Source: Polynucleobacter yangtzensis (GTDB lineage: Bacteria; Pseudomonadota; Gammaproteobacteria; Burkholderiales; Burkholderiaceae). Taken from it: a stretch of 64,000 bases of DNA. A program made the translations under genes and the position numbers. The DNA is taken from the NCBI RefSeq assembly GCF_001595965.1, contig NZ_LOJI01000003.1, positions 1 to 64,000 of the forward strand, in the 5' to 3' direction. The notes beneath the pieces were generated by a model. It was not told the DNA's origin. It saw only the letters and a list, made by a program, of their open reading frames with translations, and made no database searches. Numbering within the stretch: the stretch's first letter is position 1; each line of letters begins with the position of its first letter. Of this stretch, positions 1-64,000 are shown piece by piece.

Positions 1-30
1 CTTTGGTTTTGAAAACCAAAGGATTTTTAT
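1..30 (+). terminator. Possible terminator of an upstream plus-strand gene
   Basis: Positions 1-21 form a 10-bp perfect inverted repeat (ctttggtttt / aaaaccaaag) around one base, followed by a short T-run at 24-28. The stem is AT-rich, so it is a weak intrinsic terminator; the gene it would serve lies outside the window. Confidence 0.35.
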
Positions 31-77
31 AGCAACCATTTCACACTTCGTTGTTCCAAAGTACTTTTTGAGGGATT

Positions 78-106
78 AATAAGCGTTACTTTAAGTAACG
101 CTTATT
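78..106. repeat. Perfect 14-bp palindrome at the 3' end of dadA
   Basis: A 14-bp perfect inverted repeat with a single central base lies 8 bp beyond the dadA stop codon. It has no strong T-run on either strand, so it may be a weak terminator, an mRNA 3'-stabilising hairpin or a protein-binding palindrome. A related motif (shared core taaagtaacgct) recurs at about 6747-6772, just downstream of the tRNA-Ile gene. Confidence 0.5.
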
Positions 107-114
107 AGACTCAA

Positions 115-1374
115 TTAAGAAAACTTTAAGCTTGGCTCAGTCCCAGTCTTTAGGGTTTGCTCTCCGTACTGAATAACATCACCGATCATTTCAGCGGTAC
201 ACGCAGACAAGGTCCAACCCAAATGGCCATGGCCGGTGTTGTAATACACATTAGGCTTACTACCCCTACCAACTTTTGGCATCATAGTTGGCATCATCGG
301 ACGTAAGCCTGCCCATGGAACAACCGAGCGTGTACTGACTTCTGGGAAGCACTGATTAACCCAATCCACCAAGGGCTTGATACGATCAGAACGGATATCA
401 CGATTGATGCCATTGAACTCTGCCGTACCAGCAACGCGGAATCGATCTACACCAAGACGACTGGTAACTAGCTTGGTTTCATCATCTAAAAGGCTGACAT
501 TAGGAGCGCCCTCTTGGCTCGCTTTGTCGTTCAAATTGACAGTAATTGAATAGCCTTTAACTGGGTAGACATTAACGCGATCACCCAACTGAGAAGCAAG
601 GTCACGACTACCAACACCAGCACAAACTACGACATTATCAAAAACGAGCTGGCTAGCTTGCCCATCCTTGCTTAGCGTTAAGTTCACACGATTTCCATCA
701 GACTGAACAGAAAGAACTTCATGCTCATAAATGGTTTTAACACCCAAATTAGCTGCAGCTTCAGATAAGCCAAAAGTAAATTTATGAATATCTCCAGTCG
801 AATCACTCTCTGTGTAGTAACCGCCGTAATATTTACCGGCTAGAGTAGGCTCGATTTCTTTCATCTCTTGAGGTGTAACGGCAGTACGCCCTAGCCCGCC
901 TTCAGCAAGCATCTTAGAGACTTTGCCTGCATGCTCAAAGCCCGCCTGATCACGATAGATATGCAAGATACCTTCACGCTTTAAATCAAAATCAATACCC
1001 TCTTGCTTTGCCCAAGCAAATAGATGCTTTCTGGCTTCAATTGCCATATGCGAAGTTTTAACGGTATTACTCTTGTAATTCGGAATGGATGCAATGAACT
1101 CTGCAAACCATGAAAGCTTATGCCAGTCAGGCTTTAAGTTAATCAATAAAGGAGCATCCTTTTTAAATACCCACTTCATGCCCTTCATGATTGTTGACCA
1201 ATGATTCCAGACCTCTGCATTTGATGCAGAAAGCTGACCACCATTGGCAAAGGATGTTTCCATTCCAGCATAACGATGACGCTCAATGAGAGTGACATCA
1301 TAGCCACGCTTAGCCAAAACATAAGCAGTAGTCACACCAGTGATGCCGCCACCAATAATTACAAATGATTTCAT
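115..1374 (-). CDS. dadA: D-amino acid dehydrogenase (DadA-type FAD oxidoreductase)
   Basis: This encodes a FAD-dependent oxidoreductase of about 419 aa in the DadA/glycine oxidase family. Such enzymes oxidatively deaminate D-amino acids or small amino acids to oxo-acids and pass electrons to the respiratory chain. The N-terminus has a Rossmann motif GGGITG at residues 8-13, and the C-terminus has the GHGHLGW signature that closes the FAD site. I start at the Met directly before KSFVIIGGG; the open frame extends 15 codons further upstream, but those run into the leader. A tandem glycine riboswitch precedes the gene on the same strand, so glycine or a close relative is a likely substrate or signal. 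The exact substrate cannot be read from the sequence. Confidence 0.9.
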   Translation of the reverse strand: MKSFVIIGGGITGVTTAYVLAKRGYDVTLIERHRYAGMETSFANGGQLSASNAEVWNHWSTIMKGMKWVFKKDAPLLINLKPDWHKLSWFAEFIASIPNYKSNTVKTSHMAIEARKHLFAWAKQEGIDFDLKREGILHIYRDQAGFEHAGKVSKMLAEGGLGRTAVTPQEMKEIEPTLAGKYYGGYYTESDSTGDIHKFTFGLSEAAANLGVKTIYEHEVLSVQSDGNRVNLTLSKDGQASQLVFDNVVVCAGVGSRDLASQLGDRVNVYPVKGYSITVNLNDKASQEGAPNVSLLDDETKLVTSRLGVDRFRVAGTAEFNGINRDIRSDRIKPLVDWVNQCFPEVSTRSVVPWAGLRPMMPTMMPKVGRGSKPNVYYNTGHGHLGWTLSACTAEMIGDVIQYGEQTLKTGTEPSLKFS

Positions 1375-1384
1375 ATTGAGATCC

Positions 1385-1410
1385 AAAAAAACGTCAAGGG
1401 TTTCCCATTG
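1385..1410 (-). terminator. Terminator-like expression platform of the glycine riboswitch
   Basis: Between the second aptamer and dadA, the minus strand reads a short hairpin (CAATGGG, AAA, CCCTTG; 1395-1410) followed two bases later by seven T residues (1385-1391). This is the arrangement expected of a riboswitch-controlled intrinsic terminator. The stem is short with one bulge, so function is inferred. A GGA Shine-Dalgarno-like site follows just before the dadA ATG. Confidence 0.5.
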
Positions 1411-1424
1411 CAAATGCACAAGGG

Positions 1425-1612
1425 GCCCCCTCTGTTCTGGACCTGAGAGATTCGTAGGCAGGACATGCTTACTTGCTCCTTCGGTGTTATTGGATGACGA
1501 ATACCCAATATCTCTTCAGAGTTTAAAAAATCATTTCGGTTCTTTTGCCTGAGAGTTTCCGGGGCGGTTGCTCCTTCGGCGTTGCTGTAAAAGCAATCTC
1601 TCCCGAGAATGA
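1425..1612 (-). promoter_or_regulatory. Tandem glycine riboswitch (two aptamers) upstream of dadA
   Basis: Read on the minus strand, this leader contains two successive copies of the glycine aptamer core. Aptamer I (about 1612-1535) has GGGAGAG, then GCCGAAGGAGCAA, then CTCTCAGGCAAAAG. Aptamer II (about 1525-1425) has GAAGAG, then ACCGAAGGAGCAAG, then CTCTCAGGTCCAGAAC. The conserved CCGAAGGAGCAA and CTCTCAGG blocks in tandem are diagnostic of the cooperative gcvT-type riboswitch. Here it precedes dadA rather than the glycine cleavage genes. Aptamer limits are approximate. A -10-like TATAGT lies upstream at about 1640. Confidence 0.93.
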
Positions 1613-1751
1613 TTTAAATACTAGTACTACTATAACCCAAAAATAAAACCGCCAAAATATTCAAATAATTCATGCTAAAAAATGTATTTAGTTTCAATAC
1701 TTGCACTGCTAAAGTCATAAACAACATTCAGAGAGTTTGTAGAATAGTGTC

Positions 1752-2408
1752 ATGAAACCAAACATCAAAATTGACTTCGTATCGGATATTGCCTGCCCTT
1801 GGTGTGCTGTTGGACTAGGAAATCTACAAAAAGGACTGGACCAACTGAAAGAAAAGGCGAATTTTGAGCTCCACTTTCGTCCCTTTGAACTCAATCCCAA
1901 TATGCCAAAAGGTGGTCAAGATACTATCGAGCACTTGACTCAAAAATATGGCATGAGTGAGGAGCAAGTTAAAGCTAATCAGGCGCAGATAAGAGCTAGA
2001 GCAATCGAGGCTGGCTTTAATTTTCATCCAGAAGGTCGCAAGCGAGTCTATAACACCTTTGACTGTCATCGACTTCTCGCCTGGGCTGCCAAGGAGTGTG
2101 GATTACCTAGTCAATTGGCGCTGAAGAGGGAATTACTTAAAACCTACTTTTGCCTAGCCGTTGATTTAGATGATCAAGACAACCTGATAGATGCGGTGAT
2201 GCGTGCCGGACTAGACAAATATCGAGCTCAAGAGATACTCAAGGGAAAAGAGTTTGCTGACGAAGTGCGTGAAGAAGAATCTACCTATACGGCCGCTGGA
2301 ATCAGTTCTGTTCCTTCGATCATTCTCAATAACCAATATCTTGTGCAGGGCGCACAACCCCCAGAGACTTTTGTTAGCAGCCTTGAACAGCTAATTCAGA
2401 AAAGCTAA
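1752..2408 (+). CDS. FrnE/DsbA-family thiol oxidoreductase
   Basis: The 218-aa product belongs to the FrnE branch of the DsbA/2-hydroxychromene-2-carboxylate isomerase thioredoxin-fold superfamily. The N-terminus carries the active-site motif CPWC at residues 15-18 (context DIACPWC). A SVPSIILNN stretch near residue 190 supplies the cis-proline loop. Length matches the family. There is no signal peptide, so it is probably a cytoplasmic disulfide oxidoreductase or isomerase, as described for FrnE. It is transcribed divergently from dadA with the riboswitch leader between. A TAGAAT hexamer ends only 6 bp before the ATG, so the mRNA may have almost no leader. The substrate is unknown. Confidence 0.85.
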   Translation: MKPNIKIDFVSDIACPWCAVGLGNLQKGLDQLKEKANFELHFRPFELNPNMPKGGQDTIEHLTQKYGMSEEQVKANQAQIRARAIEAGFNFHPEGRKRVYNTFDCHRLLAWAAKECGLPSQLALKRELLKTYFCLAVDLDDQDNLIDAVMRAGLDKYRAQEILKGKEFADEVREEESTYTAAGISSVPSIILNNQYLVQGAQPPETFVSSLEQLIQKS

Positions 2409-2410
2409 AC

Positions 2411-2563
2411 CTTCACTATTTCTGATGAGGGTCTGCTTTTCTGGTGAGGCCACTAGGACTTGAACCTGGAACCTGGAACCAAAGGATTCTGGTTTGTGTA
2501 GCTTTCACTACTCCTTGGACTATGCCTTCATCATATCGATCACTCGACTTAGATGGGTGCCGT
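2411..2563 (-). pseudogene. Decayed 3' part of a tRNA-Ile(CAU) gene with 3' part of its group I intron
   Basis: This stretch aligns over its whole length with 6776-6921, which holds the terminator, 3' exon and 3' portion of the group I intron of the intact tRNA-Ile(CAU). Shared blocks include tgatgaggg, ggacttgaacctgg, aaccaaaggatt, a long perfect block from ggactatgccttc through atcgat, and ctcgacttagatgggtgcc. The copy has acceptor-stem mutations and a small tandem duplication of cctggaa in the T-arm, and it lacks the 5' exon and the intron 5' half, so it cannot give a functional tRNA. It forms the left member of the direct repeat pair that bounds the accessory genes. Confidence 0.85.
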
Positions 2564-3259
2564 TGGTTTTAGGAAGAAATCCATTGCCAACGCAACCACT
2601 GGCGGCTCGATGTGGTGCGGGCCTCTGAATTCCAAGGAGGTTACGTCATAACCTGCGGCCTTAAGTTTGGCTACGTGAGGACGCGCACTAGTTTCAATTG
2701 GCAGTTGCTCGTCTTCCAAACCGTGGGCGATGAAGATGCGGGGTGTACCATTTTGCTGAAGGACTGACATGAAACCTGCAGAAAATGCAATCACGTGGCT
2801 AACGACATCGCCATTGGTCACGCCTGCTGACAGCGCATAGCTGCCTCCGTCTGAAAACCCAGCAAATCCCAAGTGGGATGGATTGATAGAAAAACGCGAC
2901 GCCACTTCGCGTAATGCTTTATCCAGCCGCTCTAGGTCTGGGCCGTTACCACCCACGACCAAGTCCCAAGTCGGAAACTGAGACTGCGGCAGCAGAAGCA
3001 AAAAGCCATGCTGACACGCATGATCGATCAAGAATGGCAGCACCTTGTCCGCGCTGCCACCAGCGCCATGAAACATCACGAGCAGAGGGGCTGGAACTCC
3101 AGACTGCAGGCCATCCGGCACGATCAATACAGCGTCGCGCTCGCTAGCAATACCCAGGTCGTGACGACCAGCGGGTAAGGCTTGCTTGTCGGGTATAGTG
3201 CCGGATCGAAAACTGAGCCGGCCCAGCAGCGAATCTCCCAGGAAAGACGTGTCAAACAT
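2549..3259 (-). CDS. Alpha/beta hydrolase (esterase/carboxylesterase-like), coupled to the AAA+ gene
   Basis: The 236-aa product is an alpha/beta hydrolase related to the phospholipase/carboxylesterase and PHB-depolymerase-like groups. Visible features are an oxyanion-type FHGAGGS motif (63-69), the nucleophile elbow GFSDGG with Ser136, and candidate Asp183 (HGLEDE) and His216 (GPHHIEPP). There is no obvious signal peptide, so it is probably cytosolic. The start chosen is the ATG inside the last codons of the AAA+ gene (8-bp overlap), preceded by GAGG at good spacing, which implies translational coupling. The last residues (TAPI) and the stop codon are read from the tRNA-intron relic, so the original C-terminus may have been lost at the island boundary. 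Base composition is visibly richer in G+C than the flanking genes. Substrate unknown. Confidence 0.78.
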   Translation of the reverse strand: MFDTSFLGDSLLGRLSFRSGTIPDKQALPAGRHDLGIASERDAVLIVPDGLQSGVPAPLLVMFHGAGGSADKVLPFLIDHACQHGFLLLLPQSQFPTWDLVVGGNGPDLERLDKALREVASRFSINPSHLGFAGFSDGGSYALSAGVTNGDVVSHVIAFSAGFMSVLQQNGTPRIFIAHGLEDEQLPIETSARPHVAKLKAAGYDVTSLEFRGPHHIEPPVVALAMDFFLKPTAPI

Positions 3260-4907
3260 TGCCATCCTCAAGGGGTTTACCGATGCTGCGGAAAGCCGCA
3301 CACTGAGCAAAGGCTTCCTCGCTAAGCAACAAATTCCTACCCTTGCAAAACTTGAGCGTCAGCTTGAGTAACTCCTTGATATCGCGGCCGCTGGCAGCTG
3401 CGTAGCTTATTACCAAGCGCTCAACTAGGTCGTCGGGTAGTTCGGTGTTGAACTGCTGCGCTAGCGATTTCCATAGTTGTTTCGCCCGCTCTTGTGTCGG
3501 TGTCTCAAACTGGATGATGGCGATGCAGCGCGACAAGACAGCGTCATCAATGTCGGCTACGCGGTTGGTGGTCATAAACAGTAAGCCGTTGAAGTACTCG
3601 AGGGTACGCAGGAACTCAGCCACGATGGCGTTGTGCTGCAGATCGTTGTCGCGGCGGCGAATATAGACGTCGGCCTCGTCGAGCAAGAGCACCGAGTCCC
3701 AGCGCGCAGCGCGCCGCAGGATTTTCGAAAGGTTGGCTTCCACTGAGCTTGCCGTCACGCCGAGTTGACCAGAATGTACGCGGTATAGTGGTTTCTGGAC
3801 GACCTCGGCATAGACCTCTGCTGTCAACGTCTTGCCTAGGCCAGGTGCGCCTTTGCACAGGATGGTTGTGCCGCCCGACTTACCCTCGACAATGTCCTCC
3901 ATTAGGAAGTTACGATCAGCTGTCAAGATATCAATCAACTCGCGATGAGCATGCGGCAGAACCAGCTTGTCACGCAATTCTGGTTTGTAACGATACGACT
4001 CAACATTTTGCACATGTACCCATACGCTGCGGTGGTAATCCAAGTGGAATAGGTGTAGATAGCAATGCTGGGGAATCCGTTCAAAACCCTCGCTGATACC
4101 GCTTCCGCGCCAGAAGCTTGCATCGGCGGTCGTATCAAAGTGGCGTTCTAGCAGCTCTTCGTCATTGACGCAGCGGGCCGTTGTGCCTGCCTGCAGCCGC
4201 ATGCATTCGAGTTGTGGACGAGGCCCTTCGCTGGACACCCAGACAGCGCCAGAAACAGTAAACTGCGCACCAAACTTCGGCTGCATCTGCATAAAACGCT
4301 TTAAGTGTGTCTCGTATTCGCTTTTGAATTCCGCACATTCTTTGAAGTAACCATAACCCGTCATCAATTCGGGAATCGTGCAATCCAGAATATCTTCGGC
4401 ATAAAAGGTGATGCTGTAGGTCATGCCAGTACGCCTTAGCCTCGGATCGGTAACCGGCCCGCGTTCTGCAGCCTGCAAGGTATTAGCCAGAAGGCCGATG
4501 ATGACGTAAGCTGCACTATCGACAGGCTGCACATAACGCATGGAATGGACCAGCCAGGGCAGCAACACACCATCCTTGCCGAGCTTATAGAGCCAGCCAT
4601 CGATCATGTCACGCGACAACCAAGCGATCAGACCGGGGATCAGATGCTCCAAGCTGGGGATTTTTCGGGCAGCCGGTGCGGCGTGGATATTGTCCAGCGC
4701 CAACATTTGGAACATCAGCTCACGCTCGTTGGCCGTACGGCACAGGTCGTAAAGTGTGTTAAGTGAGGTGGCGTCGAAAAGGTGGCTGGGCACCACACGT
4801 TTGCCTCGGGAAAGGCCGTACTCGCTCAGCCGCTTAGCAAGCAGTGAATCTTCATTGATCATTCCAAGTAGCGCATTGGCCAGGGTTTCTGGTATTTCGA
4901 ATTCCAT
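3252..4907 (-). CDS. AAA+ ATPase with long uncharacterised N-terminal region
   Basis: The 551-aa protein has a roughly 340-residue N-terminal region that I do not recognise and a C-terminal AAA+ module. In the module I see Walker A GAPGLGKT (353-360), Walker B LLLDEAD (407-413), sensor 1 TTN (446-448), an SR arginine-finger candidate at R460 and a sensor-2-like GRD at 507-509. The ATPase part resembles the large family of AAA ATPases common in filamentous fungi (core LTAE, then LLDEAD, then LRTLEYFNGLLF, then TTNRV) more than typical FtsH or ClpX proteins; this is from memory. It is not a protease, since no catalytic metal motif is seen. The start ATG has AAAGG five bases upstream, embedded in an 8-bp repeat. 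It is followed by the overlapping hydrolase gene and lies on a repeat-bounded island. Its role is unknown; remodelling of a partner is an inference. Confidence 0.8.
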   Translation of the reverse strand: MEFEIPETLANALLGMINEDSLLAKRLSEYGLSRGKRVVPSHLFDATSLNTLYDLCRTANERELMFQMLALDNIHAAPAARKIPSLEHLIPGLIAWLSRDMIDGWLYKLGKDGVLLPWLVHSMRYVQPVDSAAYVIIGLLANTLQAAERGPVTDPRLRRTGMTYSITFYAEDILDCTIPELMTGYGYFKECAEFKSEYETHLKRFMQMQPKFGAQFTVSGAVWVSSEGPRPQLECMRLQAGTTARCVNDEELLERHFDTTADASFWRGSGISEGFERIPQHCYLHLFHLDYHRSVWVHVQNVESYRYKPELRDKLVLPHAHRELIDILTADRNFLMEDIVEGKSGGTTILCKGAPGLGKTLTAEVYAEVVQKPLYRVHSGQLGVTASSVEANLSKILRRAARWDSVLLLDEADVYIRRRDNDLQHNAIVAEFLRTLEYFNGLLFMTTNRVADIDDAVLSRCIAIIQFETPTQERAKQLWKSLAQQFNTELPDDLVERLVISYAAASGRDIKELLKLTLKFCKGRNLLLSEEAFAQCAAFRSIGKPLEDGNV

Positions 4908-4912
4908 GAGTT

Positions 4913-4952
4913 CCTTTTACTCTTTTACTCTTTTACTCTTTTACTCTTTTAA
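4913..4952 (-). repeat. 8-bp tandem repeat in the leader of the AAA+ gene
   Basis: There are three perfect copies of tcttttac (4921-4944), flanked by one variant copy on each side (ccttttac and tcttttaa). In the sense of the AAA+ gene the unit is GTAAAAGA, and the last variant, GTAAAAGG, supplies the Shine-Dalgarno sequence five bases from the ATG. Short tandem repeats at this position can change copy number by slippage and so alter transcription or translation. Confidence 0.85.
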
Positions 4953-5164
4953 TAAATCATAGAAACCTAGGTCTGAAACATGCTTGACTACAGTCAATGC
5001 GAGCCATAATAGGGTCCATTTTGGGCGTGGTGTGCGCCCAAAGATGGCTTACGGCGGCAACTCCGGCTAAAGTGCCATCCCGTTTTTGACCTTTTCTTTG
5101 GTGAGTTGACTTCCCTGCATACGTTTGAACTTACACAGCGTCATCTAGCAGCTCATATCGCTTC
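4953..5164. other. Intergenic gap inside the island, no gene recognised
   Basis: This is the largest gene-free stretch inside the island. It holds a hairpin at 5021-5041 (ttgggcg / cgcccaa, 7-nt loop) without a clear T-run, so it may be a weak terminator for the thioesterase gene. On the plus strand a short open stretch ends at 5069 without a recognisable start; it may be a relic. I see no convincing promoter. Confidence 0.4.
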
Positions 5165-5581
5165 TCAACTCCGCTTGGCCCATGTTCGCTCTTCAAACTC
5201 CCTCTTATTAATGATGATCCTTTCATGACTCCCTTTGGATACTAATTCCGCGTCATCATAGGCTTCAACAGAGAAGATGAGCTTCTTGCCACGCACCTCA
5301 GTTAACTCAACCTTCGCCGTAACTTCTATACCGGGAGGAGTAGCTGCTTCATGCGTGACGCTAATAAAAGTACCAACTGCCTGCTCTTCGGGCCAATCTA
5401 GATGAGAAGCAATCGCCTTGACACAAGCCAACTCCAAAAACCCAACCAAAAAACCTGTGGCAAAAACTTTAGGCCTCACTGCTGCTTCTTTGGAACCTGG
5501 ATACATAGCAGGAACAGTTTGCGCATCAGTCACCATGAACTTGTATTCGTATTTAATGCCAGGTTTTAGGGAAGTCTTCAT
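5165..5581 (-). CDS. FlK-type hotdog-fold acyl-CoA thioesterase
   Basis: The 138-aa protein belongs to the fluoroacetyl-CoA thioesterase (FlK)-like hotdog family, whose members hydrolyse acyl-CoA thioesters in the cytosol. The FlK catalytic triad is recognisable by position: Thr42 in FATGF, Glu50 in FLELAC and His77 in SVTHEA (T42, E50 and H76 in FlK, from memory). The motif TPPG follows, as in the family, and the length is typical. Most members are not shown to act on fluoroacetyl-CoA, so I do not claim that substrate. It lies 21 bp downstream of the GlxA-type regulator on the same strand and probably forms an operon with it. Confidence 0.82.
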   Translation of the reverse strand: MKTSLKPGIKYEYKFMVTDAQTVPAMYPGSKEAAVRPKVFATGFLVGFLELACVKAIASHLDWPEEQAVGTFISVTHEAATPPGIEVTAKVELTEVRGKKLIFSVEAYDDAELVSKGSHERIIINKREFEERTWAKRS

Positions 5582-5602
5582 TGCAAACCTAACTCTAACA
5601 AT

Positions 5603-6589
5603 TTAATTCGATTCAATATCTTCATTTGAGGAGCGAAAATGCTCTCTATACTCCAGCGGAGTAATGCCCAACCTTCGGACAAATATTCTGCGAAGAGCCT
5701 CGGCGCTCTCTAAGCCACAACGCTGAGCTATATCCTTATATCCCATATCTGTTGACTCAAGATATCGCCGTGCAAAATCGATACGAGCATCATTTACATA
5801 GTTCATCGGAGTCATGCCGCATTCTTTCTTAAAAATACGAGTTAAATTTCTTGGACTCATATTTAAATGCTCGGAGATTGACTCTAAAGTATGACGAGCC
5901 TCGGGATTGCCAAGAATATAACTGTGGACAGATGCGACTACGGAATTTTCAGCAGCTTGAGATTCAAGCAATGGGCTAAATTGACTTTGCCCTCCAGATC
6001 TTCGCAAATACACAATCAAATATTTGGCTACATCAAGCGCCATCTTCTTATCAATATCTTCCTCAATAAAAAGGAGCGATAAATCTATACCAGCAGTTAC
6101 CCCAGCAGTCGTATAGATATGGCCATCTTTTACGAAAATACGATCTGGCTCGATAAGAGCACGTTTAAACATACTGGCTAATCGCGGGACATCCATCCAG
6201 TGAGTGGTGACTGTCTTGCCATTAATCATTCCTGCGGCACCTAATGCGAAGACCCCATTGCAAATGGCGCTGATTCTTCTGCACTCATACCCTTGTTTGA
6301 CAATCCAATCAATCACAGTAGAATCTTCAAGAAGATTAAAGATTCCAAGACCTCCAGGGATAATCAAAGTGTCAAAATGAGGGCATGGATCAAAAATCGT
6401 GCGATCAGGCGTTAAGGTAATTCCACTTGAAGACTGTACTGGACCCCTAGTTGTGCCAACAGTGAAAATTTCATACTCTGATTCTCCATTGCTCAGAACC
6501 TTAACCTCTCCAAAGGCATCGCAAGGACCAGCCAAATCAAGCAGTTGAAAGCGCGGAAATACGAGGATGCCAATAGTAATCTTACGCAT
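5603..6589 (-). CDS. GlxA-family transcriptional regulator (DJ-1/PfpI domain plus AraC HTH)
   Basis: The 328-aa protein has an N-terminal DJ-1/PfpI glutamine amidotransferase-like domain (about 1-190). It carries a nucleophile-elbow cysteine at Cys110 (SAICNGVF) and the conserved LDLAGPCDAF start. The C-terminal AraC/XylS helix-turn-helix domain (about 220-318) contains LTRIFKKECG and the second helix pair ending LGITPLEYRE. This architecture is that of GlxA-like activators, which usually control amino acid, betaine or stress genes; the DJ-1 domain acts as a sensor. It immediately precedes the thioesterase gene and may regulate it. Codon use is AT-leaning, like the core genome and unlike the AAA+/hydrolase pair, so this half of the island may have a different origin. 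Confidence 0.87.
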   Translation of the reverse strand: MRKITIGILVFPRFQLLDLAGPCDAFGEVKVLSNGESEYEIFTVGTTRGPVQSSSGITLTPDRTIFDPCPHFDTLIIPGGLGIFNLLEDSTVIDWIVKQGYECRRISAICNGVFALGAAGMINGKTVTTHWMDVPRLASMFKRALIEPDRIFVKDGHIYTTAGVTAGIDLSLLFIEEDIDKKMALDVAKYLIVYLRRSGGQSQFSPLLESQAAENSVVASVHSYILGNPEARHTLESISEHLNMSPRNLTRIFKKECGMTPMNYVNDARIDFARRYLESTDMGYKDIAQRCGLESAEALRRIFVRRLGITPLEYREHFRSSNEDIESN

Positions 6590-6763
6590 AGGAATAACAC
6601 TCTACACAGCAAGCTAATTAAGCGCCATGACGGAATTAAATGATGTCCACATATGAAAATATTGTGCCTTATTTACACTCTAATATGGCTTAAATTGTCT
6701 GAACGGTAAAAAATAGACATAAATGGTTGGCTCATAAGACAACCATTACTTAAAGTAACGCTC

Positions 6764-6797
6764 AAAAGACAAAACCCCCACCATTGCTGATGAGGGT
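6764..6797 (-). terminator. Terminator of the tRNA-Ile(CAU) gene
   Basis: Downstream of the tRNA, the minus strand reads CCCTCATCA, GCAA, TGGTGGGGG, a 9-bp stem with wobble pairs, then TTTTGTCTTTT. It starts about 10 bp after the CCA end. A degenerate version of the same hairpin lies beside the pseudo-tRNA at 2411-2432. The other part of the 6590-6806 gap holds the presumed glxA-type gene promoter region and the palindrome-like motif at 6747-6772. Confidence 0.6.
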
Positions 6798-6806
6798 TTG
6801 CTTTTC

Positions 6807-7095
6807 TGGTGGGCCCACCAGGACTTGAACCTGGGACCAAAGGATTCCGGTTTGTGTTAGTTTCCTAACTCCCTGGACTATGCCTTCATCATATCGATTG
6901 CTCGACTTAGATGGGTGCCGTCTAGTCTCTACACGTTCAAAGTATTTCTACTAAGCTTCGCTCGGCGTTAGCTTGTGCAGCTTTTGGCTACCTTTAGCTT
7001 TCTCCGAATTTGACACCATCCCATATACAGTTTCCACGTATATGGCACAACTTACGCCATGAGTCCTCTGCTCTAACCAACTGAGCTATGGGCCC
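6807..7095 (-). tRNA. tRNA-Ile(CAU), interrupted by a group I intron
   Basis: Removing the intron gives a 77-nt tRNA with encoded CCA: 5' exon 7095-7059, 3' exon 6846-6807. The acceptor stem GGGCCCA/TGGGCCC, D-arm TAGCTCAGTTGGTTAGAGC, anticodon loop CTCATAA with anticodon CAT, and T-loop GGTTCAAGTCC are all intact. The sequence is of the tRNA-Ile2 type, like E. coli ileX, where C34 is converted to lysidine to read AUA; it is neither initiator nor elongator tRNA-Met. As the only copy seen here it would need intron removal to function. Fragments of the same gene flank it at 2411-2563 and 7257-7293. Confidence 0.93.
6847..7058 (-). ncRNA. Self-splicing group I intron in the tRNA-Ile(CAU) anticodon loop
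   Basis: The 212-nt insert sits directly after the anticodon T and before AATCC, and ends in the expected terminal G (CCGG). Core elements match, from memory, the Azoarcus tRNA-Ile(CAU) intron: GGGATGGTGTCAAATTCGG, GAAA, AACGCCGAGC, AAGCTT, TGTAGAGACTAGACGGC (P3/P7 strand), ACCCATCTAAG, GAAGGCATAGTCCAGG (P7' strand), and ACACAAACCGG at the 3' end. It carries no homing endonuclease gene. The P2-like stem (CCATATAC, GTATATGG) is AT-rich compared with Azoarcus but still pairs. The insertion site is the same as in that intron, so the family and boundaries are clear. Activity is inferred. Confidence 0.93.
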
Positions 7096-7256
7096 TAAAA
7101 CTACTCTTTTTAACCTGATAAAACTGGGCTAAAACTACTGCTTTACAACTTGCCTCGGTGTGTAAGCGGTGTGTAAGCAAACTTATCCACCCTTACCACG
7201 CTAAGACCCTTATGTTTACTAGGTTCTTAGCAAAATACAACGAGGTTATCTCTCTT
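7096..7256. other. Spacer with direct repeats, possible integrase attachment-site relic
   Basis: This spacer between the intact tRNA and the extra 5' exon copy has no gene. It holds an 11-bp tandem direct repeat (ggtgtgtaagc at 7157-7167 and 7168-7178) and a 10-bp direct repeat taaaactact (7096-7105 and 7130-7139). Short direct repeats beside a duplicated tRNA segment are what arm-type integrase sites look like. No integrase gene is present, so this is only suggestive. The rpoD terminator is also not obvious here. Confidence 0.4.
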
Positions 7257-7293
7257 ATGAGTCCTCTGCTCTAACCAACTGAGCTATGGGCCC
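7257..7293 (-). repeat. Duplicate of the tRNA-Ile(CAU) 5' exon
   Basis: These 37 bases are identical to the 5' exon of the intact tRNA (7059-7095). The copy runs from the acceptor-stem 5' strand through the anticodon CAT and stops at the splice site. The next two bases read AA, as in an intronless tRNA-Ile, and then homology ends. It lies 12 bp beyond the rpoD stop codon. It cannot form a tRNA and is best read as a relic of integration or recombination at the tRNA anticodon loop. Confidence 0.9.
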
Positions 7294-7305
7294 GTTAGTC
7301 TTGGA

Positions 7306-9882
7306 TCAATCTTCTTCGAGGAAGGTCTTGAGTTTGTCGCTACGGCTTGGATGACGCATCTTTCTCAGAGCCTTAGCTTCAATCTGACGAATACGCTCAC
7401 GAGTAACGTCAAACTGTTTGCCCACTTCTTCGAGAGTGTGGTCTGTGCTCATCTCAACACCAAAGCGCATACGCAATACTTTTGCTTCTCGAGGTGTTAA
7501 TGAATCGAGAACGTCTTTCACAACATCGCGCATAGAGTCATGCAATGCAGCTTCAGCTGGAGCCAAAGTATTACCGTCTTCAATGAAGTCGCCTAAATGA
7601 GAATCTTCATCGTCACCAATTGGTGTCTCCATGGAGATAGGCTCTTTAGCAATCTTCATGATCTTGCGGATCTTGTCTTCAGGAATCTCCATCTTGAGCG
7701 CCAAGGTTGCAGCATCTGGCTCATGACCAGTTTCTTGCAAAATTTGACGGCTGATACGGTTCATCTTATTGATCGTCTCAATCATGTGAACTGGGATACG
7801 GATCGTACGTGCCTGGTCAGCAATCGAACGGGTAATCGCCTGACGAATCCACCATGTTGCATAAGTCGAGAACTTATAACCACGACGGTATTCAAACTTA
7901 TCTACCGCCTTCATCAAGCCAATATTACCTTCTTGAATCAAATCCAAGAACTGCAAGCCACGGTTGGTGTATTTCTTAGCAATCGAGATTACCAAACGTA
8001 AGTTAGCTACAGTCATCTCACGTTTTGCTTCGCGGGCACGCTTCTCGCCAGCGATCATCTGCTTGTTAACTTCTTTTAATTCTGGCAACGGAATAACGAC
8101 ATTCTTCTGAATATCGATCAACTTCTGTTGTAGTTCTTGAATAGCTGGAACGTTACGTTGCAAGAGTGCGCTGTATGGCTTGTTCTCTTTGAGCAACTTC
8201 TCAGTCCAAGTCAAATTCATAGACATCTTAGGGAAGTCTTTTAATACTTCACCACGATTAACCCCCACTTTGTCTACCAACAGGCTCACAATACCGCGCT
8301 CAAGCTTCCATACTTGGTCTACTTGTGAACGCATGGTGTCGCATAACTTCTCAACACTCTTCGCTGTTAAGCGGAAACCAAGTAATTCAGCACGAATTGC
8401 ATCTTGTGCCTTCACATATGCTGGACAGTTGTAACCATCTTTATCAAATGCACGGCGCATTTTGTCAGCTTGTGTACGAACGATTGCAAACTTCTCTAAA
8501 GAGATTTGCTTTAATTCTTCTAATTGCTTAGCGTTTGCTGTTGCAGCACCACCGCCGCCACCGCCAGCATCATCTTCTTCACCCTCTTCGCCTTCTTCGG
8601 CATCCGGATCAACTTCTGGCTCTTCAGGTCCGAGCTTAATATCTTCTGCATTTGGATCAACCAAACCATCCACAAACTGGTCGATCTCCATCTCGCCACT
8701 AGCGATCTTATCAACGTTGCTCAGAATCTCAGCAATCGTTACAGGGCAAGCAGCCAAAGCCATCACCATGTCTTTGAGACCAGCTTCGATCTTCTTCGCA
8801 ATCACGATCTCGCCTTCGCGAGTCAACAAGTCAACCGTACCCATTTCACGCATATACATACGTACTGGATCGGTAGTGCGTCCGAATTCTGAATCAACAG
8901 TAGATAAAGCAGCTTCAGCTTCTTCTTCAGCCTCTTCTTCAGAAGCTGCAGCAGCTGTATTGTCAGAAAGGATTAATGTTTCTGCATCAGGGGCTTGTTC
9001 GTAAACAGAAATGCCGATGTCATTGAGCAAGCTGATCAAAGTTTCCAATGCATCCGCATCGGACAACTCATCAGACATCACGTCATTCATCTCGCCATGG
9101 GTTAAGTAACCCTTGGACATACCCATCTTGATCAAAGTCTTCAAGCGAGCACGGCGTAACTCTTGTTGTTCTTCAGTTCCTAACTGTTGTGCTGCAAATT
9201 CTTTTAAGAGTGCCTTCTCTTTCGCCTTACGCTCACGCGCTTTTTGACGATCCGTTAATACTGGTTCCACAGCTTCAGCAGGTGCATCCGCTTTCGCTTT
9301 GCGACCGCGCTTCTTCTCTTCTTCAACAACTACAGGCGCCTCTAGTTCTGCGGTCTTGGCTTTTTTGCCTTTGACTTCTTTTGCATCTTTAGTTTCTTTT
9401 GCTGCTTTTGTTTCTTTAACTGGCTCAACCTTAGGTGCTGCTACTGCTTTACCTTTTTTCGCTGGCTCAACCTTGACTTCTGCTTTGGCAGATTTCGCGG
9501 GAGCTTTTACAACTGGTTTTGCTGCAGCCTTTACTGGTTTTGCTGGTGCTTTTGCAACAGCCTTCACTGGTTTAGCAGGCGCCTTAGAAACTGCTTTTAC
9601 TGGCTTAGCAGGAGCTTTTGCTTTTGGAGCTGGTTTAGCAGCAGCCCTTACTGGCTTAGCAGGTGTTTTTGCTTTTGGGGCCGGCTTAGCTGGTGCCTTT
9701 GCTTTGGCCACAGGTTTAGCCGCTGGTTTAGCAGCAGCCTTTACTGGCTTAGCAGGTGTTTTTGCTTTTGGAGCTGGCTTAGCTGGCGCCTTTGCTTTAG
9801 CAGCTGGTTTTGCGGCAGCCTTTACTGGCTTAGCTGGAGCTTTCGCTTTTGGAGCTGGTTTTTTGGTCTTGGTATTCGGCAT
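7306..9882 (-). CDS. rpoD: RNA polymerase primary sigma factor RpoD (sigma-70) with Lys/Ala/Pro-rich N-terminal tail
   Basis: The 858-aa protein is the housekeeping sigma factor. Region 1.1 begins around residue 210. A conserved acidic insert ([17 protein letters not shown]) lies in the non-conserved region. Region 2 carries [17 protein letters not shown] (promoter melting and -10 recognition), and region 4 carries [20 protein letters not shown] near the C-terminus. Residues 8-133 form a histone H1-like tail with nine APAKPV/A-type hexapeptides, which adds over 200 residues to an E. coli-type sigma-70. It is the last gene of the rpsU-yqeY-dnaG-rpoD cluster but has a promoter-like site of its own upstream. 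No strong Shine-Dalgarno precedes the chosen ATG, though no later Met lies before the tail ends. Confidence 0.96.
9484..9861 (-). repeat. Internal tandem repeats encoding the AKP-rich tail of RpoD
   Basis: Degenerate repeats of about 30-60 bp encode [14 protein letters not shown]-like units. At DNA level the blocks of type gctggcttagcaggtgttttt and gccttt(a/g)c recur many times. Copy number is likely to vary between strains through slippage or unequal recombination. The opposite strand is open by composition only (mirror Ala/Gly/Phe codons) and is not a gene. Confidence 0.85.
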
Positions 9883-10036
9883 TTATTAGCACTTACTCAC
9901 ATTACTGTTGTTGATATCGACTGATGAAACACAGCCCCCGTAGTAATTCATTTACTCACTTACCCACTTACCCCAAATTTCATCAAAATAAAGCGCAAGT
10001 GGCTGAATTAAATCGGTTTTTTCTTGGGAACAGAGG

Positions 10037-10064
10037 ATTATAGTCGATTGCGACTTTTTGACCC
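10037..10064 (-). promoter_or_regulatory. Predicted rpoD promoter
   Basis: On the minus strand a consensus -10 TATAAT (10042-10037) is preceded by a 16-bp spacer and a weak -35-like GGGTCA (10064-10059), about 155 bp upstream of the rpoD ATG. The remaining dnaG-rpoD gap (9883-10125) is gene-free, with T/C-rich runs such as tactcacttacccacttacccc near 9951-9973. Confidence 0.5.
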
Positions 10065-10125
10065 CCTTCTTACCTAAAAATATGGGGTAATTTCAGGGGA
10101 TTTCTAGGGGTGTTTTCAGAAATTC

Positions 10126-12093
10126 TTAGGAGAATTTCAGCTTTTCGCCCAATTCTCGATATCGGGCCCGATCTTGCTCGGTAGCAGTACTTCCGGCGAT
10201 CTTTTGGGCAATTTCCGTCATTTCTTGCTTGAGGTGGGTTAATTCAAGTTTTTTGAATGCCCCATCCAGGTCGGCGGCAGCACCATCAAGCTCCAAATCA
10301 GAGCCCATCACACGATTCCTGAGAACTTCATACAAAGGAGCTAGCTCGCTTCGAGAAAGTTGATCTTGGAACATTGCGAATGCTCCAGCACCTGCGGTAG
10401 CCGGCTTATTACCTTCGCCTGGAATCAACTCAACCAAATCACACTGCGCTAAAAGATCTTTCATCAAAGCATGGGCTTTTTCAGATCTTTGTTCCGCAGC
10501 TTTCAATGCAAGCGCTCGCTTATTCTCATCTAGTGCTTTTCCTAAATGCGGAAACTGAATAATCACACGCAACATCTGTTCCGCCAAATCGGTTGGCGCT
10601 TTAGGTGGTTCAATGTTTTGACTCGCAACGCGTTTTGCAGAACCTTTAGATGCTTGCCAAGGTGCGCCTTGACGATTGCCATTACCTGAAAACGAATTCT
10701 GATTATTTTGATTGCCTTGAGTGCCTGGAGTTCTAGCTTGCATCGGCTGATAGGTGGTTTGACGCACAGGTGCAGGCGCCACTGTTAAACCACAAAATGC
10801 CTCAAGCTCGGCTGGAGTGGTATTTGTGCGAATAGCTAACTCACGCAAGATTTGTGTGCGTAGTGCTATTGGCGGCATGGAAAGCAGAAGGGGTTTAGCA
10901 GCATGATGCGTATGGGCTCTGCCTTCAGGGGTAGTTTGCTCATGCCCCTCACTAACAACCTTGAAGAAGAAGCTAGAGATAGACATAGCCTCTTTGATGA
11001 CTTTTTCAAATGCCGGTGCGCCATAAGCACGTACATAACTATCTGGGTCATGCTCTGTCGGCAAAAATAAGAAACGAATTTCTTTATCGTCCGACATGAG
11101 AGGCAAACATGCTTCCAGCGCGCGCTGTGCAGCACGCTGTCCAGCAGAGTCGCCATCAAATGAGAACACCACCTTATCGGTTTGACGGAGCAGCATACGA
11201 ACGTGGTTAGCAGTGCAGGCGGTACCTAAAGTAGCAACCGCATTTGGAAATCCCAATTGCGCTAATGCCACGACATCCATATAACCTTCGCAGACAAGAA
11301 CATATTCTTGCGAACGAATCGCCTGCCTTGCTTCAAACAAACCGTAGAGCGTATTGCCCTTAGAAAAGAGTGGCGTCTCTGGAGAATTTAAATATTTAGG
11401 CTCGCCCTGATCCAAGATGCGCCCACCAAAGCCAATCGTTTGGCCTTTAGGATTGCGAATTGGGAACATGATGCGATCGCGGAAACGGTCATAGCGCTTT
11501 ACATTTGCGCCTTCAGACTGCTCGCCCTGAATGAGTAGACCGCCCTCCAACAATGTCTTGGCAACCTCATCATTCGAATAAGTACCAAATACAGCCTCTA
11601 GACCTTGCCAACCATCAGGTGCATAGCCTAAGGCATAGCGCTTAGCGATCTCACCAGTAAGACCACGACCTTTGAGGTATTCGACAGCTCGGGTGCTGCC
11701 TTTGAGTTGCTGCCGATACCAATCTGCAGCAGAACTCATTACCTCACTCAGTGCCATAGCTTGCTGCTGACGCGCGACATCATTTGCTGTGCGCTCTTCA
11801 CGAGGGACATCCAAACCAGCAGAGCGCGCTAAGTCTTCAATAGCATCAACATAACCAAGACCGGAATACTCCATTAAGAAGCTAATAGCAGATCCGTGCG
11901 CGCCACAACCAAAGCAGTGATAAAACTGTTTGGTGGGTGATACTGAAAACGAAGGAGACTTCTCCGAATGAAAGGGACACAAACCCTGAAAGTTCGCGCC
12001 CGCTTTTTTTAACTTTACGTGCTGCCCAACCACATCAACGATGTCTACCCGATTTAACAGATCGGCAATAAAGGATTGTGGGATGAGTGCCAT
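10126..12093 (-). CDS. dnaG: DNA primase DnaG
   Basis: The 655-aa primase makes RNA primers for replication at the fork. The N-terminal CHC2 zinc-binding domain has ligands Cys39, His42, Cys60 and Cys63 (LCPFH, then YHCFGC). A TOPRIM catalytic domain follows, with the acidic motif VCEGYMD and then VFSFDGDSAGQRAA. The C-terminal region, after a Gln/Asn-rich linker (around residue 460, GNQNNQNS), is the DnaB-helicase-interacting part. Length fits the family. It lies between yqeY and rpoD in the classical macromolecular synthesis cluster; the 36-bp gap to yqeY suggests cotranscription. Confidence 0.96.
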   Translation of the reverse strand: MALIPQSFIADLLNRVDIVDVVGQHVKLKKAGANFQGLCPFHSEKSPSFSVSPTKQFYHCFGCGAHGSAISFLMEYSGLGYVDAIEDLARSAGLDVPREERTANDVARQQQAMALSEVMSSAADWYRQQLKGSTRAVEYLKGRGLTGEIAKRYALGYAPDGWQGLEAVFGTYSNDEVAKTLLEGGLLIQGEQSEGANVKRYDRFRDRIMFPIRNPKGQTIGFGGRILDQGEPKYLNSPETPLFSKGNTLYGLFEARQAIRSQEYVLVCEGYMDVVALAQLGFPNAVATLGTACTANHVRMLLRQTDKVVFSFDGDSAGQRAAQRALEACLPLMSDDKEIRFLFLPTEHDPDSYVRAYGAPAFEKVIKEAMSISSFFFKVVSEGHEQTTPEGRAHTHHAAKPLLLSMPPIALRTQILRELAIRTNTTPAELEAFCGLTVAPAPVRQTTYQPMQARTPGTQGNQNNQNSFSGNGNRQGAPWQASKGSAKRVASQNIEPPKAPTDLAEQMLRVIIQFPHLGKALDENKRALALKAAEQRSEKAHALMKDLLAQCDLVELIPGEGNKPATAGAGAFAMFQDQLSRSELAPLYEVLRNRVMGSDLELDGAAADLDGAFKKLELTHLKQEMTEIAQKIAGSTATEQDRARYRELGEKLKFS

Positions 12094-12129
12094 AAGGCGA
12101 GTATGAAACTGTTTTGCTTATTTGAATAC

Positions 12130-12576
12130 TTACTTGGCGAGTGCGGCTTTTACCAAACCAGAAACTTTGCCCATATCTGCTTTACCAGCCAATTGGCCTT
12201 TAAGAACGCCAATCACCTTACCCATATCCTGTGGGCCAGCAGCGCCAGTAGAAGCAACGGCAGCCGCTACAGCAGCCTCCACTTCAGCATCAGATAGCTG
12301 CACTGGCAAGTACGTTTGCAAGATCGCCATCTCGGCTGCTTCAATCGCAACCAAATCATCGCGCCCAGCTTTTTCAAATTGAGAGATGGAATCTTTGCGT
12401 TGCTTAATCATTTTTTCAACAGTAGCAATCACACCGGCATCATCGACTACGATGCGCTCATCAACTTCGCGTTGCTTAATCGCCGCCAACAAGAGACGAA
12501 TAGTTCCTAAGCGCTCAGTTTCTTTTGCGCGCATAGCGTTTTTCATATCTTCAGTAATTTGATCTTTTAGACTCAT
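12130..12576 (-). CDS. yqeY: GatB/YqeY domain protein
   Basis: The 148-aa protein is a stand-alone YqeY domain, homologous to the tRNA-binding tail of the GatB subunit of tRNA-dependent amidotransferases. It has the typical start MSLKDQITEDMKNAMRAKE, the IKQREVD stretch and a C-terminal Ala/Val-rich helical bundle (DMGKVIGVLKGQLAGKADMG). The free-standing form is thought to influence tRNA charging, but its exact role is not settled. Its place between rpsU and dnaG is conserved in betaproteobacteria and many other bacteria. Confidence 0.92.
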   Translation of the reverse strand: MSLKDQITEDMKNAMRAKETERLGTIRLLLAAIKQREVDERIVVDDAGVIATVEKMIKQRKDSISQFEKAGRDDLVAIEAAEMAILQTYLPVQLSDAEVEAAVAAAVASTGAAGPQDMGKVIGVLKGQLAGKADMGKVSGLVKAALAK

Positions 12577-12610
12577 GGCTTTATTCCTGATGTTGAATGT
12601 ATCTAGCGAT

Positions 12611-12651
12611 TAAAAAGCAAAAACCCGCTGCGTTTCACCGTCAGCGGGTTT
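12611..12651 (-). terminator. Intrinsic terminator/attenuator between rpsU and yqeY
   Basis: The minus strand reads AAACCCGCTG, an 11-nt loop, CAGCGGGTTT, then a T-rich tract (TTGCTTTTTAAT). It is a strong rho-independent hairpin just after rpsU. This would let rpsU be transcribed in excess over the downstream yqeY-dnaG genes, as known in the E. coli rpsU-dnaG-rpoD operon. Confidence 0.88.
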
Positions 12652-12686
12652 CAAAGCTTCTCGGTGAAGAGAGCTTTTAAATTCTA

Positions 12687-12899
12687 TTAGTAAAGCTTCT
12701 TAGGCAACATTTGGCTGCGAATGCGCTTGTAATGGCGCTTAGCAGCTGCAGCCTTCTTACGCTTACGCTCAGCCGTTGGCTTCTCGTAGAACTCGCGCGC
12801 ACGCAAGTCTGTCAAAAGGCCATTCTTTTCAATGGTGCGCTTGAAACGGCGCAATGCCACTTCAAATGGTTCGTTTTCGCGGAGGCGGACTGTAGTCAT
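12687..12899 (-). CDS. rpsU: 30S ribosomal protein bS21
   Basis: This is the 70-aa bS21 protein, a small basic component of the 30S platform near the anti-Shine-Dalgarno end of 16S rRNA. It starts [21 protein letters not shown] and ends in the basic tail typical of the family ([17 protein letters not shown]). It is the first gene of the rpsU-yqeY-dnaG-rpoD cluster and is divergent from tsaD. The 77-bp gap has a -10-like TAGAAT on the minus strand at about 12952-12957. Confidence 0.97.
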
Positions 12900-12976
12900 A
12901 CTTATTTAACTCGTATATGCTCGATAAATATCGAAAAATTAACTGAATTGCGATTCTAGCACGACCAAGCGAAAAA

Positions 12977-14050
12977 ATGATTGTTTTAGGAATAGAAACT
13001 TCTTGTGACGAGACTGGGGTGGCTTTATACAACACCACTCCATGGGAAGAGGGTAAACCGGCCTTCCAGGGCATACTGGGCCAGGGTTTGCACTCTCAGA
13101 TCGCCATGCACCGGGACTATGGGGGCGTTGTCCCGGAATTAGCCTCCCGAGACCATATTCGCCGTGTTTTACCCCTTTTAGACCAATCTTTAGCCCAATC
13201 TGGGCTCAAATTGACCGATATTGATGCCGTGGCCTTCACCCAAGGCCCAGGACTGGCTGGCGCCCTCCTGGTGGGCAGTGCTTTTGCCAAATCCCTTGCT
13301 CAAGGGCTTAATTTGCCCTCAATTGGGGTTCATCACCTAGAGGGACACCTACTTTCCCCGCTTTTGGGTCAAACAGCCCCCCAATTTCCGTTTATTGCCC
13401 TTCTGGTATCTGGCGGCCATACCCAACTGATGAAAGTCTCCGGCATTGGGCAATATGAGCTTCTGGGTGAAACCTTAGATGACGCAGCAGGCGAAGCTTT
13501 TGATAAGACCGCCAAATTACTTGGACTCGATTACCCAGGTGGCGCTGCAATTTCTAAATTAGCCGAGCAAGGACGCTCCGGTATTTTTGACTTACCAAAA
13601 CCGATGCTGCATTCAGGTGATTTAGATTTTTCTTTTTCAGGATTAAAAACTGCCGTTCTCAATCAAGTTAAAAAGTTTGAGGATAAAAAAATTGTCGATA
13701 CATCTGAAGTGGCGCAGTTTCATGCGGACCTCGCCAGATCGTTTGTCGATGCAATTGTTGCAGTGTTGGTGAGTAAATCTGAAAAAACACTCAAGCAAAC
13801 AGGTTGCAAACATCTAGTGCTTGCTGGTGGGGTCGGCGCCAATTTGCAACTACGTAGCGCTTTAAATGAAAAGGCTGCACGAAATGGTTTTGAAGTGCAC
13901 TACCCACCACTAGAACTATGCACCGATAACGGCGTGATGATTGCATTTGCTGGAGCACTACGAATGCTAGCCAAAAATAATGGCTCCACAACATCTGGAG
14001 CCTTTGATATCAAACCCCGCTGGGATTTGCAAAGCAATAACTTAATTTAA
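12977..14050 (+). CDS. tsaD: tRNA N6-threonylcarbamoyladenosine transferase TsaD
   Basis: The 357-aa TsaD (Gcp/YgjD) transfers the threonylcarbamoyl group to A37 of ANN-decoding tRNAs, working with TsaB and TsaE. The ASKHA-fold signature [13 protein letters not shown] opens the protein. The metal-binding motif HLEGH is at residues 120-124, and GGHTQL and the late [12 protein letters not shown] motif are present. Length is typical. It is divergent from rpsU, an arrangement common in proteobacteria. There is no strong Shine-Dalgarno before the ATG. Confidence 0.97.
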
Positions 14051-14087
14051 GAACTGCATTTAAGTATTTAACTTACTAGTTGGCCAA

Positions 14088-14915
14088 TTATTTCTGATGG
14101 CTGATACGAGCAAATGCACTGTGGTTGTGAATAGACTCAAAGTTCTCCGCCTCAACTACAAACGACTGGATACGCTGATCCGCCTTGAGGTTGCCAGCCA
14201 CATCACGCACTAAGTCTTCTACGAATTTAGGGTTGCTGTAAGAGCGCTCTGTTACCCACTTCTCGTCAGGGCGCTTGAGAAGACCCCACAACTCACTGGA
14301 TGCTTCACTCTCTGCTGCGGTGACTAAATCCTCTACTGTCATTTTTGTTTCAGTGTCGAGTACTACAGACATCGTCACATGTGAGCGCTGATTATGGGCA
14401 CCAAAATCAGAAATCTCTTTTGAACAAGGGCACAAACTCATAACTGGAACTTGCGCACGTAAACCTAATTCCACATCAGCATTGCCATTGGCATTTTGTT
14501 TAGCTGTAGCCATCCAGGTCACTTCGTAATCCATCAAGCTTTCCACACCAGACACTGGCGCTGCTTTTTTTACAAAGTGAGTGTATGTAAATTGCACATG
14601 GCCTTCTTTGGCATCAAGCAATGGCAACATCTCACGAACCATCGCCACTACAGAAGTGCTATCAACTGCGATATCTTGTTTTTGTAACAAAGCCATGAAG
14701 CGCGACATATGCGTGCCCTTCACATGCGCAGGCAGAGCAACATCCATTTCAAAAGTACCAACAGATGGAAAGTTACCAGTCTTGCTACGAATCGTCAGCG
14801 GGTGACGTACGCCACGAATTCCCACCTGCTCAATTGGCAAAGCGCGCTCATCCAAAGTGGATTGCACGTCAGGCATTGCGCTAGGCTTCAAAAAAGCGGG
14901 GTTCATGTCATTCAT
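14088..14915 (-). CDS. folE2: GTP cyclohydrolase FolE2 (type IB)
   Basis: This enzyme of about 275 aa converts GTP to 7,8-dihydroneopterin triphosphate, the first step of folate (and queuosine) synthesis. It is the metal-flexible type IB form, which can replace the Zn-dependent FolE. The family signature SLCPCSKEISDFGAHNQRSH is present, with the catalytic and metal-binding cysteines in CPC and the following His. I start at the first ATG (MNDMNPAF); an upstream TTG is in frame but has no better support. It begins 25 bp after the dxs stop and seems to be the last gene of the xseB-ispA-dxs-folE2 operon. Confidence 0.94.
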   Translation of the reverse strand: MNDMNPAFLKPSAMPDVQSTLDERALPIEQVGIRGVRHPLTIRSKTGNFPSVGTFEMDVALPAHVKGTHMSRFMALLQKQDIAVDSTSVVAMVREMLPLLDAKEGHVQFTYTHFVKKAAPVSGVESLMDYEVTWMATAKQNANGNADVELGLRAQVPVMSLCPCSKEISDFGAHNQRSHVTMSVVLDTETKMTVEDLVTAAESEASSELWGLLKRPDEKWVTERSYSNPKFVEDLVRDVAGNLKADQRIQSFVVEAENFESIHNHSAFARISHQK

Positions 14916-14940
14916 GGCTCTATTTTCAGGCAAAACAGGC

Positions 14941-16842
14941 TTATTTGCCTACAAGCACAGAATTTTGGGTCAATATCGCTGGAAAACGTTGTTTGATGGA
15001 GTTGGCAATACCCTCTACATCTAGGCCGCACTTGGTCATTAGCAAGCTGTAGTCGCCATGCTCAATAAATTCATCAGGAAGACCCAATTGCAAGAGGGGC
15101 TTATTTATTCCGAGATTTGATAGTGCTTCCAAACAAGCGCTACCAGCACCACCAGCAATTGCCCCATCTTCAATGGTCACAAAATAATCATGATCAGCTG
15201 CCAAGGATTGAATCAAATCCACGTCCAGCGGTTTCACAAAACGCATACTGGCAACAGTGGCATTAATACCCTCAGCAACTTCAAGCGCAGAGTAAAGCAA
15301 GGTGCCAAACGCCAAGATCGCTACACGCTGACCGGATGGAGCAGTCGATTTGCGACGAATCTCACCCTTACCTAATGGCAAGGTGCGCAATTCTTTTGAA
15401 GGCACTGTGCCAACACCTGCGCCACGCGGGTAGCGAACTGCACTTGGATGTGGCTGATGGAATGCAGTGGTTAATAAATCACGGCATTCAGCTTCATCTG
15501 CTGGAGTCAGAACCAGCATATTAGGAATGCAACGTAAGAATGGAATGTCGTATGCACCAGCATGGGTGGCGCCATCAGCACCTACCAAGCCTGCGCGATC
15601 AAGTGCGAATAGTACTGGTAAATCTTGCAATGCGACATCGTGAATGAGTTGATCGTAGGCGCGCTGCAGGAAAGTGGAATAAATTGCCACCACCGGCTTC
15701 ATGCCTTCGCAAGCCATTCCGGCCGCAAAAGTCACCGCATGCTGCTCAGCAATACCAACGTCGTAGTAACGCTTGGGAAAATTCTTTTCAAATTCAACTA
15801 AGCCAGAGCCTTCGCGCATCGCTGGAGTAATACCAACCAGTAATGGGTCAGCATGCGCCATATCGCACAACCACTCACCGAATACTTGAGTAAAGGTTTT
15901 TTTGCTAGCGGCAGGTTTTTTAACACCCTCCTCAGGATTGAATTTGCTTGGGCCGTGATACAGCACTGGGTCCGCTTCAGCTAACTCGTAACCCTGACCT
16001 TTTTTAGTCACTACATGCAGGAACTGTGGGCCACGCCCTTCAAGCGCCAAACGACGTACGTTCTGCAGCATTGGAATCAAGGCATCTAAATCATGACCGT
16101 CAATCGGACCAAAGTAATTGAAGCCAAACTCTTGAAAGATGGTAGATGGAGACACCATGCCTTTGGCATGATCCTCAAGACGTTTAGCGAACTCACGCAA
16201 AGGTGGCGCAATAGATAAAACACTATCAATGCCTTTTTTAGTTGCCGAATAAATATTGCCACTCAGTAATCTAGCAAGATGGCGATTGAGCGCGCCCACT
16301 GCTGGAGAGATCGACATATCGTTGTCGTTCAAAATCACCACAAGCGGCAAGTCGTCATACACACCCGCATTGTTCATCGCTTCGAATGCCATGCCGCCAG
16401 TCATCGCGCTATCGCCAATTACAGCTACAGCAACATGTCGCTCGCCTTTAGTTTGAAATGCACGAGCCATACCCATTGCTGCTGAGATACTGGTGGATGA
16501 GTGACCAGTACCAAATGCATCAAACTCACTTTCAGCACGATGCGGGAATCCAGAAAGGCCTTTGTACTGACGCAAGGTATTCATGCGCTCACGACGGCCC
16601 GTCAAAATCTTGTGTGGATAACTTTGATGACCTACATCCCAAACAATGCGATCTGCAGGTGTATCGAAGACGTAATGCAAAGCGATCGATAACTCTACTG
16701 TTCCCAAATTGGAGGATAGATGCCCACCCGTTTTAGAAACAGAATCCAACACAAACTCACGCAACTCATCCGCCAAAGCAGGAAGCTCTTCGCGTGAGAG
16801 TTTTTTGAGATCGTCAGGTGAGTTAATGGAATGTAAAGTCAT
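14941..16842 (-). CDS. dxs: 1-deoxy-D-xylulose-5-phosphate synthase
   Basis: The 633-aa thiamine diphosphate enzyme condenses pyruvate and glyceraldehyde 3-phosphate, the entry step of the MEP isoprenoid pathway. Visible features are the ThDP-binding block GDSAMTGG followed by [10 protein letters not shown], the transketolase-type [16 protein letters not shown], and the C-terminal transketolase domain ([14 protein letters not shown]). It is in one operon with ispA upstream (44-bp gap) and folE2 downstream. With ispH elsewhere in this window it supplies isoprenoid precursors. Confidence 0.97.
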
Positions 16843-16886
16843 TGAATCTAAATAATCCGTACCAATGTATTTCTTTTGTTGCTCTC

Positions 16887-17789
16887 TTATTTACCGCGAT
16901 TGACAACCAAGAGGGCTAAATCTTTTAATGCCTGCGCTGATGCGCCAAAACTATCTAAGCTAGCGATCGCTACCTCTTGTAGCTCTTTAGCCTGCTTCTG
17001 CGCATAGTCTAAACCCATCAAGGTCACATAGGTGGGCTTATTGGCAGCAGCGTCCTTGCCGGCAGTCTTGCCCAATGTTTGACTATCTGCGGTGGCATCC
17101 AACACATCATCCACAATCTGAAATGCCAATCCGAGGGCTTTTGCATAGCTTGCGAGATGAGCCATTTGCGCGGGGCTTAGGTATGCACAAATACCCCCCA
17201 ATTCCACTGCACATGACAACAAAGCACCTGTCTTCATGGCATGCATTTGCTTTAAACCTAGAAGATCTAACTTTTTACCAACGCTCTCCAAATCAATTGC
17301 CTGGCCGCCAGCCATGCCGCGCGATCCTGAGGCAGCAGCCAAAGCAGCAATCATTTTTAGACGTACCTGCGCATCGCAGTTGGCATTAGCCAGAATTTCA
17401 AAAGCGCGGGTTTGTAATGCATCTCCAACTAATAGGGCGGTTGCCTCATCAAAAGCTTTGTGAACTGTTGGACGACCGCGACGCAAATCATCATCATCCA
17501 TACAAGGCAAATCATCATGCACCAAGGAGTAAGCATGAATACATTCAATCGCAACAGCAGCCGCATCCAAAGACTCGGCCTGCGCTACATCCAACTGATT
17601 GCCCAGTTGACCTGCCGCATAAACCAGCAGTGGTCGTATACGCTTACCACCGCCCTGTGCTGCATAACGCATCGCCTCATGCAAACGATGAGGAATGGTT
17701 TGAGCAGAATCAAGCAAGCGATTTAAGGCCAACTCAGTTCGCTTAGATTGCGAACTAACCCACTCTTGAAATTGAAAAACAGTATTCAT
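16887..17789 (-). CDS. ispA: Polyprenyl (farnesyl/geranyl) diphosphate synthase
   Basis: This 300-aa trans-prenyltransferase chain-elongates DMAPP/GPP with IPP to make farnesyl diphosphate. The first aspartate-rich motif is in [15 protein letters not shown] and the second in [12 protein letters not shown]. The RIRPLLVY motif for IPP binding is also seen. Short-chain type is inferred from the xseB-ispA-dxs operon context. The start overlaps the xseB stop by one base (TAATG), indicating coupled translation. Confidence 0.95.
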
Positions 17790-18022
17790 TAAGACTCGAA
17801 TACACGAACCTGCTGCTCAACTTGAGCCAACATGCCCTGACAGTGTTTTAACAAAGCTGCCCCACGTTGATAGGCCAGCAGAGTTTCTTCTAAAGAAAAT
17901 TTTCCAGATTCCATGTCAGAAATGAGCTTTTCCAGCTCTTTAACAGCTTGTTCGTAGCGCAAATCTGGGTCAATTTGAACCTCTAGACCGGATTTTGAAC
18001 TCTCAGACTTCTTGGTTGCCAT
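17789..18022 (-). CDS. xseB: Exodeoxyribonuclease VII small subunit
   Basis: The 77-aa XseB is a helical subunit that joins XseA to form exonuclease VII, which degrades single-stranded DNA. The family pattern YEQAVKELEKLISDMESGKFSLEETLLAYQ-like core is visible from about residue 23, after a Ser/Lys-rich start. As in many proteobacteria it heads the xseB-ispA-dxs operon. It is divergent from the Rieske gene across a 162-bp gap. Confidence 0.95.
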   Translation of the reverse strand: MATKKSESSKSGLEVQIDPDLRYEQAVKELEKLISDMESGKFSLEETLLAYQRGAALLKHCQGMLAQVEQQVRVFES

Positions 18023-18091
18023 AAGCTAATTTCCTTCGTATTTCCCACACGGACAGCCCTACATATTAAAGCGAGAAGCCCTTTGGATGGG

Positions 18092-18180
18092 TATAATCCA
18101 CCCCTTCCTTTCCAATATCGATCCGTCGATGGTTGGATTGGTTATTCCGCTTAGCTTCGGCTGACGTTTTCGGGGGTGGG
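18092..18180 (+). promoter_or_regulatory. Promoter and structured leader of the Rieske gene
   Basis: A consensus TATAAT (18092-18097) without a clear -35 box lies about 88 bp before the gene. The predicted leader holds a stable hairpin (18111-18137: TCCAATATCGA, TCCG loop, TCGATGGTTGGA with one bulge). A UUCG-capped hairpin (18151-18164) follows close to the G-rich Shine-Dalgarno. A regulatory role is possible but not shown; it matches no riboswitch class I know. Confidence 0.4.
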
Positions 18181-18184
18181 GAGA

Positions 18185-19291
18185 ATGACTAATCTGGCTA
18201 CCGCGCAGCAGCTTGCGCCGTCCAATCTACAACTGCCGGTTTCGGCATATTTTGACGCTGACTTGTATCAGCGGGAAATTGAACTGCTTTTTAAGCAGGG
18301 TCCTGGCTATGTTGGCCACGAACTCATGGTGCCTGAAGTTGGCTCCTATCAAACTTTAAGCGCAGAAAACGAGGGTCGCATCCTCGTTCGCAATGAATCT
18401 GGTGTTGAGCTACTTTCCAATGTTTGTCGTCATCGCCAAGCACTCATGCTCAATGGTCGCGGCAAAGCAGACAATATTGTGTGTCCATTGCATCGCTGGA
18501 CCTATGATTTAGGTGGCAATCTATTAGGTGCCCCACACTTTGAAGATAAGCCTTGTTTAAATCTTGGCAAATCTCCTTTAAAAAATTGGCAAGGCTTGCT
18601 GTTTGAAGGCCCACGTGATGTGCGTACTGATCTCGCTAAACTTGGTGTGGCTGATGATCTAAAGTTTGATGGTTATGTTTTAGATCATGTTGAAGTACAT
18701 GAGTGCAATTACAACTGGAAAACATTCATCGAGGTGTATCTCGAGGACTATCACGTTGTGCCATTTCATCCAGGCTTAGGCAAGTTTGTTTCTTGTGAAG
18801 ATCTGCATTGGGAATTTGGCGATTGGCATAGCATACAAACAGTTGGTATTCATAAAGATCTACAGACACCAGGCTCCCCAACCTATCGCAAATGGCATGA
18901 AGCAGTTCTGCGTCAATTTGACGGCAAAGCCCCGCGCCACGGTGCTATCTGGCTAACCTACTACCCTAATGTGATGGTTGAGTGGTATCCAGGAGTCCTC
19001 TGCGTGTCGACACTCCATCCAATGGGACCAGGTAAAACTCGCAACATTGTTGAGTTTTACTATCCCGAAGAAATTGCTCTTTTTGAGCGCGAGTTTGTTG
19101 AAGCAGAACGTGCCGCCTACATGGAAACATGCATCGAAGATGATGAAATCGCAGAGCGCATGGACCAAGGACGCGCAGCTCTTTTAGCTCGCGGTATTAA
19201 TGAGGTAGGCCCATATCAAAGTCCAATGGAAGATGGCATGCAACATTTTCATGAATGGTATCGCCGTGTCATGAACTTTGAAGGCGCATAA
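18185..19291 (+). CDS. Rieske 2Fe-2S ring-hydroxylating oxygenase-like protein
   Basis: The protein of about 368 aa has the two-domain layout of aromatic ring-hydroxylating dioxygenase alpha subunits. The N-terminal Rieske domain has cluster ligands in NVCRHRQ and VCPLHRW (C-x-H, then C-x2-H). The C-terminal catalytic domain has the mononuclear iron motif DYHVVPFH with the H-x4-H spacing. No beta subunit gene is next to it; electrons could come from a reductase such as the 2Fe-2S flavoprotein at 40989, though that is not linked. The downstream neighbour is a sulfurtransferase. The substrate is unknown. An in-frame GTG lies three codons upstream of the chosen ATG. Confidence 0.88.
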   Translation: MTNLATAQQLAPSNLQLPVSAYFDADLYQREIELLFKQGPGYVGHELMVPEVGSYQTLSAENEGRILVRNESGVELLSNVCRHRQALMLNGRGKADNIVCPLHRWTYDLGGNLLGAPHFEDKPCLNLGKSPLKNWQGLLFEGPRDVRTDLAKLGVADDLKFDGYVLDHVEVHECNYNWKTFIEVYLEDYHVVPFHPGLGKFVSCEDLHWEFGDWHSIQTVGIHKDLQTPGSPTYRKWHEAVLRQFDGKAPRHGAIWLTYYPNVMVEWYPGVLCVSTLHPMGPGKTRNIVEFYYPEEIALFEREFVEAERAAYMETCIEDDEIAERMDQGRAALLARGINEVGPYQSPMEDGMQHFHEWYRRVMNFEGA

Positions 19292-19348
19292 TCAAATAAG
19301 GTTTTATCGTTTTACCCAACAATCTCGTCACTAAATATAGGAAGCATC

Positions 19349-20179
19349 ATGACTCCTCTGATCTCAGCTAACCAGTTAGAAGAAATCATTAACAGTGGCG
19401 AGAATGTCTTGCTCTGTGATTGCCGTTTTGATTTAGTCGATCCTTTGATGGGCAGAAAATCTTACGAAGAAAGTCACATTCCGGGCGCAATCTACGTCGA
19501 CCTGGATAAAGATTTATCTGGCGCTAAAAATGGCGCCAACGGTCGCCACCCTCTTCCAAGCCCTGAAGCTTGGGCCAAAACAAAAGCTCGTCTGGGCATC
19601 AGTCCAAACACCCTGGTGGTTGCCTATGACAAACAAGGCTCCGTATACGCAAGCCGCCTATGGTGGATGCTTAAAGCAACCGGTCATGCCAATGTTCGCG
19701 TCTTAGATGGTGGCTTAGATGCCTGGAATGGCCCTATGGGGTCGATACCCAGAGCACCAACCCCTTGCAATCAACCTATTGCACCCATGCCCTATGCAGG
19801 GCTCGTTTTAGTCGATGAGGTTGTTGCCAATCTGGAGACTAAGAAAAACAAAATTATTGACGCAAGAGGTGAAGATCGCTTCCGCGGTCAGAACGAAACG
19901 CTAGATCCTGTAGGCGGACATATTCCAGGGGCGATGAATCGCTTCTTTAAAAACAACCTCAACGCTACTGCTTTTAAAACTCCAGAACAATTATTTAAGG
20001 AGTTTTCAGAAAGTCTTGGTACAACAAAGCCCTCTGAAGTGATTCACCAATGTGGATCCGGTGTGACTGCTTGCCATAATCTTCTGGCTATGGAGCTAGC
20101 TGGATTTAAAGGTTCACGCCTTTACGCAGGCAGCTGGAGTGAATGGTGTGCTGACCCCAAGAGGCCAGTTGAACTCTAG
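19349..20179 (+). CDS. sseA: 3-mercaptopyruvate/thiosulfate sulfurtransferase (tandem rhodanese)
   Basis: The 276-aa protein has two rhodanese domains. The catalytic cysteine lies in the second domain in the loop CGSGVTAC. CG(S/T)GVT is the 3-mercaptopyruvate sulfurtransferase type, whereas thiosulfate sulfurtransferases usually have CRKGVT. The first domain keeps the ESHIPGAIYVDLD signature, and the second has GHIPGAMNRF. It is probably cytosolic. It lies 57 bp after the Rieske gene on the same strand and converges on the ZIP transporter gene with a 12-bp gap. Confidence 0.92.
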   Translation: MTPLISANQLEEIINSGENVLLCDCRFDLVDPLMGRKSYEESHIPGAIYVDLDKDLSGAKNGANGRHPLPSPEAWAKTKARLGISPNTLVVAYDKQGSVYASRLWWMLKATGHANVRVLDGGLDAWNGPMGSIPRAPTPCNQPIAPMPYAGLVLVDEVVANLETKKNKIIDARGEDRFRGQNETLDPVGGHIPGAMNRFFKNNLNATAFKTPEQLFKEFSESLGTTKPSEVIHQCGSGVTACHNLLAMELAGFKGSRLYAGSWSEWCADPKRPVEL

Positions 20180-20191
20180 GCGTATTTTTCG

Positions 20192-20965
20192 TTAATGCAG
20201 TAGAGAGAGTAAGACGACAAACCCTACGCCGCAAGCAATCAAAATGGTTTGACGTAATGACTCAACCCAATGTGGGCGACGGTGCATTTGCGGAATCAGA
20301 TCACTCACTGCAATATAAATAAAGCTGCTAGAAGCAATGACCAGTAAATACGGCATCGCGGCATGCGCTCGCTCCAAAAAGAAATATGCCAAAACCCCGC
20401 CAACAACCGCTGCTAAGCCGCAGATGAAGTTATAGAGCAAGGCGCGTGCGCGTGAGAATCCCGCATTGAGCAACACAATGAAATCGCCGATCTCTTGAGG
20501 AATCTCATGGGCAATGATCGCAATAGCAGTGAAGATGCCCACTTGATAATCCGCCATAAAAGCTGCAGCTATCAAGATGCCATCTACAAAGTTATGAATA
20601 CCATCGCCAACCAAAATCATCCAGCCACTACGCCCAGCATTTTCTGCATCATGCCCATGGTGATGATGGTGACCATCACCTTCATGATGATGGTCATGAC
20701 GAAGCAAGGCTATTTTTTCGAGTAGGAAGAAGCCCAATAATCCTGCAAGCAAGGTAGCAAAGAGAAGCTGAGGATTTACACCCTCCATGCTGAATGCCTC
20801 TGGCAACGAGTGCAGCAAAGCAGTCGCCAGCAAGATTCCGACCGACAAGCTCACCATATTGTTTACCATCTTTGAAAGCACGGCCAACGAGCAGCTTGCA
20901 GCAACCAGGGCGCTTGCAGTACCCGCTAGCGCGGTCACCAGAAGAATGGTTTGTAAAACTGACAT
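20192..20965 (-). CDS. ZIP-family divalent metal transporter
   Basis: This 257-aa inner-membrane protein has about eight hydrophobic segments and belongs to the ZIP (ZupT/GufA) family that imports Zn2+ and related cations. The two pore motifs are visible as HNFVDGILIAAAF and HEIPQEIGDF. A His-rich cytoplasmic loop (HDHHHEGDGHHHHHGHD, around residues 94-110) lies between segments 3 and 4, as expected for metal capture. It starts 5 bp after the dienelactone hydrolase-like gene and is probably cotranscribed with it. Confidence 0.93.
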   Translation of the reverse strand: MSVLQTILLVTALAGTASALVAASCSLAVLSKMVNNMVSLSVGILLATALLHSLPEAFSMEGVNPQLLFATLLAGLLGFFLLEKIALLRHDHHHEGDGHHHHHGHDAENAGRSGWMILVGDGIHNFVDGILIAAAFMADYQVGIFTAIAIIAHEIPQEIGDFIVLLNAGFSRARALLYNFICGLAAVVGGVLAYFFLERAHAAMPYLLVIASSSFIYIAVSDLIPQMHRRPHWVESLRQTILIACGVGFVVLLSLLH

Positions 20966-20970
20966 ACTAA

Positions 20971-21846
20971 TTAAGCTACTCCGTTTTTCTTAAACCAAGC
21001 CAGGCACTTTTCCCAACCATCTTTTGCAGGACCCTCACGATAAGTGGCGCGGTAATCTGCATGGAAGGCATGCGGAGCATCTGGATACACCTCAATGATC
21101 GACGCTTTGGCAGCGGGATTTTTTGGGGCTGCTTGTGCCAATGCGGAGCGCATTTGCTCCACACTCTCCAAGGAGATTCCGGTATCTGCTGCGCCATATA
21201 AGCCAAGCACTGGCGCCTTTAAGTCGGCAGCAATATCTACGGGATGGCGCGGGTTACCCTCCGTCTTCTCACCAATGACGCGACCATACCAGGCTACGCC
21301 AGCGCGAACTTGCGGCAAGGTTGCAGATAACCAGGTGATACGGCCACCCCAACAGAAACCAGTCACGCCAACTTTTTTCAGATCGCCACCATTTTTGCCA
21401 GCCCAAACTAATGCAGCCTGCAAATCATTCAAAACCTGTGAGTCCGGAGTTTTTGCAACAATATTTTGCTGAATTTCAGCTACCGTTCCATAGGTATTAG
21501 GATCGCCAGCACGAGTAAAAAATTCTGGGGCTATTGCAAGGTAACCCAGTTTTGCAAAACGTCTTGTGACGTCAGCAATATATTCATGCACGCCAAAAAT
21601 CTCACTCACCACGATCACGATAGGTAGAGCACCCTTTGCTTTTTCAGGACGAGATACATAGGCAGGCATTTGAAAGCTACCTACTGGAATCATCTGCTCG
21701 CCTACTTTAAGACCCTTGAAATCAGTTTCAATAGCTGCAGCCATAACTGGCTCAGATGCCGCTACAAATCCTACGCCAAGAGCGGTAGCGCCAATGGCTG
21801 ATGTCTTCATAAAATTGCGTCGACTATTTTGAATTTCTTTACTCAT
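20971..21846 (-). CDS. Dienelactone hydrolase-family protein with Tat signal
   Basis: The protein of about 291 aa is an alpha/beta hydrolase of the dienelactone hydrolase family. Its nucleophile is the cysteine in GFCWGGR; Asp (in AADTGIS) and His (PHAFHAD) complete the triad. The N-terminus has a twin-arginine signal (SRRNFMKTSAIGAT) followed by a hydrophobic stretch and AxA-like cleavage, so export to the periplasm in folded form is predicted. I start at MSKEIQ, just before the RR motif; the frame is open 18 codons further upstream without support. It is placed between polA and the ZIP gene. The physiological substrate is unknown. Confidence 0.92.
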   Translation of the reverse strand: MSKEIQNSRRNFMKTSAIGATALGVGFVAASEPVMAAAIETDFKGLKVGEQMIPVGSFQMPAYVSRPEKAKGALPIVIVVSEIFGVHEYIADVTRRFAKLGYLAIAPEFFTRAGDPNTYGTVAEIQQNIVAKTPDSQVLNDLQAALVWAGKNGGDLKKVGVTGFCWGGRITWLSATLPQVRAGVAWYGRVIGEKTEGNPRHPVDIAADLKAPVLGLYGAADTGISLESVEQMRSALAQAAPKNPAAKASIIEVYPDAPHAFHADYRATYREGPAKDGWEKCLAWFKKNGVA

Positions 21847-21881
21847 TTTTTGTCTCCTCGCTTGAATGTTTATTACGATTC

Positions 21882-24707
21882 TTAATGCGCTTCTTCCCAA
21901 TTATCGCCAATCCCGATACTAACCACCAAAGGCACCTTCAATTGAGCCACATGACACATTAAATCGGGTAACTTAGTCTGTAGCAGGTCAATCTCATCCA
22001 AAGGCACGTCAAATACCAATTCATCATGTACCTGAAGCAGCATTTTCGTTTTTAACTGCTCTTTTTCAAGCCAATCCTCTACAGCAATCATGGCTAACTT
22101 GATGAGGTCTGCAGCAGTGCCTTGCATTGGGGCATTAATAGCTGCGCGTTCAGCACCCTGGCGACGGGGTCCATTGGAGCCCTTAATCTCGGGCAGCCAA
22201 AGGCGGCGCCCAAAAACCGTTTCGACATAACCATTCTCTCTAGCTTCAAGACGGGTGCGCTCCATATATTGAGCAACCCCTGGATAGCGATCAAAGTATT
22301 TAGCAATGTAATTTTGCGCGGCTGATCGTTCAATACCCAAGTTACCCGCCAAACCAAATGCACTCATACCATAGATCAAACCAAAGTTAATCACCTTGGC
22401 GTATCGGCGTTGCTCAGAATTCACATCATCCAAAGGAACACCAAAGATCTCTGCAGCGGTGGCTTGGTGAACATCCTTGCCGTCTCTAAATGCAGCTAAG
22501 AGATTTTCATCCTCAGCAATGTGCGCCATGATGCGTAACTCAATTTGAGAATAATCGGCTGACAATAATTTACAACCTTCTGCCGGAATAAATGCCTCCC
22601 GTATACGCCTGCCCTCTTCGGTACGCACAGGAATGTTTTGTAAGTTTGGATCGCTCGAAGCTAGGCGGCCAGTAACGGCAGTAGCTTGAGAAAAATTAGT
22701 GTGCACACGACCCGTTTTAGGATCAGCCATGCGAGGCAGCTTCTCAATATAGGTCGACATCAGCTTTGCCAAACTCCGATAGTCCAAGATGCGTGCTGGC
22801 AGTGGGTAATCTTCTGCGAGCTTTTGCAAAACCTCTTCATCGGTAGATGGTGCGCCAGATGGGGTCTTTTTTATCACTGGCAACTCAAGCTGCCCAAACA
22901 AAATTTCAGCAATTTGCTTGGGCGACTGAATATTAAAAGGTTGGCCTGCGAGCTTGTGGATTTCTCCTTCAAGCTCCAAAAGACGTTTGCCGACCTGCTG
23001 ACCTTGTTTTGCGAGTAATGCAGAATCAATTCGAATGCCATTGCGCTCCATGATGCCAAGTACACGCATGGCAGGCATTTCCACCTTCTCATAAATGTAG
23101 AGCAAGCCTTGGCTCTCCTGAATTTGAGGCCAGAGCTCTAGGTGGAGACGCAATGTAATGTCCGCATCTTCAGCCGCGTAATCGGTTGCAATCTTCAGAT
23201 CCACCTGATCAAAGCCAATCTGATGAACGCCTTTGCCGCATACCTCTTCATAGCGAATAGTTTTCATACCCAGATGACGCTCAGCCAAGCTATCCATATT
23301 GTGTGGCAGATGGGACTCGAGTACATACGATTCGAGCAAGGTATCGAATGCAACACCTTTTAATGTGATGCCGTAATTAGCAAAGATATGAGCGTCGTAC
23401 TTGAGGTTTTGCCCGACCTTTAAATGAGTCTCACTTTCTAACCAAGACTTCATACGCGCCAACACCAAATCACGATCTAGTTGTACCTCGCCATTGCGAT
23501 GAGCAACCGGAATATAGCAAGCCTCCCCTGGCTTTACTGATAAAGAAATACCCACAAGCTCTGCTGCAAGCGCATCGAGACTAGTAGTTTCTGTATCCAC
23601 TGCAGTCAATGCGGAAGACTCAATCTTTTTTAACCACTTCTCTAATCCAGCCTCATCGACCACACACTCATAGTTACGCTCTATAGCATCTTGAGAGTCA
23701 CGAGTTTCTTGTGATAAATCTTTAGTTGGCGCGCTCGCAATCACACGAGTCTTTTTTTCTTCACCTGAAGCATTTTCGGAAGCGGTAATTGGGCTTCCCG
23801 CCAAATCAAATGCAGGTGCCTCACCCTTATCTGTTGGGCCTGTAAGCTGTTTTTCTACATCACGCAACCAAGTCTTAAATGCATAGCGCTCAAATAACTC
23901 CCGCAGCAAAGGGGCATCTTCTGACTTCGCATGCAAATCATCTAGCCCAGGCAGGTGAGGAGATAAATCGCAATCTGTTTTTACAGTAATCAGTTGACGA
24001 GCTTGCGGCAACCAATCGAGTGAGGCGCGAAGATTTTCGCCAACCACACCCTTAACTTGATCGGCATTAGCTATTAAGTTATCGAGATTGCCAAATTCTG
24101 CTAGCCATTTATTTGCTGTCTTCGGTCCTGCTTTAGGAACACCCGGTACGTTATCAACGGTATCGCCGATGATGGATAAATAATCGACAATCAATTCAGG
24201 AGGCACGCCAAACTTTTCTTTAACGCCAGCAATATCCAACTTTTCATTTGTCATCGTATTAATCAGAGTGACAGAAGGATTTACTAGTTGCGCTAAATCT
24301 TTATCTCCAGTGGAAATTATGGTTTCCCATCCAGCTTGAGTGGCTTGGCAAGCCAAAGTACCAATCACATCATCCGCCTCGACGCCGCTCACCATCAGTA
24401 CAGGCCAACCTAATGCTTTGACCATGGCATGAATAGGTTCAATCTGCTTGACTAAGTCTTCCGGCATGGGGGAGCGATGAGCCTTGTACTCAGAGTACAT
24501 TTCATCACGAAAGGTTTTGCCCTTGGCATCAAAAACACAGGCAATATGGTCGGCTTTGAGCTCAGAGCGGGCCCTGCGCATCATATTGACCATGCCGTAG
24601 ATAGCCCCAGTAGGCTCTCCAGCCCCATTTCTGAGGTCTGGCATGGCGTGGAAGGCACGATAGAGGTAGCTAGAGCCGTCTACCAACAAGAGTCTATGTT
24701 TAGTCAT
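21882..24707 (-). CDS. polA: DNA polymerase I
   Basis: The protein of about 941 aa carries all three domains of Pol I. They are the 5'-3' flap nuclease (LLVDGSSYLYRAFHAMP, with VEADDVIG and STGDKDLAQLV), the 3'-5' exonuclease (DTETTSLD, intact acidic motif) and the family A polymerase (ADYSQIELRIMAHI, NFGLIYGMSAFGL, LLQVHDELVFDVP). It acts in repair and Okazaki fragment processing. I start at MTKHRLL, since the upstream five codons add an unlikely extension. It heads a probable run with the dienelactone hydrolase-like and ZIP genes, though gaps and functions differ. Confidence 0.97.
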   Translation of the reverse strand: MTKHRLLLVDGSSYLYRAFHAMPDLRNGAGEPTGAIYGMVNMMRRARSELKADHIACVFDAKGKTFRDEMYSEYKAHRSPMPEDLVKQIEPIHAMVKALGWPVLMVSGVEADDVIGTLACQATQAGWETIISTGDKDLAQLVNPSVTLINTMTNEKLDIAGVKEKFGVPPELIVDYLSIIGDTVDNVPGVPKAGPKTANKWLAEFGNLDNLIANADQVKGVVGENLRASLDWLPQARQLITVKTDCDLSPHLPGLDDLHAKSEDAPLLRELFERYAFKTWLRDVEKQLTGPTDKGEAPAFDLAGSPITASENASGEEKKTRVIASAPTKDLSQETRDSQDAIERNYECVVDEAGLEKWLKKIESSALTAVDTETTSLDALAAELVGISLSVKPGEACYIPVAHRNGEVQLDRDLVLARMKSWLESETHLKVGQNLKYDAHIFANYGITLKGVAFDTLLESYVLESHLPHNMDSLAERHLGMKTIRYEEVCGKGVHQIGFDQVDLKIATDYAAEDADITLRLHLELWPQIQESQGLLYIYEKVEMPAMRVLGIMERNGIRIDSALLAKQGQQVGKRLLELEGEIHKLAGQPFNIQSPKQIAEILFGQLELPVIKKTPSGAPSTDEEVLQKLAEDYPLPARILDYRSLAKLMSTYIEKLPRMADPKTGRVHTNFSQATAVTGRLASSDPNLQNIPVRTEEGRRIREAFIPAEGCKLLSADYSQIELRIMAHIAEDENLLAAFRDGKDVHQATAAEIFGVPLDDVNSEQRRYAKVINFGLIYGMSAFGLAGNLGIERSAAQNYIAKYFDRYPGVAQYMERTRLEARENGYVETVFGRRLWLPEIKGSNGPRRQGAERAAINAPMQGTAADLIKLAMIAVEDWLEKEQLKTKMLLQVHDELVFDVPLDEIDLLQTKLPDLMCHVAQLKVPLVVSIGIGDNWEEAH

Positions 24708-24790
24708 ACCGCAATCGTACAATCTAGTTGTGAATTGCCCGCAGGCCTGGTTAAGGAACCGACCGAGAGTGGGCTTAAAAAGGTGAAAAA

Positions 24791-25198
24791 ATGCATTATT
24801 TAATGAACTTAATTAGTCACTCCATGAGCCAAACCCTGGCTATTGCTAGCTTTTTGGTGGTTTTTGGACTTTTGAGTGCAACTTCAGCTCACGCTCAGAA
24901 TAACAGCCAGGCATTAAGCCCATCGGAATTAAACCGCATCAACAATCAACCGCTTGCCCCAACCGTAAGTCCGGCAGGCGCTATGAATACCCCTGAACAA
25001 CGCAAACCCAACTTTCAGTACAAGGATAAAAACGGAACTACCGTTACCGAATACAAAGACGTAAATGCTCCAACACAGGTAGATGTCAAAACGCCTTACA
25101 CCAGCTATGAAATGGCTCCACCTACATCAGTGATGCCAGGGCCTCCAAAAGAAACTGATCTGATTAGCGTTCCAAGCATCAGCATCCCTCTTAGATAA
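24791..25198 (+). CDS. Secreted DUF2782-type protein
   Basis: The 135-aa product (about 124 aa if the internal Met at 24824 is used) has a signal peptide ending in SAHA, with cleavage before QNNS. The mature part is short and rich in Pro, Thr and Asn, and includes NFQYKDKNGTTVTEYKD. This pattern (a small exported protein next to polA and thrB) fits the DUF2782 family, whose function is unknown. It is divergent from polA with an 83-bp gap and precedes thrB by 32 bp. Confidence 0.75.
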   Translation: MHYLMNLISHSMSQTLAIASFLVVFGLLSATSAHAQNNSQALSPSELNRINNQPLAPTVSPAGAMNTPEQRKPNFQYKDKNGTTVTEYKDVNAPTQVDVKTPYTSYEMAPPTSVMPGPPKETDLISVPSISIPLR

Positions 25199-25230
25199 AA
25201 ATCGTTTAATTCATTTAGTCAATTTAGTTT

Positions 25231-26205
25231 ATGGCCGTATTTACTCCGATCGAACTTGAGGATATTGCTCAATGGATTGATCAAGACTTTAATATTGGTC
25301 ATGCTAGTGAAATACGCGGTATTCATGGCGGTATTGAGAACTCGAATTTTTTCTTGGACACAGTCAAGGATGACAAGAAGCAGGAATATGTTTTAACCAT
25401 CTTTGAAAGACTGACTGCACAGCAACTTCCTTTTTATTTGGAGCTGATGCGCCACCTTGCAAACAAAGGCGTTCCAGTTCCCAAGCCAATTGAAAATAAA
25501 CAGGGTGACATTCTCTTCACCCTTAAGGGCAAGCCTGCAGCCATTGTTACCAAGCTTCCGGGTCTTTCTAGGTTACAACCTGAATCTAATCACTGCGCAC
25601 TAGTTGGCGAGATGCTAGCAAAGATGCATTTAGCTGGAAAAGATTTTTCAAAGCACCAAGAGAATCTTCGCAGCCTTGATTGGTGGCAAAAAACGATTCC
25701 CTCAGTATTGCCGCACTTAAATACTTCGCAAAAAGAACTCATTACTCATGAGCTTAAAACTCAAGAAGAATTCTTTTCATCAGGCACGTATGATGGTTTG
25801 CCACAAGGCGCGAGCCATTGCGATTTATTTCGTGACAATGTCTTATTTGATCCAAAGGGTTCGGATGTATCTCAAGACCAATTGGGTGGCTTCTTTGACT
25901 TTTACTTTGCAGGCACCGATAAATGGTTGTTCGATATTGCTGTAACCGCTAACGATTGGTGTCTTGCCGACAACAAACAAGATCTAGATCCCGCACGCTT
26001 GGATGCATTTATGAAGGCTTACCAATCGGTTCGGCCGCTCACCAAAGAAGAGCAAGCTAGCTGGCCTTTAATGTTGCGTGCGGCTGCTTTGCGCTTCTGG
26101 GTTTCTAGATTATGGGATTTCTATTTACCCCGTGATGCACAAATGCTGACACCCCATGATCCCACGCACTTTGAACGCATACTCTTAAGCCGACGATCCC
26201 TATGA
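25231..26205 (+). CDS. thrB: Homoserine kinase (aminoglycoside phosphotransferase-like type)
   Basis: The 324-aa enzyme phosphorylates L-homoserine in threonine synthesis. It is the ThrB form of the APH/choline kinase fold found in Pseudomonas and betaproteobacteria, not the GHMP-type kinase. The catalytic loop is SHCDLFRDNVLFD (HxDxxxxN) and the metal-binding motif FFDFYFAG follows, then DIAVTANDWC. Length is typical. The gene overlaps the next membrane protein gene by 4 bp (ATGA), so the two are cotranscribed. Confidence 0.94.
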   Translation: MAVFTPIELEDIAQWIDQDFNIGHASEIRGIHGGIENSNFFLDTVKDDKKQEYVLTIFERLTAQQLPFYLELMRHLANKGVPVPKPIENKQGDILFTLKGKPAAIVTKLPGLSRLQPESNHCALVGEMLAKMHLAGKDFSKHQENLRSLDWWQKTIPSVLPHLNTSQKELITHELKTQEEFFSSGTYDGLPQGASHCDLFRDNVLFDPKGSDVSQDQLGGFFDFYFAGTDKWLFDIAVTANDWCLADNKQDLDPARLDAFMKAYQSVRPLTKEEQASWPLMLRAAALRFWVSRLWDFYLPRDAQMLTPHDPTHFERILLSRRSL

Positions 26206-26981
26206 AACTCAATTACGTAGCTCCAAAAGAAGGCTATACCTGGATAAGACAGGGTATTTGGCTATTCAAACAGAATCCTTTGGGATTCTTAATGCTGGTC
26301 TTTATGTACGTATTTGCGGCCCAACTGGCAGTCATCATCCCAGTCATCGGTGTTTTTGCAGTACTACTCTTGACGCCTACCCTATCGGTAGGATTTATGA
26401 CGGCTTGTCGTCAAGCAATTCAAAAAGAGCGCATTAAACCTTCAGTCTACATAGCAGCATTAAAGTCTAGCCCGATTGTTCGCAAAAGAATTTTGCAATT
26501 AGGCTTGGTATATGCCGCAATGATTGTATTGCTAAGCTTTATCTTAAGCCTCTTGGTTGACTTTGAGTTGCTCCTCCCCCTAATGACGAGTGACAAACCC
26601 ATCACTCCGGAGGCTCTTCGCCAAGTTTATCTAGTGCTTTTCTTTGGCGCGATATTGTATGTGCCTGTGGCGATGTTGATGTGGTTTTCACCAGTGCTGG
26701 TTGCCTGGGAAGATATGTCAGTGCCTCAAGCCCTATTCTCAAGCGCCTTAGCGTGCTGGTCCAATAAAGCAGCATTCTTTTTGTATCTGTCCATTTGGAG
26801 TGCAATTCTGATTGCGATCCCCCTAACTATCGGCATGATCTTTGATGCCATTAATTTGGGGCAAGTAGCCTCTTACATCATTGCGCCCATCTCTATGGCT
26901 GGACTCACTGTGATGCACTGCTCTTTTTATGCGACCTGGAAAGCTTGCTTCACTGACAATGAAGTTGTGATGCCTGTCTAA
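26202..26981 (+). CDS. BPSS1780-type integral membrane protein
   Basis: This 259-aa protein has a soluble start (YVAPKEGYTWIRQGIWLFKQNP) followed by about six hydrophobic segments. It fits the BPSS1780-family membrane proteins found beside thrB in Burkholderiales; the assignment is from memory. No catalytic motif is visible and the function is unknown. Its ATG lies inside the thrB stop region (ATGA), implying coupled translation. It converges on uvrD with a 9-bp gap and no evident terminator. Confidence 0.75.
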   Translation: MKLNYVAPKEGYTWIRQGIWLFKQNPLGFLMLVFMYVFAAQLAVIIPVIGVFAVLLLTPTLSVGFMTACRQAIQKERIKPSVYIAALKSSPIVRKRILQLGLVYAAMIVLLSFILSLLVDFELLLPLMTSDKPITPEALRQVYLVLFFGAILYVPVAMLMWFSPVLVAWEDMSVPQALFSSALACWSNKAAFFLYLSIWSAILIAIPLTIGMIFDAINLGQVASYIIAPISMAGLTVMHCSFYATWKACFTDNEVVMPV

Positions 26982-26990
26982 CTCAATTCT

Positions 26991-29357
26991 TCAGTCAATC
27001 GCAGCAAGCTTCGCAATACTCAACTGTAGCCATTTAATACCGTGACGCTTGAAATTTACTTGCGCTCTAGCGTCTGCATCAACACCCTCTAAACCAGTCA
27101 CGCGCCCCTCACCAAACTTGGTGTGGAAAACATTTTGTCCGATAGTGAATGGGTAATTTCCACGTGGGGGTGAAGCCAGCCTCTTCACTTCCATAGAAGC
27201 AGAGCCAACTCGCTTAGCAGGCCTTTGACGATCAGAGCCTGAATCAAAAAAATCATTCGACTCGTATTCACGTTGACGGGTATAGCCGTCTTGCCAGGTA
27301 GATCCAGATCTTGTATTACCCCCACCCCAACGTGCATCTCTTGCTTTAGGCGTAAGCCACTTCAATGAATCAGAGGGCAGCTCTTCCAAGAAGCGGGAAG
27401 GCATGTTGTAGCGTACCTGACCATGCAACATACGTGATTGGGTATGCGATAAATAGAGTCGCTCTTTGGCGCGAGTAATCGCCACATACATTAAGCGACG
27501 TTCTTCCTCTAGCCCATTCTGTTCGTTCACACTGTTCTCATGAGGAAATAAACCCTCCTCAAGACCGGTAATAAAGACAGAGGTGAACTCTAAGCCCTTA
27601 GCTGAGTGGACGGTCATCAGCTGCACGGCATCTTGGCCAGCCTGAGCCTGGTTATCGCCAGCCTCTAGGGAAGCGTGTGACAGGAATGCAGCTAGAGGAG
27701 AAACTTCTACAACGCCGGGGGCATTCTCACCTGGCAACATAGCAGCCGCGGCATCTTGGCCATAACCCTCTTCGGCAATGAATGCGGTTGCTGCGTTAAT
27801 CAATTCTTGCAAGTTCTCTACGCGATCTTGCCCCTCACGCTCAGAAAGATAGTGCTGGATCAAGCCGCTATGCTGAATTACAAACTCAACCGTTTCTGGC
27901 AACGTGTTATGACGAGTTGCCTCACGCATATGATCCACTAAGCGAACAAACCCACTCAAAGCTGCGCCCGCCTTACCTTCTAATGTGGAAGCTGCCAAAT
28001 ATAAAGAACATTGCTGTGCTCTTGCTGCATCTTGCAACGCTTCGATTGAGCGCGCCCCAATTCCGCGAGTTGGGAAATTCACCACTCGAGAAAAAGAAGT
28101 ATCGTCATTTGGATTCTCAAGCAAACGTAAATACGCTAGCGCATGTTTGATTTCAGCACGCTCAAAGAAGCGTAAACCACCATACACACGATACGGAATG
28201 CCCGCAGAAAATAAAGCGTGCTCAATGATGCGTGACTGAGCGTTACTGCGATAGAGCAAAGCCACTTCAGTACGTTTAATGCCGCTATTTACTAAAGCTT
28301 TGATCTCATCTACCAACCAAGCAGCCTCTGCATGATCACTAGGAGCCTCATAAATTCGGACAGGCTCGCCATGACCAGCATCGGTGCGTAGGTTTTTACC
28401 AAGACGCTCTGAGTTGTTAGCAATCAGATGATTTGCGGTATCCAGAATATGGCCATGGGAACGATAGTTCTGCTCTAGCTTCACCATGAGCGGGTGATAT
28501 TGCTTTTCGTAGAGGCGCATGTTTTCTACATCAGCACCACGGAATGCATAAATACTTTGGTCATCATCACCAACAGCAAAAACGGAACTGCTACCCATGC
28601 CACTCACATTGATGCGACTTGCATCATGGCCCGACAATAATTTGAGCCATGCATATTGCAAGGCATTCGTATCTTGAAACTCATCAATCAAAATATGACG
28701 GAAGCGCTCTTGGTAATGTGTACGAATTGCTTCGCTGTGTTTGAGCAATTCATAACTACGCAATAAGAGCTCAGCAAAATCTACTACGCCTTCACGTTGG
28801 CATTGCTCATCATAAGCAGCGTAGAGTTGTGCCATCTTGGCCTGAAAGTCATCGCCCACCGATAAATCTTTTGCACGCTGACCGCGCTCTTTGGCATGAG
28901 CAATAAAATATTGGAGCTGCTTAGCGGGATATTTCTCATCATCGACTTTTAATCCCTTTAAAAGACGCTTAATCGCAGAGAGTTGATCCTGGGTATCCAA
29001 AATCTGGAAAGTTGATGGCAAGCCCGCTTCTTTGTGGTGAGCCCTCAATAATCGGTTACATAAGCCGTGAAAGGTGCCAATCCACATGCCACGGGTATTA
29101 ATCGGCAACATGGCGCTTAAGCGCAACATCATCTCTTTGGCAGCCTTATTGGTAAAGGTCACCGCTAGGACGCCAATAGGGGATACCTGGCCGGTCTGAA
29201 TCAACCACGCTATACGGGTGGTGAGGACGCGGGTCTTGCCGCTCCCTGCCCCAGCCAAAATCAAGGCTGATTGGGCTTGGCCATTTTCATTTACGGGCGG
29301 GAGGGTCACTGCCTCGCGCTGTTCTGGATTGAGGTTCGCGAGCAAGTCTGAGTACAT
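26991..29357 (-). CDS. uvrD: DNA helicase II UvrD (superfamily 1)
   Basis: The 788-aa SF1 helicase acts in nucleotide excision and mismatch repair. Motif I is AGAGSGKTR; Ia is [13 protein letters not shown] is [12 protein letters not shown] is [19 protein letters not shown] is EQNYRS; V is [11 protein letters not shown] and VI is [16 protein letters not shown]. The C-terminal Tudor-like segment ([16 protein letters not shown]) is characteristic of UvrD/PcrA. It is divergent from valS with only about 24 bp between start codons. Confidence 0.95.
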
Positions 29358-29381
29358 CAGCCCAATTATAATTTGCCTCTT

Positions 29382-32273
29382 ATGCCAAATGCCTCAAATA
29401 CCCCTAATTCACCAGCGGCCAGCTCTGCAGACGAGCTCGCCAAATCTTATGAACCTGCCCCGATAGAGGCCTACTGGGGTCCAGAGTGGGAGCGTCGTGG
29501 TATTGCCGATGCCACCATGGATGAGGGCAAGGGTGATTTTTCGATTCAGTTACCCCCGCCAAACGTTACCGGCACCCTGCACATGGGTCACGCTTTTAAT
29601 CAAACCATCATGGATGGCTTGGTGCGCCACGCACGAATGTCTGGCAAAAACACCTTATGGGTACCGGGTACTGATCATGCAGGTATTGCTACTCAAATTG
29701 TTGTTGAACGCCAACTTGATGCACAAAAAGTATCTCGTCATGATTTAGGTCGTGAGAAGTTTTTAGAAAAGGTGTGGGAGTGGAAGGAAACTTCTGGCAA
29801 TACGATTACTAGACAAATTCGTCGCTTAGGCGCATCGATTGATTGGGGCAAAGAATATTTCACAATGGACAGCAAGATGTCCAAAGCAGTAGTGGAAGTA
29901 TTTGTGCGCTTACATGAACAAGGCTTGATCTATCGCGGCAAACGTTTAGTGAACTGGGATCCCGTTTTAGGTACCGCAGTCTCTGACTTAGAAGTAGTGA
30001 GTGAAGAAGAAGATGGCTCGATGTGGCACATTCGCTATCCATTGACTGACGGCTCTGGTCACCTCACAGTCGCGACTACCCGCCCTGAAACCTTACTGGG
30101 CGACGTTGCCGTGATGGTGAACCCAGAAGACGAACGTTATAAACACCTCATTGGCAAGTCCGTTAACTTGCCTTTGTGTGATCGTGAAATTCCGATCATT
30201 GCAGATGACTACGTTGATTTGAACTTTGGTACTGGCGTTGTAAAGGTGACTCCTGCACATGACTTTAATGACTATGCAGTAGGCCAACGTCATCAATTAC
30301 CAATGATCAACATCCTCACTCTGGATGCAAAGATTAATGAGAACGCTCCTGCTGCCTATCAAGGCATGGAACGTTTTGCCGCACGCAAACAAGTTGTTGC
30401 TGATTTAGAGTCTGCTGGCTTATTAGAAAAAGTTCAGCCGCATAAGTTAATGGTGCCACGTGGTGATCGCACCCAAACCATCATTGAGCCAATGTTGACT
30501 GACCAGTGGTTTGTGGCAATGTCTAAATCAAGTCCGGACAACAAATATCAACCCGGCTCATCTATTGCTGGCGCTGCCTTAGATGCTGTCACTAAGGGTG
30601 ACATCAAACTTGTTCCAGAAAATTGGATCAACACTTATACCCAGTGGTTAGAAAATATTCAGGACTGGTGTATCTCCCGCCAACTCTGGTGGGGCCATCA
30701 AATTCCTGCCTGGTATGGTGATGATGGGCAGATATTTGTAGGGCGCTCTGAAGAAGAGGCTAAAGCCAAAGCAGCAGCAGCGGGCTATACCGGCAAACTC
30801 AATCGCGATCCTGATGTTCTGGATACCTGGTTTAGCTCGGCTCTGGTGCCATTTAGCTCTTTAGGCTGGCCAGATGAAACGCCCGCTTTAAATCACTTCC
30901 TACCTTCGTCTGTTCTGGTTACTGGCTTTGACATCATCTTCTTCTGGGTTGCGCGTATGGTCATGATGACTTGCCACTTCACTGGAAAAGTGCCATTTCA
31001 TACCGTCTACGTCCATGGACTAGTACGCGATGCCGAAGGTCAGAAAATGAGCAAGTCCAAAGGCAATACTTTGGATCCAATCGATTTGATTGACGGCATT
31101 CAGATTGAAGAGCTAGTCGGTAAGAGAACTACTGGTCTCATGAACCCCAAGCAAGCTGAGAGCATTAGCAAGAAAACCAAAAAAGAATTTCCGGATGGCA
31201 TCCCAGCATTTGGTACAGATGCACTGCGTTTTACCTTTGCCTCTTTGGCGTCACTTGGTCGCAACATTAATTTTGATCAAAAGCGTTGCGAAGGCTATCG
31301 CAATTTCTGCAACAAACTTTGGAATGCCACACGCTTTGTACTAATGAACTGCTCTGGCAGCGATGAAGACAATGGTTTAGCGCCATGCGACAACCAATGT
31401 GGTCCTGACGGCTATTTAGACTTTTCGCCCGCTGACAAATGGATCGTCTCTCAACTTCAAAGAACTGAAGCTGATGTAGCGAAAGGTTTTGAGAACTATC
31501 GCTTTGACAACATTGCGAACAGTATCTACCAATTTGTTTGGGATGAGTACTGCGATTGGTATTTGGAGCTTGCTAAGGTACAGCTTCAAACTGGCACTCC
31601 TGCACAGCAACGCGCTACCCGTCGCACCCTGTTGCGCGTTCTAGAAACCATCTTGCGCATGGCGCATCCATTGATTCCATTCATTACCGAAACACTTTGG
31701 CAAACAGTTGGTCCGAAGTCCGGCAAAGAATTGGCCAAACAAACTAAGCAAACGATTGCACTCCAACCTTATCCCGTTGCTCAGCCCGAGAAGATCGATG
31801 AGCAAAGCGAAGCTTGGGTTGCGCAAATTAAAGCGATTGTTGATGCTTGCAGAAATTTACGTGGCGAGATGCAGGTTCCCCCGGGTCAAAAAGTACCGCT
31901 TTGGATTTATGGTCCAGAAGAATTCCTTGCAAAAGCCACACCTTATTTGATGGCACTTGCCAAACTCACCGAGGTTAAGATTTACAGCGATGAATCTGCC
32001 TTGGAAAAAGATGCTCCCGGCGCCCCTATTGCCCTAGTAGGAGACATCAAGCTGCTACTCAAGATTGAAGTGGATGTTGCTGCTGAACGCATTCGTCTTG
32101 GCAAAGAGATCGAGCGCTTGGCGAATGAAATCAACAAAGCTAAGGGAAAGCTAACCAACGAAAGCTTTGTGGCTCGCGCCCCAGCAGAAGTGGTTGCCCA
32201 AGAAAAACAGCGTCTTGCTGGTTTTGAGCAAAACCATGAGAAGCTTGTTGCACAATTAGAGCGTCTTAAATAA
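29382..32273 (+). CDS. valS: Valyl-tRNA synthetase
   Basis: The class I synthetase of about 963 aa charges tRNA-Val. The ATP-site motifs are [11 protein letters not shown] (HIGH) and [10 protein letters not shown] (KMSKS). The CP1 editing domain contains [13 protein letters not shown], and the C-terminus is a coiled-coil arm ([20 protein letters not shown]), typical of ValRS. I prefer the ATG of MPNASNTP; a TTG three codons upstream is in frame. It is followed by galU after 31 bp on the same strand. Confidence 0.97.
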
Positions 32274-32304
32274 TCTGCAGCCAAATAAAGCGATTGGAAG
32301 CCAT

Positions 32305-33189
32305 ATGCCGTTAAACACTAAAGCCGTCACCAAAGCAGTATTTCCTGTTGCAGGCTTGGGTACACGCTTTTTACCAGCAACGAAAGCTAGCCCAAAGGAA
32401 ATGTTGAATGTGGTGGATAAGCCGCTCATTCAATATGCTGTTGAAGAAGCAATCGCCGCCGGCATTACTGAAATGATTTTTGTTACCGGTCGCAGTAAAC
32501 GCGCTATTGAAGATCACTTTGACAAAGCATATGAGCTCGAGGCTGAATTAGAGGCCAAAAATAAACAGGCTCTTCTTGAAATTGTTCGCAGTGTTAAGCC
32601 TAGCCACGTAGATTGCGTATATGTACGCCAACCTGAAGCGCTTGGATTGGGTCATGCGGTTTTGTGCGCAGAGAAGTTGGTGCGTGATGAGCCATTTGCC
32701 ATTATCTTGGCTGACGACTTATTGGATGGCCAGCCTCCGGTTCTCAAGCAAATGCTAAAAGTTTTTGATGAGCAAAATGGATCTGTAGTTGCGGTTGAAA
32801 AGATTGATCCTGCCAAGAGCAGCTCTTACGGAATTGTTTCTGGTGCCGAAGTCGCCAAAGGCATCTATCGCCTCAACGGCATTGTAGAAAAGCCACAACC
32901 AAAAGATGCGCCCTCTAATTTGGCGGTAGTAGGACGCTATGTTCTCTCATCCGATATCTTTACCCATATTCGCAATCTCAAGCCTGGTGCGGGTGGCGAG
33001 ATTCAGTTGACTGATGCCATTGCCTCTTTACTCAAAGAAGAGCCTGTATTTGCTTATGAGTACGATGGTGTGCGTTATGACTGTGGCAGTAAGTTGGGCT
33101 ACCTCAAGGCTTCAGTCGAGTTTGCCCTGCGCCACCCCGAAGTCTCTGCTGACTTTGCTGCTTACCTCAAGAGCCGCTCATTGACTTAA
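32305..33189 (+). CDS. galU: UTP-glucose-1-phosphate uridylyltransferase
   Basis: The 294-aa nucleotidyltransferase makes UDP-glucose from UTP and glucose 1-phosphate for envelope polysaccharides. The nucleotide-binding start [20 protein letters not shown] and the later [17 protein letters not shown] and [12 protein letters not shown] motifs are those of bacterial GalU. Length matches. A hairpin terminator lies 17 bp after the stop codon and is shared with convergent tusA. Confidence 0.95.
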
Positions 33190-33206
33190 TCATCCTCCAC
33201 TAAAGC

Positions 33207-33238
33207 AAAAAAGGCAGAGAGATCTCTGCCTTTTTTAT
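33207..33238. terminator. Bidirectional intrinsic terminator between galU and tusA
   Basis: The stem AAAAAAGGCAGAGA / TCTCTGCCTTTTTT has a 2-nt gap in the centre and a T-run on either strand. It can stop both the galU transcript and the convergent alaS-tusA transcript. Confidence 0.92.
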
Positions 33239-33253
33239 TGGGATTGAGAGCTA

Positions 33254-33499
33254 CTACCTGCGCTTCATAAAAAACACCAGCACATCACCTTCAGTAGCAC
33301 TGGCAATTAGCTCGTTTCCGGTTTGCTTAGCAAAAGCCGGAAAGTCATGAGCAGCACCAGCATCAGTAGCCTTAATCTTTAAGACCTCGCCTGACTGCAT
33401 CGTTGCCAAAGCTTTTTTGGCGCGCAAAATTGGTAATGGGCAGTTCATACCAATGGCATCAACCTCTGCATTGAAGGGGATATTTAGAGCATCACTCAT
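33254..33499 (-). CDS. TusA-family sulfurtransferase
   Basis: The 81-aa protein is a TusA/SirA-fold sulfur carrier. The persulfide-forming cysteine is in the family motif [15 protein letters not shown]. In E. coli, TusA relays sulfur for tRNA 2-thiolation and other pathways; paralogues vary, so the exact role is not fixed. It overlaps the alaS stop by 4 bp (ATGA) and is translationally coupled to it. Confidence 0.92.
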
Positions 33500-36120
33500 T
33501 TACTTGCCACCCAGTCTTTAACGCCTGCCAAAGCAGCCCCTAACATACTTGGATCTGTGCCGCCAGCCATCGCCATCTCAGGCTTGCCACCACCTTTGCC
33601 GCCCACTTGCTGGGCCACAAAATTCACGAGGTCGCCTGCTTTAACTTTGCCAATCGAATCAGCTGTTACACCGGCAATCAAGCTAACTTTATCGCCCTGA
33701 ACTGATGCCAACACAATAGCTGCAGTTTTGAGCTTAGCTTTAAGGGCATCCATCGTTTCACGGAGGACACCAGCATCAGCACCATCCAAACGAGCAGCCA
33801 AAACCTTGATGCCATTGACATCAATTGCTTGACCAGCCAGTTCATCGCCTTGGCTCGCAGCCAATTTGGAATTCACTTTTTCTAAATCACGCTCTGCTTG
33901 ACGCAGACTTTCTTGAAGTTGCGCAACGCGATTCACCAAATCACCAGGATGAGTTTTCAGAATTGCTGCAGCTTCATTAATCTTGTCTTCCAAGCCTTGC
34001 AAGAATTGCAAGGCGTTATTACCGGTCACGGCTTCAACACGGCGAATGCCAGCAGCAACGCCGCCTTCAGAAATAATCTTTAAGCTGCCAATGTCACCAG
34101 TGCGGGTTACGTGCGTGCCACCACAGAGCTCTTTAGAACTACCAATTTCGAGCACGCGTACTTCATCACCGTACTTCTCACCAAAGAGCATCATGGCGCC
34201 AGTCTTTTGCGCATCATCTAAAGACATCACCTTGCCCGAAGTCGCTGTATTTTCCAAAATCTCTTGGTTAACAATATCTTCGATGCGACGAATCTGTTCT
34301 GCGGTAATCGGTGCATTGTGTGTAAAGTCAAAGCGGGTCTTAGTAGCGTCTACCAAAGAACCTTTTTGCTGCACATGATCGCCCAGCACTTCACGCAATG
34401 CTTTATGCAGAATATGCGTTGCGCTATGGTTGCGCATTGTGTCAGCTCTTTGCTGGGTATCAACTAATGCATTAATTGAGTCGCCCACCTTGAGTTCGCC
34501 CTCAAGCACTTCTCCTTGATGCCCAAATACATCCGCTTGAATCTTGAAGGTATCTTCAACCGCAAAACGGATGCTCTCATTGCGCAGCTCACCTTTATCG
34601 CCAACCTGGCCACCGGATTCGGCATAAAACGGAGTGTTATCCAAAACAATCACGGCTGCATCACCCGCTTTCACGGATGGCACTGCTGAACCATCCACAT
34701 AAAGAGCGGTTACTTTTGCGCCCTCATGCTTTAAGGTGTCATAGCCATGAAACTGGGTAGGCGCGCCCTTGTAGTCCAAGCCTTGAGCAACCTTGAACTT
34801 ACCAGCCGCCCTAGCTTGATCGCGTTGCTTTTGCATCGCTACTTCAAAGCCCTCACCATCCACTGTCACACCACGCTCACGACAAACGTCGGCCGTTAAA
34901 TCCAATGGGAAGCCAAAAGTGTCGTGCAGGCGGAAAGCAGTTTCACCATCAACCACTTTTGCACCACCTGCTAAAGCACCATCCAGAATTTCCATGCCGT
35001 TAGCAATAGTTTGGAAGAAGCGCTCTTCTTCTTGCTTAATAACTTCACTCACCTTATCTTGCGCAGCGCGCAACTCTGGATAGGCATCGCCCATCTCTTT
35101 AACAAGCGCAGGAACTAATTGATAGAAGAATGGTTTGCGTGCACCTAATTTATAGCCGTGACGGATTGCACGACGCGCAATACGACGTAAGACATAGCCG
35201 CGCCCCGCATTACCTGGAATCACACCGTCCACTACGATGAAACTACATGCACGAATATGATCGGCAATCACTTTGAGTGAAGGGCTATCTGCATCGCAAT
35301 TTTCACCGCCAGCAGCATCTACCGCTTCCTTCGAAGCCTTGAGGAGATTGACGAAGAGGTCAATTTCATAATTGGAGTGAACATGCTGTAACACTGCAGC
35401 AATGCGCTCAAGACCCATACCGGTATCAACGCTCGGCTTAGGCAGTGGATGCATCACACCTGCTTCATCTCGGTTGAACTGCATGAAAACGTTATTCCAA
35501 ATTTCGATATAACGATCGCCATCTTCATCCGGGCTTCCAGGAGGGCCGCCAGCAATGTGGTCACCGTGATCATAAAAAATCTCAGTGCATGGTCCGCATG
35601 GGCCTGTGTCACCCATCATCCAAAAGTTGTCTGATGCGTAGCGTGCGCCCTTGTTATCACCAATGCGAATGATTCGATCGGCTGGCACACCTATTTGTTT
35701 ATTCCAAATCTCAAAAGCCTCATCATCTTCGGCATACACCGTTACCAAGAGCTTTTCTTTGGGCAACTTAAATGTCTGGGTCAATAAGTCCCAGGCAAAC
35801 TGAATGGCATCTTTCTTGAAATAGTCCCCAAACGAGAAATTTCCCAGCATTTCAAAAAAGGTGTGGTGGCGGGCGGTATAGCCCACGTTATCCAAGTCAT
35901 TATGTTTGCCGCCTGCCCGGATGCACTTTTGAGCAGTCGTAGCACGGTTATAAGGGCGCTTATCGAACCCTAGAAACACGTCCTTAAACTGGTTCATACC
36001 CGCATTGGTAAATAGCAAGGTTGGGTCATCCCCAGGAACCACAGGGCTGGACGGGACTATTTGGTGGCCTTTTTGGGCGAAGAAATCCAGGTAAGCCTGG
36101 CGAATTTGGGAGACTTTCAT
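33496..36120 (-). CDS. alaS: Alanyl-tRNA synthetase
   Basis: The class II synthetase of about 874 aa charges tRNA-Ala. Motif 2 region [18 protein letters not shown] and motif 3 region [12 protein letters not shown] form the catalytic core. The editing domain has [15 protein letters not shown] and CGGTHV, which provide the Zn ligands. The C-terminal DHHA1-like domain ends [16 protein letters not shown] start at [14 protein letters not shown]; the 12 codons upstream are unlike AlaRS. It is divergent from tctB across a 122-bp gap. Confidence 0.97.
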
Positions 36121-36242
36121 GCCGATAATTATCGCATTGGCACTAGCATAGGGCAAACGCTAGGCTATAAGCCCTAAACCTGCCTTACAATCCCACAACA
36201 TCAATAAAAATCGGCAGTTAAGTCGACAACAAGGAGAGCAAC

Positions 36243-36704
36243 TTGAAAATTCGCAATCAACGGGATTTTGGGGCCGGGATCATGTATATGGTCATTGGCC
36301 TCTTCTTCGCCATCATGGCCACAAATTATCCAATGGGAACTGCCGCCAAAATGGGTCCTGGCTATTTCCCGTTCTATTTGGGCATTTTAATGTTCCTATT
36401 GGGCGTTCTAGTAGCAGTTAAGGCCTTTGGTGCCAAAGCTGCAATTGAATCCATTCCTAAATTTAATTGGCGCATCATGGCGCAAATTACCGGCGCGGTG
36501 GTGCTCTACGGCTTGTTGCTTCCACGTCTTGGATTCTTGATTGCCGTAGTGGTTTTGGTTTTTGTTGCCGCTAGCGCCAGCAGAGAATTTACTTGGAAAG
36601 GTACTGCGATTAATGCAGCCTTCTTAGTGACATTTACTTATTCAGTGTTTGTAGTCGGTCTGAAACTTCAGTTCCCGCTCCTGCCTGCATTCCTACAACA
36701 ATAA
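36243..36704 (+). CDS. tctB: Tripartite tricarboxylate transporter small membrane subunit TctB
   Basis: The 153-aa protein has four predicted transmembrane segments and the DUF1468/TctB character (MGPGYFPFYLGILMFLLG). With TctA it forms the membrane part of a tripartite tricarboxylate transporter that takes up citrate-like acids using a periplasmic TctC-type binding protein. The TTG start is supported by a strong AAGGAGAGCAAC Shine-Dalgarno. No tctC gene is adjacent; in Burkholderiales such binding proteins are numerous and dispersed. Confidence 0.9.
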   Translation: MKIRNQRDFGAGIMYMVIGLFFAIMATNYPMGTAAKMGPGYFPFYLGILMFLLGVLVAVKAFGAKAAIESIPKFNWRIMAQITGAVVLYGLLLPRLGFLIAVVVLVFVAASASREFTWKGTAINAAFLVTFTYSVFVVGLKLQFPLLPAFLQQ

Positions 36705-36723
36705 CGAACCGGGACTCTGAAAA

Positions 36724-38226
36724 ATGGATTTATTTACAAACCTAGCTCTCGGTTTCGATACCGCGTTCACATTACAAAACCTAATGTACTGCCTGATCGG
36801 CTGTATCTTGGGAACATTGATTGGCGTACTGCCAGGTCTTGGCCCTATCGCAACGATTGCGATGTTGTTGCCTGCTACCTATGCTCTGCCTCCAATTGCC
36901 GCTTTGATTATGTTGGCTGGTATTTATTACGGCTCACAGTACGGCGGATCTACCACAGCGATTTTGCTCAACATTCCGGGGGAGACGTCGTCGGTGGTGA
37001 CCGCGATCGATGGCTACCAAATGGCTAGAAATGGTCGAGCTGGTGTTGCCTTGTTTACTGCTGGTATGGGTTCATTCTTCGCAGGTTGCGTTGCTACTTT
37101 GGTTTTAGCTGCATTTGCTGCACCACTTTCTCAACTCGCATTTAAGTTTGGCCCTGCTGAATACTTCTCATTAATGGTCTTAGGTTTGATCGGTGCTGTT
37201 GTTTTGGCATCTGGCTCATTGATAAAGGCGATTGGGATGATCATCTTAGGTCTTTTGATGGGCTTGATTGGTACTGATGTGAACTCTGGTGTGTCTCGGT
37301 ATGCGTTCGATATTCCCGAATTAAGTGACGGTATCGGCTTTGTGGCTGTAGCGATGGGTGTATTCGGTTTTGCTGAGATCATGGGTAACCTTGAAAAGTC
37401 TGGCGATGATGAAGGCTTCCTCAACAAACTCACCAGTATGGTTCCTACCAAGAATGATGTGAAGCGCATGATTCCATCCATCTTGCGCGGCACAACGATT
37501 GGCTCAATCCTAGGCATCTTGCCAGGCGGCGGCGCAGCGCTTGCAGCTTTCGGCGCTTACTCTGTAGAGAAAAAATCCTCCAAGTACAGCCATGAGTTTG
37601 GCAAAGGTGCGATTGAGGGTGTTGCCGGTCCTGAGGCCGCAAATAACGCTGCTGCTCAAACCTCATTCATTCCATTGCTCACATTAGGCATCCCACCAAA
37701 TGCTGTGATGGCTTTGATGGTTGGCGCAATGACTATTCATAACATTCAACCAGGTCCACAGGTAATGACCAGCAACCCAGCTTTGTTCTGGGGTCTGATT
37801 GCCTCTATGTGGATTGGTAACGTGATGTTGATTCTCTTGAACTTGCCTTTGATTGGTATCTGGGTAAAGCTCCTGAAGATTCCTTATCGCTTCCTCTACC
37901 CAGCAATTTTGGTGTTCTGCTGTATCGGCGTGTACACCGTAAATAACACCGTGTTTGATGTTTATGTAACTGCAGGTTTTGGCTTGATTGGTTACCTGTT
38001 CTTCAAACTGGGTTGCGAACCACCTCCATTGTTGTTGGGCTTCGTGCTCGGGCCAATGATGGAAGAGAACTTCCGTCGCGCCCTATTGTTATCTCGTGGT
38101 GACTTCTCCACTTTTGTAACCCGCCCACTTTCCTTAGGTCTACTCATTGCAGCAGCCCTTTTGGTAGTGATCGTGGCTCTGCCAGCGGTGAAGAAGACTC
38201 GCGAAGAGGCGTTTGTGGAAGATTAA
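36724..38226 (+). CDS. tctA: Tripartite tricarboxylate transporter large membrane subunit TctA
   Basis: The 500-aa permease has about 11-12 hydrophobic segments and the family signatures GVLPGLGPIATIAMLLP, YGGSTTAILLNIPGE and ILPGGGAALAAFGAY. It follows tctB by 19 bp on the same strand and forms the transporter with it. Substrate cannot be told from the sequence. A strong terminator follows the gene. Confidence 0.95.
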   Translation: MDLFTNLALGFDTAFTLQNLMYCLIGCILGTLIGVLPGLGPIATIAMLLPATYALPPIAALIMLAGIYYGSQYGGSTTAILLNIPGETSSVVTAIDGYQMARNGRAGVALFTAGMGSFFAGCVATLVLAAFAAPLSQLAFKFGPAEYFSLMVLGLIGAVVLASGSLIKAIGMIILGLLMGLIGTDVNSGVSRYAFDIPELSDGIGFVAVAMGVFGFAEIMGNLEKSGDDEGFLNKLTSMVPTKNDVKRMIPSILRGTTIGSILGILPGGGAALAAFGAYSVEKKSSKYSHEFGKGAIEGVAGPEAANNAAAQTSFIPLLTLGIPPNAVMALMVGAMTIHNIQPGPQVMTSNPALFWGLIASMWIGNVMLILLNLPLIGIWVKLLKIPYRFLYPAILVFCCIGVYTVNNTVFDVYVTAGFGLIGYLFFKLGCEPPPLLLGFVLGPMMEENFRRALLLSRGDFSTFVTRPLSLGLLIAAALLVVIVALPAVKKTREEAFVED

Positions 38227-38249
38227 TTCCCGCCACCTCTCCAGAAACA

Positions 38250-38280
38250 AGCCCGCAGCAGTTTGCGGGCTTTTTTCTTT
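38250..38280 (+). terminator. Intrinsic terminator after tctA
   Basis: An AGCCCGCA / TGCGGGCT stem with a 6-nt loop is followed by a T-rich run (TTTTTTCTTT). It separates tctBA from glnS. Confidence 0.92.
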
Positions 38281-38311
38281 ATGGGCCAAGGGTTTTCTCT
38301 ACAATGTGGCT

Positions 38312-40084
38312 ATGTCCCAAGATAGCAAACCCTCGAAAGCAAATGCCGGCGCTGTAGCCGAACCGTCTAACTTCTTACGTCAGATCATTGATCATGACTT
38401 GGCAAGCGGCGCTTTTTCACAGCGTACTAATTTAGCTGGCGAGACTATCCCATCAATCATCACCCGTTTTCCGCCTGAGCCGAATGGCTATTTACACATT
38501 GGTCACGCTAAAAGCATTTGTTTGAACTTTGGCTTAGCTGCTGATTACAACAATCAAGTAGGTGGCGCGCGCTGCAATATGCGCCTGGACGATACCAATC
38601 CAGTCAAAGAAGATGTTGAGTACGCCGATAGTATTTTGGATGCGGTTAAGTGGTTAGGCTTTGATTGGGGAACCCATCTTTATCATGCAAGCGATTACTT
38701 TGATCGCCTCTATGAGTTTGCTGAGATTTTGATTCAAAATGGCAAAGCGTATGTTGATAGCCAAAGTGCTGATGACATTCACACCAATCGCGGCAACTTT
38801 GGGCAAGCAGGTAAAAATAGTCCTTATCGCGATCGTAGCCCAGAAGAAAATCTCAAGCTATTCCGCGAGATGCGCGATGGCAAATTCAAAGATGGCGAAC
38901 ATGTTCTTCGCCTAAAGATTGATATGGCGCATCCGAATATCGTGATGCGTGACCCTGTGGTTTATCGCATCCGCCATACCGATCACCACCGGACCGGCAG
39001 CAAGTGGTGTATTTACCCGCTTTATGACTTCACACATTGCATCTCCGATGCGCTAGAGAACGTCTCCCATTCCATATGTACACTGGAGTTTGAGAACAAC
39101 CGTCCGCTCTACGACTGGATTGTGAATTCTCTAAAAGAATTGGGCGTATTTAAAGATCCGGTACCGCATCAGCATGAATTCGCTCGCCTCAATCTGACCT
39201 ACACGATCACCAGCAAACGCAAGTTATTGCAACTGGTAGAAGAGAAGCATGTTGAAGGCTGGGATGATCCACGTATGCCAACCATCGTAGGCATACGTCG
39301 TCGCGGCTACACCCCAGAAAGCATTCGTTTGTTCTGTGAACGCATTGGTGTTTCAAAGGCAGACAGTTGGATTGATATGAGCACTCTCGATCAGGCTCTA
39401 CGCGATGATCTTGAAGTTAGGGCACCACGCGCTACCGCAGTACTAAAACCACTCAAGCTCGTAGTAGAAAACTTTGATGCTTCAGCAAAAGAGGCCTGTT
39501 CTGCACCACGTCACCCTAATCATCCAGAATGGGGTAATCGTGAGTTTAATTTCACCCGCGAACTATGGATTGAAGCAGATGACTTTATGCAAGAACCAAT
39601 CAAAGGGTTCTTCAGACTGTATCCGCCAATTGGCGATCAACCCGGTAGTCGCGTTCGCTTACGCCATGGCTTTGTAGTCGAGTGCACCGGCTTTGAAACT
39701 GATGCGCACGGCAATGTCACGCAAGTTAATGTGACTCACTTCCCTGATAGCAAGAGCGGGACCCCAGGCTCCAATAACTACAAGGTCAAGGGCAATATTC
39801 ATTGGATCAGCGCCGCTGAGGCTATTCCCACTGAAGTGCGTCTTTATGATCACCTCTTTAGCGACCCTCATCCAGACAGCGGTGATAAGAATTTCCTGGA
39901 TGCAATCAACTCTAACTCCAAGCAAACCATTGCCGCTTATTTAGAGCCCTGCATGAAAGATGCTAAGCCTGAAGATCGCTTTCAGTTTGAACGCCATGGT
40001 TACTTTGTTGCTGACCAAAAAGATTGCCAGCCTGGCAAGCCAGTATTTAACCGTACTGTTGGGCTTAAGGATTCTTGGAAATAG
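38312..40084 (+). CDS. glnS: Glutaminyl-tRNA synthetase
   Basis: The class I synthetase of about 590 aa charges tRNA-Gln directly. The HIGH motif is in FPPEPNGYLHIGHAKS, and the KMSKS-like site is ITSKRKLLQL. The C-terminal anticodon-binding beta-barrels end PVFNRTVGLKDSW. I start at MSQDSKPS; the open frame upstream crosses the tctA terminator and is not coding. Its 3' end overlaps the convergent SDR-like gene by 20 bp. Confidence 0.96.
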   Translation: MSQDSKPSKANAGAVAEPSNFLRQIIDHDLASGAFSQRTNLAGETIPSIITRFPPEPNGYLHIGHAKSICLNFGLAADYNNQVGGARCNMRLDDTNPVKEDVEYADSILDAVKWLGFDWGTHLYHASDYFDRLYEFAEILIQNGKAYVDSQSADDIHTNRGNFGQAGKNSPYRDRSPEENLKLFREMRDGKFKDGEHVLRLKIDMAHPNIVMRDPVVYRIRHTDHHRTGSKWCIYPLYDFTHCISDALENVSHSICTLEFENNRPLYDWIVNSLKELGVFKDPVPHQHEFARLNLTYTITSKRKLLQLVEEKHVEGWDDPRMPTIVGIRRRGYTPESIRLFCERIGVSKADSWIDMSTLDQALRDDLEVRAPRATAVLKPLKLVVENFDASAKEACSAPRHPNHPEWGNREFNFTRELWIEADDFMQEPIKGFFRLYPPIGDQPGSRVRLRHGFVVECTGFETDAHGNVTQVNVTHFPDSKSGTPGSNNYKVKGNIHWISAAEAIPTEVRLYDHLFSDPHPDSGDKNFLDAINSNSKQTIAAYLEPCMKDAKPEDRFQFERHGYFVADQKDCQPGKPVFNRTVGLKDSWK

Positions 40085-40961
40085 TTTTAAGAAAATGTCC
40101 TACGCTTGGATAGCGCAGTGGTGTTTTAAGTTCATGTAAGCGCGCATTAGTCACTCTACGAGATTCGCGCATAAATGACCACAGCATCGGGCTGACAATT
40201 TTCTGCAACTCATTGCCAGGTAATCGAGCCGGTCTTTGTAGCCCAAAGGCATCAGCTACTTCATCAAAGTAATCGCCCATCTTCGTTTCACCACCATCGC
40301 AGGCATTAATGATGCGCTGAGGTTTGCCGTGATAGACCGCCGCACATACCAACCTTGCTAAATCATCACTTTGGATATGGTTAGAGTAGGCATCCTCTTC
40401 GGCGACTAGCGCTGGTGTTTTGGACTCTAGTCGCTCTATTGGTAAACGGTCGGTGGCGTAAATTCCAGGGACACGCAAAATGGTTACGGCCACGCCATTT
40501 GCAGGACCCCATAAACGCAGTACTCGCTCGGCATCCACCCTTCTTTTGGCGCGTTCACTTTGGGGGTTTACTGGAGTAATTTCACTCACTTTAGCACCCC
40601 GATGATCCCCATAGACACCTGTAGTGCTGATGTAGATTAGACGTCTGACAGCATTAGAGCCTTGGGCTAAAATTCGAATTAGGTTGCGGGTTCGGCAATC
40701 ACGATTTCCACTATTTTGAGGTGGTGCCAAATGAATCACGGTTTGAGCTAAACCGGCCAGGCGCCATAAAGACTCTGGTTGATCCAGGTTGCCCAAAATG
40801 GGAGTCGCGCCAACCTCCCTCAATTCCTGAAAGCGACTCTGCTGAGAAGTAAGTGCAAAAACACGATGACTTCGCGAGAGCTGCTTGGCCACCCGAAGAC
40901 CAATATCTCCGCAGCCAATAATCAGGATTGAAGGTTTACCAAAAGATTGCATAAGTGACAT
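40065..40961 (-). CDS. NAD(P)-binding SDR-like protein (NAD-dependent epimerase family)
   Basis: The 298-aa protein has an extended SDR Rossmann fold with LIIGCGDIGLRVA at the N-terminus and YISTTGVYGDH, where Y-x3-K is not obvious. It resembles YeeZ-type and atypical SDR proteins. No specific substrate can be assigned. It is divergent from the 2Fe-2S reductase gene with little room for separate promoters, and its 3' end overlaps glnS on the opposite strand by 20 bp. Confidence 0.8.
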   Translation of the reverse strand: MSLMQSFGKPSILIIGCGDIGLRVAKQLSRSHRVFALTSQQSRFQELREVGATPILGNLDQPESLWRLAGLAQTVIHLAPPQNSGNRDCRTRNLIRILAQGSNAVRRLIYISTTGVYGDHRGAKVSEITPVNPQSERAKRRVDAERVLRLWGPANGVAVTILRVPGIYATDRLPIERLESKTPALVAEEDAYSNHIQSDDLARLVCAAVYHGKPQRIINACDGGETKMGDYFDEVADAFGLQRPARLPGNELQKIVSPMLWSFMRESRRVTNARLHELKTPLRYPSVGHFLKTISKNP

Positions 40962-40988
40962 CGTAACGATTTATTGAAAGGAATGAGA

Positions 40989-42029
40989 GTGTCTTATCAA
41001 GTCACGCTCAAAACGAGCGGCAAACAATTTACCGTCAATCCAGATGAAAATGTCCTGGAGGCCGCGCTACGTCAAGGAATCAATCTCCCTTATGGCTGCA
41101 AAAATGGTGCTTGTGGCTCCTGCAAAGGCAAAGTCGTAGAAGGTCAAGTGACCCACGGACAGCATAGTGAAAGTGCTCTTTCTAAGGCGGATGAAACTGC
41201 TGGCGGTATTTTATTTTGCTGCTCCCACCCTCAATCAGACCTCCTCATTGAAGCGCGTGAAGTCCAAGGCGCCGGTGATATTGCGATTCGCAAGGTGCCT
41301 TGCCGTGTAAATGCCATTATCAAACCAAGCAGTGACGTTGTCATTCTGAAGCTGCAGTTGCCCGCGGCTGAACGCTTTCAGTTCTTAGCCGGCCAGTACT
41401 TAGAGTTTCTTCTGAAGGACGGTCAACGTCGTGCCTACTCGATTGCTAACGCACCAGAGCAAGAAGGTCCTCTTGAGTTACATATTCGCCATTTGCCTGG
41501 CGGTTTGTTTACCGATTTTGTATTTGGTGCTGCTACACCAGCGCTGAAAGAAAAAGATATCTTGCGCTTTGAAGGCCCGCTAGGCAGCTTTTTCTTAAGA
41601 GAAGATTCTAAGAAACCGATTATCTTTGTTGCCGCCGGCACGGGCTTTGCTCCCATCAAATCCATCATCGAACAAATGCAGGCCAAAAAGATTCAACGAC
41701 CAATTCATCTTTACTGGGGCGGTCGTCGCCCTGGCGATTTGTACTTGAATGACCTGTGCCAAGCTTGGGAAAAAGAAATTTCTGACTTCAAGTACATCCC
41801 GGTGATCTCAGATGCACTGGCAGAAGATGGCTGGCAGGGTCGCACAGGCTTTGTGCACCAAGCTGTGATGGCAGACCATCCTGACATGCAAGACTTTCAA
41901 GTCTATGCCTGTGGCGCCCCAGTCATGGTCAATGCAGCCAGAAATGACTTCTCAGGCAAATGCCAGCTACCCGAGGAAGAATTCTTTGCCGATTCCTTTA
42001 CCAGCGCTGCGGATTTAGCGACAGCCTAG
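40989..42029 (+). CDS. 2Fe-2S ferredoxin-type flavoprotein reductase (CDP-6-deoxy-glucoseen reductase-like)
   Basis: The protein of about 346 aa joins an N-terminal plant-type ferredoxin domain to a ferredoxin-NADP reductase module. The [2Fe-2S] ligands are in CKNGACGSCKG and the later CCSHP. FAD binding is at RAYSIANAPE, and NAD(P) binding at FVAAGTGFAPIKS. Such proteins pass electrons from NAD(P)H to oxygenases or to AscC/E3-like systems; the name is by resemblance. The GTG start is chosen because AAAGGA lies six bases upstream; an ATG two codons earlier is too close to it. Confidence 0.9.
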   Translation: MSYQVTLKTSGKQFTVNPDENVLEAALRQGINLPYGCKNGACGSCKGKVVEGQVTHGQHSESALSKADETAGGILFCCSHPQSDLLIEAREVQGAGDIAIRKVPCRVNAIIKPSSDVVILKLQLPAAERFQFLAGQYLEFLLKDGQRRAYSIANAPEQEGPLELHIRHLPGGLFTDFVFGAATPALKEKDILRFEGPLGSFFLREDSKKPIIFVAAGTGFAPIKSIIEQMQAKKIQRPIHLYWGGRRPGDLYLNDLCQAWEKEISDFKYIPVISDALAEDGWQGRTGFVHQAVMADHPDMQDFQVYACGAPVMVNAARNDFSGKCQLPEEEFFADSFTSAADLATA

Positions 42030-42101
42030 TAACCGCGAAATCAAATCAGCGGGATAATAGAAGCCTTATTTGCCCTTATTAACTTATCAACCCATACCAG
42101 C

Positions 42102-43295
42102 ATGAATAAGCCACTCCAGACTATTGACACCCATTCAGTCATGTTTATTACTCCGCGTCCAGAAGTAGTGATGGTTGAAGGCAAGGGCTCATGGCTAACA
42201 GATAACAACGGCAAGCGCTATTTAGACTTTCTACAAGGTTGGGCAGTGAATTGCTTAGGTCACGGCAACCCAGGGATGATTGAAGCGCTCAATGCGCAAG
42301 CAAAGAAGTTGATCAATCCAAGTCCTGCGTTCTACAACGAACCGATGATTGGTTTATCCAATCTGCTTACAGAAAACAGCTGCTTTAACAAAGTGTTCTT
42401 TGCGAACAGTGGCGCCGAGGCTAATGAAGGTGCTATTAAGTTGGCACGCAAATGGGGTCAGCTCAATAAATCTGGCGCCTTTGAAATCATCACCTTTGAT
42501 CACAGTTTTCACGGTCGCACATTGGCAACGATGAGCGCCTCCGGAAAGCCGAACTGGGACACTATGTTTGCTCCACAGGTTGCAGGCTTTCCCAAGGCAG
42601 ATTTAAATGATTTGGAGTCTGTCAAAAAACTGGTGACTGATAAAACAGTTGCAGTAATGCTCGAGCCAGTTCAAGGTGAAGGCGGCGTGATTCCAGCAAC
42701 CCCTGAATTTATGCGTGAACTACGCAAGTTCACAAAAGAAAACAATATTCTTTTGATTGCTGATGAAGTGCAAGCAGGCTGCGGACGTACTGGTGCCCTC
42801 TTTGCCTACCAAAACTATGGCATTGAGCCAGACATCATGACTTTGGGTAAAGGCATTGGTGGTGGCGTTCCATTGGCAGCCTTATTGGCTACCGATGCAG
42901 TGGCTTGCTTTGTGCCTGGCGATCAGGGCGGAACATACAACGGCAATCCTTTGATGACTGCAGTAGGTATTAGCGTGATTGAGCAGCTCTTGGCACCAGG
43001 ATTTTTAGATAGCGTTAAAGCCAAAGGCGCACTTCTCAAATCAGAATTGCTCAAGCTTTGCGCTGAATTTAATCTTGAAGGCGAGCGCGGCGAAGGCTTG
43101 CTGCGCGCTTTAATGCTCGGAAAAGATATTGGCCCAAAATTGGTTGAGCTGGCGCGTGATCGTAGCCCCGAGGGTTTGTTGATTAATTCACCAAGACCAA
43201 ACCTGCTGCGCTTTATGCCTGCTTTGAATGTCTCTGATGATGAAATTCGTCAGATGTGTAATATGCTGCGTGAGTTACTCAAGGATATAGCGTAA
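42102..43295 (+). CDS. argD: Acetylornithine aminotransferase
   Basis: The 397-aa class III PLP aminotransferase interconverts N-acetylornithine and N-acetylglutamate semialdehyde in arginine synthesis; related enzymes also use succinyldiaminopimelate. The PLP lysine is in [15 protein letters not shown]. Other family motifs are [31 protein letters not shown] and [15 protein letters not shown]. The protein has the length of ArgD. It is alone on the plus strand and convergent with livF. Confidence 0.92.
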
Positions 43296-43319
43296 GACTT
43301 ACCGCAGCTAACTGCCTAC

Positions 43320-44036
43320 TTATTCACCGAGATAGGCAGCTCTCACTCTTGAGTCTTCCAGCAAATCTTTGCCAGAGCCACTGAGAGTAATTAAGCCACT
43401 CTCCATCACATAAGCGCGATCTGCCATCTGCAAAGCTAGTCGTGCGTTCTGCTCTACGAGCAAAATAGTCATCCCGCTCGAGGACAAACTGCGAACAACA
43501 TCAAAAATGGTCTCGACCATGATGGGGGATAGGCCCATTGAGGGCTCATCTAACAGCAATAACTTAGGCTCAGCCATCATCGCCCTGCCCATTGCCACCA
43601 TCTGCTGCTCACCGCCAGACAGCGTGCCCGCCAGCTGAGATAAGCGCTCTTTTAGTCTTGGGAAATACGAATACACCTCTTCAAGCTTACGCTCGATATC
43701 TTTGGGACTGGTTTTTAAGTAAGCACCCATTTGGAGGTTCTCTAAAATCGTCATGCGCTTAAATACACCGCGCCCTTCAGGCACCATGCCCAGACCTAGG
43801 CGCACCAATTCATATGCAGGCAACTTCCTAGTTTCCTGATTTGTAAAATGAATCTCGCCAGCTGAAGGTGTCAGCAAACCAGCAATAGCTTTCATGCTAG
43901 AACTTTTGCCAGCGCCATTCGCACCAATCAAAGCAACAAGCTCGCCTTGATTGACATGCAAATCTATTCCTTTGACAGCGTTAATGCCGCCATAGGAGAC
44001 CTTGAGATCTTTTACATGAAGTAAGGCGCTCATCAT
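43320..44036 (-). CDS. livF: Branched-chain amino acid ABC transporter ATPase LivF
   Basis: The 238-aa ABC ATPase has Walker A GANGAGKSS, signature LSGGEQQM and Walker B LLLLDEPSMGL, followed by LVEQNARLAL typical of LivF. It energises uptake of leucine, isoleucine and valine (or related substrates) with LivG. It is the last gene of livHMGF and overlaps livG by 4 bp (ATGA). Confidence 0.95.
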   Translation of the reverse strand: MMSALLHVKDLKVSYGGINAVKGIDLHVNQGELVALIGANGAGKSSSMKAIAGLLTPSAGEIHFTNQETRKLPAYELVRLGLGMVPEGRGVFKRMTILENLQMGAYLKTSPKDIERKLEEVYSYFPRLKERLSQLAGTLSGGEQQMVAMGRAMMAEPKLLLLDEPSMGLSPIMVETIFDVVRSLSSSGMTILLVEQNARLALQMADRAYVMESGLITLSGSGKDLLEDSRVRAAYLGE

Positions 44037-44812
44037 GCAGCCCCTTGTCCGAGATAGGCTCTGATGACCTCTGGATGCGTACGTACATCTGCAGGCTTCC
44101 CGGAGGCAATCACCTTGCCGTAATCAAGCACAGTTAGGCTATCGCAAATACCCATCACCAAGCTCACATCATGCTCAATTAACAAAATCGTTTTACCGTC
44201 AGCACGAATACGCAACAATAACTCGCGAAGCTCCAGCTTCTCAGTAGCATTCATGCCGGCAGCTGGCTCATCTAGTGCCAAGAGCTTAGGCTCAGTCGCT
44301 AATGCTCTCGCAATTTCTAGGCGGCGCTGATGTCCATACGAAAGATTGCGCGCCTGCATATTGGCGAACTCACCAAGACCAACATAAGCTAAGAGCTGCT
44401 GGGCCTTTTCTCTGATGGCGCGCTCTTCGCGCTTAGCAGATGGAAAGCGAAAGATTGCGCCGAGTAATCCGGCTTTTGTGCGGCAGTGACAACCTACCAT
44501 CACATTTTCCAACACAGACATTTCACCAAAGAGCCTGATATTTTGAAATGTTCTAGCAAGGCCAGATTTAGTTACCTCAGATACAGACTCTGGAAAATAA
44601 GATTGACCATCAAATAAAAAGATCCCGGAGTCAGCTGGATATAAACCAGTGATGACATTAAAGAAGGTGGTCTTACCAGCGCCATTGGGACCAATCAATC
44701 CAACGATTGAACTATGCGCCACTTGCAGACCAACAGAGTCTAGGGCCTGAACACCGCCAAAACGTTTTGAAACGTCAGTGACATCTAGAAGCAAGTGATC
44801 TGATCTTGTCAT
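44033..44812 (-). CDS. livG: Branched-chain amino acid ABC transporter ATPase LivG
   Basis: The protein of about 259 aa is the second ABC ATPase of the system. Walker A is GPNGAGKTTF, the signature is LSYGHQRRLE and Walker B LLALDEPAAGMN, with LIEHDVSLVM after it, as in LivG. I start at the ATG that overlaps the livM stop by one base (TAATG); the open frame extends eight codons more into livM without reason. The extreme overlaps along livHMGF indicate a single transcript. Confidence 0.95.
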   Translation of the reverse strand: MTRSDHLLLDVTDVSKRFGGVQALDSVGLQVAHSSIVGLIGPNGAGKTTFFNVITGLYPADSGIFLFDGQSYFPESVSEVTKSGLARTFQNIRLFGEMSVLENVMVGCHCRTKAGLLGAIFRFPSAKREERAIREKAQQLLAYVGLGEFANMQARNLSYGHQRRLEIARALATEPKLLALDEPAAGMNATEKLELRELLLRIRADGKTILLIEHDVSLVMGICDSLTVLDYGKVIASGKPADVRTHPEVIRAYLGQGAA

Positions 44813-45900
44813 TACCTTGCCCCACTCTTTTGCCAAATACCGCCTGGACGATAGAGCATGATCAAAATTAAAGCCAAGCCATAAATCAACTGACGAATGA
44901 TTTCCACGTCAACAATGACATGACCAAACAGAAACTGTTGAACTGGCTGCGCAATGCCGCGCAATACTTCCGGAAATAACGCCAAAAGTACGGCGCCCAA
45001 AATCACTCCTGGAATGTGCCCTATGCCGCCTAGAACCACCATAGCCAAGACTACGATGGACTCCCATAGGGTGAATGACTCCGGAGAAACAAAGCCCTGG
45101 AAAGCGGAGAACAGCACCCCTGCTACTCCAGCAAAAGAGGCGCCAATAGCAAAGGCCAGTAATTTCATATTACGAGTATTGATACCCATCGCTTTAGCAG
45201 CAATCTCGTCCTCACGAATCGCGATCCAAGCACGTCCAATGCGCGAGTCTTGTAAATGCAGACAAACGATTGCTACTGCGATTGCCAGCAGAAGGAATAA
45301 ATAGAAAATCAAATACAAACCTGGTATTTGCACAAAACCTAAATCCAAAGGCTTCGTAAAGGAGATACCAAATAACTGAATGGGATCTATTCCGGAGATT
45401 CCCTTGGGGCCATTAGTGAGGTTGAGAGGGCGATCCAGGTTATTCATAAAGATGCGAATAATTTCACCGAAACCCAAAGTCACTATCGCTAGATAATCCC
45501 CGCGCAATTGCAAGGTAGGCAAACCCAAGATCAATCCAAAAAGAGCCGCCAAGATGATCGAAAATACTGCAACCATCCAGGGCGAAAAGTGCATACCCTC
45601 CGGAAAGGTCGCTGCAATGCTTTCAAACTGAGTTGGTAAATGAGGGGAAGCCATTAAGGCAAAGCTATAGGCGCCTAGCGCATAAAAAGCGATGTAACCC
45701 AAATCCAAAAGACCCGCAAAGCCAACAACCACGTTTAAGCCTAAAGCGAGCACGATATAGAGCAAGGCAAAATCAAGCACTCGCACCCAATAATTACCAC
45801 CACCAGCCCCTACCACCCAAGGTAGCAGCACTAAAGCAATAGCTCCAAGCCATAAGTAGGCAGAGCGGCTCAAACGATTGGTAAAAAGGTCTTTAAGCAC
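44812..45900 (-). CDS. livM: Branched-chain amino acid ABC transporter permease LivM
   Basis: This 362-aa inner-membrane permease has about ten hydrophobic segments. It shows the LivM/LivH family signatures LNVVVGFAGLLDLGYIAFYALGAY and GDYLAIVTLGFGEIIRI. It forms the transmembrane channel together with LivH. It overlaps livH by 8 bp and livG by 1 bp. Confidence 0.95.
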   Translation of the reverse strand: MLKDLFTNRLSRSAYLWLGAIALVLLPWVVGAGGGNYWVRVLDFALLYIVLALGLNVVVGFAGLLDLGYIAFYALGAYSFALMASPHLPTQFESIAATFPEGMHFSPWMVAVFSIILAALFGLILGLPTLQLRGDYLAIVTLGFGEIIRIFMNNLDRPLNLTNGPKGISGIDPIQLFGISFTKPLDLGFVQIPGLYLIFYLFLLLAIAVAIVCLHLQDSRIGRAWIAIREDEIAAKAMGINTRNMKLLAFAIGASFAGVAGVLFSAFQGFVSPESFTLWESIVVLAMVVLGGIGHIPGVILGAVLLALFPEVLRGIAQPVQQFLFGHVIVDVEIIRQLIYGLALILIMLYRPGGIWQKSGAR

Positions 45901-46828
45901 GATCAGAAACCTTCTCGCCCAATAAACCGGTGGGACGCAATACCAAGACTAAGATCAATACCAAGAAAGCAAAAATATCCTGATAGTTAGACCCAAAGAC
46001 TCCACCGGTGAGCTCACCGATATATCCGGCGCCCAAAGATTCAATCAAGCCCAATAGCAAACCACCCAACATCGCGCCCTGCAGATTTCCAATTCCGCCA
46101 AGAACAGCCGCGGTAAATGCTTTCAGACCAGGAATGAAGCCCATATAAAAATGAACGTTGCCATAGTTGCTAGCAATCATGACGCCGGCAAGACCTGCCA
46201 ATGCGCCGCCCAACATAAACGTAATTGAGATGACACGATTTGGATTAACGCCCATCAATGCAGCAATTTGAGTTTGCTCAGCAGTAGCGCGCATTGCTCT
46301 GCCTAGCTTTGTTTTTTCAACCAAAAATAATAAGCCAGCCATCACTACCAAGGCTACTATGATGATCACGATTTCTTTGCCGGTAATCGTCGCACCACTA
46401 CCCCATAAATCAATTGGAGTTGAAGGTAGTAATTGTGGGTAGGTCATTGGATTACGTGACCAAATCATCATGGCGATGGTTTGCAGCAAAATGGACATAC
46501 CAATAGCGGATATCAGTGGTGCCAAACGAGGCGCATTGCGAAGAGGGCGATAAGCAATCCGCTCAATCCAGTAACTCAATCCCGCACAGACTGCCATCGT
46601 AACCGGTAAGACAATCAGAAGGGTGAGCCAACCAGGTAAGTCACTTGTTAAGCTCAAGATCAAGCGCAGTAATGAGAGTGAAACCATTGCGCCAATCATC
46701 AGGACTTCGCCGTGTGCAAAATTGATGATCCCCAGCACGCCATACACCATGGTGTAACCCAGTGCGATCAAGGCATAGATGCTACCTAGCACTAAGCCAT
46801 TAATGATCTGCTGAAGAAGAATATCCAT
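45893..46828 (-). CDS. livH: Branched-chain amino acid ABC transporter permease LivH
   Basis: The 311-aa permease has eight or so membrane segments and the LivH opening LQQIINGLVLGSIYALIALG, then NFAHGEVLMIGA and AAVLGGIGNLQGAMLGG. It pairs with LivM in the membrane. It begins 75 bp after livK, beyond a hairpin terminator that would lower its expression relative to the binding protein. Confidence 0.96.
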   Translation of the reverse strand: MDILLQQIINGLVLGSIYALIALGYTMVYGVLGIINFAHGEVLMIGAMVSLSLLRLILSLTSDLPGWLTLLIVLPVTMAVCAGLSYWIERIAYRPLRNAPRLAPLISAIGMSILLQTIAMMIWSRNPMTYPQLLPSTPIDLWGSGATITGKEIVIIIVALVVMAGLLFLVEKTKLGRAMRATAEQTQIAALMGVNPNRVISITFMLGGALAGLAGVMIASNYGNVHFYMGFIPGLKAFTAAVLGGIGNLQGAMLGGLLLGLIESLGAGYIGELTGGVFGSNYQDIFAFLVLILVLVLRPTGLLGEKVSDRA

Positions 46829-46849
46829 GGAGTTTTGGGATTTATTTAG

Positions 46850-46883
46850 TCTTGATAAAAAAATAGCACCGCAGTAGCGGCGC
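46850..46883 (-). terminator. Internal terminator between livK and livH
   Basis: The minus strand reads GCGCCGC, TACT, GCGGTGC, a 7-bp stem with one wobble, then TATTTTTTTA. Placed between the binding-protein gene and the membrane genes, it probably acts as a partial terminator that sets more LivK than LivHMGF, a common arrangement in ABC operons. Confidence 0.75.
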
Positions 46884-46903
46884 CATTTTTTATTGAAGTG
46901 TCA

Positions 46904-48076
46904 TTACATCTTAATGACATCAAGCACTGTTTTCTTTTTATCTTTGAAGTCATACAAAGTAATTACACCTTCTTTCATATCGCCTTTGTTATCAAAAGCA
47001 ATATTACCTACTAAACCTTGTATTTTTGTGTCAGGCATAGCAGCCAAAATCTTTGCAGGATCGGTTGAGTTTGAACGCTTCATAGAATCTACTAAAACAT
47101 AAACAGCGTCATAAGTGAAAGGCGCATAAATTTGCACATCTGTATTAAAGCGTTCTTTGTAACGCTTCTGGAAGTCCGCACCTTGCGCCATCTTTGATAA
47201 AGCCATACCAGCCTCAGAGCAAGTTACATTAACCACTGCCTCGCCAGCCAATTCAGCAAGCTTCTCGGTACACATACCGTCACCACCGACCACTTTCGCT
47301 TTAATACCAAGCTCAGCTGCCTGTTTAGTTAATGGACCACCGGTGGCGTCCATGCCGCCGTACATGATGACATCTGGCTTGCTGCCTTTAATCTTCGTCA
47401 AGATAGCCTTGAAATCCGTAGCTTTGTTATTGCTCGCTTCGCGAGTAACTACTTTTACTCCAGCCGCTTTGATCGTTTTCTCAAACTCATCAGCTAAGCC
47501 TTTGCCGTACTGAGTGGAGTCATCGATGATGGCTACCGTTTTTGCCTTCAAGGTATTAGCAACATAGTTAGCCAAGGCTGGACCTTGTTGTGCATCAGTT
47601 GCCACCAAACGATAAGTCGTTTTAAAACCTTGCTTGGTGTAATCAGGATTAGTAGCAGATGGTGATACTTGTGTAATGCCTGCATCACTATAAATACGTG
47701 AGGCTGGAATACTTGTTCCAGAATTTAAGTGCCCCACTACGCCAACTACTTTGGCATCTACTAACTTTTGAGCTACTTGCGTGGCTGTCTTTGGATCTTC
47801 TGCATCATCCTCTGGCACCAAAGTCAGTACTACCTTTTTTCCATCAATGGTTAAGCCTGCTTTATTGATCTCTTCGAGCGCTAAGCGTGCGCCATTTTCA
47901 TTGTCTTTACCCAAGTGGGCAATGGGGCCTGTGAGTGGAGCAACGTGGCCAATTTTTACTTCAACAGCATCCGATGGAACTGCAGCAGATTTATCGCCAC
48001 CCTTGCCACAGGCTGCTAGTAGTAAAGCTGAAGCTGCTAAAGCAAGAGCACTTTTTGTTATGTGTGATTTGTTCAT
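46904..48076 (-). CDS. livK: Branched-chain amino acid ABC transporter substrate-binding lipoprotein LivK-type
   Basis: The protein of about 390 aa is a type I periplasmic binding protein. The N-terminus is a lipoprotein signal with lipobox LAAC (LLLAACGKGG), so it should be lipid-anchored at the periplasmic face. The family features VKIGHVAPLTGPIAHLGKD and VGHLNSGTS are present. The start at MNKSHITK is backed by AGAGGAGC upstream; the frame is open 15 codons more. It heads the livKHMGF operon, 37 bp after ispH. True substrate range is not readable. Confidence 0.94.
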   Translation of the reverse strand: MNKSHITKSALALAASALLLAACGKGGDKSAAVPSDAVEVKIGHVAPLTGPIAHLGKDNENGARLALEEINKAGLTIDGKKVVLTLVPEDDAEDPKTATQVAQKLVDAKVVGVVGHLNSGTSIPASRIYSDAGITQVSPSATNPDYTKQGFKTTYRLVATDAQQGPALANYVANTLKAKTVAIIDDSTQYGKGLADEFEKTIKAAGVKVVTREASNNKATDFKAILTKIKGSKPDVIMYGGMDATGGPLTKQAAELGIKAKVVGGDGMCTEKLAELAGEAVVNVTCSEAGMALSKMAQGADFQKRYKERFNTDVQIYAPFTYDAVYVLVDSMKRSNSTDPAKILAAMPDTKIQGLVGNIAFDNKGDMKEGVITLYDFKDKKKTVLDVIKM

Positions 48077-48113
48077 GTACAGCTCCTCTGTTATGGATTT
48101 ATGTATCGATACT

Positions 48114-49055
48114 TCAATCAACTAAATTTTTTGGTAAAGAAAAGGTGACATCTTCTACAACACCATCTAGTGCGCGCACATGTCGTGGGCCAAACTCCTG
48201 AATGCGACTGACGATAGACTGGGCCAAACTTTCCGGAGCAGAAGCCCCTGCAGTTAAGCCAACTCGCTTTTTGCCAGCAAACCATTCCGGCTTTAATTGC
48301 TCTGGTGCATCGACCATGTAAGCAGGTACACCAAGCTTTTCAGCAAGTTCGCGCAAGCGATTAGAGTTAGAGCTCGTAGCACTTCCCACCACAATAACCA
48401 CCTGAACTTGAGGGGCCATAAATTTCACAGCATCCTGGCGATTCTGAGTGGCATAACAAATATCTTGTTTACGAGGCTGAACAATATTGGGGAACTTTTG
48501 GGTTAACGCTTCAACAATTTCTTTCGTCTCATCTACTGAGAGTGTTGTTTGCGTAACAAATGCAATCTTCTCTTCGGCTGAGAACGGCAAAGCACTTACA
48601 TCGCCGAGCTTCTCAATTAAGAACACACCCTCTTTAACCTGGCCCATGGTCCCTTCAACCTCGGGATGGCCCGCATGACCAATCATCAATACTGTGAAAC
48701 CCTCTTTGCACATTTTGACGACCTCAAGATGAACCTTGGTAACCAAAGGACATGTAGCGTCATACACCTGCAAACCTCTTGCTTCAGCGTCTTTACGCAC
48801 TTCTTGAGAAACCCCGTGAGCACTAAATACAACAATGCCACCCTTAGGGACTTCATGCAATTCATCCACAAACACTGCGCCCTTATCGCGCAGTTCATTC
48901 ACCACATATGCGTTATGCACAATTTCATGGCGCACATAGATCGGCGCACCAAAGCGATTCAGCGCTTCATTCACGATATTGATTGCACGATCAACGCCCG
49001 CACAAAAACCACGCGGTTGCGCCATCAAAATTTCTGCGTTATTGGAATCACTCAT
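48114..49055 (-). CDS. ispH: 4-hydroxy-3-methylbut-2-enyl diphosphate reductase
   Basis: The 313-aa IspH (LytB) makes IPP and DMAPP in the last step of the MEP pathway with a [4Fe-4S] cluster. Cluster cysteines are in GFCAGVDRAI, DATCPLVTKVH and ICYATQNRQ. The protein has the family length. It follows fkpB by 3 bp, the usual fkpB-ispH pair. Together with dxs and ispA at 14941-17789, it covers both ends of isoprenoid precursor synthesis. Confidence 0.97.
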   Translation of the reverse strand: MSDSNNAEILMAQPRGFCAGVDRAINIVNEALNRFGAPIYVRHEIVHNAYVVNELRDKGAVFVDELHEVPKGGIVVFSAHGVSQEVRKDAEARGLQVYDATCPLVTKVHLEVVKMCKEGFTVLMIGHAGHPEVEGTMGQVKEGVFLIEKLGDVSALPFSAEEKIAFVTQTTLSVDETKEIVEALTQKFPNIVQPRKQDICYATQNRQDAVKFMAPQVQVVIVVGSATSSNSNRLRELAEKLGVPAYMVDAPEQLKPEWFAGKKRVGLTAGASAPESLAQSIVSRIQEFGPRHVRALDGVVEDVTFSLPKNLVD

Positions 49056-49058
49056 TAT

Positions 49059-49505
49059 TTACAGAATCGCCACAATCTCTGCTTCAAAAGTTACTGGTCT
49101 ACCTGCAAGAGGGTGATTGAAATCAAACCATGCGCCCTCTTCATTAATCGATTGCAAAACACCCGCATACTGGGCACCGCCTGGAGCATTGAACTCGATC
49201 ACATCTCCAGGATTAAATTCCACATCGTCATCTCTGCCTTCTTTCAAAGCTTTAAGAGATACCCATTGCACCAAATCTTCTTTACGCTCACCAAAACTTT
49301 CTTCGGGAGCAAGCAGTGCACTTTTTTTCTCACCAACACCTAAACCCAGCAAGACCTTTTCAAAGCAAGGAGCAAATTGTCCAGACCCCATCAAAACCGT
49401 CGCAGGACGATCGATAAAAGTATTGATGTAATCCTCCCCATTAGGCAAAGTGAGCCGATAGTTGAGAGTCAAATAGGAATTAGGCAAAACGGTAAGCTTA
49501 GTCAT
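49059..49505 (-). CDS. fkpB: FKBP-type peptidyl-prolyl cis-trans isomerase (SlpA/FkpB)
   Basis: The protein of about 148 aa is a small FKBP of the SlyD-like SlpA class, with an FKBP core interrupted by an IF chaperone insert. It starts MTKLTVLPNSYLTLNYRLTL and has the core GQFAPCFEKVLLGLGVGEK and NHPLAGRPVTFEAEIV. It assists folding and is commonly linked to ispH. I set the start at MTKLT; the frame is open upstream but this region encodes the beginning of radC on the other strand. Only 3 bp separate the two start codons. Confidence 0.92.
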   Translation of the reverse strand: MTKLTVLPNSYLTLNYRLTLPNGEDYINTFIDRPATVLMGSGQFAPCFEKVLLGLGVGEKKSALLAPEESFGERKEDLVQWVSLKALKEGRDDDVEFNPGDVIEFNAPGGAQYAGVLQSINEEGAWFDFNHPLAGRPVTFEAEIVAIL

Positions 49506-49508
49506 AAG

Positions 49509-50228
49509 GTGATTGTATCTAGGCCAGCGCTTGCTGTGCATTCTCCAATCACAGATTGGCCCAAAAATGAGCAACCCAGAGAGAAGCTGCGTACAAAAGG
49601 AGCTGCAGCACTTTCCGACGCAGAATTGCTGGCTATTTTTCTGAGAGTGGGAGTCAAAGGGAAAAGCGCTGTGGCTCTAGCCAAGGATCTACTGCATCAC
49701 TTTGGAAGCCTCCCACGACTGCTAGCCTGCAGCCCCCAAGAATTAACCCAGATTCACGGCATGGGCCTATCTAAGTGGGCGCAAATTCAAGCGGCCTATG
49801 AGCTGGTGAAACGAAGCTTGGAGGATGGCCTTACGCAGGACCCTATCTTTTCATCACCTAACCATGTCAGGGAGTTCTTGCAGGCCAAAATTGGCCGCCT
49901 TCCCCATGAGGTCTTCCTTTGCCTTTACTTGGACTCCAGGCTGCACTTAATTGAATGTGAGGAGCTTTTTAGAGGCTCCATCACACAGACGACTATTTAC
50001 CCCCGGGAGATCCTCAAAGAGGCTCTAGCGAAAAATGCCAGCGCTCTCATCGTCGCGCATAACCATCCCAGCGGCAATCCACTTCCCAGCGATGCAGACC
50101 AGGAGCTGACAAAGGTGCTCCTAAATGCACTCCAATTGGTAGATATTCAACTACTGGACCATTGCATTGTGAGTGGCAGCGGTTTTTTCTCTTTTTCTGA
50201 CGCAGGCCTTATGAAAAATGGCAATTAA
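49509..50228 (+). CDS. radC: RadC-family JAB/MPN domain protein
   Basis: The protein of about 239 aa has an N-terminal helix-hairpin-helix-like domain (LLACSPQELTQIHGMGLSKW) and a C-terminal JAMM-type metalloprotease fold with HNHPSGNPLPSDAD. The name comes from an old repair phenotype; the biochemical role is still unclear. The GTG start at 49509 gives a protein beginning with MIVSRPALAV; no in-frame ATG lies nearby. It is head-to-head with fkpB, so its promoter must lie within the fkpB coding region. Confidence 0.88.
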   Translation: MIVSRPALAVHSPITDWPKNEQPREKLRTKGAAALSDAELLAIFLRVGVKGKSAVALAKDLLHHFGSLPRLLACSPQELTQIHGMGLSKWAQIQAAYELVKRSLEDGLTQDPIFSSPNHVREFLQAKIGRLPHEVFLCLYLDSRLHLIECEELFRGSITQTTIYPREILKEALAKNASALIVAHNHPSGNPLPSDADQELTKVLLNALQLVDIQLLDHCIVSGSGFFSFSDAGLMKNGN

Positions 50229-50335
50229 TGATAGTAAACACTAACTTATAGGGTGATTTTAGGTGTGAGGCCCCTTTTTAAGACCAATTCCCCCAAACTA
50301 AACACAATTAGGGCTAGCCCAAAATAGGCTGGGAC

Positions 50336-50344
50336 TGATACAAT
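50336..50344 (+). promoter_or_regulatory. Extended -10 promoter element of rpmB
   Basis: TGATACAAT is an extended -10 (TG-N-TACAAT) placed about 32 bp before the rpmB ATG. No good -35 box is seen at 17 bp, as is common for extended -10 promoters. A GGAG Shine-Dalgarno is present downstream. Confidence 0.5.
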
Positions 50345-50375
50345 CTTCTTTTTTCGCAATTAATGGAGTTATGTC

Positions 50376-50609
50376 ATGGCAAAAGTTTGCCAAGTCACTG
50401 GGAAGAAGCCGATGGTTGGCAACAATGTATCCCATGCAAACAATAAAACGAAGCGTCGCTTTTTGCCGAATTTGCAAAACCGTCGTTTCTGGGTTGAATC
50501 TGAAAACCGTTGGATTAGCTTGCGCTTAACCAATGCTGGTTTGCGCGTTATCGACAAGAACGGCATCGATGCTGTGTTGTCTGATCTCCGTGCACGTGGC
50601 GAAATTTAA
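50376..50609 (+). CDS. rpmB: 50S ribosomal protein bL28
   Basis: This 77-aa basic protein is a component of the large ribosomal subunit. The family start [20 protein letters not shown] and the [12 protein letters not shown] segment are intact. It is followed by rpmG after 11 bp in the conserved rpmB-rpmG operon. Confidence 0.98.
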
Positions 50610-50620
50610 GGAGCGCACAA

Positions 50621-50788
50621 ATGGCTAAAGGCGGCAGAGAAAAAATCAAGTTAGAGTCATCAGCAGGTACTGGTCACTTCTACACAACTTCAAAAAACAA
50701 GCGTACAAAGCCTGAGAAAATGGAGATCATGAAGTTTGATCCAACCATTCGCAAGCACGTTGCTTACAAAGAAACAAAGCTGAAGTAA
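50621..50788 (+). CDS. rpmG: 50S ribosomal protein bL33
   Basis: The 55-aa protein starts [19 protein letters not shown] and ends [17 protein letters not shown], as in bL33. It lacks the zinc-binding cysteines, so it is the Cys-minus form. A GGAG Shine-Dalgarno lies seven bases before the ATG. It is cotranscribed with rpmB and followed by a terminator. Confidence 0.98.
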
Positions 50789-50806
50789 TTACTTCTTTCA
50801 GCAAAT

Positions 50807-50836
50807 AAAAAACCCGCTAAATCAGCGGGTTTTTTA
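50807..50836 (+). terminator. Intrinsic terminator after rpmBG
   Basis: The stem AAAAACCCGCT / AGCGGGTTTTT has a short loop (AAATC) and is followed by TTTATT. It also has an A-run on the other side, so it can serve the convergent desaturase transcript. Confidence 0.92.
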
Positions 50837-50852
50837 TTGTCTAGAAATTTAT

Positions 50853-52046
50853 TTAAGCGTAACGACGCAATCTCAAAGAGAACTCACGCAAGCTAGTTAA
50901 GCCGCTCTCTTCTGCGTGCTGACACCAAGCGTGCAACTGCGATAGTAATTGTTCTTTGGTGGCTGAAGAACGACTCCAGATTGCTTGTAACTCACGACGC
51001 ATTTCAATCATCTTTCGCAACTGAGCATTGCTTGCCATCAACTCTTCAAGCTTTAACTTCTCTTGTTCAGTCAAGCGTGACTCGTCCTTGGCTAACCAAG
51101 TGCGAGCATCACCCAGATGCGCAGCTAAGACCTGCATGTGCTGCACCTCATTACTAAAGAAGCTACGCAATGTCTTGCTATACCGGGCCATGATTTCATA
51201 GCGATTTGCAATGATGGCTTCTAAAGTATTTTGATCTGCAGGACGCAAGTGACTCAGCACTGGTTTAGGAGGTGTTTTTTTCACAGTTGCTAAACCAACA
51301 GCGCTCATGATCTGGATATACATCCAACCGATATCGAACTCGTACCATTTATTCGATAGCTTCGCACTTGTTGCAAAAGTGTGATGATTGTTATGCAGCT
51401 CTTCACCGCCAATCAAAATTCCCCAAGGCACAATATTTCTGGAAGCATCTTCACAATCAAAATTGCGATAGCCCCAAAAGTGGCCAATACCGTTAATCAC
51501 GCCAGCAGCTGTAATTGGGATCCATAACATTTGTACTGCCCAAACCGTTAAGCCAATCGCACCAAATAAAAACAAATCAATGATGAGCATGATGGCAACG
51601 CCCTGCCAAGAAAACTTGGAGTAAATGTTGTGCTCAACCCAATCATCGGGAGTGCCATGGCCAAACTTATCGAGAGTCTCTTGGTTAGCCGCTTCTTTTT
51701 TATAAAGCTCAGCGCCGCGAGAAAGCACAGTATTAATTCCTAAAACTTGCGGGCTATGTGGATCATCTACAGTCTCGCACTTAGCGTGGTGCTTACGATG
51801 AATGGCAGCCCACTCCTTGGTCACCATGCCTGTAGTTAACCAAAGCCAAAAACGGAAGAAATGCGAAACAATTGGATGCAGATCTAAAGCACGGTGCGCC
51901 TGGCAACGGTGCAAGAAGATAGTGACTGCGGCAATCGTGATGTGGGTGGCTACCAGGGTAAAAACGGTAATCTGCCACCAAGACCAATCTAAATATCCAT
52001 TGGCAAGCCAGTGGAGAAACAAATTAAAACCTGAAGCTGTATTCAA
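50853..52046 (-). CDS. Acyl-CoA delta-9 desaturase-like fatty acid desaturase
   Basis: The 397-aa integral membrane protein has the three histidine boxes of acyl-CoA desaturases: HRCQAHR, HRKHHAKC and HNNHH (context EELHNNHHTFATS). Hydrophobic pairs flank the boxes. It would introduce a double bond in acyl chains for membrane fluidity. The C-terminal 120 residues are hydrophilic and helical (DESRLTEQEKLKLEELM), an extension not in the minimal family. It is preceded 28 bp upstream on the same strand by the methyltransferase gene. Confidence 0.9.
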   Translation of the reverse strand: MNTASGFNLFLHWLANGYLDWSWWQITVFTLVATHITIAAVTIFLHRCQAHRALDLHPIVSHFFRFWLWLTTGMVTKEWAAIHRKHHAKCETVDDPHSPQVLGINTVLSRGAELYKKEAANQETLDKFGHGTPDDWVEHNIYSKFSWQGVAIMLIIDLFLFGAIGLTVWAVQMLWIPITAAGVINGIGHFWGYRNFDCEDASRNIVPWGILIGGEELHNNHHTFATSAKLSNKWYEFDIGWMYIQIMSAVGLATVKKTPPKPVLSHLRPADQNTLEAIIANRYEIMARYSKTLRSFFSNEVQHMQVLAAHLGDARTWLAKDESRLTEQEKLKLEELMASNAQLRKMIEMRRELQAIWSRSSATKEQLLSQLHAWCQHAEESGLTSLREFSLRLRRYA

Positions 52047-52074
52047 AAGGGATTCCCTAAAGAGATCTAAACCT

Positions 52075-53634
52075 CTATTTTAGTTCTTTAGGGGCCTTCT
52101 TGTTTTTGACCTTAGTCTCTTTTTGATCGTCTTTTTCAGATTCAGGGGCTGGGGCGGCTGTCTTCTTTTGGAAAACTGCTCCAAAGAAACCGTCCGTTCC
52201 ATGAATATGAGGCCATAACTGCCACCAAGGAGTGTCAGGACTGCATCCTAAAGGTAATTTTTCCTTTGGAAACAATGGCTTAAGAACTTCGGCAGCTGGA
52301 ACAACCTCAAATTGGGGGTGTTTTGCCAGAAAATCCTCGGCAATCGCCTGATTTTCTTGAGGCAATAGGCTGCAGGTCGCATAAACCAGGCGACCACCTG
52401 GCTTTAATAGCCGTGCAGCCGAGTGCAGGATGTTCATTTGCTTCTGGTTTAACTCCAAAACCCCCTCTGGGGTCTGGCGCCACTTCAAGTCAGGATTGCG
52501 TCGCAAAGTACCCATGCCGCTACAAGGGGCATCTACCAGCACTCGATCAATCTTGCCGGCAAGGCGTTTGATCTTGGCATCGTTCTCACTATCAATCCAT
52601 ACAGGATGTACGTTAGAAAGGCCGCTACGGGCTTGTCTTGGCTTCAAATTCGCTAAGCGACGCTCTGATGTATCCAAGGCATATAGACGCCCCGTGGAGC
52701 GCATGATGGCTCCTATCGCTAGAGTCTTGCCGCCAGCACCAGCGCAAAAGTCCACGACCATTTCACCGCGCTTTGGTGCAAGAAGATAAGCCAAGAGCTG
52801 ACTACCTTCATCCTGCACTTCAAACATGCCTGCTTTAAAGCCTGGCGTATTTTGTAATGCTGGTTTACCCATAATGCGCACACCATCAGGTGCATATGGA
52901 GTTGGGATTGCTTGATAGCGACCACCTAATGCATTCATCTGCGCGAGCAATTCTTCGCGATTGGTTTTCATGGTGTTCGCACGCAAATCTAATAATGCTG
53001 GATGCATTAAAGATTTAGCCAGCTCTTCACGAGATTCTTCACCAGGATATTTACCAAATGCATCCCACAACCACTCAGGCAAATTATTACGAACGAGAGG
53101 ATTTAAGGCAGCAGGATCAACTGTTGCAAAACGTTGCAACCATTCATATTCACCAGCTTTTAATACATGGGCTAAGTCAGCAATCGCGCTCTCCGCACGA
53201 TTAGCAGAACCCAATCCTCCCTCAGACAAAGCGGACAGCAAACCCAATAGGGCTAAGCGTCTGGCTTGAGAGCCCTCACCGCTAGAAGCAAATTGTGAGA
53301 ACTCATTTTTACGACGCAAGATCGCAAATGCACTTTCTGCAATCAAAGCGCGGTCACGATTTCCAAGTTGCTTCTCTTCTCTGAAATAACGACTGACTAC
53401 TCGGTCTGCTGGTTGCTCAAAACTGAGCAACTCTGGAAGCAAGCGCTCGAGATGAATTGCATGCTGTGGCAATGCTTTTGCATTAGAAAAATTCTTTTGA
53501 CCTTCAGGCGCGATGAGATTACCGCTGGCATTGCGACGCTCAGGTCGACGCAATGGATCTTTCGATTTCGCTGCGTAACTTTTGTGGGGGGCTAATCTGC
53601 TGCCAGATTTGCGGGGTGGACGTTCTGCACTCAT
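52075..53634 (-). CDS. RsmB/NOP-family rRNA cytosine-C5 methyltransferase
   Basis: The 519-aa protein has the NOP2/Sun methyltransferase core: SAM site VVDFCAGAGGKTLAIGA, catalytic cysteines in LVDAPCSGMGTLRRNPDLKW and VYATCSLLPQENQA. The N-terminal region is a NusB-like/RsmB extension, and both termini are Lys-rich and low in complexity. It probably methylates cytosine in 16S rRNA; whether it is the true RsmB cannot be told. It overlaps purN by 4 bp (ATGA). Confidence 0.88.
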   Translation of the reverse strand: MSAERPPRKSGSRLAPHKSYAAKSKDPLRRPERRNASGNLIAPEGQKNFSNAKALPQHAIHLERLLPELLSFEQPADRVVSRYFREEKQLGNRDRALIAESAFAILRRKNEFSQFASSGEGSQARRLALLGLLSALSEGGLGSANRAESAIADLAHVLKAGEYEWLQRFATVDPAALNPLVRNNLPEWLWDAFGKYPGEESREELAKSLMHPALLDLRANTMKTNREELLAQMNALGGRYQAIPTPYAPDGVRIMGKPALQNTPGFKAGMFEVQDEGSQLLAYLLAPKRGEMVVDFCAGAGGKTLAIGAIMRSTGRLYALDTSERRLANLKPRQARSGLSNVHPVWIDSENDAKIKRLAGKIDRVLVDAPCSGMGTLRRNPDLKWRQTPEGVLELNQKQMNILHSAARLLKPGGRLVYATCSLLPQENQAIAEDFLAKHPQFEVVPAAEVLKPLFPKEKLPLGCSPDTPWWQLWPHIHGTDGFFGAVFQKKTAAPAPESEKDDQKETKVKNKKAPKELK

Positions 53635-54260
53635 AATTTAAAAAATTGCGACTCCGGGGGTTGTAACTTCACTTGATTACCTTCTATTCGCAATCGTCCA
53701 TCGAGGAACCATTTTACGGCCCGCGGGTAAATTTGATGCTCAGCCGTCAAAACACGGGCCGCCAAGGTATCCGCATCATCCCCCTCTAACACCGGAACTG
53801 AGGCCTGACAAATAATTGGCCCCTCATCCACACCCTCATTCACAAAATGGACTGTAGCGCCATGCTCTTTGACTCCAGCCTCTAAAGCCCGCTCATGGGT
53901 ATGTAAACCAGGGAAGGCGGGCAATAACGCTGGGTGGATATTGATTAAACGGCCCTCGAAATGACGAATAAATCCTGGGGTCAAAATTCTCATAAATCCA
54001 GCAAGAACCACTAAATCAGCCCCTAAAGCGTCTATCTGATGAATTAAGGCGGCGTCAAAGGACTCTCGGTTGGGATGCTCTTTATGCTCAATTGCAAAAG
54101 CCGGAATACCCTGCGAGCGAGCAAAATCAAGGCCCTTAGCCGCTGAGTGATTCGCTATCACCCCTGCAAATGTGACTGGCCATTGCTCTTTTTGGGCTGT
54201 TTTGTATATGGCCTCGAAATTAGATCCGCGGCCTGAGATTAAGGTGACGATAGAAGGCAT
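53631..54260 (-). CDS. purN: Phosphoribosylglycinamide formyltransferase
   Basis: The protein of about 209 aa transfers a formyl group from 10-formyl-THF to GAR in purine synthesis. The family pattern LISGRGSNFEAI opens the protein and the catalytic block GRLINIHPALLPAFPGLH follows, with HGATVHFVNEGVDEGPI after it. The start at MPSIVT fits homologues; a GTG two codons upstream is possible. It is divergent from ribF. Confidence 0.96.
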   Translation of the reverse strand: MPSIVTLISGRGSNFEAIYKTAQKEQWPVTFAGVIANHSAAKGLDFARSQGIPAFAIEHKEHPNRESFDAALIHQIDALGADLVVLAGFMRILTPGFIRHFEGRLINIHPALLPAFPGLHTHERALEAGVKEHGATVHFVNEGVDEGPIICQASVPVLEGDDADTLAARVLTAEHQIYPRAVKWFLDGRLRIEGNQVKLQPPESQFFKL

Positions 54261-54299
54261 GCCCACAATATAATTGATGGCTACCCTGAAAGCGATTTT

Positions 54300-55250
54300 G
54301 TGAACGTATTCCGTGGCCCCACCCAGTTTTCTGCAGGACCAGCTTGTGCCCTAACCATCGGTAATTTCGATGGCGTGCACAGGGGTCATCGCGCCCTACT
54401 CAAGGAACTTGTCGATGGCGCCAAGAATCGAGGCTTGGTCAGCTGCGTCATGACCTTTGAGCCACATCCAAAAGAATTCTTCTCCCCAGAACAAGCGCCG
54501 CCCCGCATTCTGAATTTGCGTGACAAATTAGCAGCGCTTGCCGATCTCGGAATTGACCGTGTAGTTGTGGAGCATTTCAACTCCGCTTTTGCAAAACTCA
54601 CCCCAGAACAATTTGTTTATGAAATTATCGTCAAGCGATTAAATGCTAAATGGATTTTGATTGGCGATGATTTTTGCTACGGTGCTAAACGCGCAGGTAA
54701 CTTTGCTAGCTTAAAAGCTGCTGGCGAAAAATATGGTTTTGAGGTGTCAAGTATTCAAACGATCCAAGAAGGCGGCGAACGCATTTCAAGCTCTGCGCTG
54801 CGCACAGCACTTGCAAGTGGCGATATGCAGTTAGCTGAAAAATTATTAGGTCGTCCTTACGGAATTTCTGGGCACGTTATCCATGGTCAACAGCTCGGTC
54901 GTCAATTAGGTTTTCCTACTTTGAACTTGGCGGTTGCCAATCACTTACATCATCGCAAACCAGCGACTACCGGAATCTTCACCGCACAAGTTTTAGGTCT
55001 GAGTGATAAGCCGCTGCCAGCAGTGGCCAGCCTGGGCGTCAGACCCACAGTGGAAGATGAAGGCAGAGTATTGCTAGAGACCCATATCTTTGATTACAAC
55101 GCGGATGTATACGGGAAAATTATCACCGTAGAACTCTTAGAAAAAATCCGTGATGAGGCGAAGTACCCAGACCTCGAAACCCTTACACAAGCGATTGCAT
55201 CTGATGCAGCGCATGCCAGAAATTATTTCCAGAAAAAAGCTTATGTCTGA
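54300..55250 (+). CDS. ribF: Bifunctional riboflavin kinase/FMN adenylyltransferase
   Basis: The 316-aa enzyme makes FMN and FAD from riboflavin. The N-terminal nucleotidyltransferase domain has [11 protein letters not shown], and [13 protein letters not shown] is also present. The C-terminal kinase domain has [13 protein letters not shown] and [14 protein letters not shown]. The gene starts with GTG and overlaps ileS by 8 bp, as part of the common ribF-ileS-lspA run. Confidence 0.96.
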
Positions 55251-58104
55251 AAAAGAAAACTCTTATCCCGTTAATTTGCTTGATACCTCCTTTCCGATGC
55301 GAGGTGATTTAGCCAAACGCGAACCACAGTGGGTTGCTAGCTGGCAAAAAAATAAGCTCTACGAAAAAATTCGTGCCGCACATGCTAACCAACCAAAGTT
55401 CATCTTGCATGATGGCCCTCCATATGCAAACGGCGATATTCATATTGGGCATGCAGTCAATAAGATTTTGAAAGACATGATTGTGAAGTCCCGCTGGCTC
55501 ATGGGTTTTGATTCTGCATATGTGCCAGGCTGGGATTGCCATGGCATGCCAATTGAAATTCAGATTGAAAAAGAGTTTGGTAAAAATTTACCAACTGCTG
55601 AGGTTCAATCTAAAGCACGCGCCTACGCGCATGTCCAGGTTGAGAAACAGAAAAAAGATTTTGAGCGCTTGGGCGTTCTGGGGGATTGGAATAACCCCTA
55701 TCTCACCATGAACTTCCGTAATGAAGCTGATGAAATCCGTGCTCTGGGCAAGATCTGGGAAAAAGGCTATGTCTTCCGCGGCTTAAAGCCTGTGAACTGG
55801 TGTTTTGATTGTGGCTCTGCACTTGCAGAAGCTGAAGTGGAGTATCAAGATAAAACCGATCCAACAGTTGATGTCGGTTTTGCATTTGACGATGCTCAGC
55901 GTCCACAGCTAGCAAAAGTATTTGGACTTTCTGAGTTGCCCAATAAGCCAGGTCAAATTGTGATCTGGACAACAACGCCTTGGACTATTCCTGCCAACCA
56001 AGCGATGAACGTTCATCCAGAGCTTACTTATGCACTGGTAGATGTTGGCGATAAATTATTAATCCTCGCAAAAGATCGCGTTGAAACTTGTTTGCAGGAC
56101 TATGGTCTTGAGGGCAAAGTGATTGCGACTTGCCAAGGTGCACAGTTGGCAAATATTTCTTTCTGGCATCCATTGGCGCCATTACACGAAGGCTACAAAC
56201 GCCTCTCACCAATTTATCCGGCTGAATATGTCACGCTCGATACAGGTACAGGCATTGTTCACTCAGCACCCGCTTATGGTGAGGAAGACTTTAAATCCTG
56301 CAAAGCCAACAAACTTGCTGACAAAGACATTCTCAATCCAGTCATGGGCAACGGCGTGTACGCATCTTGGTTACCACTCTTCGCCAATGAATATATCTGG
56401 AAAGCAAACCCCAAGATTGTTGAAGCAATTCGTGAAGCGGGCAGCCTCTTACGCGATAAAACCTATACACACTCATACATGCATTGCTGGCGCCATAAGT
56501 CGCCGATTATTTACCGCGCTACCTCACAATGGTTTGCGAGCATGGATAAGAAGCCATCCGATGGCAAAGCTAGCTTGCGTGAGACTGCTCTAGCCGGCAT
56601 TGAGAGCACTGAGTTCTTCCCTGCCTGGGGTAAGCAACGCTTAAACAGCATGATTGCCAATCGTCCTGACTGGACTTTGTCACGTCAGCGCCAATGGGGC
56701 GTGCCTATGGCTTTCTTTGTCCATAAAGAAAGTGGTGAGCCACACCCACGCACTGTTGAACTCCTTGAAGAAATCGCCAAGCGCGTAGAAAAAGAAGGTA
56801 TTGAAGCCTGGCAAAAATTAGAAGTTACCGAACTGCTGGGCGAAGAAGCCGCCCAATACGAAAAGAACAAAGACACCCTAGACGTTTGGTTTGACTCCGG
56901 CACAACGCACTGGCACGTTATTCGTGGCTCACACCGCGATGAGTTGTTAACTGCTGATGCAGAAACACTAAATGGTCGCTTGGCTGATTTATACCTTGAG
57001 GGCTCAGACCAGCATCGCGGCTGGTTCCACTCTTCTCTACTGACTGGCGCCATGCTTGATGGCAAGCCACCATATAAGGCACTCTTGACTCACGGCTTCA
57101 CCGTGGATGGTCAAGGACGCAAGATGAGTAAGTCAGTGGGCAATGTGATTGCCCCTCAACAAGTAGCAGACAAGCTTGGTGCAGAAATTATTCGCCTCTG
57201 GGTGGCTTCTACTGACTACTCAGGCGAAATGACGATCTCGGATGAGATTCTCAAGCGCGTGACAGAGAGCTATCGCCGTATTCGCAATACCTTGCGCTTC
57301 TTGCTGGCCAACCTGTCAGATTTTGATCCTAGCAAGCACACCATGCCTGCAGACCAGTGGCTTGAGATTGATCGCTATGCTGTTGCGCTTGCCAATGCAT
57401 TACAGAATGACGTGGAAGCACACTACAAAGCTTATGAATTCCAACCTGCAGTCGCGCGCATGTTGACTTTCTGCTCTGAAGATTTAGGCGGCTTCTACCT
57501 CGATATTCTGAAGGATCGCCTCTACACCAGCGCACCTGACTCCCCTGATCGCCGTGCAGCGCAGAACGCTCTATTCCACATCACTCGCAATCTCTTGAAA
57601 TGGTTATCTCCATTCCTCTCCTTCACTGCAGAAGAAGCATGGAAAGACTTCCCACATGGTTCAGGAAGCAAGCCTGCTGAATCCATCTTTATGGAAGAGT
57701 TTGGCCAGTTCCCAGAAATTGCTCATGCCGATGAATTACTCGCCAAATGGAGTCGCATTCGTGAAATTCGCTCTGAAGTTACCAAGGCAATTGAAGTCGA
57801 GCGCGAGGCCGGCAATGTGGGCTCATCTTTACAAGCAGAACTGACAATCAAAGTGGGTGATATCGACTTTGCGATTTTGCATTCGCTTGAAGATGACTTA
57901 CGCTTTGTCACTATCACCTCTAGTGCCAATATTGAGTTGAGCAATGCAGGCTTAGAAGTATTGGTAAGTGGCAGCCAATATAAAAAGTGTGGTCGCTGCT
58001 GGCATCACACCAAAGATGTGGGCGGCAATACTGATCACCCAGAATTATGTGGACGCTGTATCAGCAACTTATTTGGCGATGGCGACCACCGCCTGTTTGC
58101 CTGA
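55243..58104 (+). CDS. ileS: Isoleucyl-tRNA synthetase
   Basis: The class I synthetase of about 953 aa charges tRNA-Ile, including the intron-containing tRNA-Ile(CAU) encoded in this window. The HIGH motif is in [15 protein letters not shown] and the KMSKS site is [10 protein letters not shown]. The editing domain contains [11 protein letters not shown]. The C-terminal zinc motif CGRCWHHT and later CGRC is intact. I start at MSEKENSY, which overlaps the ribF stop; further upstream frame is ribF sequence. Confidence 0.97.
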
Positions 58105-58115
58105 GATACCTTTAT

Positions 58116-58607
58116 ATGAAAAGTCTCACTCTGCTTCGTTACCTCGCAATTGCGATCATCGTGCTCTTGCTAGATCAACTTAGCAAGTGGTCAGCGCTGA
58201 GTAATTTGCAAATGGGTGTACCTGTGCCGGTATTACCTTTTATGAACTGGTTACTCCTCTTTAATCCAGGCGCAGCATTTTCATTTTTAGCAGAGGGTTC
58301 TGGTTGGCAGCGCTGGTTCTTTACCATCCTTGGTCTAGGAGCGTCGATTTATATTATTTGGCTGCTGTATAAAAGCCAAAGCGACAAACTACTCTGCATA
58401 GCCCTGAGTCTTATCTTGGGTGGAGCCCTGGGCAATGTCCTGGATCGAGTCATGTATGGTGCTGTAGTCGACTTTATCGACCTGTATTACGCTAATTGGC
58501 ATTGGCCGGCATTCAATATCGCCGATAGCGCCATCTGTATTGGCGCCGCCCTCATCATTTGGGGTGAATTACGCAAGTCATTTGGCAAATCTGCCCAATC
58601 CCATTAA
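58116..58607 (+). CDS. lspA: Lipoprotein signal peptidase
   Basis: This aspartyl protease of about 163 aa has four membrane helices and removes signal peptides from prolipoproteins such as the LivK-type lipoprotein encoded here. The catalytic aspartates are in GNVLDRVMYGAVVDFID and FNIADSAI, and the N-terminal block is VLLLDQLSKW. The start at MKSLTLL follows ileS by 11 bp; the frame is open into ileS without significance. Confidence 0.96.
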   Translation: MKSLTLLRYLAIAIIVLLLDQLSKWSALSNLQMGVPVPVLPFMNWLLLFNPGAAFSFLAEGSGWQRWFFTILGLGASIYIIWLLYKSQSDKLLCIALSLILGGALGNVLDRVMYGAVVDFIDLYYANWHWPAFNIADSAICIGAALIIWGELRKSFGKSAQSH

Positions 58608-58616
58608 GCTGGCGCC

Positions 58617-59828
58617 ATGCAATCACTCTTAAATAAGAAGATCGTTCTCGGCATCTCTGGCGGCATTGCAGCCTATAAAGCTCCAGAACTTGCACGCCAG
58701 TTAATGCAAGAAGGCGCTTCGGTACAAGTAGTCATGACTGAAGCCGCGCAGCAATTTGTAACGCCAGTAACTATGCAAGCCCTCACAGGTAACCCTGTTT
58801 ACTTAAGCCAATGGGATAGCAGCATTCCAAACAATATGGCGCACATTGAGCTATCTCGTTCAGCAGACGCGATTTTGATTGCGCCCGCAAGTGCAGATTT
58901 GATGGCCAAACTTTCATTGGGATTAGCTGACGACCTGTTGACTACGCTTTGCCTAGCAAGAGATTGCCCACTTCTGCTGACTCCAGCAATGAATAAACAA
59001 ATGTGGGAGCACGTTGCTACACAGAGAAGTGCGCAAAGACTGACAGCAGATGGCGTTACCCTACTAGGGCCTGCGAGCGGCTTCCAGGCATGTGGTGAAG
59101 TCGGTATGGGCCGCATGCTCGAACCTGCTGAAATTACCGAGCAAGTGATTGCCTTCTTCCAGAAAAAATCCTTAGCTGGCAAAAAAGTACTAATTACTGC
59201 CGGACCTACTTTTGAAGCAATCGATCCAGTGCGGGGCATTACGAACCACAGCTCAGGCAAGATGGGTTTTGCAATCGCAAGGGCCGCTGTTGAAGCCGGC
59301 GCTCAAGTCCATCTCGTTGCTGGCCCCTGCGATCTTGACACACCACTGTTGGCAACAGGCCAAATTACTCGCACTAATGTAGTTAGCGCCAAAGAAATGC
59401 ACGCAGCCACACTCAGCGCAGCCGACAGCGATGTTTTTTTCGCTGTTGCTGCTGTTGCTGACTGGGGAATCGCGAAGCCAGCCAAAGAGAAATTAAAGCG
59501 CCAAGGCAATCAAGCGCCAAACCTGGATTTTGTCGCCAACCCAGATATCTTGTTAGATATTGCCAAGTCCGTGAAGACCAAGGGTGGCAAGCCTTACCCT
59601 TACTGCGTTGGTTTTGCGGCTGAATCAAATGACCTAGAGAAGCATGCCGACGAAAAGCGTAAGCGCAAAGGCATTCCAATGATTGTCGGTAACATCGGCC
59701 CAGATACTTTTGGTAGCGACCTCAATCAATTGATTGTTATTGACGCTAGTGGGAGCAAGAAAATTGCTAAGGCAGAAAAACTGCAATTAGCACGTCAACT
59801 CATTCAATTAGTTGCCAAGAAAATTTAA
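58617..59828 (+). CDS. coaBC: Bifunctional phosphopantothenoylcysteine decarboxylase/phosphopantothenate-cysteine ligase
   Basis: The 403-aa CoaBC carries out two steps of coenzyme A synthesis. The N-terminal CoaC flavoprotein has [14 protein letters not shown] and [13 protein letters not shown]. The C-terminal CoaB domain has [22 protein letters not shown] and the AAVADW motif. It starts 9 bp after lspA and is followed by dut, a conserved neighbourhood. Confidence 0.96.
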
Positions 59829-59874
59829 GTAGCGCCCCACTTTTTTACTTTCATTCCCCGTTTTAGGAAATTCC

Positions 59875-60324
59875 ATGCAATCTCTCCAAGTCAAAATTCT
59901 CGATGAACGTATGCGCGACCAATTGCCAACCTATGGCACACCTGGTAGTGCTGGACTCGATCTGCGCGCTTGCATTGATGAGGCGATCGAAATTGCCCCA
60001 GGTCAAACCGTTCTTGTGCCTACTGGCTTGGCAATATATGTGGAAGATCCAGGCTATGCAGCCTTCATTCTCCCGCGCTCAGGCTTAGGTCATAAGCACG
60101 GCATCGTACTGGGCAACCTAGTGGGCCTAATCGATTCCGACTACCAAGGCCAGCTGATGGTGAGCACCTGGAATCGTGGCTCAACCCCATTCAAACTGGA
60201 GCCGATGGAGCGCTTGGCCCAATTGGTGGTGATGCCCGTGCAACAGGTGGAACTTAAAGTAGTAGAAGAGTTCACCGAAAGCAGTCGTGGTGCAGGTGGT
60301 TTTGGCAGTACAGGCAGAGCTTAA
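59875..60324 (+). CDS. dut: dUTP diphosphatase
   Basis: The 149-aa trimeric dUTPase converts dUTP to dUMP, keeping uracil out of DNA and feeding thymidylate synthesis. All five motifs are visible: [45 protein letters not shown] and GAGGFGSTG. It lies 46 bp after coaBC. Confidence 0.97.
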
Positions 60325-60360
60325 GCCATACCCATTTTTTAACGCCCGTATCGTTGAAAC

Positions 60361-60390
60361 AAAAAAGCCACCCGTAGGTGGCTTTTCTTT
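60361..60390. terminator. Bidirectional terminator between dut and the Hc1-like gene
   Basis: Stem AAAAGCCACC / GGTGGCTTTT with loop CGTA is flanked by an A-run and a T-rich run, so it can end the dut transcript and the convergent one. Confidence 0.9.
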
Positions 60391-60404
60391 TGAGCACAAA
60401 TTGC

Positions 60405-60638
60405 TTATTTACGAATATGCGCTTTGCGAGCAGCATCTTGTGACATGCCAGCACCAGCACCTTCACGAGACTCTTTTTCAGCAGTAATTTCTTTGCGGCG
60501 CTCTTTGCAAGAACCAGCAATCTCTTGCAACGCTTTACGAGCACGAGCAGCAGAAGCTTTAATGCCTTTGCCTTGAAACTTTTCATTTTCAGCTTTGTAG
60601 GTTTCAAAAGCTTCGAGTAATTTATCGTGATGGGACAT
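60405..60638 (-). CDS. Small basic histone Hc1-like protein
   Basis: The 77-aa protein starts MSHHDKLLEAFETYKAEN and is rich in Lys, Arg, Ala and Glu, with a predicted helical, charged core (KASAARARKALQEI, then KERRKEITAEK). Spacing of the basic helix resembles the chlamydial histone H1-like Hc1 family, so DNA-binding is possible; this is resemblance by eye only. The chosen ATG has AAGGAAAAT just upstream. It follows clpA by 43 bp on the same strand across an AT palindrome (60659-60674). Function unknown. Confidence 0.65.
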   Translation of the reverse strand: MSHHDKLLEAFETYKAENEKFQGKGIKASAARARKALQEIAGSCKERRKEITAEKESREGAGAGMSQDAARKAHIRK

Positions 60639-60681
60639 ATTTTCCTTTTTTGGTTTGTATTTATTTAAATAAATGGGTTCA

Positions 60682-62988
60682 TTAAATTTCTTCGGCTGGT
60701 GCCACATCAGCCTTAGCACGCTTTCCTGGCAATACCGGTGCATCAAAGTTCAAGAGCACTTTGCCATCCGCATCAATATCAACATCCACATGACCGCCTT
60801 GGGCTAGCTTACCAAATAAAAGCTCGTCAGCCAGCGCTTTGCGCACAGTGTCCTGAATGATGCGTTGCATTGGGCGAGCACCCATTAAAGGATCAAAGCC
60901 ATGCTTAGCAAGGTGTGCACGCAATGCAGCACTGAAAGTAGCATCTACTTTCTTCTCATGTAATTGCTCTTCGAGCTGCATCAAGAACTTGTCAACAACG
61001 CGCATGATGATGGACTCATCGAGCGCCTTGAAGGAAACGATGGCATCCAAACGATTACGGAACTCTGGCGTAAAGAACTTCTTGATATCAGCCATTTCAT
61101 CGCCTGACTCACGGGCATTGGTAAAGCCGATGGTAGATTTCTGCATCGCTTCTGCACCAGCATTGGTAGTCATGATGATGATCACGTTACGGAAGTCAGT
61201 CTTACGACCATTGTTATCCGTCAGGGTTCCATGATCCATTACCTGCAAGAGAATATTGAAGATATCTGGATGCGCCTTCTCAATCTCATCAAGCAAGAGT
61301 ACGCAATGTGGCTTCTTATTGACTGCCTCAGTCAGTAAGCCGCCTTGATCAAAGCCAACATAACCTGGAGGCGCGCCAATTAAACGACTCACTGCATGAC
61401 GCTCCATGTACTCAGACATATCAAATCGCAACAACTCAATACCAAGGATGTAAGCGAGCTGTTTAGCTACCTCAGTCTTACCAACACCAGTTGGACCGGA
61501 GAACAAGAAAGAGCCAATCGGACGGTCAATCTTGCCAAGACCGGCGCGAGTCATCTTAATGGCGCTAGCCAATGCTTCAATTGCAGGATCTTGACCAAAC
61601 ACTACGCTCTTAATGTCGCGATCCAAAGTCTGCAACTTGCTGCGATCATCCACGGTAACGGACTGTGGCGGTATACGCGCAATCTTTGCAACGATCTCTT
61701 CGATTTCTGGACGACCAATGGTTTTCTTCTGCTTAGACTTAGGCAGGATGCGTTGTGCAGCACCGGCCTCATCGATGACGTCAATCGCCTTATCAGGCAA
61801 GTGACGGTCATTAATGTAGCGAGCTGAAAGCTCTGCAGCTGCAACCAAAGCGCCGGCCGCATATTTGACACTGTGATGCTCTTCAAAACGAGACTTCAAC
61901 CCACGCAGAATTTGTACTGTTTGATCCACTGTTGGCTCTACTACATCTACTTTTTGGAAGCGACGAGATAGGGCGGCATCTTTTTCAAAAATGCCGCGGT
62001 ACTCTGTAAAGGTGGTTGCGCCGATACATTTAAGCTGACCATTAGACAGTGCAGGCTTTAACAAATTACTTGCATCTAATGTTCCGCCTGATGCTGCACC
62101 AGCGCCAATCAATGTGTGAATCTCATCAATAAACAAAACACCATGGGCATGATCTTTAAGGGACTTGAGAACACTCTTCAAGCGCTGCTCAAAATCACCG
62201 CGATATTTAGTGCCCGCTAAGAGCGCACCCATATCTAATGAGTAAACCGTAGCATTGGCCAAAATATCAGGAACATCGCCTTTGACAATTCTCCAGGCTA
62301 AGCCCTCGGCAATCGCTGTTTTACCTACGCCAGCCTCACCAACCAACAATGGGTTGTTCTTACGGCGGCGGCACAAGACTTGAATAACACGCTCTACCTC
62401 GCTCTCGCGCCCAATCAATGGGTCAATCTTGCCTTGACGGGCCATCACGTTAAGGTTCTGCGTGTACTGCTCAAGAGGACTCTCTTTACCAGAAGAACCG
62501 GCCTCCTCAGTCTCTTGAGTAGGCTCAGCAGGCTTCACATGCTCAGACTGATCTTTGCGAACGCCATGACTAATGAAGTTCACTACATCTAATCGTGTAA
62601 CGCCTTGCTGTTGCAAGAAATACACTGCGTGTGAATCTTTTTCACCAAAGATGGCAACCAATACATTTGCGCCAGTCACTTCTTTCTTACCATTCGATGT
62701 AGATTGCACATGCATGATGGCGCGCTGAATAACACGCTGAAAACCTAATGTCGGTTGTGTATCGACTTCATCATTACCGGGCACTACGGGCGTGTTGTCA
62801 TTAATAAAGTTTTTGAGCTGGGCGCGCAGCTCTGCAATATTGACGGCGCAGGCTTTTAAAACCTCGACAGCGGTAGCGTTATCAAGCAAGGCCGCAAGCA
62901 AATGCTCGACCGTAATGAACTCATGTCGCGATGCCCTTGCGTCAACAAACGCCATGTGCAAACTCACTTCTAATTCTTGGGCAATCAT
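60682..62988 (-). CDS. clpA: ATP-dependent Clp protease ATP-binding subunit ClpA
   Basis: The unfoldase of about 768 aa feeds substrates to ClpP. An N-terminal Clp repeat domain is followed by two AAA+ modules with Walker A sequences GEAGVGKT and GPTGVGKT. The ClpP-binding IGF-type loop is seen in [10 protein letters not shown] start at [10 protein letters not shown], which follows GGAGGA and overlaps the clpS stop by 4 bp (ATGA). ClpS encoded directly upstream supplies N-end rule substrates to it. Confidence 0.96.
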
Positions 62989-63332
62989 GCTTCCTCCATA
63001 GTGCACTGTAGTGGATGACCCGCTTCACGGGAGAGTTCTATAACTTGATGCACTTTTGTGGCAGCAACATCGCGAGTAAAAATTCCGCAAACGCCCTTAC
63101 CTACCAAATGCACTTGCAACATGATGCGTGTAGCTGTTTCATGATCTTTATTAAAATACTCCTGAATCACCATCACCACAAATTCCATTGGTGTGTAATC
63201 GTCATTTAATAGTAAAACTTTATACATCGAAGGCGCCTTAACTTGCTCGACCTGCTTTTCGAGAAGAATGGTGTCTTCAATATATGGATTACCGGGGTTG
63301 CCAGTAGTGGGATTTTTTGGTGCGCGACTCAT
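62985..63332 (-). CDS. clpS: ClpS adaptor protein
   Basis: The protein of about 115 aa binds N-degrons and delivers them to ClpA. The core [17 protein letters not shown] and [17 protein letters not shown] carry the family residues for N-end binding and ClpA contact. The start at MSRAPKNP fits the family; the open frame upstream runs through the promoter region. It is coupled to clpA by a 4-bp overlap. The gap upstream (63333-63617) holds the divergent promoters of clpS and cspA. Confidence 0.95.
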
Positions 63333-63617
63333 GAGAAACATTCTAAACACAGATATTGAAACTTTAATTTCATAGGGTCTTGTTGCGAAAACCACGCAAA
63401 AACCCCTCTTAAACCCATATTGGGGCATTTTTCGATAAAAAAAGGGGTATTTACTAGGGGGTAGGTGCATATAACTCCTTGACACCCCTCCAAAAAGGGC
63501 AAACAATCAGGGGGTAGGCTTCAAGAGAGGTTCTATTTAGGCGTGTTGTGGATTGAGACTGATTAAAAAGTATTTACCCTCATCACGGTTGTTTTAAGTT
63601 TATGTAATGGAGTTCGC

Positions 63618-63821
63618 ATGGCGACCGGAATTGTTAAGTGGTTCAATGATGCAAAAGGTTTTGGCTTTATCAAACCTGATGATGGTGAAGAAGAGTTGTT
63701 CGCGCATTTCAGCGCAATTACTATGCCTGGGTTCAAAACCCTCAAGGAAAACCAAAAGGTAACGTTTGACATTACCCAAGGTCCTAAAGGCAAGCAAGCT
63801 ACCAATATCCAAGCGGCTTAA
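63618..63821 (+). CDS. cspA: Cold shock protein
   Basis: The 67-aa single cold shock domain protein binds single-stranded RNA and DNA and acts as an RNA chaperone. RNP1 [11 protein letters not shown] and RNP2 ELFAHFSAI are intact. A GGAG Shine-Dalgarno lies about 8 bp before the ATG. Whether it is cold-induced cannot be told. It is divergent from clpS and ends at a terminator. Confidence 0.97.
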
Positions 63822-63840
63822 TAGTCCTTAGATCATTATT

Positions 63841-63873
63841 AAAAACCCAGGATTCGTTCCTGGGTTTTTTTTC
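63841..63873 (+). terminator. Intrinsic terminator after cspA
   Basis: Stem AACCCAGGA / TCCTGGGTT with a short TTCG-type loop is followed by a run of eight T. Confidence 0.93.
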
Positions 63874-63905
63874 GTCTGCAATTTGCCTCACTTAAAATGC
63901 ACAAC

Positions 63906-64000
63906 ATGCTTATTTCAAAAAACAACTTCATCAAACTATTTGCACGCCTTTTTCTCCTTGGCTCCAGCCTTGCGCAAGCTCAAGTCAATACAGGCCTACC
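63906..64000 (+). CDS. Start of a secreted protein, cut by the window end
   Basis: An ATG at 63906 opens a frame that runs to the window edge: a charged start (MLISKNNFIK), a hydrophobic stretch (LFARLFLLGSSL) and AQAQ, which looks like a signal peptide with cleavage after AQA. In Burkholderiales a DUF192-type protein often follows cspA, which is only context. Too little is present to identify it. Confidence 0.5.
   Translation, partial: MLISKNNFIKLFARLFLLGSSLAQAQVNTGL

Follow-up and report, generated by a model that had tools for sequence, protein, structure and literature searches.

Beside rpoD, the 64,000-nucleotide stretch of Polynucleobacter yangtzensis DNA analysed here (the window) holds a pair of direct repeats made of tRNA-Ile(CAU) and group I intron sequence, with accessory genes between them, and the question is what was inserted at this site and where it ends. 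The repeats reported in an earlier note, 2411–2563 as a diverged copy of 6776–6921, are real: 2400–2563 matches 6765–6921 in two ungapped segments (98 nt at 88%, 74 nt at 84%), and, as described there, they comprise the terminator and 3′ exon of the tRNA together with the intron's 3′ part. Four same-strand genes do lie between them, as minus-strand open reading frames for an alpha/beta hydrolase (2549–3310), an AAA+ ATPase (3252–4907), an FlK-like hotdog thioesterase (5165–5581) and a DJ-1/PfpI protein with an AraC-type regulator (FtrA/GlxA-like, 5603–6589), the last two being island cargo. A further duplication had been missed, that of the tRNA 5′ half, in which 7257–7293 repeats 7059–7095 at 37 of 37 positions.

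This second duplication marks the rpoD side of the island, where every feature is on the minus strand. rpoD (7306–9882; PRK05658, 892.8 bits), the host anchor directly upstream of the tRNA-Ile2 site, is followed by 37 nt of the host tRNA-Ile2(CAU), a lone 5′ half (7257–7293) that stops in the anticodon loop at CTCAT/AA, and the island's right boundary falls next to it at 7256/7257. The right end itself spans 161 nt (7096–7256) and contains a tandem pair GCTTACACACC GCTTACACACC at about 7157–7178, possibly sites for an integrase or an accessory protein. Behind it lies a complete tRNA-Ile2(CAU), copy A (6807–7095), formed by a 5′ exon (7059–7095), a 212-nt group I intron placed in the anticodon loop directly 3′ of the anticodon CAU (6847–7058) and a 3′ exon with an encoded CCA (6807–6846).

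The group I assignment made earlier is borne out by RF00028, which scores 53.2 bits at 6854–7063 (gathering score 50) and is also above cutoff for copy B, a second complete intron tRNA just outside the window whose intron measures 253 nt. In an alignment of 35 of 113 distinct introns, 28 of the 51 predicted pairs have changed on both sides; the intron's last base is G. Spliced copies A and B are read by ARAGORN as tRNAs with a CAU anticodon (the program labels CAT as Met), and the unspliced gene is invisible to it, so island searches and maps built on tRNA finders have probably missed this class of island. The intron tRNA is probably tRNA-Ile2 rather than tRNA-Met: it has C4:G69 and C5:G68, the recognition elements of E. 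coli TilS; a Burkholderia TilS is reported to use other elements (both from PMC12514573, partial text). The other CAU genes comprise one with G4 and A5 that resembles elongator Met and one that resembles the initiator. Judged from these sequences, the cell would have to splice a gene of the copy A type to read AUA codons, and both splicing and essentiality are presumed in what follows.

Leftwards from copy A, the cargo does not stop at the left repeat. The ATPase and hydrolase genes belong to a cassette (2559–5038, minus strand) that recurs with nearly identical ends; beyond it lie the intron tRNA relic (2407–2563, minus), a DsbA-like thioredoxin-fold protein (1752–2408, plus), and a glycine riboswitch aptamer (1527–1615) upstream of the D-amino acid dehydrogenase gene dadA (115–1419, minus). 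The first part of the island's left-end region follows (1–105, minus); it continues on contig C40, where it reaches the core TCTGCTCTCAT at roughly 107 nt past window base 1. C40 overlaps the window start exactly over 98 nt, and its join to the window's contig, C3, rests on this overlap and on continuous alignment to the closed genome G075. A second island, carrying copy B, best explains what comes next on C40.

These boundaries leave little room for the earlier model, a single four-gene insertion between 2411–2563 and 6776–6921 with the half-intron as duplicated attachment sequence. The block is indeed flanked by direct repeats of the right kind, but the cargo (DsbA-like gene, dadA) runs beyond the left copy to a real end outside the window, and the true ends are the lone 5′ half at 7256/7257 and the core on C40. 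The surroundings, taken at first to be all housekeeping, include dadA as accessory cargo (present in 6 of 58 relatives at E ≤ 1e-100), which rules out dadA and the DsbA-like gene as fixed flanks. In G075 the relic recurs within the same unit of cargo (94% over 6975 nt, there 57–65 kb from rpoD) rather than at an edge. The cassettes of G010, G081 and G039 stop at the same position with no relic. We therefore give this model very little credence; the four-gene block is best explained as cargo common to the window island and G075.

The left copy has diverged, as the earlier note said, yet decay from the right copy does not fully account for it. The P9 hairpin resembles that of copy B, although along its full length the left copy is about equally distant from A (83% over 157 nt in gapped alignment) and from B (85% over 122 nt). 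It begins at five letters, ACGGC, common to the cassette end, and looks like an illegitimate fusion of the cassette to an intron fragment, by which the relic at 2407–2563 would have arisen. Intron-fragment starts cluster at query positions 366–391; they were considered as a second attachment site within the intron and rejected, being conserved blocks and, at least in the window and in G075, a relic of fusion. What is odd about the locus is not the half-intron boundary, singled out earlier as unusual, but that the island carries a whole intron-bearing tRNA gene.

The site was then compared across the genus. From 151 Polynucleobacter genomes, 58 with few contigs were retained and the rpoD region was taken from 40 closed or near-closed ones, strong matches being preferred. 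An intact, intronless tRNA stands behind rpoD in 14 of the 40; in 21 the tRNA is split at the anticodon loop with a complete intron-bearing tRNA 161–216 nt away; two (G013, G072) combine a split tRNA with an intronless replacement, showing that the intron is not obligatory, and three have other states. The target is thus variably intact (14) or split (23), cargo differs as well, and relatives include empty sites; the earlier suggestion of integration at the tRNA, possibly repeated, is upheld in that islands have used this tRNA-associated hot spot repeatedly. Lone 5′ halves continue into AA and island sequence, never into intron, and at these split sites no attP fragment restores the gene: the lone half enters the island and a separate whole gene follows. 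An intronless tRNA-Ile2 copy (≤3 mismatches) is absent from 23 of 41 genomes, namely our own, 20 of the 21 with a split gene and an intron, and two with an intron tRNA directly at rpoD; the split genome G131 has a further intronless copy elsewhere. Computed without gap columns, right-end similarity is nearly independent of rpoD similarity (Spearman 0.10, 231 non-independent pairs), and intron identity tracks rpoD identity moderately (0.44). Collapsed or misjoined repeats in drafts might be blamed for such a layout, as our own assembly consists of 42 contigs, one break falling 98 nt into the left-end region, but the identical arrangement in many single-contig genomes (for example, G010, G015, G030, G075 and G144) reduces the chance of an artefact to practically nil.

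In 19 of the 23 split genomes we located the displaced host 3′ half, 3–73 kb away and joined to a recurring island end (...CTCAT/AATCC). None was found in G079, G110, G131 or G124 (40–60 kb examined in each), nor was that of the window island found in its draft genome, including 20 kb of C40; the sole additional 3′ fragment there, on C40 at a distance of 190 kb, is decayed. Joining the lone and displaced halves by script gave a sequence that reads as a tRNA in all 19 cases tried (G459, G335 and 17 Polynucleobacter genomes, out of the 19 in which a displaced half was located). In three lineages, acceptor-stem pair 7–66 fits the lone 5′ half combined with its displaced partner and not combined with the intron tRNA: the acceptor pairs number 7/7 against 6/7 in G031, 7 against 6 in G459 and 6 against 4 in G335. 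All six internal complete intron tRNAs, copy B included, sit behind a left-end/right-end core junction, and hence the right end and tRNA move as part of the island. Junctions of the left end with a 3′ half also occur in G129 and G004, both with an intact rpoD tRNA, so classical islands share this left end. Among the stretches compared, the flank past the displaced half of G031 gave no BLASTN match at 1e-10 to that past the intact tRNA of G026.

These halves also bear on whether the intron was originally in the host tRNA, with a 5′-restoring element striking the 5′ exon/intron border and later shrinking to about 200 nt. Insertions that restore the 5′ side do occur here (G026; the first insert of G039), and Islander tabulates 159 islands with 5′ fragments (PMC4383910, partial text). 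Such a history is nevertheless very unlikely, given that lone halves never lead into intron, that intronless 3′ halves are joined to the far-side island end in 19 of 23 genomes and, in three lineages, match the lone half in acceptor pairing, and that spacers of 161–216 nt recur and are seen behind the left end in 6/6 internal copies.

We favour, at a probability of roughly 0.84, a reading in which integration at the anticodon loop destroys the host gene and the island makes up for the loss with a replacement gene that contains an intron. The rpoD-proximal tRNA-Ile2(CAU) of Polynucleobacter would serve a family of integrative islands as attachment site, and a tyrosine recombinase would presumably swap strands in the anticodon loop at a shared core, CTCATAA. 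The intronless host gene would be split, its 5′ half left at rpoD and its 3′ half with the terminator displaced to the island's far end, and would go without the attP-fragment repair of classical tRNA islands. Instead, the island would bring a complete tRNA-Ile2 161–216 nt inside its right end, nearly always with an intron at that same loop, and the cell would depend on splicing of this gene for AUA codons. The window would then hold one island's right-end region (lone half, right end and copy A), its cargo with dadA among it, and the first part of the left end. As far as sequence can establish it, the case consists of split halves, recurring ends, empty sites and a complete intron tRNA with no other copy; recombination by the integrase, splicing, essentiality and the hiding of the replacement's att core by the intron are what we infer from these. 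A short PF00589 recombinase is present in 13 of the 23 split loci as fetched (the recombinase in the separate first insert of G039 being left out of the count), with no integrase in the other 10 as fetched, and none in our own island or in 20 kb of C40. Islands appear to cut an essential tRNA gene and to provide a substitute bearing an intron at the very spot of the cut, leaving the cell to live on the island copy; loss of the island is predicted to be lethal unless excision is precise.

The layout of lone half plus intron tRNA recurs in Limnohabitans, Methylopumilus, Massilia, Sterolibacterium and Gulbenkiania (organism titles cover 80 of 111 sequence stretches). Among the 86 intron tRNAs whose 5′ exon could be read, many of them from Polynucleobacter, 34 have a lone 5′ half 140–219 nt upstream and 48 have none; 15 of these 48 immediately follow rpoD (in one case, L242, a decayed half is present), which indicates that the intron also resides in ordinary resident genes.

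Such resident introns bear on what the intron does for the island. It could be a mere passenger of Betaproteobacteria tRNA-Ile2 genes, without a role in the life of an island that simply carries a replacement tRNA; we hold this to be close to an even bet, in keeping with the 15 resident genes and the two intronless replacements. Against it, the intron is found in 21/23 rpoD-side and 6/6 internal replacements and in 0/14 intact rpoD-side genes, and it breaks the exact 7-nt loop that serves as the island core. More tentatively, at somewhat under even odds, the ribozyme may be a shield, retained in the replacement's anticodon loop because the sole functional copy thereby lacks the integrase's own target. 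The attP would be freed from encoding tRNA, the replacement protected from the next island, newcomers sent to the displaced 3′ half at the far end, which would produce the tandem arrays seen, and the host addicted to the island for AUA reading. This would offer a possible reason for the persistence of group I introns in the anticodon loops of bacterial tRNAs.

Azoarcus-type group I introns occur in Betaproteobacteria tRNA-Ile(CAU), and those described here match them in gene, position after CAU, length (about 200–260 nt) and RF00028 membership; the difference is that the intron gene here forms part of an island, in no fewer than 27 copies (21 beside rpoD, 6 internal). We found no such island described in the titles and abstract openings of the literature searched, most subscription journals being outside its scope, a weak sign of novelty. 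Tycheposons of Prochlorococcus and Methylophilaceae are likewise islands of streamlined freshwater bacteria in which a tRNA gene borders the cargo, and they have a tyrosine recombinase, as is presumed here; one in Methylopumilus starts at 'tRNA-met(cat)', but the partial text of PMC10872708 describes no intron or split target for them. A Methylopumilus metagenome-assembled genome (L206) has a lone half plus intron tRNA. IStrons also couple a ribozyme to a DNA mobile element whose insertion splicing makes tolerable; there, the mobile gene sits within the intron, which splicing removes from the host gene that it interrupts (PMC4227781, partial text), whereas here the introns of copies A and B, at 212 and 253 nt, are too short to enclose a transposase, the intron-bearing gene is a spare copy of the target, and the host gene that was interrupted is never repaired. 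The tyrosine-integrase tRNA islands of the Islander class share the tRNA target, anticodon-loop subsite, far-end tRNA fragment and tandem arrays; their attP holds a target fragment so that integration restores the target (PMC4383910, in the part available). In the present islands the target remains broken and a separate complete gene, usually intron-bearing, lies 161–216 nt inside: a second answer to how tRNA-targeting islands spare their host, by replacing the whole gene rather than restoring it.

The 3' end of rpoD (7306, minus strand) is followed, after a 12-nt gap, by the first 37 nt of a CAU tRNA (GGGCCC...GGACTCAT; 7293–7257, minus strand), and this lone 5' half continues into AAGAGAGATAACC without the remainder of a tRNA. 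The same 37 nt recur 161 nt further on (7095–7059, identity 37/37), where they lead into a 212-nt group I intron and then a 3' exon encoding CCA; ARAGORN, which labels all CAT tRNAs 'Met', finds no tRNA in the unspliced locus and a CAT tRNA in the joined exons. The acceptor stem of this intron tRNA (6807–7095) has C4:G69 and C5:G68, named in PMC12514573 as E. coli TilS identity elements for tRNA-Ile2; according to the same paper, a Burkholderia TilS reads other elements. Because the E. coli elements are present, and because two further CAU genes found in this genome by pattern search resemble elongator Met (acceptor GGCGAAT, loop ATCATAAT) and initiator (GGGCTCATAACCC), the intron-bearing gene is likely, though not proven, to be tRNA-Ile2.

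The tRNA region is matched in 147 of 151 genomes of the genus, from which we chose 58 few-contig genomes, located rpoD in all 58 and fetched 40 rpoD regions. The comparison of relatives proposed in the earlier note does reveal empty sites, with an intact intronless tRNA at rpoD in 14/40. The lone half is followed by the island's rpoD-side terminus (right end) and an intron tRNA in 21 regions (in G039 behind a separate 5.5-kb insert), and by a right end and an intronless replacement in two (G013, G072); the intron tRNA stands directly at rpoD in two more (G022, G105), and another insertion has restored the 5' half in one (G026). Genus-wide, 40/151 genomes have the lone half, by a pattern that covers two right-end types and that the remaining types escape. 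The inserts of G039 and G026 (stretches L039 and L059) are of a distinct type, about 5.5–5.8 kb, with its own short recombinase, and restore the 5' half of the same tRNA. Stretches L047 (G129) and L049 (G004) have junctions of island left end and 3' half despite an intact rpoD-side tRNA; classical islands seem to share their left end with the intron-tRNA islands.

An intronless 3' half lies 3–73 kb away in 19 of the 23 split genomes, immediately behind an island end ...CTCAT; none was found in the 40–60 kb examined in each of G079, G110, G131 and G124, nor in our strain's draft genome. Rejoined, lone and displaced halves read as a tRNA in all 19 cases tried (17 Polynucleobacter genomes, G459 and G335). 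The two tRNAs are too similar to discriminate in most Polynucleobacter. Three lineages are informative: of seven acceptor pairs, the lone half forms 7 with the displaced half versus 6 with the intron tRNA's 3' half in both G031 and G459, and 6 versus 4 in G335, and the intron tRNA forms 7/7 with itself in all three. In G335 the lone half's single mismatch falls on pair 1; a mismatch is to be expected in a half that is dead.

Judged from sequence, the intron tRNA is a component of the island. Arrays contain six complete intron tRNAs (G079, G110, G131, two in G076 and one in our strain), and each follows a left-end–right-end junction that has the same core (CTCATAA) and the usual spacer. Our strain's internal copy (C40:305071–305407) is close to the end of contig C40, and upstream of it TCTGCTCTCAT abuts AATCTAATTAAG, the left end of one island fused to a second island's right end. 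The final 98 nt of C40 are the first 98 nt of the window, and the alignment of the closed genome G075 crosses the join unbroken, starting at window position 6846 and reaching 121 nt into C40 (94% over 6975 nt). The attP of one type has an inverted repeat, GGGCTTCT...AGAAGCCC, flanking the core. In the left-end region, window 1–21 and 82–103 are perfect palindromes (CTTTGGTTTTGAAAACCAAAG and AGCGTTACTTTAAGTAACGCT); the former is found again in other left ends, and the match of the dadA segment to G079 and G090 stops there. The similarity between right ends does not track that of rpoD (Spearman 0.10), and the coefficient for intron similarity is 0.44 (231 non-independent pairs). Of the 23 split loci, 13 encode a short tyrosine recombinase (PF00589; open reading frames 194–226 aa long), excluding that of the first insert in G039.

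The repeat reported in the earlier note at 2411–2563 is confirmed on re-alignment, at 2407–2563, as a fragment of intron, 3' exon and terminator. The four accessory genes described there do form a block, but this relic, taken for their left boundary, sits inside a larger 6.9-kb unit shared by G075 and the window: regulator, thioesterase, AAA+, hydrolase, relic, DsbA-like, dadA and left end. The G075 unit has no intron tRNA and begins with a displaced 3' half, 57 kb away from rpoD; its counterpart in the window is the intron tRNA's 3' exon, and recombination between 3' halves would explain the two arrangements. The AAA+ ATPase gene overlaps that of the alpha/beta hydrolase, and together they form a cassette (2559–5038) that recurs in 6/40 relatives' regions at 91–97% protein identity; 7/41 hot-spot regions, including our strain's, contain it with nearly fixed ends. 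Its ATPase has weak IetA/TRIP13-like matches (IetA, E 2.6e-16), and the two genes are possibly a defence pair. The cassette terminates as ...ACAGC followed by GCAGCTGTAA in G010, G081 and G039, and as ...ACGGC followed by ACCCATCTAA in the window, ACGGCACCC being intron sequence. The relic is thus a fusion at letters common to both, and the hydrolase takes its final codons and stop from the intron. A glycine riboswitch aptamer (1527–1615) lies upstream of dadA, and the two move as a single segment in G079 and G090.

The intron is matched in 15/399 genomes of the order, 12 of them outside the genus; eight of these 12 give long matches, and the lone half is present in two (G459, G335). Scanning named genomes yielded 111 stretches with 114 intron/3' exon junctions. 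The 5' exon is readable in 86 intron tRNAs; in 34 cases a lone half lies 140–219 nt upstream, in genera including Limnohabitans, Sterolibacterium, Massilia, Methylopumilus and Gulbenkiania. Of 48 that lack a lone half, 13 carry the CTCATAA core at the appropriate spacing, in most cases behind an island left end, and 15 directly adjoin rpoD; the intron is thus also resident in ordinary tRNA genes. A metagenome-assembled contig labelled Akkermansia muciniphila (L148), probably misbinned, has the lone half and an intron tRNA, with the acceptor as in Limnohabitans. A Methylopumilus metagenome-assembled genome (L206) has rpoD, lone half and intron tRNA; this may be the site of the published Methylopumilus tycheposon, which begins at a 'tRNA-met(cat)' (PMC10872708).

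Intronless copies were sought in 41 genomes with a 31-nt pattern spanning the intronless anticodon arm (up to three mismatches). The pattern is present in 18, including G131, a split genome with the intron whose intronless copy lies elsewhere; it was not found in 23, namely our strain, 20 of the 21 split genomes with the intron, and the two with the intron tRNA at rpoD. If the drafts are complete, cells of these 23 would have to splice. In an alignment of 35 introns drawn from Polynucleobacter and other genera, both partners have changed in 28/51 predicted pairs, although individual helices are to be taken with care, as RNAalifold cannot depict the group I core pseudoknot.

We propose that the integrase would cut the host tRNA in its anticodon loop, so that the host gene dies, and that a replacement tRNA would be transcribed from the rpoD side or from its own promoter, the intron splicing out of the transcript. 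With the core half-sites separated by the intron by more than 200 nt, the replacement should not serve as an integrase target. The displaced 3' half would be the point of entry for later islands, in keeping with the chains of left ends seen in G075, G081 and G013; the intronless replacements of G013 and G072 count against the necessity of the intron. No description of an intron-bearing replacement tRNA emerged from the literature searched, most subscription journals lying outside that search. The closest known systems are tRNA islands, tRNA-Ile introns, IStrons and tycheposons; tRNA islands are defined by restoration of the target gene, whereas the Polynucleobacter intron-tRNA islands leave theirs unrestored.
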